From positions 1 to 35,369 of the forward strand of contig NZ_CAJAXH010000049.1 of NCBI RefSeq assembly GCF_903946935.1: a DNA stretch of 35,369 bases, given 5' to 3'. How positions within the stretch are numbered: position 1 is the first letter of the stretch; every line of letters starts with the position of its first letter. Positions 1 through 35,369 of this stretch are shown here, piece after piece. A model generated the notes under the pieces. That model was not told the DNA's origin. It made no database searches and saw nothing but the letters and a program-made list of their open reading frames with translations. Position numbers and translations under genes: made by a program. The stretch is from an uncultured Thiodictyon sp. (GTDB lineage Bacteria > Pseudomonadota > Gammaproteobacteria > Chromatiales > Chromatiaceae).

Positions 1-2
1 AA

Positions 3-125
3 TCCCGCGACACCGTCGCCGCCACCATCCAGCGCCTGGCACGCAACGTCCGCCTGGTGTTTGACTACCTGGGCATGACCGAAAATTCCCGCCGTCGGCG
101 GGGACGGCCAGCCACGGCGGGCTAG
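3..125 (+). CDS. 3' end of an unidentified gene (partial)
   Basis: An open frame enters from the left edge and ends at TAG 123-125, giving about 40 C-terminal residues. The tail is basic, with an Arg-rich stretch (RRRRGRP) close to the stop, preceded by a helix-like segment with alternating hydrophobic residues. Such tails occur in DNA-binding proteins and transposases, but nothing here is diagnostic and I do not recognise the family. The frame is supported only by its GC-rich third positions and by the lack of stops. Confidence 0.4.
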   Translation, partial: SRDTVAATIQRLARNVRLVFDYLGMTENSRRRRGRPATAG

Positions 126-770
126 AACGGATTTGCCGTGGTCAATACTTCGCACTGTGTTGGGGATCAGTGTCGGTGGATTCGAGGCCGATTGCGTTCG
201 GGGCGCGCTTTCGACGCGTTCGGCGGTCCCTCGCGGGGGCACAAGCGCCAGCAATCCGCAGCCCTGAGGGCCAAGTGGGTATGGGCAGCGCGGCCTTGAT
301 CGTCGTTCCGGCCAGTCCGCCAGTTACCGCGAGTCCGCGGCGGCCGAGAGGTTGCCGTCCCTGGTCTGGATTCCGGGGTCCCGGCCGGAATGACGATCGG
401 TCGGTCAGGTTGCGGACGGGCGGATTAGACCATGTAGGGCGGGGGGTTGGTCAGTGGTCGCGCGTCGGCGCGACTTGGTTCGTTCCTGGGAGCGCCGACA
501 TTCTGTCGGCGAGCCGCCGTCAGGCGGTCTGCGTTGCGCGGTTGACCCGTGGGGTCTTGTTGTTTGGCCAGCTTGCAATGGCGCTGCGCATCATGGCCGA
601 CAGGATGTCGGCGCTCCCACGGCCCGGCGGTTGCCATCCCTGGCGCGTATGCCGGCCGCCCGGCCGGGTTGGTTGCGGAGGATGACCGGTCCCTCTGGGG
701 GGTGAGGGACTGGTGCAGCACCCTGCGCGGTTATGCGATGGGGGTGGGCGTTCCCTGCCCAGGCGGTCGG
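126..770. other. Non-coding stretch rich in inverted repeats
   Basis: About 645 bases lie between the left-edge gene and the next stop codon. Overlapping open frames exist on both strands, but their translations are low-complexity Arg/Pro/Gly runs typical of GC-rich non-coding DNA, and none has a convincing ribosome binding site. The stretch holds a small palindrome (ATTCCGG 370-376 with CCGGAAT 385-391) and the larger nested repeat at 488-618. I see no gene in it. Confidence 0.6.
488..618. repeat. REP/MITE-like nested inverted repeat
   Basis: Arm 488-510 and arm 596-618 are reverse complements over 23 bases with one mismatch. Each arm contains its own hairpin: GCCGACA pairs with TGTCGGC around a 3-base loop (494-510 and 596-612). 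Between the arms a further hairpin, CCGCC with GGCGG (about 514-527), is present. A pair of hairpins in opposite orientation around a spacer is the layout of REP doublets (BIMEs) and of some MITEs. No transposase is next to it. Confidence 0.65.
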
Positions 771-1382
771 TTACTTCTCGTATTTGGCCTTGGCGTCTTC
801 CAGGCAACGATCGCTGTCCGGGGCCATTAGGGCGGCGCACTTTTCCTTGGCTACGGCGTAATTCGCATCACTCTTTTCTGCGGCGGCGTCCTGGCGCGCG
901 GCGACGCCGGCCTCTTGCGCCTTGGCGTCCGCGGCGGCGGATGTGTCACTCGCGGTCTTATTGGCTTGCGTCACCTTCAGTTGCGCCTCGGCGTCGGCCC
1001 GGACGCGGGTCTCGACCGCCTTCGCCTCCTTCACACAGAGGTCCTTCTCATTGCCGGTCTGGTCGTCGCACTTTTGAATCGCGACCCCGTAGTCGGCCTC
1101 CGCCTTGGCGACCACCGCCTTGTAGTGGTGCTTGGCCGATGGCTCATAGCTCGCTTCGAGCTCCGCGCCGGCGACCTTGGACTTGCCCTTGGCCTCGGCG
1201 AGGCAGATATCCTTGGCGTTGTCGGCCAAGGCGTCGCATTTGGCCTTGTCGGCCGTATACTCGGTGGCGATCTTGGCCTCAGCGGCCTTGTACGCGTCTT
1301 TCGTCATCGCCTCCGCCATCACCCCGGCGCTGAAGACGAGGCCGATAGCCATCGAGATGGCGGTCAGTTGCATGTTTTTCAT
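771..1382 (-). CDS. Secreted Ala/Lys-rich protein with three CX10C modules
   Basis: The 203-residue protein starts at the MKNMQ methionine (1382), which directly begins a Sec signal peptide: a hydrophobic segment to about residue 22 and a likely AxA-type cleavage after VMA (residue 23). The in-frame upstream extension lacks any such sense. The mature part is helical, rich in Ala, Lys, Glu and Asp, and carries three Cys pairs with identical spacing: C49/C60, C105/C116 and C182/C193, each followed by an acidic, Ala/Lys-rich stretch (LAEAKG, VKEAKA, LEDAKA). The regular CX10C pattern suggests periplasmic disulfides or short helical hairpins. I do not recognise a named domain. It stands alone, on the minus strand, with repeats on both sides. 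Confidence 0.7.
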   Translation of the reverse strand: MKNMQLTAISMAIGLVFSAGVMAEAMTKDAYKAAEAKIATEYTADKAKCDALADNAKDICLAEAKGKSKVAGAELEASYEPSAKHHYKAVVAKAEADYGVAIQKCDDQTGNEKDLCVKEAKAVETRVRADAEAQLKVTQANKTASDTSAAADAKAQEAGVAARQDAAAEKSDANYAVAKEKCAALMAPDSDRCLEDAKAKYEK

Positions 1383-1495
1383 TGGTAATTCCGGTCGGTG
1401 GTGAATGAGCGAGTAGCAGGGCATACAGTGGCCTTGGTACGCATGACGCCTAACGGCCATGGCGCCCGCACCGTCCCGAACGATGACATTGGCGG

Positions 1496-1574
1496 GCGCC
1501 TTGGCCGTTCCCTCACCCCGCCCTCCCCCAATAGGGAAGGGAGAAGTGGGCCGCGCTTCCGGCGCGACTTTCAC
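1496..1574 (+). repeat. Dispersed repeat, copy 1
   Basis: A unit of about 75-80 bases runs from GCGCCTTGGCCGTTCC through a C-rich segment, the core AATAGGG-AGGGAGAAGTGG, and ends GGCGCGACTTTCAC. The same unit occurs at 18022-18097 in the same orientation and at 14478-14548 inverted. It includes a C-rich/G-rich inverted repeat around AATAGG, so it can fold into a hairpin. Confidence 0.7.
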
Positions 1575-1783
1575 GGTAAGAATGCCGCGATGACAAGCGG
1601 CCATCAGGGGTGAAGGGGTCATGCCGCCGTATCGCGACTGTGCAGGCAGATTATTGAAAGAGGGTAAGGGCGTCGGTACGCTGGCACACGTAGGATCCAA
1701 GGCGGAATAGGCCGCCGGGCGGGCGAATGGCCTCGCTCATGACTGCGGTGGACGGCCGCGGGGCGCACAGCGCCCAACACCTG

Positions 1784-1809
1784 CGTGACACCGCAGGAGC
1801 GGTGTCACG
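1784..1809. repeat. Perfect 11-bp palindrome
   Basis: CGTGACACCGC (1784-1794) pairs perfectly with GCGGTGTCACG (1799-1809) around a 4-base loop. There is no T-run on either side, so it is not a standard intrinsic terminator. It lies about 170 bases before the HD hydrolase gene and could be an operator or a small RNA hairpin. Confidence 0.45.
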
Positions 1810-1979
1810 AGCAGCCAAGTTGAAGTCTGGTGCTTCAACGCACGGGCACATCGCGCGTATCCGCCGGACCTTCTGTCGAGTCGGCAGCAGTCGGCCGGAC
1901 GGAGCGCCGGGCATGGACGGCGCGCGCACCGCGGCGGTACAGTGGCCATCCTGCTCATCGGGTCCACCAGAGGCATCGT

Positions 1980-2594
1980 ATGACATCCCCCGACGGCCTG
2001 CTCTCCGAACGCTTTTTCGACGCGCTGGGCTATGCCGCGCGGCTGCACAACCGCCAGGTGCGCAAGGGCGGCGGCACGCCCTATGTCTCGCACCTGATGG
2101 CGGTCGCGAGCCTGGTGCTGGAGCACGGAGGCAGCGAGGACGAGGCGATTGCCGCACTGCTGCACGATGCGATCGAGGACCAGGCCGAGCACCGTGGCGG
2201 GGCCGCCGCCCTGCGCGCCGAGATTGAGCAGCGCTACGGGGCGCGGGTGCTCGGGATCGTCAACGCCTGCACCGACGCCGAGGTCGTGCCCAAGCCGCCG
2301 TGGCGGGCGCGCAAAGAGCAGTATCTGCGCCACCTCGGCGCGACGCCGGACCCGGCCTATCACCGGGTGAGCATCGCGGACAAGCTGCACAACGCGCGTG
2401 CGATCCTGCTCGACTACCGCGTCGACGGCGACGCACTGTGGCAGCGCTTTACCCTGTCGGACCCCGCCGAGCACCTCTGGTACTACCGCGGTTTGGTGGA
2501 GGTCTTTCGCTCGGCCGGCCAGGCGCCGCCCTCGCTGGTCAATGAGTTGGATCGCGTGGTCACGGAGTTGGAGTCCATGGTGCGGCGGGGTTGA
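1980..2594 (+). CDS. Small HD-domain hydrolase, SpoT/MESH1-like
   Basis: The 204-residue protein shows the metal-binding pattern of the RelA/SpoT hydrolase domain: H23, H38 (YVSH), H62-D63 followed by E66-D67 (HDAIED, comparable to HDTVED in SpoT), and an Asp in the later ADKLHNAR segment. Family members (SpoT HD domain, small alarmone hydrolases, MESH1) remove the 3' pyrophosphate of (p)ppGpp using Mn2+. No synthetase, TGS or ACT domain is present, so it would be a stand-alone hydrolase, and another nucleotide substrate is possible. The ATG at 1980 was chosen because AGAGG lies about 8 bases upstream. An open frame extends further upstream, but its sequence does not fit the family. The tRNA-Pro gene follows 85 bases downstream. 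Confidence 0.8.
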   Translation: MTSPDGLLSERFFDALGYAARLHNRQVRKGGGTPYVSHLMAVASLVLEHGGSEDEAIAALLHDAIEDQAEHRGGAAALRAEIEQRYGARVLGIVNACTDAEVVPKPPWRARKEQYLRHLGATPDPAYHRVSIADKLHNARAILLDYRVDGDALWQRFTLSDPAEHLWYYRGLVEVFRSAGQAPPSLVNELDRVVTELESMVRRG

Positions 2595-2638
2595 GCAACG
2601 TGCGTTCGACGCGTCTGCGGTTTTTCGCAAGTCGCACG

Positions 2639-2667
2639 TTGACAGGGGCCGCGCGGGCACGTAACCT
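2639..2667 (+). promoter_or_regulatory. Probable sigma-70 promoter of tRNA-Pro
   Basis: A perfect -35 box TTGACA sits at 2639-2644. At 17 bases spacing lies TAACCT (2662-2667), a weak -10. Transcription would start near 2675, a few bases before the mature tRNA. A strong -35 with a weaker -10 close to the tRNA end is usual for tRNA genes. Confidence 0.55.
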
Positions 2668-2679
2668 TGTCAATCTTTC

Positions 2680-2757
<78 letters not shown>

Positions 2758-2766
2758 TAGTGAGCT

Positions 2767-2800
2767 GGGCGGTAACAGATTCCTCTGTTACCGCCCTTTT
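2767..2800 (+). terminator. Rho-independent terminator after tRNA-Pro
   Basis: A 13-bp perfect stem, GGGCGGTAACAGA (2767-2779) with TCTGTTACCGCCC (2784-2796), has a 4-base loop and is followed by TTTT. It begins 11 bases after the tRNA CCA end. Confidence 0.9.
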
Positions 2801-2892
2801 CGTTTGTGAGGTCGCAGATGCTGCCGGGGCTTATGCCGCGGCGCGGGTCGGCCTGCATCCCCCAGCCTTCGGCTTTTCCAGCAGTTCCGCCC

Positions 2893-4011
2893 ATGTCCCT
2901 GAATACGACAGAAGAAATCATTGAGGATCTGCGCGCTGGGCGCATGGTCATCATCATGGATGACGAAGACCGTGAGAATGAGGGCGATCTCCTGCTCGCC
3001 GCCGACTGCGTCACGACTGAGGCAATCAACTTCATGGCCCGTTTCGGGCGTGGTCTGATCTGTCTCACCCTCACCCGTGAGCGCTGTGAGCGTCTGCGTC
3101 TGCCGCTCATGGTGAGCGACAATCAGGCCCCCCATTCGACCGCCTTCACCCTGACGATCGAGGCCGCCGAGGGCGTCACCACCGGGATCTCCGCGGCCGA
3201 TCGGGCCGCGACGGTGCGGGCCGCGGTGGCCCCGGATGCCGAGCCCAAGGACCTGGTGCAGCCCGGACACATCTTCCCGGTGATGGCCGAGCCGGGCGGC
3301 GTGCTGGTGCGCGCCGGTCACACCGAGGCCGGTTGCGACCTGGCTCGGTTGGCGGGGCTGGAGCCCTCCGCGGTCATCGTCGAGATCCTCAACGAGGACG
3401 GCAGCATGGCGCGCCGGCCCGACCTGGAGGTGTTCGCCGCGGCCCATGGGCTGAAAATCGGCACCATCGCCGACCTGATCCACTACCGGGTGGCGCATGA
3501 GAAGTCGGTGTCGCGCGTCTGTGAATGCGAGCTGCCCACCGAGCATGGGACCTTCCAGGTGGTTGCCTACCGCGACCATATCGACAATGAGATCCACCTG
3601 GCCCTGACCATGGGCGAGATGAGCGCCGAGCGTCCGACCCTGGTGCGCGTACACTTGCAGAATACGCTGTGCGACCTGTTCGGCACCCAGCACGGCGCCT
3701 GTGGTTGGCCCTTGCAGTCGGTCATGGCCCAGATCGCCGAGGCCGGTCACGGTGCGATCGTCATCCTGCGCAATCGCGATGGCGCCCAGGACCTGCTGGC
3801 CCGCTTGAAGGACCTCAAATTGCACGACGGCGATGACCCGGTGCCGCCCCGCCGCCAGAAGGACCGCAACGAATTGCGCACCTATGGTATCGGCGCGCAG
3901 ATCCTGGCGGATTTAGGTGTGCGCAAGATGCGGGTCATGAGCGCGCCCAAGGCCATGCACGGGATCTCCGGGTTCGACCTGGAGGTCGTCGAATACGTCG
4001 GCGGGCGCTGA
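2893..4011 (+). CDS. ribB: 3,4-dihydroxy-2-butanone 4-phosphate synthase with degenerate GCHII-like half (RibBX type)
   Basis: The 372-residue protein has an N-terminal RibB domain (about 1-200) with the acidic [11 protein letters not shown] loop and the H-T-E-A-G-C segment, converting ribulose 5-phosphate to the four-carbon precursor of riboflavin. The C-terminal half resembles GTP cyclohydrolase II, but the zinc site is gone. Where active RibA has three Cys (C-x10-C-x-C), this protein has Asn, Gly and a single Cys in the QHGACG segment, so cyclohydrolase activity is unlikely. This is the gammaproteobacterial variant called RibBX. The start at 2893 is chosen because it begins the conserved RibB N-terminus. 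The 29-codon in-frame extension upstream has no family likeness. It lies just after the tRNA terminator and ahead of ribH and nusB. Confidence 0.9.
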
Positions 4012-4025
4012 GTCTTAAGAATTCG

Positions 4026-4170
4026 GTCCGCAAATGAACGCAAATGAACGCAAATGGAGAAGGGCGTCCGACTTGAACGTCAGTTCACTTGACTCAGGCG
4101 AGCACTGCAAGTGCCCCGAACACTGATTCGTATTCTCCCCATTTGCGTTCATTTGCGTTCATTTGCGGAC
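4026..4170. repeat. Long inverted repeat built of CGCAAATGAA units
   Basis: Left arm 4026-4060 and right arm 4134-4170 are reverse complements over about 34 bases with a single indel. Each arm contains three direct copies of a 10-base unit (CGCAAATGAA and its complement). The 73 bases between the arms show no gene. The repeat fills most of the ribB-ribH gap. It could form a long stem in the polycistronic mRNA, or it may be a mobile repeat. Confidence 0.8.
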
Positions 4171-4225
4171 AAATCTTTTCTAGGTTTTTCTCGCAGTACT
4201 CATTTGAACATCGGAAGACCGCATC

Positions 4226-4696
4226 ATGACCATCAAGACCATTGAGGGCGTCTTGCGCGCCGACCAGGCCCGTTTCTGTCTGGTGGTGTCGCGCTGGAAT
4301 GGCTTTATCGTGGAGAGCCTGGAGAAGGGCGCAGTGGATGCCCTGCTGCGCCACGGGGTGGCCGAGTCGGATCTCACCATCGTGCGGGTCCCCGGGGCCT
4401 TTGAGATGCCGGTGGCCATTGAGCGTATCGCCGGTAAGGGCGGCTATGACGCCATCGTGGCCTTGGGGGCGGTGATCCGCGGCGGCACCCCGCACTTCGA
4501 CTATGTGGCGGGTGAGTGCGTCAAGGGCATGGCCCAGGTGAGCCTCAAATACGGCATTCCGGTCGCCTTCGGGGTGCTCACCGTCGACAGCATCGAGCAG
4601 GCCATCGAGCGTGCCGGCACCAAGGCCGGCAATAAGGGTGCGGAGGCCGCACTGTCCGCACTCGAGATGGTCGATCTGCTGCGGCGGCTGGGCTGA
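4226..4696 (+). CDS. ribH: 6,7-dimethyl-8-ribityllumazine synthase
   Basis: The 156-residue length and sequence fit RibH, which condenses 5-amino-6-ribitylamino-uracil with 3,4-dihydroxy-2-butanone 4-phosphate, the penultimate step to riboflavin. Visible family landmarks are the substrate-binding RWN near residues 23-25, [24 protein letters not shown] with the catalytic His, and GVLTVDS followed by the GNKG segment that binds phosphate. It follows ribB on the same strand after the inverted repeat, and precedes nusB by 7 bases. ribB product and ribH use the same intermediate, consistent with an operon. Confidence 0.95.
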
Positions 4697-4703
4697 GACC
4701 GCC

Positions 4704-5231
4704 ATGGCCAATCCCAGCGGTCCCAGCTCGAGCGATGAGGCCCGGGTCAGCCCCCGCAGTCAGGCGCGGCGCTATGCCGCGCTGGCACTCTACCAGTGGC
4801 ACCTCACCAAGGAAGACCCGGCCACCATCCGCGCGCACATGCTCAGTGACCCGGAGTGGCTGGATGCCCTGAATAACTCTTTGAGTGGGGCCGCGGAAGA
4901 TACCGTGATCGACCCCAAGAACCGCTTCAAATTCAATCTCGACCTATTCGACGACCTGATGAAGGGCGTGCCGGCGCAGATCATTGAGATCGACGCCGCA
5001 CTGGATCGGGTACTTGATCGCCCCATCACCCAGGTCGACCCGGTAGAGCTCGCCATCCTGCGCATCGGCGCCTATGAAATACTGTTCTCTCCCGCGATTC
5101 CGGCCGGGGTCGCCATCAACGAGGCGATCGAACTCACCAAGCTGCTCGGCGCCCACGAGGGGCACCGCTATGTTAATGGCGTGCTCGACAAACTCGCCCG
5201 CCGCGCGGCGGCCCGTGCGGCCGGGTCCTGA
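4704..5231 (+). CDS. nusB: Transcription antitermination protein NusB
   Basis: NusB binds boxA RNA with NusE (S10) and supports antitermination on rRNA operons. The start at 4704 lies 7 bases after the ribH stop and gives 175 residues, longer than the roughly 140 of E. coli because of a Ser-rich N-terminal extension. Family signatures are the early RRYAALALYQW, the mid-domain PVELAILRIGAYEI, and the C-terminal AINEAIELTKLLG followed by RYVNGVLDKLAR. The ribH-nusB order is conserved in many gammaproteobacteria. The upstream in-frame codons overlap ribH and are not needed. The gene is followed on the opposite strand by the membrane protein at 5308. Confidence 0.95.
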   Translation: MANPSGPSSSDEARVSPRSQARRYAALALYQWHLTKEDPATIRAHMLSDPEWLDALNNSLSGAAEDTVIDPKNRFKFNLDLFDDLMKGVPAQIIEIDAALDRVLDRPITQVDPVELAILRIGAYEILFSPAIPAGVAINEAIELTKLLGAHEGHRYVNGVLDKLARRAAARAAGS

Positions 5232-5307
5232 GGTCGGTGCGACCTTGGACCTGGTGGTTGCCGAGCGTTGAACCGGGCTGTACTTCCTCATCGCAACACC
5301 CGTCCCC

Positions 5308-6084
5308 TCACTCCACCATCGCCCGGTAGCTGTGCCAGGTCGCATAGCCCAGCACCGGGAAGAACACGATAAAGGCGCCGAAGAGGGTCAGGATACCGAT
5401 CGTACTCAGGACGACGATGATGGCGGCCCATACCAGCATCGCCGGCCAGTTGCGCCAGACCGCCCGCGCGCTCAGGCCGATCGCCGCGATCGGGTTGCGG
5501 TCCCGATCCACGATGAGCGGGATGGCCACCGCGCAGGTCACGAAGACGACCGCCGCCAGCAGGAAGCCGATACCGACAAAATAGGCCAAGGCCCAGGGAT
5601 CGCCCTCGGCGGACAGGAGGCCCAGATAGCCATCGATGCTGGGCGAGAAAAACTCGAACTGGAGCGCGAACAGGATTGACGCCACGCGTACCCAGGCGTC
5701 CATGATAATCGTCAGCAACACTGCGAAAAGTGCAAGGTGGGTCTTGTGTGCCGCCAGGGTGCGCAGGGCCGCGCGAATGCTCACCGCCTCACCTGCATCC
5801 AGTTGACGGGCGGCGACATAGAGCCCGCTTGCCATATAGGGACCGATCAGGAGGAGTCCGCTCACGAAGCCGAGGGTGAGCCAGGGTTGGCTCGCGGTGA
5901 GCAGGGCGGTCGCCCAGCACGCCGCCGCGAACAGCACACCATAGAGCAGGCTATGGCCGACGGCGGACCGGAAGTCATCGACACCCGCTTTGAGCCAGGC
6001 ATAGGGGGCGGTCAACGCAACCCCGCGGACCTGGTCGCGGGCCAATTGAACGCTCGATGTCGGACGGGTGATCTGAGGATCCAT
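5308..6084 (-). CDS. DUF2189-type integral membrane protein
   Basis: The 258-residue protein has about six hydrophobic segments after a roughly 40-residue soluble N-terminus, including SLLYGVLFAAACWATALL, LGFVSGLLLIGPYMASGLYV and a C-terminal stretch ending before GYATWHSYR. The order of segments and the PLIVDRDRNPIAAI-SARAVWRNWPAM region fit the DUF2189 family of bacterial inner-membrane proteins of unknown function, some annotated as cytochrome c oxidase-associated. The start at 6084 has AGGAAA 8 bases upstream and begins MDPQ. The open frame extends 16 codons further without a good ribosome site. It converges with nusB. Confidence 0.75.
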   Translation of the reverse strand: MDPQITRPTSSVQLARDQVRGVALTAPYAWLKAGVDDFRSAVGHSLLYGVLFAAACWATALLTASQPWLTLGFVSGLLLIGPYMASGLYVAARQLDAGEAVSIRAALRTLAAHKTHLALFAVLLTIIMDAWVRVASILFALQFEFFSPSIDGYLGLLSAEGDPWALAYFVGIGFLLAAVVFVTCAVAIPLIVDRDRNPIAAIGLSARAVWRNWPAMLVWAAIIVVLSTIGILTLFGAFIVFFPVLGYATWHSYRAMVE

Positions 6085-6361
6085 GACGGTTTCCTGCAAA
6101 TGAGGTGGTGAGACTCGGCCTGGAGTCGGCACCGCCCCCGCACCGCGGCGTGGCTGATCCCGACCGGCTCCAGACTTGGCGTGTGCATCGACGCTCGCAG
6201 ACCGTACTCACCCGAGCGGGGCGATGCAGTAATCGAAAGTTGTGGTGCGACAGCGCCCTAATCAATCGGGGGGCACCGCAGAATTCGGAAAGAAATCGGG
6301 CGACTAAGTGCGTGCAGAGGCGCCATTGACCGATGGGCGCCTCGGCGCGATCAAGGCGCGG

Positions 6362-6796
6362 CTAGAGTATGTCCGGCAGGGCCTTGCGGATGGCGGCCGG
6401 GTCAAGGCCAGCGAGGCTCTTGTCGATCTCCGCGGCGATCAGTTGGCGCAGGGTGGGGGACTGATGGTGGCGCAGCATCCCGAGAAAGGCGGGGGCGGCG
6501 ATCACATAGAGCTTGCGGAAAAGTCCCTGGTTGCGCGCGTCTTCCAGTGCCTCGCAGACCTGGGCGGCAAAGCGCTCGGCGATGTCGTGCTTGTGGGGGC
6601 GGTTCTCGCTGTTCAAACCATGGCCGATGACGCTTGGGTTGCGGTCCTGGCCGGCCCGGTCGCTGACCAGATCGCCCTCGTGCAGGCGGGCCTCCGGGGA
6701 GGTGAGGGTGCGGACCTCATGGAGCGGGCTCGCGGCCTTGTCGGCGGCGAAAATACGTGCGCGGCTCTTGTCTGCAACCAAAATCCAGGTGGACAT
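6362..6796 (-). CDS. Host attachment family protein (PF10116-like)
   Basis: The 144-residue protein begins STWILVADKSRARIF, the hallmark of the family named for a protein needed for Agrobacterium attachment to host cells. The fold of this family is related to the eRF1/pelota-type domain, so a role at ribosomes or RNA has also been suggested for relatives. Also visible are the basic linker with NRPHKHD and a C-terminal RKLYVIAAPAFLGMLR followed by LR-rich helices. The start at 6796 has GGGAG upstream at suitable distance. It is cytoplasmic, with no signal peptide or membrane segment. It sits upstream of the DUF2189 gene on the same strand, 277 bases away, so co-transcription is uncertain. Confidence 0.8.
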   Translation of the reverse strand: MSTWILVADKSRARIFAADKAASPLHEVRTLTSPEARLHEGDLVSDRAGQDRNPSVIGHGLNSENRPHKHDIAERFAAQVCEALEDARNQGLFRKLYVIAAPAFLGMLRHHQSPTLRQLIAAEIDKSLAGLDPAAIRKALPDIL

Positions 6797-6965
6797 GGTG
6801 TGAACTCCCTCGGGCTGAGGTCGTGGATGGCCGGCGGGGGAGGGCGCAACCAAGTGGCAGGCGAGCTCCAGCACCGGTGGTTAGGCGTGATGCCTTCTCT
6901 TGAGTGTAACGGCAAGGCCGACACCCCTATACTTTAGCACTCCCTTGTTCTAACCGGATACCCGA

Positions 6966-7454
6966 GTGCCGCCCCACTGGAGCCCCATCCTCACACTCCT
7001 TGCCCTGTTGCTCGTGGCCAACGGGGCGCCTGCCGTGCTGGCCGTGCTGGTCGGGCGGACGCCCGCCCGGCCACTGGATGGGGGGATGCTGTTGCGCGAC
7101 GGCCATCCGGTGTTCGGGCCGTCCAAGACCTGGCGCGGCTTGGTCGCGGCCTTGGGGATAACACCTCCCGTCGCGATGTTACTGGGGTTCGGGTGGGGTC
7201 TGGGATTGGCCATCGCGCTGGGGGCCATGGCGGGCGATCTCATCGCCAGCTTCATCAAGCGCCGGCTGGGGCTGGACTCGGGTGCCTCGGTGCCGCTCCT
7301 GGACCATCTACCCGAGACCCTGATTCCGGCCCTGCTTGCCAAGGGTGCCATGGGTCTCGACTGGCCGCACCTCGGGGTGGCGGCGGCAGTCTTCACGGTC
7401 GTTGACCTGTTGGTGACTCCCTTGCTCAAACGGCTGGCGACGTTGGGACGCTAG
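6966..7454 (+). CDS. CarS/DUF46-like CDP-alcohol-type membrane transferase
   Basis: The 162-residue membrane protein starts with GTG at 6966. It shows the pattern of the family that contains archaeal CDP-archaeol synthase: an early ANG-P segment, a GPSKTWRG loop (residues 51-58), then GAMAGDLIASFIKRRLG near residue 90 and an LDHLPE motif, all set between hydrophobic helices. In archaea this enzyme transfers CMP from CTP to unsaturated archaetidic acid. Bacterial members are common but their substrate is not established, and this organism should not make archaeal lipids. It may serve another prenyl- or glycerol-phosphate. It is divergent from the host-attachment gene. Confidence 0.75.
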   Translation: MPPHWSPILTLLALLLVANGAPAVLAVLVGRTPARPLDGGMLLRDGHPVFGPSKTWRGLVAALGITPPVAMLLGFGWGLGLAIALGAMAGDLIASFIKRRLGLDSGASVPLLDHLPETLIPALLAKGAMGLDWPHLGVAAAVFTVVDLLVTPLLKRLATLGR

Positions 7455-7495
7455 TGGTGCGCTGTGCGCCCCGATGCCGGCGGCCGGAGTTACCA

Positions 7496-7678
7496 TCAAG
7501 GCCGGCGCGCATGAGCAATTGACCGCTGAATTTCAACCGGCACGGAGATTGCTAAAAACCAAGTGGCGGCATAGTGATAATCCTCGCCGCTTTCGTCGAT
7601 CACGCGAATATCTCCATATCTGGGGCAAAAGGCAAAATGGGCTAGGCTCGAACACATTCCGAGCCAGGACGGCCCCAA
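7496..7678 (-). CDS. Small conserved-looking ORF (DESGEDY motif), possibly 5'-disrupted
   Basis: The frame contains the sequence IRVIDESGEDYHY followed by a hydrophobic stretch (WFLAISVPVEI). It resembles small uncharacterised proteins I recall from cyanobacteria and purple bacteria with an N-terminal RVIDESGEDYLYP. In those proteins the motif lies at the very N-terminus, so the 20 residues upstream here are probably not coding. A GTG at 7603 has GGAG 8 bases before it and may be the real start, giving only 35 residues. An ATG just upstream is one base out of frame, which could mean a frameshift. The first part overlaps a REP-like repeat. Confidence 0.4.
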   Translation of the reverse strand: MGPSWLGMCSSLAHFAFCPRYGDIRVIDESGEDYHYAATWFLAISVPVEIQRSIAHARRP

Positions 7679-7785
7679 TTAAATCGAGCGTGTTCCATCT
7701 TGGCGCGGGCGCCCACGGCGGCGAAAAGACCATGAGTCGCTCGATTAGGGCGAACTGTCGATGTGATTTAATTGAGCCTGGCCCC
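7677..7785. repeat. REP-like pair with GATTTAATT cores
   Basis: AATTAAATC at 7677-7685, next to GGCCCC, and its complement GATTTAATT at 7765-7773, followed by GAGCCTGGCCCC, form an inverted pair about 80 bases apart. The unit ATTTAATT-GAGCCTG-CCCC resembles repeats that accompany REP-associated transposases (RAYT) in other proteobacteria, from memory. No RAYT gene is present here. Direction changes in sequence composition begin at this point. Confidence 0.45.
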
Positions 7786-7920
7786 TATTGCTTTTCACTA
7801 TAAAGGGTATTGATCCCTTTTCCCGCTTGTTAAAGGGCTTAAGCGTTGCATTGTATCTTTCATGATTTTACCTCTCTTCTATATGTCATCTTGGGATTGC
7901 TTATTTTTTAACAATCAGAT

Positions 7921-8032
7921 GCTTACGCTGGTGGAAAGCCTAAGCCGGGCCGTACTGCTTCCTTAACGACGCGAAACATAAAACGCCAAGTTCGGCGGCG
8001 CATACGGGCTCGGCTTGAGGCGAATGTTAGGC
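7921..8032 (-). other. attC-like site at the 3' end of a gene cassette
   Basis: Read on the minus strand, the site opens with GCCTAAC (8032-8026), the consensus R'' box, and holds TCAAGCC (8018-8012) as L''. After a variable centre the sequence TACGGCCCGGCTTA pairs with the L'' region AAGCCGAGCCCGTA apart from a mismatch and one extra base, as attC hairpins do. The closing R' box is poor (CGTAAGC or a collapsed TTAGGC). The stop codon TAA of the gene at 8027 lies inside GCCTAAC, as in integron cassettes. The neighbouring 7800-7920 is AT-rich and without a gene. Confidence 0.55.
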
Positions 8033-8761
8033 GTTGCGACGCAGGACCATGACATAGATATTTGCTCCATCCCATATTCCTGTGCGAACATCGGGAGCGA
8101 TCATCGACCACGCCTCCACCAGGCTACCATTCGGTGTCGCGTCACACGCGATTAGACAGGCGTACTGATAGTCCCAAGCGGGGTGGGTGGCGGTCTCTTC
8201 AATGCTGGTTAGCGCAAGATAGAAGAAGGACTGATAGATATCGGCCGCTAACTCGTCTGCGGCGCGCGTCACTGTGCCGGTGGAAAAGTACTTACCCTCA
8301 ATGATGGCCTTGAATGGTGCGGGAGACCTGATTGCAAGATCTGGACAGCTCTGGATCAAGGCGTTGCCTTTAGCTTCGTTCCTCCATTGCGTAACGATGT
8401 CTCTCGGCTTAGACCCTAGCGACTTCCCGAATGGGTGGCGTTTCGAGCGCGCGGGAGAAGCGCTCGCGATTCCGGGAAGAGAGCGAAACGACTCCGACAG
8501 CAATGCGCGGGTAGCGTCCGAAGCGCTCATACCAATGCGGGAGACGAAGTAGTCATGAATCGCTGGCGCAATGAATTCGTTCAGTAGGGCGCCCTCGGGG
8601 AAGGCCATGTGCCTACGGTCTGTAGACGCTTTGGCGCCGGCCACGATTCTCGCGATCGATGATCGCAGTTCGGCGGCTGGAGGCAGACGCGCTTGAATGT
8701 GCTCCTGCAGTCCCCGATAGAACGCCCATGCCTTGGCGTGAGTCTTCAATGGCTCGTGCAT
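8027..8761 (-). CDS. PD-(D/E)XK-like nuclease candidate in an integron-type cassette
   Basis: The 244-residue protein is not one I recognise by name. Its middle carries P140-D141, then E155-G-K157 at the end of a hydrophobic strand (KAIIEGKYF), the spacing and context of a PD-(D/E)XK nuclease core, followed by a helix (DELAADIYQSFFYLAL) like the usual one after the core. Restriction endonucleases and other DNA-cleaving proteins use this fold. The start ATG at 8761 has AGGGG upstream. A GTG 12 codons earlier lies inside the upstream attC-like sequence and is less likely. The stop codon overlaps the attC-like site. Codon and base use are less GC-biased than in the flanking housekeeping genes, which fits transfer. 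The nuclease role is inference. Confidence 0.55.
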   Translation of the reverse strand: MHEPLKTHAKAWAFYRGLQEHIQARLPPAAELRSSIARIVAGAKASTDRRHMAFPEGALLNEFIAPAIHDYFVSRIGMSASDATRALLSESFRSLPGIASASPARSKRHPFGKSLGSKPRDIVTQWRNEAKGNALIQSCPDLAIRSPAPFKAIIEGKYFSTGTVTRAADELAADIYQSFFYLALTSIEETATHPAWDYQYACLIACDATPNGSLVEAWSMIAPDVRTGIWDGANIYVMVLRRNA

Positions 8762-8772
8762 GGCTACTCGGC

Positions 8773-8833
8773 CCCTAATGCTTGAGCGAAGCGGCACGCG
8801 TGTCGACGTGCGGCTTGCTGATTGCTGATTGCC
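8773..8833 (-). other. Second attC-like site, upstream of the cassette gene
   Basis: On the minus strand, AAGCCGCACG and CGTGCCGCTT pair over 9 of 10 positions around a short centre, giving L''/L' arms, and the sequence ends GCTCAAGC-ATTAGGGG, close to the usual CTCAAGC-GTTAGG end of an attC. The R'' box is degraded. It abuts the 5' end of the gene at 8761, as the preceding attC of a cassette array would. It is short and imperfect, so the call rests mainly on its position. Confidence 0.4.
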
Positions 8834-9484
8834 CTGCCATCAAAGCCATGGTGTGAGTAGCCCCTTGCGCGGCAGAAGGGCACTAACCACTCTTGCTCTA
8901 ATCTACACTTGAATTTTTCAAGGGCTTCCATTGGGCACCTCAGCCGTAGGGACGCCGGTTACCCGGCGCCCTCGGCGCAGTCCCGGACGTGCAGTTTTCA
9001 CGCATCCGGTTCCTCGGTTGTACTCACTCATCAAGCGGGCCTTCACAGTTGCCCGTTACAAGGTCCAGTTGTTACTGCCCTCAGTGAGGTTGGCTCGTGT
9101 TGATCCGAGCCTGCATGTCGGGCACGAGCTTCCTGTCTAAAATCCGTGGGTGTGGCCTAGTCGATCAAAGTTATCTCGGCGTGTCAATCCCCTGGCGGCG
9201 TTCTCCCGCTGCAAAGTTAGTCCTTTGCCGATAGGTGCCTACATCGGAACGGTCGCCAGGAGAGTGTCAGGTCAACCACTCCCGCCGCGAACGAGTCCAG
9301 CCCTTCCCATTGCTTGGAAGTGGGTCGCGGGGCGGCGGCTTGACGGCACCGAAGCTGAGACGGGGCGGCGGTCTCGTGTCCGTACCAGGTGCGCTGTCTC
9401 GTCCCATCGCGGACAATAGGGCCAACGTGAGCCGGTCTCCCCGAGAGCGCCGCCGCTCTCCCCTCAACCCCCCGGAGACCCGCC
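8834..9484. other. Gene-free stretch with a possible group II intron remnant
   Basis: About 650 bases without a credible gene. Open frames here are short, Arg/Ser-rich, and lack ribosome sites. The segment 8941-9010 resembles an intron end, as listed separately. The rest, including 9150-9480, shows no family likeness to me. The last bases give a ribosome site for the thioesterase at 9485. Confidence 0.5.
8941..9010 (-). other. Possible group II intron 3'-region remnant
   Basis: Read on the minus strand, the hairpin CCGGATGCGTG-AAAA-CTGCACGTCCGG (9009-8983) followed by a GC-rich hairpin (about 8967-8954) resembles the RNA segment that follows maturase genes in bacterial group II introns, where GAGCCGGATGCG...CGCACGTCCGG is common. 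No reverse transcriptase is visible. Group IIC introns are known to insert next to attC sites, and an attC-like site lies 110 bases away. The call is from memory of such sequences and is tentative. Confidence 0.35.
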
Positions 9485-9847
9485 ATGCACCTGGACCCTT
9501 TTATGATCTCGCTCGGTTTCGAGGGCGAGACTACCGCCCCGGGGGAGGCGAGGATGCGGGTGCAACTGCGCCCCGAACACCTGAACAACTGGGGCTCCGC
9601 CCACGGTGGATTCCTCTTTACCTTGGCCGACTCGGCCTTTGCGCTGGCCTCCAACTCGCACGGCACCCTGGCCGTCTCCTTGAGCGCACACATGGAGTAT
9701 TTCAGGCCCACGCGCGTCGGCGACACCATTGAAGCGGTCGCGCGCGAGGTCAGTCTGACCCGGCGCACCGGGGTCTACCAGGTGGAGGTGTCCTGCCAAG
9801 GTGAGTTGGTCGGACTCTTCACCGGCACGGTTTACCGCAAGGGCTGA
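9485..9847 (+). CDS. PaaI-type hotdog thioesterase
   Basis: The 120-residue protein is a single hotdog domain. The stretch LNNWGSAHGGFLFTLAD (about 34-50) holds the HGG turn and following Asp that bind and hydrolyse acyl-CoA thioesters in PaaI-like enzymes. The later strands (EYFRPTRVGDTIEAVAREV, then a final GLFTGTVYRKG) complete the fold. The substrate cannot be told from sequence: PaaI acts on phenylacetyl-CoA derivatives, and other members take short or aromatic acyl-CoAs. The start has GGAG 7 bases upstream. No pathway neighbours are present, so the role may be CoA recycling. Confidence 0.85.
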   Translation: MHLDPFMISLGFEGETTAPGEARMRVQLRPEHLNNWGSAHGGFLFTLADSAFALASNSHGTLAVSLSAHMEYFRPTRVGDTIEAVAREVSLTRRTGVYQVEVSCQGELVGLFTGTVYRKG

Positions 9848-10028
9848 ACCGCCAATCCCCGCCGGCCCGCGGTCGTCTGTGCGCCGGACTTGGTCATTAT
9901 CCCGGCCAGCGGCGATCCGTCTGCAACCGGAGGTCGAGGCTTCAGCCGGTGTCCCGTGTGGGCGTCAGTGATGTCTTGAAGCCGGGTGGGGCATAGGTCC
10001 CGCTCGCGCCGTTCGGACGATGCGCGGT

Positions 10029-10916
10029 CTATTGCAACTGCTGTCGCAAGGCGCCGATATCGGTCAAGCTCAACCCGGTGGCCGTTGCAATAGTTGCATC
10101 GTCGAGCCCGCTGGATCGGATCAGGTTCATCGCGATTTGTCGCAGCGCGTCTGCTTTGCCTTGTTCTCTGCCTTCTTCCCTCCCTTCCTCCCAACCTTCT
10201 TCCCAACCTTCCTCCCGCGCATCCTTGAGCAGGCTGCGCTCGTCGTGCAGTGCTCGCTCGCGCACGAAGGCGAGCCGCCGGGTCTCGGCGTCGGCGCTCA
10301 GGTGTCTGAGTTTGTCCAGCGCGGCGCGGACGGGTTCGTTTGCGATTTGGGACATGGTTTGATCCTCTTGCCAGTGTTCGAACAGCGCAATCCAGGCGGA
10401 GAGGGCGCCCGTTGTCCGTTGCAGCCGGTCGGCCTTACGCAATTCGATCAGGTTTAGTTGCAGCTCTTGGCCGAGGGTGACCGTCGGGGTCACGGCGTCG
10501 CACATCTCAAAGCACCAGATGGCCTGTTCCCGATGCGCTGGGTCCTGGAACAGGTCGAAGTCGAGCAGATGGATGCCGATGGCCGGCTTGAGGCCGCCGT
10601 AGTCGTCGCCGGCCACCAACTGCCCGGTGACGAGCTTCGCCAAATAATAGGCACTGCGCGCACCCCAGGCGCGATAGCGACGGACCTGCATCTCGATGTT
10701 GTACTGGGCGCCGTCGGTGTCTTCGGCCAGGAGATCGAGGACGATGTACTTGCCGCGCAGTTCCTCGGCGTCGATGGTCGGGTCCTTGACCGTGAGCCGG
10801 GCGATCGGTGCCGCCTGCGGGCGGATGGCGTCAATCAGGGCCGCCAGCAACGTCGGCGCGTCGGCGAACAGCCGCTTGAAGACGTAGTCGTTCTTGGGGT
10901 CGAGTAGGTTGGACAT
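10029..10916 (-). CDS. Rpn-family (YhgA-like) nuclease
   Basis: The 295-residue protein begins MSNLLDPKNDYVFKRLFAD, the usual opening of the Rpn/PDDEXK_2 family of recombination-promoting nucleases (once called putative transposases). The core has D-x-(long)-E-x-Q: KYIVLDLLAEDTDG then YNIEMQVRR, a PD-(D/E)XK variant. The C-terminus ends with a run of EGWEEG/EGREEG repeats followed by a helical tail (LRQIAMNLIRSSGLDDATIATATGLS), both typical. E. coli RpnA-E increase RecA-independent recombination in vitro. The start at 10916 was chosen for the conserved N-terminus; the open frame upstream overlaps a gene fragment on the other strand. The low-complexity repeats can vary by slippage. Confidence 0.88.
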   Translation of the reverse strand: MSNLLDPKNDYVFKRLFADAPTLLAALIDAIRPQAAPIARLTVKDPTIDAEELRGKYIVLDLLAEDTDGAQYNIEMQVRRYRAWGARSAYYLAKLVTGQLVAGDDYGGLKPAIGIHLLDFDLFQDPAHREQAIWCFEMCDAVTPTVTLGQELQLNLIELRKADRLQRTTGALSAWIALFEHWQEDQTMSQIANEPVRAALDKLRHLSADAETRRLAFVRERALHDERSLLKDAREEGWEEGWEEGREEGREQGKADALRQIAMNLIRSSGLDDATIATATGLSLTDIGALRQQLQ

Positions 10917-10971
10917 GGTCGTCGGCGGTGCGATTGGCTGTACCGAGCATACCCGCTGCATCGGGGCGCGG

Positions 10972-11395
10972 CAAATCAAGGAAGGCATCATCACCAAGGC
11001 CCAGGCGCTGCAGCGCGTCGCCCCCGACAGTCTGGAGCAGATGCTGTTCCCGCGCCTGGACCCCAAGGCCAAGGTGACGGCGGTGGCCTCGGGTCTGCCG
11101 GCCTCCCCCGGTGCCGCTTCCGGCATCGCGGTGTTCGACGCCGACCGCGCCGAGATGCTCGGCAAGGAGCAGGGGCGCAAGGTCATCCTGGTCCGTGTAC
11201 GCCAAGCCGGAGGACATCCACGGCTTCTTCGCCTCGCAAGCCATCCTGACCTCGCGCGGCGGCAAGACCGCGCACGCGGCGGTGGTCGCCCGCGGCATGG
11301 GCAAGTGCTGCGTGGCCGGTGCCGAGGGCATCCATGTCGACGTGGATCGGCGCATCGCCATCGTCGGCGACACCAGCTTCAAGGAAGGCGACCAT
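10972..11395 (+). pseudogene. Fragment of pyruvate phosphate dikinase, frameshifted
   Basis: Translation in one frame from about 10972 gives IKEGIITKAQALQRV and then GLPASPGAASG, the linker into the swivelling phosphohistidine domain of pyruvate phosphate dikinase. Near 11193-11200 the frame shifts, and the second frame continues with KPEDIHGF, SRGGKTAHAAVVARGMG (with the catalytic His of the TAHAAVVARG motif) and a final FKEGD at about 11395. The N-terminal ATP-grasp part and the C-terminal pyruvate-binding barrel are absent. The intact enzyme is about 880 residues; some 140 are left here. It is a decayed piece, lying head-to-head with the Rpn gene, and may mark a rearrangement. Confidence 0.85.
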
Positions 11396-11709
11396 AAGCC
11401 GCAAACGCCTGAACCTGTTCGCCGACCGCTACCCGGACCGCCGGCCTCGCGGGTGGAGATCGTGGGGGGTCCCATTGAGCGGCACGAGGACTGTCATGTC
11501 CCGGAGCGTGAGGAGTCGGGACTCGATCATAACTCCGGCCACGGGCGCCGGTCGCTACCCCTCGCGACCGGGGGGCCGCTCCTAGCATTTGCTGGGACGC
11601 GGGCGCCCTTTTGGGCCTAACCCCCCGCCCTGGTGTATCCTGTACGGTCAAAACCCGACCGCTCGCGATCGATCCGTTCCGCTCAACCAGCTCTGGAAGC
11701 CTCTGCACC
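11396..11709. other. Stretch between gene fragment and hemE
   Basis: About 314 bases with no coding likeness beyond the end of the dikinase fragment. It carries one copy of a 25-base GC-rich repeat (11562-11586), and the hemE ribosome site GGAAG lies at its end. A hemE promoter must lie here, but I see no clear -35/-10 pair. Confidence 0.4.
11562..11586 (+). repeat. Short repeat flanking hemE, left copy
   Basis: This 25-base unit (TCGCGACCGGGGGG followed by CCGCTCCTAGC) matches 12806-12830 in the same orientation with a few differences. The two copies bracket hemE. Similar CCGCTCCTA units are spread through related genomes, from memory. Confidence 0.45.
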
Positions 11710-12780
11710 GTGACTCAGCTCAAGAACGATACCTTCCTGCGCGCCCTGTTGCGCCAGCCCGTGGACTACACCCCCGTGTGGATGATGCGCCAGGCCGGGC
11801 GCTACCTGCCCGAGTACCGCGCCACCCGCGCCCGTGCCGGCAGCTTTATGGACCTGTGCATGAACCCGGAACTGGCCTGCGAGGTCACGCTCCAGCCGCT
11901 GGAGCGCTTCCCGCTCGACGCGGCGATCCTGTTCTCCGACATCCTGACCATCCCGGATGCCATGGGCCTGGGGCTCTCGTTCGGCGAGGGCGAGGGTCCG
12001 CGTTTCGCGCACCCGGTGCGCTCGGCGGCCGACGTGGAGCGGATCGCGGTGCCGGACCCGGAGGACGGCCTGCGCTACGTGATGGACGCCGTGAGCCTGA
12101 TCCGGCGCGAACTCAACGGCCGCGTGCCATTGATCGGCTTCTCCGGCAGCCCCTGGACCCTGGCGACCTACATGGTCGAGGGCGGCAGCACCAAGAACTA
12201 TGCCTTCACCAAGGGCATGATGTATGACCGCCCGGAACTGCTCCACAGCCTGCTGGCCAAGGTGGCGGATTCGGTGACCGTCTATCTCAACGCCCAGATC
12301 GCCCGCGGCGCCCAGGCCGTGATGATCTTCGATACCTGGGGCGGGGCACTCACCCCGGCCAAGTACCTGGAATTTTCGCTGGCCTACATGCAGCGGGTGG
12401 TCTCGGGCCTGACCCGCGAGGCCGAGGGGCGGCAGGTGCCGGTGGTCCTGTTCACCAAGAACGGCGGTCAATGGTTGGACCGGATGGCCGAGACCGGCTG
12501 CGACGCCCTGGGCGTGGATTGGACGACCGATCTCGCCACCGCCCGTCTGGCCGTCAAGGACCAGGTGGCCCTGCAGGGTAACCTGGACCCCTGTGTCCTC
12601 TATGCCTCCCCGGAGCGCATCCGCGAGGAAGTGGCGACGGTGCTGGCGAGCTACGGACACGGCCATGGCCATGTCTTCAACCTGGGTCACGGTATCACCC
12701 CGGATGTCAATCCGGAGCACGCGGCGGCCATGGTGGCCGCGGTCCATGAGTTGAGCCCCGCCTATCACCAGGGCGTCTGA
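11710..12780 (+). CDS. hemE: Uroporphyrinogen decarboxylase
   Basis: The 356-residue protein matches HemE in length and motifs. Near the N-terminus it has [16 protein letters not shown], whose Arg residues bind the substrate carboxylates, then [12 protein letters not shown] with the catalytic Asp, [19 protein letters not shown], and a C-terminal NLGHGI. It removes the four acetate carboxyls of uroporphyrinogen III to give coproporphyrinogen III, in the cytoplasm, for haem and, in a phototroph, bacteriochlorophyll. The start is GTG at 11710, with GGAAG 9 bases upstream. An upstream in-frame extension lacks family likeness. No other hem gene is adjacent. Confidence 0.96.
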
Positions 12781-12805
12781 GTCCTGACCTTGCCGCCCGG
12801 TCGCG

Positions 12806-12830
12806 TCGCGGCCGGGGGCCGCTCCTACGC
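12806..12830 (+). repeat. Short repeat flanking hemE, right copy
   Basis: TCGCGGCCGGGGG followed by CCGCTCCTACGC matches 11562-11586 in direct orientation, with a substitution and an indel in the G-run. It lies 25 bases after the hemE stop. It can fold locally but has no T-run, so it is not a typical intrinsic terminator. Confidence 0.45.
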
Positions 12831-12924
12831 GGGGCGTGATCCTGCGCCTTTGCTGTTCCCACACCAGCCGCGCCCCGCTCCAAATATTCCGACCCCTGTT
12901 GCAGCCGATCAATGTCCTAGTGAC

Positions 12925-12940
12925 TGTGACGGCGATCACA
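12925..12940. promoter_or_regulatory. CRP/FNR-superfamily-type palindrome
   Basis: TGTGA (12925-12929), six bases, TCACA (12936-12940) is a perfect match to the CRP/Vfr consensus TGTGA-N6-TCACA. It lies 119 bases before the flavoprotein start at 13059. A weak -10-like TATGCT follows at about 12943. If that -10 is used, the site would overlap the promoter core and more likely repress. This is inference. Confidence 0.5.
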
Positions 12941-13058
12941 GTTATGCTTGTCCCAAATGAAGACGGGTCCCCGCTGCCACCGAACCGAGAAGTCGGGGTT
13001 GGCGTGAACCTAGGCCCCCGGCGCACGGGCCGCCCCAGACTCACCAGAGGGCAGGTTC

Positions 13059-14429
13059 ATGTACAGACAAGTGGCGGTGGCGATCATCGGCGCCGGCCCG
13101 GCGGGCCTCGCCGCGGCGGCGCAGGTCCGCAAGACGACGCGTGACTTCGTGCTCATCGACAATGGCGGCTTCGGCAGTACGTGCGCCCAGATCGGCTCCG
13201 GGCCGTCGGTGGTGGCGGCGCATCTGGCGGCGGGCCTGGCTCGGAGCAGTTCCCTGCCTGTGGGGCGGACCCCGGCGAACCCTGGTGCGTTGCCGATCGA
13301 TCTGGATGCGCTGCCGGCCGAAGCGCTGATTGCCGGAGAGGCCCGCTTCATCGGCCCCAATACCCTGCGCGCCGGCGGCCAGACCATTGCGGCGCGCTCC
13401 ATCGTGATCGCGACCGGTGGCGTCAGTGTGGAGCCGCCCTATTGGCGGGACTTTCTTGGCGACCGGCTACTGACCGTCGAGACGGCGTTCGCGCAAGAAC
13501 GGCTGCCCGCGTCGGTGGCGGTGATCGGCCTTGGACCCGCCGGGTTGGAGTTGGGACAGGTCCTGCACCGACTGGGGGTGCAGGTGATCGGCATCGAATC
13601 CGGTCAGACCATCGCGCGACTGCAAGACCCGCTCGTCAACCAACTGGCGCTGGGACTGCTGGGCCGCGAGTTCCCCCTCTGGCTCGGTGCCCCGGCCCTG
13701 GTCGAGCCGCGGGGGCACCAGGTGCTGGTGCGCGCGGGGCCGCATGAGGCCGTGGTCGACCGGGTGTTGGTCGCCGTCGGTCGTCGCCCCAACCTCGAAC
13801 CCCTGAGTCTGGCCCAGACGGGCTGTGCCCGCGACGCCCGGGGCGTTCCGCTCTTCCACCCGCAACACCTGCGACTTGGGCGCTTACCGATCTATATCGC
13901 TGGCGATGCGGCGGGCGGGGCCGGCGGTTTGGCGTACACCTTGGAACAGGGGCGGGTGGCCGGTTATAACGCCAGCCACCGTAAACCGATCGCGTTCGCC
14001 ACCGGAGTACCCACGGCCGTGGTGTTCAGTGAGCCCAATATCGCCTGGGTCGGCCCCTCTTGGTCGACGCTGGATCAGTCATTCCTGATGACCGCGCAAG
14101 CGGGTATCGAGGCGCTGGACGGCGACTTGCCCCCGCGTACGGGCCACCACCGGGGCCTGTTGCGGGTCTATGCGGATCGGCGCGACGGCCGGGTTCTGGG
14201 TGCTGCCATGATCGGCCCGGGCTGCGAACCCCTGGCCCAGGCGCTCGCTTGGTGCCTGGAACGGCGGTTGACCGTGCAACAGATGTCCGAGTTGCCGCTG
14301 GATCAGCCGCCGGTTACGGCGGCTCTGCGCCAGACATTCAATACATTGGCCGCACGAATCGGGCCAGCACGGTCCAAGCGTCGGGGATGGGGTCCGTTGG
14401 CCTGGGCGGGCGTGGGCGCTCGCGGGTAG
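13059..14429 (+). CDS. Lipoamide-dehydrogenase-like flavoprotein lacking catalytic residues
   Basis: The 456-residue protein has the domains of class I pyridine nucleotide-disulfide reductases: FAD dinucleotide motif GAGPAGLAAA (11-20), a NAD(P)-type GLGPAGLELG in the middle, an IYIAGDAAGG FAD loop, and a dimerisation domain from about 325. It departs from the family at each catalytic point. The redox pair C-x4-C is C42-AQIG-S47, so one Cys is Ser. The His-Glu dyad of the dimer domain (HPxxxE) is Q416 and A421 in LDQPPVTAAL. It therefore cannot act as an ordinary dihydrolipoamide or mercuric reductase, but may use FAD and NAD(P)H for another reaction. AGAGGG precedes the ATG at 13059. A CRP-like site lies upstream, and hemE lies 278 bases upstream on the same strand. 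Confidence 0.75.
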   Translation: MYRQVAVAIIGAGPAGLAAAAQVRKTTRDFVLIDNGGFGSTCAQIGSGPSVVAAHLAAGLARSSSLPVGRTPANPGALPIDLDALPAEALIAGEARFIGPNTLRAGGQTIAARSIVIATGGVSVEPPYWRDFLGDRLLTVETAFAQERLPASVAVIGLGPAGLELGQVLHRLGVQVIGIESGQTIARLQDPLVNQLALGLLGREFPLWLGAPALVEPRGHQVLVRAGPHEAVVDRVLVAVGRRPNLEPLSLAQTGCARDARGVPLFHPQHLRLGRLPIYIAGDAAGGAGGLAYTLEQGRVAGYNASHRKPIAFATGVPTAVVFSEPNIAWVGPSWSTLDQSFLMTAQAGIEALDGDLPPRTGHHRGLLRVYADRRDGRVLGAAMIGPGCEPLAQALAWCLERRLTVQQMSELPLDQPPVTAALRQTFNTLAARIGPARSKRRGWGPLAWAGVGARG

Positions 14430-14477
14430 CGCGGGGCCTGGCGTGCCGTCGCCGCCCCGGCGCTTACTCTGACGGTC

Positions 14478-14548
14478 GCGCCGGGAGCGCGCTCCAATTC
14501 TCTCTCCCCCCTCGTGGGGGAGGGCGGGTGGGGGAACGGCCAAGGCGC
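14478..14548 (-). repeat. Dispersed repeat, copy 2 (inverted)
   Basis: On the minus strand this copy reads from GCGCCTTGGCCGTTCC to GAGCGCGCTCCCGGCGC, matching 1496-1574 and 18022-18097 apart from changes in the C-run and core. It lies between the convergent flavoprotein and RuBisCO-like genes. Its hairpin potential might let it act as a weak bidirectional terminator. Confidence 0.65.
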
Positions 14549-14590
14549 GAGCCACTCTTATCTTTCGGGGGGGGGGCGGGCCCATGGCCG

Positions 14591-15751
14591 TCATTCCTCG
14601 CTGGCCTTTCTCACCGCGGCCAGGAAGCCCCGGCAGTTTGCCACCAGGTCTGCCCCCTGTGCGTGCAGGTCCCCGCCAATCAGCAGACAACAGTCGCGTC
14701 CATAGAAGCGAATCAATTCAGGTACCCGCGCGATCCCCATCCCCCCTGCCGGCACGGGGAAGATGCTCGGAAAGCCGGCCATCGGCCCGGTGGCGGCGTC
14801 CACGATGTCACGGCACTCCGGCGCCGTGAAGGCGAAACGCCCGCCATAGCTCGGGAAGATCGTCGCGTCCGCGCCGGCCAGTCGGTTGAGTTGACCATAG
14901 AGCACACCGTGTGTCAGCCCCCCGTCGGGATGGAGTGTGAAGCTCCCCTGAAAGGCCGGGTGACTCAGGATCGGCAGTGCCAGTGCGTCGTCGTCCGCCA
15001 GGGCGCGCATTGCATCGAGCCCGGCCAGCCCAGGGCAGAACAGCAGCCCCCCGGCGTCGCAGTTCTGGGCCAGCCGGGCGCGCCGCCCGATCTCCGTCGC
15101 CGGGGCGGTGACATTGGGCAGATAGCGCGCGCGGCCGCCCGTCTCCCGATTGGCGCGCTCGACCGCCGCGGTGCAGCGCTGTACGCGCTCGTCGAAGGGA
15201 CAGAAGCGCTGGTCGGTCAGGCCATGGTCGTCCTTGATCAGGTCGATCCCGCCCAGGGCCAGTCGATAGGCCAGGTCCGCCAGTTCCCGCGGATTGAGCC
15301 CCATGGGCTTGATGGCAGTACACACGATTGGCCGGTCTTGAATCCCGAGCAGCGCCCGCAGCCCGGCCTGACCAAAGCGCGGCCCCCGGTAGAGTGCCCC
15401 CAGTGATTCGCCCAGGTCGAAACGCGTGAGGCGGATGCCCGGCTTGATGCTGATATTGCCAAACAGACAGTTGACGAGTTGGGTCAGTTCCCGCCCCGCG
15501 ACCTCCACCGGATAGCGGATCACCGCCTCCCAGCGGTCCGCCCCCAGTGGTTCGAGGGCCGCCACCTCACCGACGATCTGGTCGCGGATGGCGGCACTCG
15601 GGATCAGGTGATGCGGAAACTCCACCGTCTGTTCCAGACAGATGTCCAGCGCCCGCTGTTGTGCCTGCGTCGCCGTGTGGGTGCCGCCGAGTTGGTAGAC
15701 GGCGCTGAAGCGCTCACCGCTCAGGGTTAGGGGCTGGTCTTGGGCAGTCAT
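14591..15751 (-). CDS. RuBisCO-like protein (form IV)
   Basis: The 386-residue protein has the RuBisCO large-subunit fold: an N-terminal ferredoxin-like part and a barrel with CTAIKPMGLNP (K148 at the K175 position of true RuBisCO) and GGIDLIKDDHGL. In the latter, K173 would be the carbamylated Lys and D174/D175 metal ligands, but His176 replaces the usual Glu. The loop 6 Lys is absent (the matching stretch reads FPSYGGRF). It therefore cannot fix CO2. Relatives in form IV act as enolases or isomerases in methionine salvage and related pathways; KDDHGL fits the DeepYkr-like branch, tentatively. The start ATG at 15751 has GGGATGAG upstream; the longer open frame is not needed. It is divergent from an aldolase gene at 15927. 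Confidence 0.85.
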   Translation of the reverse strand: MTAQDQPLTLSGERFSAVYQLGGTHTATQAQQRALDICLEQTVEFPHHLIPSAAIRDQIVGEVAALEPLGADRWEAVIRYPVEVAGRELTQLVNCLFGNISIKPGIRLTRFDLGESLGALYRGPRFGQAGLRALLGIQDRPIVCTAIKPMGLNPRELADLAYRLALGGIDLIKDDHGLTDQRFCPFDERVQRCTAAVERANRETGGRARYLPNVTAPATEIGRRARLAQNCDAGGLLFCPGLAGLDAMRALADDDALALPILSHPAFQGSFTLHPDGGLTHGVLYGQLNRLAGADATIFPSYGGRFAFTAPECRDIVDAATGPMAGFPSIFPVPAGGMGIARVPELIRFYGRDCCLLIGGDLHAQGADLVANCRGFLAAVRKASEE

Positions 15752-15818
15752 CGGCTCATCCCGGAAAGGGTGCGAAGCCCGCAACTCTAAAGGAACCTGG
15801 GTGTCATGTCGCTTAGAA

Positions 15819-15850
15819 CAATCCGGCGGCGCTACTGCGCCGCCGGATTG
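15819..15850. repeat. Perfect 14-bp palindrome between divergent genes
   Basis: CAATCCGGCGGCGC (15819-15832) pairs fully with GCGCCGCCGGATTG (15837-15850) around the loop TACT. A further half-copy (GCCGCCGGATC) follows at about 15863. It lies between the divergent RuBisCO-like and aldolase genes, so it may be a shared operator, or a REP-type repeat. It lacks a T-run. Confidence 0.6.
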
Positions 15851-15926
15851 GATTTGCTGTAGCCGCCGGATCAAGGCAAAATGCTCTGTTCGGCTACTCC
15901 CCACCCCCCGTCGCCCGGAGACACCC

Positions 15927-16910
15927 ATGTCCGACAAGGCCCCCTGGATCACCTACCGTCCCGAACTCAAGGTGCTGGATTGCACCGTGCGCGATGGGGG
16001 GCTGGTCAACTCCCATCAGTTCAGCGATGAGTTTGTCCGCGCAGTCTATCGTGCATGCGTGGAGGCTGGGCTGGACTATATGGAGATCGGCTACAAGAAC
16101 TCGAAGAAGGTCTTCCCGACCGATAAGTTCGGCCCCTGGCGCCACTGCGCCGAGGAGGACCTGCGCCGGGTCGTCGGCGATCACACCGCGGCGGCCACCG
16201 GGCTCAAGCTCGCCGCCATGGCCGATGCCGGCAAGAGCGACTGGCAGCACGACATCGTCCCGGCTGCCGACAGCCCGCTCGACATGATCCGTGTCGCCTT
16301 CTATGCCCATCAGGTCTCAGAGGCGGTGGAGATGATCGGCCACTGCCATGCCTTGGGCTACGAGACCACGGCCAATCTGATGGCCGTCTCCAATATCACC
16401 GAGGAGGAGATCGACACGGTCCTGGAGGCGGTTGCCGCCACCCCGGCCAGCACCATGGTGATCGTGGACAGCTTCGGTTACCTGTATCGCGAGCAGATCG
16501 ATCGGCTCTACAAGAAATACGCGGCGGCGATGGCCGGCACCGGCAAGGAGGTCGGCATCCATGCCCACAACAACCTCCAACTCGCCTTCGCCAACACCAT
16601 TGAGGCGATTATCCTGGGCTGTAACCGGGTGGACTCGACCATCTTCGGCTTCGGTCGTGGGGCCGGTAATTGCCACACTGAACTCTTGCTCGGCTTCCTG
16701 CGCAACCCCAAGTTCAATGTGCGGCCCATCATCGAGGTGATCCAGCATCAGGTGGCGCCCCTGCGTAAGACCTTGATCTGGGGTCCGTCGGTCCCATTTA
16801 ATATTACCGGTCAGTTGAACCAGCACCCGCGCTCGGCCATCGAGTGGAGCGAGGGCCCCCACCGGGACGACTACCTTTCCTTCTACGACAAGGTCGTCTC
16901 GGAGATCTGA
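15927..16910 (+). CDS. DRE-TIM aldolase (4-hydroxy-2-oxovalerate aldolase-like)
   Basis: The 327-residue protein opens with VLDCTVRDGGLVN (residues 17-29), the D-x-T-x-R-D-G-G strand of DRE-TIM metallolyases in which Arg22 and Asp23 act on the enolate and metal. A later VGIHAHNNLQLA holds the His-x-His-Asn metal ligands, and ARCHI-like segments (FGFGRGAGNCHTE) close the barrel. HMG-CoA lyase, HOA aldolase and isopropylmalate synthase share this chemistry of Claisen or retro-aldol cleavage of 2-oxo or 2-hydroxy acids. The substrate is not settled. A C-terminal DmpG-type interaction domain is not obvious. The ATG at 15927 has GGAG upstream. Its stop overlaps the next start by one base, and it is divergent from the RuBisCO-like gene. 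Confidence 0.78.
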   Translation: MSDKAPWITYRPELKVLDCTVRDGGLVNSHQFSDEFVRAVYRACVEAGLDYMEIGYKNSKKVFPTDKFGPWRHCAEEDLRRVVGDHTAAATGLKLAAMADAGKSDWQHDIVPAADSPLDMIRVAFYAHQVSEAVEMIGHCHALGYETTANLMAVSNITEEEIDTVLEAVAATPASTMVIVDSFGYLYREQIDRLYKKYAAAMAGTGKEVGIHAHNNLQLAFANTIEAIILGCNRVDSTIFGFGRGAGNCHTELLLGFLRNPKFNVRPIIEVIQHQVAPLRKTLIWGPSVPFNITGQLNQHPRSAIEWSEGPHRDDYLSFYDKVVSEI

Positions 16911-17860
16911 TGCGCCAACCCAAACCGCCCCGTCATCCCTCGGCCAGCCACGCCGGGCACTCAAGTGTCACCCGGGTGCCCCTGGACCGCAACCGGGGCG
17001 GGCGCGGCCAGACCGAACCCGCGCCGGTGCCGGCGGATGGCCCCGGCGAGCGACTGCAAAAGGTCCTGGCCGAACAGGGCCTGGGCTCCCGTCGGGAGAT
17101 CGAGGTCTGGATCACCCAGGGCCGGGTGCGGGTCAACGGTGAGATCGCCAAGCTCGGTGACCGCGTAGCCGCGACCGATCGGCTACGGGTGGATGGGCAG
17201 GAGGTCCGCCGTCACCCCCGGCGCGAGGCCGAGAGCCAGATCATCGCCTACCACAAGCCCGAGGGTGAGATGGTCACCCGTCGCGACCCGGAGGGCCGTC
17301 CGACCGTCTTCCGGCACCTGCCGCGCCCCAAGGACGGGCGCTGGATCGCCGTCGGCCGGCTGGACATCAATACCTCCGGGCTCATGCTCTTCACCACCGA
17401 CGGTGAACTGGCCAACCGGCTGATGCACCCGTCCAGACAATTGGAGCGCGAATACGCGGTGCGCATCCTGGGGGCGGTCCCGGACGGCACCCTGGATCGG
17501 TTGACCGCCGGAGTGGAACTGGAGGACGGCCCCGCCCACCTGGATGCAGTGAGCGCGCGCGGCGGCACCGGTGCCAACAGTTGGTATCACGTCGTGCTCA
17601 AGGAGGGGCGTAACCGCGAGGTCAGGCGCCTGTGGGAGGCGGTGGGCTGCCAGGTCAGCCGGCTGATCCGGGTGCGCTATGGCAATGTCGAATTGGGGCG
17701 GCGGCTATTTCCCGGCGTTTGGCGACCGCTGACCGACGAGGAGCGTCGGACCCTGCTGGGCTTGGTCGGGATGGAGCCGGTGCGGCGCGCCCCGCGGGCA
17801 AAGACTGCCGCCTCGCGGGTGTGGGCGCCCGGCGCGGCGCGCGGGCCGCGTTCCGGCTAG
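16910..17860 (+). CDS. rluB: 23S rRNA pseudouridine synthase, RluB type
   Basis: The 316-residue protein has a basic N-terminus of about 45 residues, an S4 RNA-binding domain (GERLQKVLAEQGLGSRREIE to RVNGEIAKLGDRV) and the RsuA/RluB catalytic domain. The catalytic Asp is in GRLDINTSGLMLFTTDGE, followed by REYAVRI and the GRNREVRRL loop of the family. RluB converts U2605 of 23S rRNA; RluE and RluF are close alternatives. The start ATG shares an A with the aldolase stop (TGATG), so the genes are translationally coupled. The C-terminal tail is Arg/Ala-rich. Adjacency to the aldolase looks like chance operon sharing. Confidence 0.85.
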   Translation: MRQPKPPRHPSASHAGHSSVTRVPLDRNRGGRGQTEPAPVPADGPGERLQKVLAEQGLGSRREIEVWITQGRVRVNGEIAKLGDRVAATDRLRVDGQEVRRHPRREAESQIIAYHKPEGEMVTRRDPEGRPTVFRHLPRPKDGRWIAVGRLDINTSGLMLFTTDGELANRLMHPSRQLEREYAVRILGAVPDGTLDRLTAGVELEDGPAHLDAVSARGGTGANSWYHVVLKEGRNREVRRLWEAVGCQVSRLIRVRYGNVELGRRLFPGVWRPLTDEERRTLLGLVGMEPVRRAPRAKTAASRVWAPGAARGPRSG

Positions 17861-17891
17861 GTTGGTGGGCAGGCCGGTGCGGGCGCTCTAG

Positions 17892-18005
17892 CAGGCTGTC
17901 GGACTTAGTGATGCAACCGATTGAATGCAAAGAGTTTCCTCTTTTGCGCCAAAAAGTCGTTTTCCTGTTTAATCAATCGGTTACGCCATCAAGTCCGACA
18001 GGCTG
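17892..18005. mobile_element. MITE-like element flanked by CTAG
   Basis: A 114-base segment begins CAGGCTGTCGGACTT and ends with AAGTCCGACAGGCTG, the reverse complement at 14 of 15 positions. Inside, AACCGATTGA (17915-17924) and TCAATCGGTT (17973-17982) form a second inverted pair. CTAG directly abuts both ends (17888-17891 and 18006-18009), consistent with a 4-base target duplication. The interior is AT-richer than its surroundings and has no gene. This is the form of a non-autonomous miniature element moved by a transposase elsewhere. Confidence 0.75.
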
Positions 18006-18021
18006 CTAGCCCGTTACCTGA

Positions 18022-18097
18022 GCCCTTGGCCGTTCCCCACCCCGCCCTCCCCAATAGGGGAGGGAGAAGTGGAGCGCGCTCCCGGCGCGAATTTCAC
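18022..18097 (+). repeat. Dispersed repeat, copy 3
   Basis: This copy runs from GCCCTTGGCCGTTCC to GGCGCGAATTTCAC and is the closest match to 1496-1574. It ends one base before the stop codon of the transpeptidase gene at 18099, and lies 17 bases after the MITE-like element. Confidence 0.7.
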
Positions 18098-18098
18098 T

Positions 18099-19979
18099 CT
18101 AAAGCCTGGTGCCAGGCGCCCCCGCGGCTGGCATGACCGGTACCGGGGCGCGGGGCTCCTCCAGGGTCAGGGTCCGACCAGGGATATCATCCCGCGTCAG
18201 CGTCGGTCGTGGCATGGGGGCCGGTCCCGGTTGGCTGGCGGGTGACGGGGCGGGCGCCGCCGGTTCGGCCCGTGCCGGCGCCGCCGCGGGCCGCGCGGGA
18301 CGGCCGGTGCTCACCACCGTGGCCGGGTCCACCACGGCAACAGGTTCGGCAAAGCGGATGCGCAGTTCGCTCGGTGGGCCGTTGAGTGCGCTGCGCAGGG
18401 CCCGGTCCCGGCCATAGATGTCGCCGCGGAACTCCACCTTGCCGTTCTCGTTTGCATGGGCCGTCAGGTAATAGAGCAGCACGGGGAGTCGCTGCTCCAG
18501 AATGACATAGCGTGTCTTATTGGTGGCTACGACGCGATTGATCTCGCCCTGGTTCCAGTTGGGGCGATTGAGGATCACCTCGGCCAGCTTCAGGGGGTTC
18601 TGCACCCGCACACAGCCGTGGCTGTAGGCCCGCACTGACTGGCTGAACAACCCCTTGCTCTGGGTGTCGTGGAGATAGACCGCCTGGTCATTGGGAAAGA
18701 TGAATTTGACCCGACCCAGGGCGTTGCCCGGCCCAGGCCCTTGGATGAGGCTGACCCGTCGCGTATCGCTGACATTACCGCCCGTCGGCCGGCCGGTGCG
18801 CCGGTCTACCACCTTGAACTTGCTGGAGGCCCCGCGCATCTTTTTCTGGATCGAAGGCGGAACTGTCCACGTGGGGTTGAACACCACGTGTTCCATCTCG
18901 TCGCGGAAGCTCGGCGTCTGGGCCTGCGGGGTGCCAACGATGACCCGGGTACTCCAATCGATCCCGCTGTTGCGCACCACGTGGGCCATGAAGCCACGCA
19001 CGTCCACCAGGACATAATCGGGCGGCAGGTCGTCATAGAACCAGCGCATCCGCTCCAGGTTCATCCTGATCTGTTCGACCTTCTTCGGGCTGACTGGTTC
19101 GTTGAGTGCCGCCAGCGTGCCCGCATTCAATGCGCCATCCGTGGGGAGACCGAAACGCCGCTGGAAGCGGACCAGCGCCTCGCGCAGTGGCGCATCGAAC
19201 AGGGCCGCGTCATCGGGCGGGGCGGCGTCGTATTCGCCGAGCGCCCGCAAATGATCGCGCAATCCAATCACCCGTGGGTCGCGGCTACCCTTTACCAGCT
19301 TGCGACCCGCGGGGATCGGGGGCAGACCATGCACCGCGTCGGACCCGCTGTATTCGCGCAGGCCCCGTTTGAGCTCGGTATAGAAGAAGGGCTGGGGGGC
19401 GAGCGTGCCCAGGGCGGCGCTGGTATCTGCGGCGGCCACCACACCCTCCATGGATTGAACCAGGGTCTGCGCGGGGATGGCTGGGCGGTGATTCCAGGCG
19501 CGGTTGATCGCCACCGGGTCCAAGCGCCCGAAGCGGATGTGGTAGCTGTAGCGCAGCAGCGCATCGCTCAATTGCAGGTCCGCGCCCAGACGGCTGGCGG
19601 GCGGCAGGACCGCCAGTGCATTGGGCTCAGTCAGGGCGCGCAGGGTGGGCAGGTGGTAGTCGGCCGGATTCAGTCCATCGGCCACACTCTCCTGCACCAC
19701 GCGCAACAGCGCCGCGACCTGCTCCGGCCGCTCCCAGGCCAGGCGGTAATCGCGGGCCGCGTAGAACTCGGCCAGCAGCCGACCGGACTCCAGCGGCACG
19801 CCGCCGATGGTCAGTGGGCCAAGGTCGCGAATGGACTCGGCCGTACCACGCAGCAGCGCGTTTGGCGGCGCGCTCTGCTGGGGACCGGGGATGGATTCAT
19901 CCGCGACTGCCAAGGCCGGCAAGGCCGGCATCAGGGTCAGCGAGAACAACAGATGCCCGATGCGGCGCAGCTTAGCCAT
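18099..19979 (-). CDS. L,D-transpeptidase of the YcbB/LdtD type
   Basis: The 626-residue protein has a signal peptide (hydrophobic residues 8-24), a scaffold domain, a peptidoglycan-binding helix bundle at about 225-295, and a YkuD catalytic domain at about 320-485. The catalytic motif is SHGCVRV with H454 and C456. It would make 3-3 (mDAP-mDAP) cross-links in the periplasm, replacing or supporting penicillin-binding proteins under stress. A Pro/Ala-rich tail of about 90 residues follows, longer than in E. coli LdtD, and is likely disordered. The start at 19979 has GGAGACG upstream and begins the signal peptide directly. The open frame extends 20 codons further without need. Confidence 0.9.
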   Translation of the reverse strand: MAKLRRIGHLLFSLTLMPALPALAVADESIPGPQQSAPPNALLRGTAESIRDLGPLTIGGVPLESGRLLAEFYAARDYRLAWERPEQVAALLRVVQESVADGLNPADYHLPTLRALTEPNALAVLPPASRLGADLQLSDALLRYSYHIRFGRLDPVAINRAWNHRPAIPAQTLVQSMEGVVAAADTSAALGTLAPQPFFYTELKRGLREYSGSDAVHGLPPIPAGRKLVKGSRDPRVIGLRDHLRALGEYDAAPPDDAALFDAPLREALVRFQRRFGLPTDGALNAGTLAALNEPVSPKKVEQIRMNLERMRWFYDDLPPDYVLVDVRGFMAHVVRNSGIDWSTRVIVGTPQAQTPSFRDEMEHVVFNPTWTVPPSIQKKMRGASSKFKVVDRRTGRPTGGNVSDTRRVSLIQGPGPGNALGRVKFIFPNDQAVYLHDTQSKGLFSQSVRAYSHGCVRVQNPLKLAEVILNRPNWNQGEINRVVATNKTRYVILEQRLPVLLYYLTAHANENGKVEFRGDIYGRDRALRSALNGPPSELRIRFAEPVAVVDPATVVSTGRPARPAAAPARAEPAAPAPSPASQPGPAPMPRPTLTRDDIPGRTLTLEEPRAPVPVMPAAGAPGTRL

Positions 19980-20098
19980 CTCGTCTCCTGCAAAAAATAA
20001 GGTCTTGAGCAACATGCCGTGTAGCGTGCTGCCGGTCAATGATGGATCTTAACCGGATTTGCGATTGCGTGTAGCCCTGTTGTCGATCGAATTCGGGC

Positions 20099-21589
20099 CT
20101 AGAGTTCAGCGATCAATTGGACCCGACCCTGTTCATCCACCGACTCCATGCGTACCCGAAATCCCCACAGCCGCCGCACATGCTTGAGCACCTCGGTTGC
20201 TGACTCGGCCAGTGGCCGCCGGTTGTGCCTGAAATGTCGCAGCGTCAGGGAGCGGTCGCCCCGCCGATCGACGTTGACGACCTGGATGTTGGGCTCGCGG
20301 CTGCCCAGATTGTACTGCTCTGCCAGGGCTTGGCGCAGCCCCCGATAACCCTGCTCTTCGTGTATGGCGGTTACCGCGATCGCCTCCTCCCGGTCGTCAT
20401 CGCGCACGGCGAACAGATGAAATTCACGCATGAGGTGCGGCGAGAGGAATTGCGCGATGAAGCTCTCGTCCTTGAAATTGCGCATCGCAAAATCCATCAC
20501 CTTGAGCCAGTCCCCGCCCGCGATATCGGGAAACCAGTCGCGATCCTCCGCGGTGGGCGATTCGCAAATACGGCGGATGTCGCGCATCATCGCGAACCCC
20601 AGGGCATAGGGATTGATGCCGTTATAGTAGGGGGCATCGAAGGGCGGCTGAAAGATCACGCCGGTATGGGACTGGAGAAATTCCAGCATGAATCCGTCGC
20701 TGACAAAGCCCTCCTCGTAGAGGCGATTGATCAGGGTAAAATGCCAGAAGGTTGCCCAGCCCTCATTCATCACCTGGGTCTGGCGCTGCGGGTAGAAATA
20801 CTGGCTGACCTTGCGCACGATGCGCACGATCTCACGCTGCCAGGGCTCCAGCAACGGGGCATTCTTCTCGATGAAATAGAGCAGATTTTCCTGTGGCTCC
20901 GGGGGCCAGGGGGTATCGGCGGGCGGCGTGCCGTCGGCGCTATGGGTGGGTACCGTGCGCCACAGGTCATTGACTTGGGATTGGATATAGTCGGCCCGCT
21001 CGTCCTGGCGGCGCTGCTCCTCGGTCATGCTGAGCGGCGCCGGGCGCTGATAGCGGTCCACCCCGTGATTCATCAGGGCATGACAGGAATCGAGCAGCAG
21101 TTCCACCGCGGCCTCGCCATAGCGCTCCTCGCAACTGGCGATGTATTTACGGGCAAACACCAGGTAGTCGATGATGGCATCGGCGCTGGTCCAGGTGCGG
21201 AACAGATAATTGCCCTTGAAGAAACTGTTGTGACCATAACAGGCATGGGCAATGACCAGTGCCTGCATCGGCAGGGTATTCTCCTCCATCAGATAGGAAA
21301 TACAGGGGTCGGAGTTGATCACGATCTCATAGGCCAGCCCCATCTGACCGCGGCGATAGGTCTGCTCGGTGCTGACGAACTGCTTGCCGAACGACCAATG
21401 GTGATAGTTGATCGGCAGCCCGACCGAGGAGTAGGCGTCGATCATCTGTTCGGAGCCGATCACCTCGATCTGATTGGCGTAGGTGTCCAGGCCGTAGACC
21501 TCGTGGGCCAGCCGGCCCAACTCGCGATCGAAGCGCTCCAACAGCGCAAAGGTCCACTCGGATGAGTCCGAGATGATGCGACTGGTCAT
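20099..21589 (-). CDS. SpoVR family protein
   Basis: The 496-residue protein belongs to the SpoVR/YcgB family: YANQIEVIGSEQMIDAY and NYHHWSFGKQF near the N-terminus, AHACYGHNSFFK, then MNEGWATFWH and PYALGFAMMRDI, all strongly conserved in the family. Bacillus SpoVR is needed for spore cortex formation; the role in non-sporulating bacteria is open, but it travels with yeaG and yeaH in stress-induced operons. His-rich motifs suggest metal binding. The start at 21589 overlaps the yeaH stop as ATGA, so translation is coupled. It is the last gene of the three on the minus strand. Confidence 0.92.
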   Translation of the reverse strand: MTSRIISDSSEWTFALLERFDRELGRLAHEVYGLDTYANQIEVIGSEQMIDAYSSVGLPINYHHWSFGKQFVSTEQTYRRGQMGLAYEIVINSDPCISYLMEENTLPMQALVIAHACYGHNSFFKGNYLFRTWTSADAIIDYLVFARKYIASCEERYGEAAVELLLDSCHALMNHGVDRYQRPAPLSMTEEQRRQDERADYIQSQVNDLWRTVPTHSADGTPPADTPWPPEPQENLLYFIEKNAPLLEPWQREIVRIVRKVSQYFYPQRQTQVMNEGWATFWHFTLINRLYEEGFVSDGFMLEFLQSHTGVIFQPPFDAPYYNGINPYALGFAMMRDIRRICESPTAEDRDWFPDIAGGDWLKVMDFAMRNFKDESFIAQFLSPHLMREFHLFAVRDDDREEAIAVTAIHEEQGYRGLRQALAEQYNLGSREPNIQVVNVDRRGDRSLTLRHFRHNRRPLAESATEVLKHVRRLWGFRVRMESVDEQGRVQLIAEL

Positions 21590-22857
21590 GCCACCTGCCT
21601 CTTGAAGAGATCCCTGAACACGGGAAAGATATCGTCGGCCCCGTCGATCTGACGCATAACGAAGTGGCGATGGGCCGCGGCCACCTCCTGGTAGGCGTAC
21701 CACAGGCTCTGATGCTGGCGGGGGGTGATCTCCACATAGGCGAAGTAACGCATCAACGGCAGCAGCTTGGTGACCAGCAGGTCACGGCACACCGTGGAGT
21801 CGGAGTCCCAGTTGTCGCCGTCGGAGGCCTGGGCGGCATAGATGTTCCAGACGCCCGGGTCATAGCGTTCGCGCAGCACATCATAGGTCAAATCCAGCGC
21901 GCTGGAGACCACGGTACCGCCGGTCTCGCGCGAATAGAAGAACTCTTGCTCATCCACCTCCTGGGCAATGGTGTGATGGCGGATGAAGACCACTTCGATG
22001 CGGTCGTAATTGCGCTTGAGAAAGAGATACAGCAGGATGAAGAAGCGCTTGGCCAGGTTCTTGCGGGCCTGATCCATGGACCCGGACACGTCCATGATGC
22101 AGACCATCACCGCCTTGCTGGTCGGCTCGGGCCGCTTGACGAAGCCCTGATAGCGCAGGTCGAAAGTATCGATAAAGGGTAGCGCCGCGATGCGCGTACG
22201 TTGGCGGTCGATTTCCGCTTGCAGTGCCAGGACGCGGGGGTCGTCCGCGGCCGTCCCTAATGCGAGCAGCGCCGCGAGCTCCTCCTCCAAGGCCCGGATG
22301 CGGGCTCGGTAAGGGCCGCCCAAGGCGGTGCGCCGCGCAATTGAGCCCTTGAGTGACCGAACCACGTCGATGTTCGAGGGCGCCCCATCGGTGCGGTAAC
22401 CGGCCCGGATCGTCTTGAACTCGGTACTTCCAAGCAACTGATTGCGGACCAGGTTCGGCAGTTCCAGATCGTCGAAGAGGAGATCCATGAACTCCTCTCG
22501 GGACAGTTCGAAGAGGAACTCGTCCTCCCCCAGTCCGCCCTTGCCCGCCTTGCCCTGGCCGGAGCCGCCGCGTCCGCCGCCCTCCGGTCGCTGGATTTGG
22601 TCGCCGGTCATGAAGTCCCGGTTGCCGGGGTGGACCATGTCACGGGTGCCGCCCTGGCTGTGATGAAAAATCGGCTCGGAGATGTCCCGCGAGGGAATCC
22701 CGACCTGTTCGCCCGAGTCGATGTCGGTGATGCTGCGCTGGTTGACCGCGTCGGCCACCGCCCGCTTGAGCTGAGTCTTATAGCGCTTGATAAAGCGCTG
22801 GCGGTTGACGGCGCTCTTGTTGCGGCCGTTCAGTCGCCTGTCGATGAAATGGGACAT
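21586..22857 (-). CDS. yeaH: YeaH/YhbH family VWA protein (DUF444)
   Basis: The 423-residue protein begins SHFIDRRLNGRNKSAVNRQRFIKRYK, the DUF444 opening, has a Gly/Arg-rich stretch (about 90-112), and a von Willebrand-type domain with MIDAS-like DVSGSMD. Family members work with the PrkA-type kinase YeaG; in E. coli yeaGH is induced by nitrogen starvation, acid and stationary phase. The protein is cytoplasmic. The stop overlaps the SpoVR start by four bases. A 96-base gap with a strong hairpin separates it from the preceding yeaG. A coiled stretch (RIRALEEELAALLALG) lies near the middle. Confidence 0.93.
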   Translation of the reverse strand: MSHFIDRRLNGRNKSAVNRQRFIKRYKTQLKRAVADAVNQRSITDIDSGEQVGIPSRDISEPIFHHSQGGTRDMVHPGNRDFMTGDQIQRPEGGGRGGSGQGKAGKGGLGEDEFLFELSREEFMDLLFDDLELPNLVRNQLLGSTEFKTIRAGYRTDGAPSNIDVVRSLKGSIARRTALGGPYRARIRALEEELAALLALGTAADDPRVLALQAEIDRQRTRIAALPFIDTFDLRYQGFVKRPEPTSKAVMVCIMDVSGSMDQARKNLAKRFFILLYLFLKRNYDRIEVVFIRHHTIAQEVDEQEFFYSRETGGTVVSSALDLTYDVLRERYDPGVWNIYAAQASDGDNWDSDSTVCRDLLVTKLLPLMRYFAYVEITPRQHQSLWYAYQEVAAAHRHFVMRQIDGADDIFPVFRDLFKRQVA

Positions 22858-22900
22858 GGGGTAATGGTGCTCCAGGACCTGCTTGCCGAAGATAGCGAGG

Positions 22901-22946
22901 GCGGCGCCGGCCGGCGGGCGGCGCCGTCACCCGTTACCGGCGCCGC
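22901..22946. other. Intercistronic hairpin between yeaG and yeaH
   Basis: GCGGCGCCGG (22901-22910) is the exact reverse complement of CCGGCGCCGC (22937-22946) around a 26-base loop. It lies within the transcribed gap of the operon and has no T-run. It may set mRNA stability or partial read-through. Confidence 0.4.
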
Positions 22947-22953
22947 GGCGCGC

Positions 22954-24876
22954 TCATTGTGCCTTGCGGACCCGCAGATACCACTCCGACAGCAGGCGAA
23001 CCTGCTTGGCGGTGTAGCCCTTGTCGGTCATGCGGTCGACGAACTGATCGTGCTTTTTCTGGTCGTCCACCGAGGCCTTGGCATTGAATGAGATGACCGG
23101 CAGCAGTTCCTCGGTATTGGAGAACATCTTCTTCTCGATGACCACCCGCAGCTTCTCGTAGCTGGTCCAGCGGGGATTGGCGCCGCCGTTGTTGGCGCGC
23201 GCCCGCAACACGAAGTTGACGATCTCGTTGCGGAAGTCCTTGGGGTTGGAGATACCGGCCGGCTTTTCGATCTTCTCCAGCTCCTCATTCAAGCCGCCGC
23301 GGTTCATCATCTCGCCGGTGTCGGGGTCGCGGTATTCCTGGTCCTGGATCCAGTAGTCGGCATAGGTCACATAGCGGTCGAAGATGTTCTGACCGTACTC
23401 GGCATAAGACTCCAGATAGGCCGTCTGCAATTCCTTGCCGATGAATTCGGCATAGCGCGGCGCCAGGTATTGCTTGAGATAGCTGAGATAGCGCTCCTGG
23501 GTCTCCGGGGGTAGTTGATCGCGGGCGATCTGCTTCTCCAGCACATAAAGCAGGTGGACCGGATTGGCGGCCACCTCGGTGTGGTCGAAGTTGAACACCT
23601 GTGACAGGATCTTGAAGGCGAAGCGGGTGGAGATCCCGGTCATGCCCTCGTCCACGCCGGCATAGTCGCGGTATTCATGGACCGACTTGGCCTTGGGGTC
23701 GGTGTCCTTCAGGTTCTCGCCGTCATAGACCCGCATCTTGGAGAAGATGCTGGAGTTCTCCGGTTCCTTGATGCGGGTGAGTGCGGAGAACTGGGCCATC
23801 ATCTCCAGCGTGCCGGGGGCGCAGGGGGCATGCGCCAGCGAGCTGTTGCGCAGCAGCTTGGCATAGATCTTCACCTCATCGCTGACCCTCAGGCAATAGG
23901 GTACCTTGACGATGAAAACGCGGTCGAGGAACGCCTCGTTGTTCTTGTTGTTGCGGAACGATTGCCATTCCGACTCATTGGAATGGGCCAGGACGATACC
24001 CTGGAAGGGCAGGGCCGAGAGCCCCTCGGTGCCGTTGTAATTGCCCTCCTGGGTGGCGGTGAGCAGGGGATGTAGCACCTTGATCGGCGCCTTGAACATC
24101 TCCACGAATTCCATGATGCCCTGATTGGCCCGGCACAGTGCGCCGGAATAGCTGTAGGCATCCGCGTCGTGCTGCGCGAAGTGCTCCAACTGACGGATAT
24201 CGACCTTGCCCACCAGGGAGGAGATGTCCTGGTTGTTCTCGTCGCCCGGTTCGGTCTTGGCGATCGCCACCTGTTCCAGGATCGAGGGATAGAGCTTGAC
24301 CACCTTGAAGCGGGTGATATCGCCCTTGAATTCCTGCAGGCGCTTCACCGCCCAGGGGGACATGATGCCGCGCAGATAGCGCACGGGGATGCCGTAGTCC
24401 TCCTCCAGGATGGGGCCGTCCTCTTCCGCGGAGAAGAGCCCCAGCGGCGACTCGAACACCGGAGAGCCCTGAATGGCATAGAAGGGCCGCTCTTGCATCA
24501 GTTCCTTGAGCTTCTCCGCCAGCGACGACTTGCCGCCGCCCACGGGTCCCAGCAGGTAGAGGATCTGCTTCTTTTCCTCCAACCCCTGGGCGGCGTGCCG
24601 CAGATAGGAGACCAGTTGCTCGATCGACTCCTCCATCCCGTAGAACTCGGGAAAGGCGGGGTAGCGCCGCAGCACCTTGTTCTGAAAGATGCGGCTCAGG
24701 CGCGGGTCGTCGCGGGTATCCACCAGTTGCGGCTCGCCGATGGCCGCCAGCAACCGCTCTGCCGCCCAGGCATAGGCCCCGGGGTCGGCCTTACACAGTT
24801 GCAGATACTCATCCAGGCTCATGACCTCCTCGCGGGATGCCTCATAACGGGCCTGGTAACGCTCGAAGATCGACAT
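22954..24876 (-). CDS. yeaG: PrkA-type serine kinase/AAA protein YeaG
   Basis: The 640-residue protein matches YeaG/PrkA in length. An AAA-type nucleotide site LLGPVGGGKSSLAEK (Walker A, K116-S117) lies in the N-terminal half, preceded by FYGMEESIEQLV. The C-terminal half carries the PrkA kinase-like domain, with NRGGLNEELEKIEKPAGI and a YEKLRVVIEKKMF segment. It phosphorylates itself and other proteins on Ser, and in E. coli acts in the nitrogen-starvation response. The start at 24876 follows GAGG. The 18-codon upstream extension lacks family likeness. It is first in the yeaG-yeaH-spoVR operon. Confidence 0.95.
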   Translation of the reverse strand: MSIFERYQARYEASREEVMSLDEYLQLCKADPGAYAWAAERLLAAIGEPQLVDTRDDPRLSRIFQNKVLRRYPAFPEFYGMEESIEQLVSYLRHAAQGLEEKKQILYLLGPVGGGKSSLAEKLKELMQERPFYAIQGSPVFESPLGLFSAEEDGPILEEDYGIPVRYLRGIMSPWAVKRLQEFKGDITRFKVVKLYPSILEQVAIAKTEPGDENNQDISSLVGKVDIRQLEHFAQHDADAYSYSGALCRANQGIMEFVEMFKAPIKVLHPLLTATQEGNYNGTEGLSALPFQGIVLAHSNESEWQSFRNNKNNEAFLDRVFIVKVPYCLRVSDEVKIYAKLLRNSSLAHAPCAPGTLEMMAQFSALTRIKEPENSSIFSKMRVYDGENLKDTDPKAKSVHEYRDYAGVDEGMTGISTRFAFKILSQVFNFDHTEVAANPVHLLYVLEKQIARDQLPPETQERYLSYLKQYLAPRYAEFIGKELQTAYLESYAEYGQNIFDRYVTYADYWIQDQEYRDPDTGEMMNRGGLNEELEKIEKPAGISNPKDFRNEIVNFVLRARANNGGANPRWTSYEKLRVVIEKKMFSNTEELLPVISFNAKASVDDQKKHDQFVDRMTDKGYTAKQVRLLSEWYLRVRKAQ

Positions 24877-25233
24877 GCTCTTAACCTCGTTTGCTGCTGT
24901 CACCCGCCGGATCGAACCGCGGCGGCTCACTTGACCACCTGTTTCGGGTCAAACCGCGAAAAGACAAGGCTGGTCTGAAATTAAGCAAAGACCGGACCAC
25001 ACTGGCCGTGGTCTTGATCATCGTTGCGGGCCTAAGCCTGGACCTCCAGTCTCCCGGCGGCCTCGGGGCGTGAGAGTAACAATAAGGCCGGGCGGATCGC
25101 TAGTCCCGGGCGTGGGGACAATCGGCGTCGGGCACGGTGACTAAGCCGCCCCGTTTTTGTGATAATCGGGCGGCGCGGATCCTCCTCAGACGTCGCGGCC
25201 CGCCGCCGCCACCGTGGGACCCATCCATTGAGC
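24877..25233. other. Stretch upstream of yeaG
   Basis: About 357 bases between yeaG and a broken CHAD-domain frame. The yeaG promoter should lie near 24880-25000, but I see no clear sigma-54 (GG-N10-GC) or sigma-70 pattern. A GCCGCCC(C)G / CGGGCGGC inverted pair (25145-25153 with 25167-25174) has a T-run in its loop. Confidence 0.35.
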
Positions 25234-25420
25234 ATGTTCGCCTTGGACTATTTGGATGCCGAATGCCTGCACGACCTGCGGGTGGCGACCCGCCGTACCC
25301 GCTTCGTCCTAGGTCAGGACCGCGGGGGACTTTCCCGCGCAATGAGTGGCGCATTTCAAGGACGAGTTTGCCCCGCTCCAAGCGGCGACCGGGCCGGTTC
25401 GCGACATCCAGGCCATGGAG
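25234..25420 (+). pseudogene. CHAD-domain remnant, frameshifted
   Basis: The frame from ATG 25234 gives LHDLRVATRRTRFVL (25265-25312), the signature start of the CHAD domain, a His-rich polyphosphate-binding helical fold. Soon after, the frame loses homology, while a shifted frame carries PAQ, a stop (TGA 25343-25345), then VAHFKDEFAPLQAATGPVRD, the next CHAD helix. The remaining domain of about 200 residues is missing. This is a decayed gene with at least one frameshift and one stop. No intact CYTH or polyphosphate gene is in the window. Confidence 0.7.
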
Positions 25421-25525
25421 GGTCGCTCCCCGACCCACGCAAACCGCACGCAAACCGAACGCAAACCTGCCGACCAACCCGGGGCAACACCTTGAGTCGG
25501 CCCCAGCTATCCACGGACTACCATC

Positions 25526-26527
25526 ATGCTCTATTTGTTGGTTCTTCTACTGATCCTGGTCGCCGCGGCCTTGGCCTATCTCGCCAGCCAGCCGGCGGAG
25601 TTTCTCATCCGCCGCTCGCTCCTGATGAATACGGATGCCCGCACCGTCTTTGCCCGGGTCCGGGACCTGCGCGGTTGGTCGGACTGGAGTCCCTGGCTGC
25701 TGCACGATCCCGCGGCCCGATTGGAATACAGCCCGCACCCGGACCAGGAGGGCGGCTATTACAGTTGGGACGGCCAGGCGATCGGTGCCGGCCGACTCAC
25801 CCATGAGCGACTGATGGAGCCCACGCGGATCGACCAGCGCATCCGCTTCATCCGTCCATTCAAGACCGAAAACACCGTGTGGTGGGAGTTCGCCGCCGCC
25901 GCGGACGGCGCTACCGAGGTCACCTGGGCCATGCGTGGGCGCCTGCCTTTCCTATTGCGCTTTCTCACCGGGCTCATGACCCGGATGATGGAATACGACT
26001 TCGAGCTCGGTCTGGCACGGCTGCGCGGTCGCCTCGACCCCACCGCCGAGCGGCCCGAGATCCGCTTTTTGGGGCCAATCGACCATCCGGCGCAGACGGC
26101 GCTCACCATCCCCTACAGCGGCGACCTGGCCGGCCTGATCGCGACGATGGGCGATGGCCTCCCGCGCCTGGGCGCCCACTGCGCCGCGATCGGTGTCACG
26201 CCGCCGGGCCCCGCCTTCATGGCCTATTACAAGGTCAATGCCAAGGTCACTCGGTTGCGCTGCGACCTGGCGCTCCCGGTCCCGGAGGGCACCGACCCCG
26301 GCCCCTTTGCCCTCAAGCGCCTGGGCGGCGGGCGTTACTACGGCACCGAACTCCAGGGCAGCTACCAGTTTCTGGGGCCGGTCTGGAGCGCCGTCATGGC
26401 CCACCTGCGCATGGTCCGCGCCCGCCGGGATCGCTCCCGCCCGTCGCTGGAGCTCTATGTCAGAGACCCGAGCCAGACCAGCGACAGCAATGATTACCTG
26501 ACCCGTATCCTGGTGCCGATTCGCTGA
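25526..26527 (+). CDS. SRPBCC (START-like) plus GyrI-like effector-binding domain protein
   Basis: The 333-residue protein has an N-terminal membrane anchor (residues 2-20, LYLLVLLLILVAAALAYL), a START-like ligand pocket (about 35-170) with the DLRGWSDWSPW opening and GATEVTWAMRGRLPF strand typical of polyketide-cyclase/dehydrase-type SRPBCC proteins, and a C-terminal GyrI/AraC effector-binding-type domain (about 175-330) with FMAYYKV and VPEGTDPGPF. Such two-domain proteins bind small hydrophobic ligands; no function is known. It is probably bound to the inner membrane. It lies on the plus strand 75 bases ahead of the phosphoesterase gene. Confidence 0.75.
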   Translation: MLYLLVLLLILVAAALAYLASQPAEFLIRRSLLMNTDARTVFARVRDLRGWSDWSPWLLHDPAARLEYSPHPDQEGGYYSWDGQAIGAGRLTHERLMEPTRIDQRIRFIRPFKTENTVWWEFAAAADGATEVTWAMRGRLPFLLRFLTGLMTRMMEYDFELGLARLRGRLDPTAERPEIRFLGPIDHPAQTALTIPYSGDLAGLIATMGDGLPRLGAHCAAIGVTPPGPAFMAYYKVNAKVTRLRCDLALPVPEGTDPGPFALKRLGGGRYYGTELQGSYQFLGPVWSAVMAHLRMVRARRDRSRPSLELYVRDPSQTSDSNDYLTRILVPIR

Positions 26528-26602
26528 CGTTGCCTGCCCGGCAGCGAACGCGGTTTGTGCTATTCTTGCGCCGCCTGTTGTCTTCACACCATGGGGGTTA
26601 AG

Positions 26603-28087
26603 ATGAGCGAGTTTCCTGACTACGACGAAATCCATGTGATCTCGGACATTCACATGGGTGGCAAGCCCGGCTTCCAGATCCTGCGTCAGACGGGGCGCTT
26701 GGCCAATTTCATCGGCTGGGTCGGGGCACGCCGGCCCACCGAGCGGGTCGCGCTCATTCTCAACGGCGACATCATCGACACCTTGGCCGAAGACACCAAT
26801 GGCTACATTGCGGTGGACAACGCGCTGCCGATCTTGGATCGCATCATGGGCGACAGCGCCTTCGCGCCGGTGTGGGATGCGCTCGCCGCATTCGTCAAGC
26901 GGGAGGGTCGGCGCCTCGTGTTCGCGATCGGTAATCATGACATTGAGATCGCCTTCCCGAACGTGCAATGGCGGCTATTGGAGCGACTGTGCGGCGATGA
27001 TGCCCGCGCCCGGGCGCGGGTGGAGTTTTCCACCGCTGGCGCCGGCTATGCCTGTACGGTCGGTCATGCACGGGTGTTTTGCACCCACGGCAATGAGGTG
27101 GACGCCTGGAACTTCAACCGCTATGAGGAGTTGTCGAAAGCGGCCCGGCGTATCAACAGCGCCCGCGGCCTGCCCCTCGACGAATGGACGGCGAACGCCG
27201 GTACCCGCATGGTCAAGGACGTGATGAACGAGGTCAAGAAGCGGTACGCCTGGATCGACCTGCTCAAGCCGGAAAACTCCGCCGCCATCGGTACCCTGCT
27301 TGCCCTCGACCCCTCGCAACTCGGTAAGCTCAGCAAGCTTCCGGCCATCGTCGGCCGCCAGGCGGTCGACGCGACGCAAGTGGACCAGCGCCTCTCGGCC
27401 GAGGGTCTGCACGCCCCCGCGCCCACGGCTGCCGTGCCGTCGCTGGAGTCCTTGCTGGGGCCGAACGTGCTCGAGAGTATGCAGTCGGTCGGCGCCCGGC
27501 CCGGTCGCACCGGGGACGAAATGCTCGCCGCCTTGGAGCTGGACAGCACCGACCGGCCGGTCAATACCTTCGGCGACGCGCCCTTGGGTGCCGGCCAATT
27601 GGTCTGGGATCGGCTCACCGGCTGGCTGACCGGTGTCAGCCCCGATGAGGCCTTGCGGCGGGCCTTGCAGGACTGGCTCAAGAACGACACGACGTTCGAC
27701 CTCGCTGCGGCGGACGCAACCTATGCCGAGACCGTCAAGAAACTGGGCTCGGCAGTCAATTTCGTCGTCACCGGCCATACGCATCTGGAGCGCGCCATCG
27801 ACATGGGCGCGGGACGTTTCTACTTCAATTGCGGGACCTGGATCCGCTTGGTCCGCTTTACCGAGGCGATGCTGGCCGGCAGCGCGGTGTTCAAGCCAAT
27901 TTACGACGTGCTCAAGACCGGTAGCATGGCGGCGCTCGACGACGCCCACTTCAATGGCCAATCCCTGGTGCTGGATCGGACCAGCGCGGTGTCGATCAGC
28001 CTCGAAAATGGGCACGCCGTCGGTCGACTCACTCATGTCATCGGCGACGGCAGCGGCCAGCCGGAGATCGTCAAGCAATTTTCGTGA
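26603..28087 (+). CDS. Calcineurin-like metallophosphoesterase with a large insert
   Basis: The 494-residue protein carries all five motifs of the metallophosphoesterase fold: D15-I-H17 (SDIHMGG), G55-D56 (LNGDIID), G110-N-H112-D113, H162 (CTHGNEVD) and G391-H392-T-H394. These bind two metal ions and hydrolyse phosphomono- or diesters. About 200 residues (roughly 180-380) separate the fourth and fifth motifs, much more than usual; this insert is helical and includes KLSKLPAIVGRQAVD and RRALQDWLKND. There is no signal peptide, so it should act in the cytoplasm. The ATG at 26603 follows GGGGGT. A further in-frame ATG is 12 bases upstream. The CHAT protease starts 8 bases after the stop, so the two are likely one functional unit. 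Confidence 0.85.
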   Translation: MSEFPDYDEIHVISDIHMGGKPGFQILRQTGRLANFIGWVGARRPTERVALILNGDIIDTLAEDTNGYIAVDNALPILDRIMGDSAFAPVWDALAAFVKREGRRLVFAIGNHDIEIAFPNVQWRLLERLCGDDARARARVEFSTAGAGYACTVGHARVFCTHGNEVDAWNFNRYEELSKAARRINSARGLPLDEWTANAGTRMVKDVMNEVKKRYAWIDLLKPENSAAIGTLLALDPSQLGKLSKLPAIVGRQAVDATQVDQRLSAEGLHAPAPTAAVPSLESLLGPNVLESMQSVGARPGRTGDEMLAALELDSTDRPVNTFGDAPLGAGQLVWDRLTGWLTGVSPDEALRRALQDWLKNDTTFDLAAADATYAETVKKLGSAVNFVVTGHTHLERAIDMGAGRFYFNCGTWIRLVRFTEAMLAGSAVFKPIYDVLKTGSMAALDDAHFNGQSLVLDRTSAVSISLENGHAVGRLTHVIGDGSGQPEIVKQFS

Positions 28088-28095
28088 GGCCCACG

Positions 28096-30096
28096 ATGAG
28101 TGCAATCCTTGAGGTCAGACTCGAACTGGTCCGGTCCGGTCCGTCGCATAATCAACTGCTCTCGCCGCTCACGCCCTACATCGCCTTGTGCGGCGGCGAT
28201 AGTCCGGTCACACTGCATCTGCCGTTTGAGCACCAGCAATTGCTGATGCGCCTGCAACGGCTGCGCTACGAGCAGTCCGGCGCGGACATTGAGGTGCAAA
28301 CGGCACAGCGGCAGGTGGAATTGCAGGACCTGGGCCGGCGGCTCGGCGATTTGCTCGGCGAGATACCGACCTTGCTCGCTGAGTTGAGCCGCGCGCGGTC
28401 TCAAGGGCGGCGGCTGGTGCATCTGCGCCTGTCGCTGTCGGCGAGCGAACTGGGCATGGTGCCGTTCGAGACGGCGGTGTCGCCGGCTGGTTTCCCCGGC
28501 ACCGGTTCGCCCTTGTTCCTGCAATCGAATACGCCGGTCGCGATCACCCGCGAAGTCCGCCGCGGCCGGATGCTGCCGTTGGACTGGAACCGCAAGCCAC
28601 AGATTCTGTTGGCGTTCGCCTCGCCGCCGGGGCTTCCGCAGGTGCCGGCCGATGCGCACCTGAGGGCCCTGCGCGACGCGATAAACCCCTGGCTGAAGGT
28701 CAAGGGCGATCCGACCCAACGCCTCGTCGAAACCAAGAAACACCTTGCCGTATTGCCCGATGCGAGCCTGCAGGATATCCGCGCCGCCTGCGCCAAGCGG
28801 CAATACACCCATGTGCATATCCTGGCCCACGGCGCGCCGATGCCCTTCGCCGGCGACAAGCGCTTCGGTATTGTGCTGTGTCGTCAGGAGGATCGCACGC
28901 AACCGGATTGCGTCGATGGCGAAAGTCTGGCGCTGGCGCTGACGGGTAAAGACGCCACCGGTACGACGGGGGAGGGCCCGACCCTGGTGTCCCTGTCCAC
29001 CTGCGACTCCGGAAATATCAACTCGGTGCTGACGCCTGGCGGCAGCATCGCCCATGAACTGCATGCGGCGGGCGTGCCATGGGTCATCGCGTCGCAGTTC
29101 CCGTTGTGGATGAGGGCCTCGTCCATCGTCACCAGCGAATTGTTTAAGTCGCTGCTGGATGGTGAGGACCCCCGGTGGGTACTCTATGGTCTGCGTCAGA
29201 AATTGCGCACCGACTGCCCGAGCACGCATGACTGGGCCAGTATCGTCGCCTACGCGACCCTGCCGGCCGACTTCGAGCAGCAGGTCGCGGCCTTCCGCGA
29301 GCGGCAGATGCGCGGCAAGGTGGATGTCATCATGGACCGTCTGGACGATCGGACGCTGTTTAGCCGCAAGGTGGAGGCCGGTCGCAACGATGCCGAGAGT
29401 CTGAGCCGGCTCGACCTTAACTTTGAGGACGTTCTCAGTCATTGGTTCGGCGCGGCGTCGTGCGATGACGGCGACCGGCTGGGCGCCGCGGCCGCCGTGC
29501 GGTTGAGCCTGACTGCGGCCTGGAAAAAGCGATTGGGGATTGCCTACTCGGTCCTTGAAGCGGCGTCGGAGACGAACGAACGCCGCGCGTTGGACTTCTA
29601 CCGCCAAAGCCGTGACCTGTACCGCCGCGCCTTTGAAACCGAGCCGACCTTGCTCTGGCGGGCCGTCCAATTCCTGTCGCTCAATGCGCTGCCGGTGCTC
29701 CGGGACGACAATGCCCGTGCGCCATTTGGGATCGACGCCAGAGAATGGTGGTCGATCGCGATCCGCCTGGTCGAAGTGCAACGACAGTCGTTGGAGGGGG
29801 CGCTCCGCACCTTCGCGCTGACTGACTTGGTTGAGTTGAATCTGCTCGGGAGCCATTATGCACCTAAGCGTAATCGCAGCGAGGCCAAGCGGCAAGTCGA
29901 CGATTGTCTGGAAGACATTTTAAATTTCCAGCAGGTGGACCGCACCCCCGCGAATGCACTGGCCTATCAATTGTCGCGTTACCGGTGCTTCTGGAAAGAT
30001 TCGGAATGGGACAAGCTCGTGGAGTATGCGCTCCAGACCTTGCGCCCGGGGTTCAGCTTGGCAGACGCTCAGGACGACAACGAAAATAAAGACTAA
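28096..30096 (+). CDS. CHAT-domain (caspase-like) protease with helical C-terminal half
   Basis: The 666-residue protein has a CHAT peptidase domain at about 100-400. The catalytic His is H245 in HVHILAHGAP and the catalytic Cys is C303 in LVSLSTCDSGN, both in canonical surroundings. The C-terminal 250 residues are helical (SRDLYRRAFETEPTLLW, VEVQRQSLEGAL), TPR-like, and resemble the MAP3K-TRAF-binding-type segment found in other CHAT proteins. CHAT proteases serve as effectors in type III-E CRISPR (TPR-CHAT), gasdermin systems and other defence modules. The start at 28096 has GAGG upstream and follows the phosphoesterase stop by 8 bases. A GTG 12 bases upstream overlaps that stop. The N-terminal 100 residues include a coiled stretch (IEVQTAQRQVELQDLG). 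Confidence 0.85.
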   Translation: MSAILEVRLELVRSGPSHNQLLSPLTPYIALCGGDSPVTLHLPFEHQQLLMRLQRLRYEQSGADIEVQTAQRQVELQDLGRRLGDLLGEIPTLLAELSRARSQGRRLVHLRLSLSASELGMVPFETAVSPAGFPGTGSPLFLQSNTPVAITREVRRGRMLPLDWNRKPQILLAFASPPGLPQVPADAHLRALRDAINPWLKVKGDPTQRLVETKKHLAVLPDASLQDIRAACAKRQYTHVHILAHGAPMPFAGDKRFGIVLCRQEDRTQPDCVDGESLALALTGKDATGTTGEGPTLVSLSTCDSGNINSVLTPGGSIAHELHAAGVPWVIASQFPLWMRASSIVTSELFKSLLDGEDPRWVLYGLRQKLRTDCPSTHDWASIVAYATLPADFEQQVAAFRERQMRGKVDVIMDRLDDRTLFSRKVEAGRNDAESLSRLDLNFEDVLSHWFGAASCDDGDRLGAAAAVRLSLTAAWKKRLGIAYSVLEAASETNERRALDFYRQSRDLYRRAFETEPTLLWRAVQFLSLNALPVLRDDNARAPFGIDAREWWSIAIRLVEVQRQSLEGALRTFALTDLVELNLLGSHYAPKRNRSEAKRQVDDCLEDILNFQQVDRTPANALAYQLSRYRCFWKDSEWDKLVEYALQTLRPGFSLADAQDDNENKD

Positions 30097-30218
30097 GCAA
30101 GCCACCGAGGACGATGCAGTGACCGCTGCCTGCTCTGGGTGGCGCCGTGGGATGGCGATGTCGGCCGGCGCCCCGGCGACCGCTCCACTGGCTGGCCAGG
30201 GCAGGGGAGCGGCGGATT

Positions 30219-31118
30219 CTAGCGTAACGCGTGGAAACGATCGATGGCGCTCTGGAGCTCCTCGCTCGTCATGAACGCCCGGCGGCCATAGTGCGCCGTC
30301 AGACCGAAACGGCTCAACTTGTCTTGCCACAGTGGATTGTAAGGCAGGAGTTCAGCGCTCATGATTGCGTGCTCACGTAGGAACCGGGCGAGTCCTTTCA
30401 GGTTTTCATCGGTGTCGGTGATGCCGGGAATCAAGGGGATACGGACGATCACCGGGATGGTCGCGGCCTGGATCAGTTGCAGTAGATTCGTCAGTATGGC
30501 ACGGCTGCCGATCCCGATATAGCGTCGGCTGGCCGCATCGTCGATCAGCTTGAGGTCGAAATAGACGAGATCCAGCCAGGGCAGCAGCAGGCGCCGAAAT
30601 CGCGGGAAATTGAAAACGCCATTCGTTTCGATGGCGGTCGGGATGTCGGCCGCCCTGAGTCTCTGGAAGAACTCGTGGAGGAAGGGCATCTGCATCGTGC
30701 ATTCGCCGCCGGAGGCCGTGACGCCGCCGCCGCTGGAGCGGAAGAACGGCTTATCGATGGCGAGACGATAATAGAGCTCGTCCACGCTGTACCATTGACC
30801 GATCAGTTCCAGTGCCCGCTCGGGGCAGGCCGCCACGCAGTCGCCACAATAGGTGCAGCGTGAACGGTCCAGTCGCAGCAAGCCGTCGCTCAGGCGGAAG
30901 ACCCCGGCCGGGCAGAGCGCCATGCAGTGCCGGCCGCACCGATCCGGCCGGCACGACTCAATGGCCACGGACAGGGTTGGTGTCCGGGATAGTCCCTCGG
31001 GATTCTGGCACCAGGCGCAGGCCAACCGGCAACCCTTGAAAAAGATCGTGGTACGGATGCCAGGCCCATCCTCGCTGGCATCGCGTTTGATATCGAAGAT
31101 GAATGCCTTGGGAGCCAC
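30219..31118 (-). CDS. Glycyl-radical enzyme activating protein (radical SAM)
   Basis: The 299-residue protein has the activase architecture. The radical-SAM cluster motif is C30-RLA-C34-AW-C37, preceded by the DGPGIRT that begins the family. Two further 4Fe-4S sites follow: C56, C61, C65, C69 and C88, C91, C94, C98, both ferredoxin-like. The GGGVTASGGE segment binds SAM. It would abstract a hydrogen from the active-site Gly of the enzyme encoded two genes upstream (31796-34777), using SAM and flavodoxin. The GTG start (31118) lies 15 bases from the preceding stop. The first cluster has C-x4-C spacing, slightly wider than usual. Activity should be confined to anoxic conditions. Confidence 0.92.
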   Translation of the reverse strand: MAPKAFIFDIKRDASEDGPGIRTTIFFKGCRLACAWCQNPEGLSRTPTLSVAIESCRPDRCGRHCMALCPAGVFRLSDGLLRLDRSRCTYCGDCVAACPERALELIGQWYSVDELYYRLAIDKPFFRSSGGGVTASGGECTMQMPFLHEFFQRLRAADIPTAIETNGVFNFPRFRRLLLPWLDLVYFDLKLIDDAASRRYIGIGSRAILTNLLQLIQAATIPVIVRIPLIPGITDTDENLKGLARFLREHAIMSAELLPYNPLWQDKLSRFGLTAHYGRRAFMTSEELQSAIDRFHALR

Positions 31119-31133
31119 CTTCGATGGTCGGTC

Positions 31134-31790
31134 TCAGGCGGCCTTGGCCGGCAGCGGTAAGGACAGCTGAATATCGGTGGCGATGGCCCCGAGCTTAAAC
31201 AGATGTCCCATGTTGCCGGTGACCTGAAGCAGATTCTGGACCAGTAAGCTCGCGACATCGGCAGTCGGATTCTGCAACAGCCCAAGGATCGACGCGATAT
31301 CCTTGAAGCGGATGATCAAATCGACCTTCCCGGGGTCTTTCTCCAGCGCGTTGGCCGCGGTTTCACTGAGTTCCCGGGTGACGACCACCGCCAGGGGATT
31401 GAGCGTCTCGCCGAAGACCGAATGCACATAGAGCTTTTTCGGGTCGGGGCAGAATTCCATCATGACGTTCATATTCTCCCCCGGCTTTTTGGAGCGAATC
31501 ATGAACTTGCCCTGATAATAGCGATGTCCGCCGGGGGCGTGCGGGTCCGTGATCACGAAATTGTCCTCGAAAAATGCCTTGGCCTTCTTCGCGTGGGCCG
31601 GATCCAAGGGATTCTCGGACAGTAAAAAACCGAAGCCCAGGCGCAGCAGCAGGGCCATGCCCTGGGCCAGCAACGGTCCGCCGGAATGCGCGAGTAAAGC
31701 GGGCAACTGCGCCTGGCCCACGGCGGTGCCGGCACCCAATTTCAGGGTATCTTGCAGACTCGGCAGGAAGCAAGGAATGATGGGATGCAT
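31134..31790 (-). CDS. SCP2-like lipid-binding accessory protein of a glycyl-radical operon
   Basis: The 218-residue protein sits between the glycyl radical enzyme and its activase, with gaps of 5 and 15 bases, so it should act with them. The C-terminal half (about 100-210) has the strand/helix pattern of the sterol-carrier SCP2 fold, with VDLIIRFKDIASILGLL and NMGHLFKLGAIATDIQLS, which form a hydrophobic tunnel for acyl or sterol ligands in characterised members. A hydrophobic stretch (MALLLRLGFGFLL, residues 45-57) precedes it; it may be a membrane-touching helix. No known glycyl-radical accessory matches. I infer that it binds a hydrophobic substrate or product. Confidence 0.6.
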   Translation of the reverse strand: MHPIIPCFLPSLQDTLKLGAGTAVGQAQLPALLAHSGGPLLAQGMALLLRLGFGFLLSENPLDPAHAKKAKAFFEDNFVITDPHAPGGHRYYQGKFMIRSKKPGENMNVMMEFCPDPKKLYVHSVFGETLNPLAVVVTRELSETAANALEKDPGKVDLIIRFKDIASILGLLQNPTADVASLLVQNLLQVTGNMGHLFKLGAIATDIQLSLPLPAKAA

Positions 31791-31795
31791 GCTGA

Positions 31796-34777
31796 TTACC
31801 CCATTGAGATAGCGGTCACTGGGTGTTGTTCTTGGCCGGTCGCCAATCCGAAGTTGGCCCGCCGGATGATCTCGGTACGCATCTGCGGACTGAGCGTCAC
31901 GAAATAGGCGGAATAGCCGGCGACCCGTATCATCAGGTCGCGGAAGGGTGCCAGGGATTGTTTCTCGACAGTTCCCGCACCCGGCCGACTCGCGGCCGTG
32001 GCGGCCCGGTCCGCGTCCTCCAGGTCGGAGATGGAAGACACGCACATCTGCACCAGTACCCCGTTTTCATCCGTGAAGGTCTTCATGTAGCGGGCAAACA
32101 GTTCGGTATCTTTCTCGAAGTGGGCTGGGTCGCTGGTCGTCAAACTCAGGTTGTAGGTATAACCGTTCTGCACGGTTTGGGGATTGACCGAGGTGACCGA
32201 CAGCATATGGTCGAGTAGGTTGACCGGGTCCCCGTTGCGCTTCACGATCCCCGGGCAGGGTGTAATGCCGCTGGCAAAGGGCTCGCCGCTGCGCCGCCCG
32301 TTGGGCGTGGCCTTGGTCAACATGCCGAAGCCGGCGTGATTGGTCATGCTCCAATAGCCAGGCAGATAGCGCCCACCGCGATGGGTGCGATAGCGGGCAA
32401 AGACCTCTTGTATCGTTTCGGTCAACCAGTGGGTGTGCTTGATCGCCACCGAATTGTCATACAGGCCGCCGGCCGTCCGATCGATGCCGGCACCGTATTT
32501 CGGTGCCAGGCGGATCAGTTCCCGGATCTCGCTCAGGCGTTTGCTGCCGAGGGTGGGCAGGCGGTCCGGCGTGTGTCCGGGATGCAGCCACTCGGTCACT
32601 TCGTCAAGCACACGCGTCGCCAGGCCCTTTTCCTCCTGAGGTTGGGTGCCGAAATTCGCGGCCATGGCCGCGAGCAATTCCGCCCTAGTGACCTTTCCGG
32701 AAAAGACCAGGGTCTCGAGGACGCAAAAGGAATCGATCACGTCGGCCAGGCCGATGACCGCGATACCGGCCGAGTTATACTTGGCCCCGCCGGCCGCCAC
32801 GTCGCGGAACACCGCCCCGCTGCCGTCAGGGGTATTGGCCGGGCCAGTGAACAGGCCGGAGAGCAAGGGCGAGGCCCGATCGATCTCAAAGGCGCGGCCC
32901 AGGTAATTGTTGCATTGCACGATGTGCTGGACCATGGCATCCAGTTGGAACCGGAAGGCATCAATGAACTCTGCCATCGAGGTCATCGCGGTTAGCGGTT
33001 GCGTCGTATAGTCGGTGGTGCCGTGGAACAGGTTTGGCGACTGGGGGTCGATGCCGTCGCTGCGGTGTTTACCCCCGTACAAAGCGAGTTCCAGGACCGC
33101 CGGCAGCACCATCAGCGTGGAGCCGGTATGGCCATAGTGTTTGTAGGCGGCGTTTTCTTCGATGCAGCCGATGGAGGCATAGTCATAGGCATCGGCCAGT
33201 GCCTCATCCTCGCTGATCCCCTCATGGGCGGCATAGTAACTCGCCATGGCGGGCACGACCGCCGCGTCGCCATGCAGGGCCGGCGTGGCCCGGGTGCGGA
33301 TATTGACCTGGCAGATACGCTTCAGATAGGGGTCCATGACCTGCGGGGGTAACGGATTGCCGTCGGCGTCGCGATGATGCACGTCGCGGTGATAGCGGGC
33401 GTGGACATTGGGGTCGCGGATGGCGAGGAGTTCCGTGGCCTTGAGGATGATATAGGTCATGTCATTGACCGCGTCCACCACCGTGCCATTCACAAAACGG
33501 CAGCCGCCCAGGGTCAGCGCCTGATTGGAGCCGCTGCCCGCGAATAACGCCTCGGAGGCGGCCGGTGACACCGGCACATGGTCGGAGCAGCGCAGGAAGA
33601 AATGGCATACCAGTTCCACCGCCCGCCGGGTATAGTGGTCGCGGGCGGCGGTTGAATCCAGTCGCTCCCAATCCTTCAGATAGAAGGGGTTCAGAATTTG
33701 GTCGAGGCGTCCGATGGAAAGGCCGAAATTGGTGTTTTCCTGGAGCAGCAGGTGATAGCAAATCCAGATGCAGACCAATGCCTCGTGCAGTGTCTCTGCG
33801 GGTTGCGCGGGTACCTTTTGGCAAATCGACGCGAGCGTGGTATTGCCGGCCGCCTGCGCGGCCTCGGCCAGGTGAGCCGCATAGCGCTTGGCGCCTTCAA
33901 ACACCGCGATCATCCCGTGCAGGAATTCTATCTGCTGCGGTGTACTCGCCAGGCCTTGGGCCAGGTCCCGATTGGCCCGGGCGATCAACCCATCGAGCCC
34001 GAATTGCAGCACCCGCGGGAAGTCGGGCACCGTGTGCGAGACGCTGATCGATTTGTCGGGCAGGTAAAAGGAGACCCGCTCGAACAACTCATGGGCCTTT
34101 GGGGTTTCGCCCGCCTTTTTCTTCAACGGCGGATCGCTGGACGGCGGGAAATTGCCGCCGGTGACGCGGTCCCGATTCTCATAATCGGCCGTGTCATAGT
34201 CGCTGTAGCGGGCCAACTCCATTGCCGGCTTGTGTTCCAGCCAGAACGGGAAGATTTCGCGATTCAGCCGATCGGCGACCGCGGGGTCGATCCGGAACGG
34301 ATTCTGCGCCCGGGTGGCGACCGTCTTCAATTCCGGCCAGATGCTGTAGCCGCCGGTATCGACATAAATCGGCACCCCGACGAAACTCTTGGTGGTGTGA
34401 CCGGGCAGCAGGTCCTGGGCGTCGACCAATGGCGTCTTATGCTCAAACACGTGCTTGAGCGCCTGGGCGCGGCGTGTATAAGGAGGGAGCTTCAGGTTCT
34501 CGGGAACGCGCAAGAACTCGGTCAACAGGGTCGGTAGCTCGCCGCAGATCACCGGGATGCCTTCCGCTTTGAAGAGCAGGTCGCGCCGCTGCTTGACGAC
34601 GGGGAATTGCTCCAGGGTAATGGTCCCCAGCGCCAAATCGGTCAGCGTCTTGACCTTGCCGAAATCCTCATTGGGGATGGGAAAGGACGTGACTGTACCC
34701 TGAACCCTGGGCGGCACCGAACCCGTATCGAGTCCCACCCTGATACCGCCGCCGGACAAAGGATTGGTAACGGACAT
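31796..34777 (-). CDS. Glycyl radical enzyme, unusual pyruvate formate-lyase-family member
   Basis: The 993-residue protein is longer than typical PFL-like enzymes (about 790-850). It has the conserved SIGRLDQILNPFY and NQALTLGG of the family, the thiyl loop SIGC538-I-E540-E541-N, and the glycyl loop RVAGYSAYF with Gly954. Dehydratases and lyases such as glycerol dehydratase and choline TMA-lyase have GC-x-E-P; here Pro is Glu541. The general base E540 is kept, so a C-O, C-N or related cleavage is possible, but the substrate is unknown. An extra polar segment lies at about 200-230 (including PPLKKKAGETPK). Downstream on the minus strand come an SCP2-like protein and the activase. The start ATG at 34777 follows AGGAG. 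It works without oxygen; no microcompartment shell gene is near. Confidence 0.9.
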   Translation of the reverse strand: MSVTNPLSGGGIRVGLDTGSVPPRVQGTVTSFPIPNEDFGKVKTLTDLALGTITLEQFPVVKQRRDLLFKAEGIPVICGELPTLLTEFLRVPENLKLPPYTRRAQALKHVFEHKTPLVDAQDLLPGHTTKSFVGVPIYVDTGGYSIWPELKTVATRAQNPFRIDPAVADRLNREIFPFWLEHKPAMELARYSDYDTADYENRDRVTGGNFPPSSDPPLKKKAGETPKAHELFERVSFYLPDKSISVSHTVPDFPRVLQFGLDGLIARANRDLAQGLASTPQQIEFLHGMIAVFEGAKRYAAHLAEAAQAAGNTTLASICQKVPAQPAETLHEALVCIWICYHLLLQENTNFGLSIGRLDQILNPFYLKDWERLDSTAARDHYTRRAVELVCHFFLRCSDHVPVSPAASEALFAGSGSNQALTLGGCRFVNGTVVDAVNDMTYIILKATELLAIRDPNVHARYHRDVHHRDADGNPLPPQVMDPYLKRICQVNIRTRATPALHGDAAVVPAMASYYAAHEGISEDEALADAYDYASIGCIEENAAYKHYGHTGSTLMVLPAVLELALYGGKHRSDGIDPQSPNLFHGTTDYTTQPLTAMTSMAEFIDAFRFQLDAMVQHIVQCNNYLGRAFEIDRASPLLSGLFTGPANTPDGSGAVFRDVAAGGAKYNSAGIAVIGLADVIDSFCVLETLVFSGKVTRAELLAAMAANFGTQPQEEKGLATRVLDEVTEWLHPGHTPDRLPTLGSKRLSEIRELIRLAPKYGAGIDRTAGGLYDNSVAIKHTHWLTETIQEVFARYRTHRGGRYLPGYWSMTNHAGFGMLTKATPNGRRSGEPFASGITPCPGIVKRNGDPVNLLDHMLSVTSVNPQTVQNGYTYNLSLTTSDPAHFEKDTELFARYMKTFTDENGVLVQMCVSSISDLEDADRAATAASRPGAGTVEKQSLAPFRDLMIRVAGYSAYFVTLSPQMRTEIIRRANFGLATGQEQHPVTAISMG

Positions 34778-34809
34778 AGCTCATCTCCTGAAGGCATAAG
34801 AAACTCAAT

Positions 34810-34827
34810 CATACCAGACAGTGTATG
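34810..34827. promoter_or_regulatory. Possible operator upstream of the glycyl radical operon
   Basis: CATAC (34810-34814) and GTATG (34823-34827) are inverted around 8 bases, 33 bases upstream of the glycyl radical enzyme start. Its position fits a regulator site or overlap with the promoter. No FNR consensus (TTGAT-N4-ATCAA) was found in the gap; only a poor match lies nearby. Confidence 0.25.
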
Positions 34828-35043
34828 GAGGGGGTCTCAGCCGCTCGCCGGGTACCCGTGGCTAAAGGAGCTTAGACCGCTTTATTGCGCTTGGCAAGCG
34901 CGTGTATGGCCGATTGTTGCCGACCAAGGGTGCTGGCGGGTAATGGGGTGCGAGGCGTCGGCGCATTGGCGCAATCTCGGCCTTGACATGGCCCCCGCTC
35001 TGGGCCGACTCTTTCCCACCTAATTGCCATGGAGACCGGGACC

Positions 35044-35265
35044 GTGACTGAATCTGCCGATGCCGAGAAGGACAAGCTGCTGGCCAAACTCGCGGGTCTG
35101 GAGGCCCTGCGCGAGGACTTGGAGCCGGCGACCTATGAGTCAAAGCGCCAGGCACTCGAGGCCAGGCTCGCCACGCTGGTGCAGACCGGCGGCGGGGCCG
35201 TCGTCAATGGCTCCGTCCACACGGCGGGCGGCCTTGATCATAAATCCGGCCAAGACCTAGCGTAG
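35044..35265 (+). CDS. Short protein with effector-type N-terminal helix module
   Basis: The 73-residue protein starts with GTG at 35044 (GGAG about 10 bases upstream); an ATG five codons earlier has no ribosome site. It consists of a helical hairpin (KLLAKLAGLEALREDLEPATYESKRQALEARLATL) and GGGAVVNGSVHTAGG. In larger proteins of purple sulfur bacteria and cyanobacteria, this helix hairpin plus a GSVHTGG-DFVGRD linker precedes effector or STAND-type domains. Here the DFVGRD part is replaced by LDHKSGQDLA and a stop. It therefore looks like a truncated N-terminal module, from memory of such proteins, and may be a pseudogene piece or a small regulator. Confidence 0.45.
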   Translation: MTESADAEKDKLLAKLAGLEALREDLEPATYESKRQALEARLATLVQTGGGAVVNGSVHTAGGLDHKSGQDLA

Positions 35266-35350
35266 GGCTTGGTGAATCACCGCAGGAGAGCGGCAGGACC
35301 CGCGAAATTGTGTACCCTTGGAAGTGCAAACAAACCGAGGGTGAAGCACC

Positions 35351-35369
35351 ATGTTCGAAGGTCCTGCCG
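35351..35369 (+). CDS. Start of a gene running off the right edge
   Basis: An ATG at 35351, with GAGGGTG about 10 bases upstream, opens a frame of six codons (MFEGPA) to the end of the window. The upstream bases (AGAGCGGCAGGACC at about 35287-35300) partly echo the edge sequence GGTCCTGCCG in inverted form, which may be part of an IS end. Too little is present for any assignment. Confidence 0.35.

What the first reader, a model, noticed from the sequence alone, without database searches (positions are those of the whole stretch)
30219..34777. Three-gene glycyl radical operon with an SCP2-like partner and atypical GCIEE active site
The enzyme is 993 residues, with glycyl loop at G954 and thiyl Cys538 in GCIEE, instead of GC-x-E-P of the dehydratase group. 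The gene between enzyme and activase encodes a lipid-carrier-like protein. No known glycyl-radical operon (PFL, GD, CutC, Hyp dehydratase, Isl, Bss) has this gene set as far as I know. Inference: a new reaction on a hydrophobic or prenyl/sterol-like substrate under anoxic conditions.
Basis: partly seen in the sequence, partly recalled or inferred. Interest (0 to 1): 0.8.

Follow-up and report, generated by a model that had tools for sequence, protein, structure and literature searches.

The report
Lipid-carrier-coupled glycyl radical enzyme operon
A bacterium carries a radical enzyme next to a protein with the fold of a lipid carrier, and the pair is kept together, or fused into one protein, in distantly related microbes, which suggests an undescribed kind of radical chemistry on fatty molecules.

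Summary
The operon is real: a 993-aa glycyl radical enzyme (GRE), a 218-aa protein and a radical-SAM activase, 5 and 15 nt apart. No Pfam model matches the middle protein, but its predicted fold is SCP2: the 43 best PDB rows are SCP2 proteins (30) or alkylsulfatases (13, with a recalled SCP2-like domain), UbiJ first at E 8e-4. Related loci at 53-74% identity include Methylomonas, Nitrosomonas, Nitrospira, Gallionella, anammox bacteria and Chromatiaceae. SCP2 is present in 51 of 58 clade loci; six misses end at a contig edge, one is a split gene. In 18 more distant loci (29-34%) SCP2 is a separate gene in 7, fused to the GRE in 10, and missing in one truncated locus. These GREs form one branch apart from PflB, PflD, YbiW, CutC, HypD and HpsG. 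No curated subfamily model accepts the enzyme; ten paper searches listed no SCP2-linked GRE. Best reading: an SCP2-fed radical eliminase acting on an amphiphilic lipid. The SCP2 coupling is shown; substrate and reaction are inferred. GCIEE is not distinctive, hopanoids are not a general substrate, and a membrane-helix idea of mine failed its control.

The parts
31796..34777 (-). glycyl radical enzyme, 993 aa, PFL-like superfamily, SCP2-associated clade
   Evidence: PF02901 E 8.7e-97; best relative Methylomonas, 74%; tree
33164..33166 (-). codon of the expected thiyl Cys538 (motif GCIEE); Glu540 two codons on
   Evidence: C and E in 52 of 52 clade rows and 20 of 20 distant SCP2-type rows
31916..31918 (-). 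codon of Gly954, expected glycyl radical site (RVAGYSAY)
   Evidence: G in the 49 clade rows that reach this column, 3 rows have a gap there; motif read
32540..32650 (-). insertion (about residues 710-746) relative to glycerol dehydratase; role unknown
   Evidence: unaligned between residues 709 and 746 in the match to 1r8w; 30 or more residues in 47 of 52 clade rows; its helix is not unusually amphipathic
31134..31790 (-). SCP2-fold protein, 218 aa, start ATG at 31790
   Evidence: AlphaFold model, mean pLDDT 84.9; Foldseek; gene found in 51 of 58 clade loci
31161..31553 (-). approximate SCP2 domain (about residues 80-210)
   Evidence: secondary structure of the model; stretch aligned with the domains of distant relatives
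30219..31118 (-). glycyl-radical-enzyme activase (radical SAM with ferredoxin-like Cys clusters), 299 aa
   Evidence: TIGR02494 253.3 bits, cut-off 174.35; PF04055, PF00037

Best explanation
An oxygen-sensitive radical enzyme that works on a lipid-like molecule handed to it by an SCP2 carrier. Steps: (1) the activase, with SAM and an Fe-S cluster, puts a radical on Gly954 of the GRE (inferred from family knowledge); (2) the radical moves to Cys538 (same basis); (3) the SCP2 protein binds the fatty part of an amphiphile and offers it to the GRE (inferred; the SCP2 fold and its constant pairing or fusion with the GRE are shown); (4) Cys538 takes a hydrogen from the polar end of the substrate, and Glu540 with His248 assist loss of water or another leaving group, as in GRE eliminases, giving a lipid aldehyde or ketone (inferred); (5) other enzymes oxidise it onward (inferred from aldehyde ferredoxin oxidoreductase genes near 3 distant members). 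A glycerol-type head group (monoglyceride, alkylglycerol, phosphatidylglycerol) is my favoured substrate. My odds: hydrophobic substrate delivered by SCP2 0.7 (0.75 before the failed membrane-helix control); elimination chemistry 0.5; glycerol-type head group 0.25.
For: SCP2 fold of the window protein. SCP2 gene in 51 of 58 clade loci, the 7 misses cut or split. SCP2 domain in 17 of 18 distant loci: fused to the GRE in 10, a separate gene in 7; the miss, L083, is cut inside its GRE (first pass with a profile of clade sequences only). Of 38 further GRE loci, 27 showed no SCP2 at E <= 10; the 11 that did are ten second views of loci above and one more fused GRE, L110. Cys538 and Glu540 in 52 of 52 and 20 of 20 rows; His248 in 51 of 52 (one X) and 18 of 20. 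Only one Cys; the Cys-Cys pair is in the two PflB-type rows alone. Aldehyde ferredoxin oxidoreductase near L075, L088 and L089, of 15 distant loci whose neighbours I listed. AMP-binding (acyl-CoA-ligase-type) enzymes near L082 and L089. A small hydrophobic protein beside the operon in 7 loci. A palmitoyl-thioesterase-like protein near the operon in 5 Methylomonas loci.
Against: No ligand, activity or expression data. Residues that I recall as binding the diol in glycerol dehydratase (His281, Ser282, Asp447) are Phe351, Gly352 and Gly552 here (columns from the alignment). The GCxE glutamate also occurs, as I recall, in some decarboxylases. The idea that the insertion is an amphipathic membrane helix failed its control: in the window protein 13.6% of equal-length stretches score as well, median 21.8% over 47 rows, 2 of 47 at 5% or less (against my first reading). 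The oxidising neighbours are near distant members only, and only chosen neighbours were scanned. Of the six class genomes with DUF6765 only G085 also had the SCP2 protein, so that partner is not exclusive; DUF6765 and P813 were not found in the window's genome. SCP2 could be a purely structural subunit.
Confidence: 0.47

Rival explanations
1. The SCP2-fed GRE acts on the hydrocarbon chain itself (decarboxylation, isomerisation, desaturation or C-C bond making) and not on a polar head group.
For: The recalled diol-binding residues of glycerol dehydratase are replaced by Phe and Gly; acyl-CoA-ligase-type neighbours; GREs named as hydrocarbon enzymes are among the PDB matches (8iof 3.9e-31, MasD 1.7e-16, TutD 5.5e-13).
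Against: Glu540 and His248 are kept, as in eliminases; PFL2 and glycerol dehydratase match better (1.7e-57, 8.9e-48); no small Fe-S subunit like those recalled for Bss or HPAD is seen in the operon.
Confidence: 0.2
2. The SCP2 protein is a structural or assembly subunit and the substrate is an ordinary small molecule.
For: Conservation alone does not show ligand binding; the window protein has an extra N-terminal helical part beyond the carrier domain; the membrane-helix test failed.
Against: The matched structures are mostly lipid or sterol carriers; a small hydrophobic protein accompanies the operon in 7 loci.
Confidence: 0.18
3. The substrate is a polyprenyl (quinone-type) precursor, with SCP2 acting as UbiJ does in ubiquinone synthesis.
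For: UbiJ is the first Foldseek match (E 8e-4); quinones are common to the host groups (recalled).
Against: Patchy distribution: a close full-length GRE in 1 of 8 genomes of the window's genus (five others have only 26-28% partial matches) and the SCP2 protein in 3 of 369 genomes of its class, own genome included. The host groups use different quinones (recalled).
Confidence: 0.1
4. The operon modifies hopanoids.
For: 8 of 16 genomes tested have squalene-hopene cyclase, among them those of L017, L026, L033, L053 and L062.
Against: Not found in the other 8 of 16, including the window's genome (99.96% complete), G019 and G085.
Confidence: 0.03
5. It is a member of an already characterised GRE type.
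For: General PFL-like match.
Against: The PFL2-3 subfamily model gives 319.5 of 678.2 bits and the eight enzyme models (HpsG, CutC, PflD-type, HpfG, HypD, IAD, HPAD, PFL) give 18.6-185.3 bits against cut-offs of 994.2-1150; tree. No labelled Bss, Isl, HPAD or IAD row was in the tree.
Confidence: 0.02

Closest known systems
PFL2 / glycerol dehydratase-type glycyl radical enzymes (TIGR01774; PDB 2f3o, 1r8w)
   Same: PFL-like domain, Cys in GCxE, His at the column of GD His164, glycyl loop, TIGR02494 activase
   Different: 319.5 of 678.2 bits; about 200 aa longer; lacks the other recalled diol-binding residues; SCP2 partner gene or fused SCP2 domain
CutC, HypD, HpsG, YbiW, PflD, PflB
   Same: Same superfamily and radical logic
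   Different: Separate branches in the tree; 25.9% identity to a YbiW and 26.1% to a CutC; no SCP2 in the 27 non-family GRE loci held, most with about 1.5 kb of flank
UbiJ and other SCP2 proteins; alkylsulfatases such as SdsA1
   Same: Fold of the second protein; SdsA1 is, as recalled, a precedent for an SCP2-like domain serving an enzyme on alkyl chains
   Different: None is known to me to serve a glycyl radical enzyme; sequence match too weak for Pfam in the window protein

Membership tests
Glycyl radical enzyme superfamily (PFL-like) | PFL-like domain | tested here: met
   PF02901 325.7 bits, cut-off 24.3
Glycyl radical enzyme superfamily (PFL-like) | C-terminal glycyl radical loop RVxGY | tested here: met
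   RVAGYSAY at G954; the PF01228 model scores 22.0, just under 22.2
Glycyl radical enzyme superfamily (PFL-like) | adjacent dedicated activase | tested here: met
   TIGR02494 above cut-off
Glycyl radical enzyme superfamily (PFL-like) | formation of a glycyl radical without oxygen | not testable with these tools
   needs EPR on purified protein
Pyruvate formate-lyase | adjacent Cys-Cys pair | tested here: not met
   Gly537-Cys538; C at 537 only in the two PflB-type rows
Glycerol/diol dehydratase (TIGR01774 group) | subfamily score cut-off | tested here: not met
   319.5 of 678.2 bits
Glycerol/diol dehydratase (TIGR01774 group) | GCxE glutamate and active-site His (GD His164 column) | tested here: met
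   Glu540, His248; residue roles recalled
Glycerol/diol dehydratase (TIGR01774 group) | diol-binding residues recalled as His281, Ser282, Asp447 | tested here: not met
   Phe351, Gly352, Gly552 in these columns; residue roles recalled
CutC, HypD, HpsG, HpfG, IAD, HPAD | curated equivalog cut-off | tested here: not met
   71.6-185.3 bits against 1000-1150
Benzylsuccinate/alkylsuccinate synthases | placement among Bss/Ass alpha subunits | tested here: inconclusive
   weaker PDB matches (8iof 3.9e-31, MasD 1.7e-16, TutD 5.5e-13) than to PFL2 (1.7e-57); no labelled Bss or Ass row in the tree
Isethionate sulfite-lyase (Isl) | placement among Isl sequences | not tested
   only a PDB match, 1.7e-27; no labelled Isl row in the tree
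SCP2 domain family | Pfam PF02036 cut-off | tested here: not met
   no hit for the window protein; among related stretches scanned only L085 passes, 22.0 against 21.3
SCP2 domain family | SCP2 fold | tested here: met
   rows 1-43 of the PDB fold search; best E 8e-4 (the only one at or below 0.001), TM 0.60 by target and 0.35 by query
SCP2 domain family | lipid binding | not testable with these tools
   needs biochemistry

The most novel reading that the evidence does not exclude
A whole undescribed branch of glycyl radical enzymes does radical chemistry on membrane lipids, with a carrier domain either fused to the enzyme or supplied by a partner gene. It is found in anaerobes (including Asgard archaea) and in ammonia oxidisers, methanotrophs, Nitrospira, iron oxidisers and anammox bacteria, where it lets them remodel or ferment lipids when oxygen runs out.
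Probability: 0.38. Interest if true: 0.85.

Novelty: new variant of a known kind. Interest (0 to 1): 0.66.

Why it matters
Known glycyl radical enzymes act mostly on small soluble molecules or on hydrocarbons (recalled); one constantly tied to a lipid-carrier fold would extend radical enzymology to lipids. It is also unexpected to find such an oxygen-sensitive type of enzyme in Nitrosomonas, Methylomonas and Nitrospira, which are studied as oxygen-using bacteria (recalled). Nine of the 56 clade records are not MAGs, among them named strains of Methylomonas methanica, Nitrosomonas oligotropha and Nitrosomonas aestuarii, so the function could be tested in culture.

Tried and rejected
Rejected: (a) hopanoids as the general substrate; (b) GCIEE as a signature; (c) the GRE insertion as an amphipathic membrane helix: its best 14-residue stretch ranks 12 of 981 in the window protein, median 19 in 47 rows, but a random stretch of the same length does as well in 13.6% (window) and, at the median, 21.8% of cases; (d) the neighbouring CHAT, metallophosphoesterase and Polyketide_cyc2/GyrI genes (25526-30096, plus strand) as part of the system: no homologue at E <= 1e-3 in the other loci searched, though the phosphoesterase has a weak pairwise match to one near L078 (23%, E 4e-6).

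Left as leads: DUF6765 as a zinc-phospholipase/S1-nuclease-type protein. Its invariant H-x3-D-x3-H suggested this to me, but Foldseek gave no match at E <= 0.001; four S1 nuclease rows and one bacterial phospholipase C row came at E 2.8-7.9 with TM by query 0.16-0.18, and the PDB profile search gave nothing. P813: no Pfam or NCBIfam match at E <= 0.1, no PDB match for one sequence and one at E 0.37 for the profile; it has an internal repeat (27% identity, E 5.6e-12 without composition correction). Results against SCP2 by sequence: a profile that includes the window protein matched no PDB sequence at E <= 10.

Papers: searches listed no paper on an SCP2-linked GRE, judged by titles and abstract starts; subscription journals are mostly not held. 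I saw passages only of PMC11574389, PMC6386719 and PMC9226047.

Limits: the tree is the quick method with SH-aLRT only; eight rows have long branches and the tool warns that some long branches may join falsely; of the 20 distant SCP2-type rows L128 is identical to L089; L110 was not in the tree. The distant loci come from a two-motif GRE scan in which 95 stretches encoded a relative, the best 80 were kept and 74 were distinct loci, so they are the nearest relatives, not all GREs. All 18 distant records and 47 of the 56 closer ones are MAGs, whose names may be wrong. One search fetched 30 of the GREs it listed. The 58 clade loci come from fewer genomes: L064/L069, and L065/L071, are two pieces from one assembly each. 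L014 and L016 were dropped as duplicates of L022 and L050. P813 was counted in 25 of 32 loci with enough flank (38 of 58 over all), DUF6765 in 26 of 44 (28 of 58). Loci L092-L097, fetched with DUF6765, were not examined further.
Full report
1. Observation. The GRE (34777-31796, minus) has the PFL-like domain (E 8.7e-97), Cys538 in GCIEE and Gly954 in RVAGYSAY; the activase (31118-30219) passes TIGR02494. The middle gene starts at the ATG at 31790, five bases after the GRE stop; the activase starts 15 bases after the middle gene's stop. No Pfam or NCBIfam model at E <= 0.001 and no PDB sequence at E <= 1 matched the middle protein, so its SCP2 nature had to be shown in other ways.

2. The SCP2 partner. 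A model of the window protein (37-sequence alignment, mean pLDDT 84.9) was compared with the PDB. Rows 1-43 are 30 entries named or known from another row as SCP2 or lipid-transfer proteins and 13 alkylsulfatase-type entries, whose SCP2-like domain I recall; row 44 is unrelated. Only the first (UbiJ) has E <= 0.001 (8e-4; TM 0.60 by target, 0.35 by query), because the window protein is much longer than an SCP2 domain. By sequence, stretches at the same place in distant relatives match Pfam SCP2, one above cut-off (L085, 22.0 against 21.3) and four below (L079, L080, and the fused L077 and L073), while the other four such stretches scanned gave no SCP2 hit (L074, L082, L084 and no second one beyond these). 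A profile of the fused domains has three sterol carrier / lipid-transfer entries as its best PDB matches (E about 0.03, weak); a profile with the window protein in it found nothing. The window family and the fused domains align profile to profile over 52 columns (hhalign E 2.4e-6, probability 88.9).

3. Conservation. The scan of named genomes with a four-sequence alignment gave 74 loci, 56 of them at 53-74% identity. By record title these 56 include Methylococcales 8 (Methylomonas 5, Crenothrix, Methylobacter, one unnamed), Nitrosomonas 13, Nitrospirota 4, anammox-type 3 (Scalindua, Brocadiaceae, Anammoxibacter), Gallionella-type 3 and Chromatiaceae 3. With G355 (L015) and the window there are 58 clade loci. 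SCP2 is found in 51; the misses are six loci cut at a contig end and L069, half of a GRE split between two places of one chromosome. The activase is found in 50 of 58. Among the 18 loci at 29-34% identity SCP2 is a separate gene in 7 (L074, L078, L079, L080, L085, L086, L087), fused to the GRE N-terminus in 10 (12 GREs), and missing in L083, whose GRE is cut at its start. With a profile of clade sequences only, E-values were 2.2e-8 to 1e-4 for the separate genes and 6.8e-6 to 0.053 for the fused ones that were hit, with no hit for L081, L088 and L090. The other 27 (CutC, HypD, HpsG, PflD, YbiW, PflB and unlabelled ones) had none at E <= 10, most with only about 1.5 kb of flank.

4. Placement. 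In the tree of 92 rows the 52 clade rows are one side of a branch with SH-aLRT 100, and these plus 20 distant SCP2-type rows are one side of another with 100, apart from the labelled references (labels). The nine NCBIfam GRE models that matched are far below their cut-offs. The window GRE groups with five Methylomonas rows (six rows, 100), away from the rows titled Chromatiaceae. Of 8 genomes in its genus only its own has a close full-length copy. This points to lateral transfer (inference). I recall the genus as Thiodictyon from the size of a relative's largest contig; no call names it.

5. Wider operon. P813 (about 813 aa, internal repeat, no known domain) is found in 38 of 58 clade loci and DUF6765 in 28 of 58; P813 also at L078, DUF6765 also at L079, L080, L085, L086 and L087. 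Neither was found in the window's genome: PF20551 matched 6 of 369 class genomes but not G000, and P813 matched 8 of 14 genomes but not G000. Five other genomes with the core operon (those of L045, L053, L054, L062 and L070) also lack P813. Of the six class genomes with DUF6765 only G085 also had the SCP2 protein, so DUF6765 has other contexts. A small hydrophobic protein sits beside the operon in seven loci, none in the window; a simple hydropathy count gave 4-5 helices in six and 2 in L042; the two scanned had no Pfam match.

6. How it probably works. Cys538, Glu540 and His248 are nearly invariant, which suits radical abstraction with acid-base assisted elimination. PFL chemistry is unlikely (no Cys-Cys pair). 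The other recalled glycerol-binding residues of glycerol dehydratase are not kept, so the substrate differs. Constant SCP2, hydrophobic and acyl-handling neighbours at some loci, and aldehyde ferredoxin oxidoreductase near three distant members point to a lipid turned into an aldehyde or ketone. The lipid is unknown; a glycerol-type head group is my guess. Hopanoids are out as a general substrate.

7. Known or new. Ten paper searches listed no SCP2-linked GRE in the open library; most subscription papers are not held, so this is not proof of absence. I file it as a new variant of a known kind: a new GRE branch with a new type of partner.

Noticed in passing
window 25526-30096, plus strand: Polyketide_cyc2/GyrI-type protein, metallophosphoesterase and CHAT-domain protein in a row, convergent with the GRE operon; part of the CHAT protein matches a SAVED_CHAT defence model (E 2.9e-14).
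   Followed up: partly
L064 and L069 (CP091134.1): In one Nitrosomonas MAG chromosome the GRE lies in two pieces roughly 0.24 Mb apart, the first part with P813, the second with SCP2, activase and DUF6765.
   Followed up: no
L003, L016: An activase of 249 aa lacks the ferredoxin-like Cys clusters that the window's activase has; many Nitrosomonas activases are similarly short.
   Followed up: no
L042, L045, L053, L054, L062, L078, L080: A small hydrophobic protein (about 200-260 aa by open frame) sits beside the operon.
   Followed up: partly
L015 (G355:C1:2461841-2464297): P813 copy with an in-frame TGA.
   Followed up: no
L084 5756-15724: Three SCP2-fused GREs with one activase between the first two, in a Desulfobacterium MAG.
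   Followed up: no
window 14594-15952, minus: RuBisCO large-chain-like protein of 453 aa close to an HMGL-like gene on the other strand.
   Followed up: no
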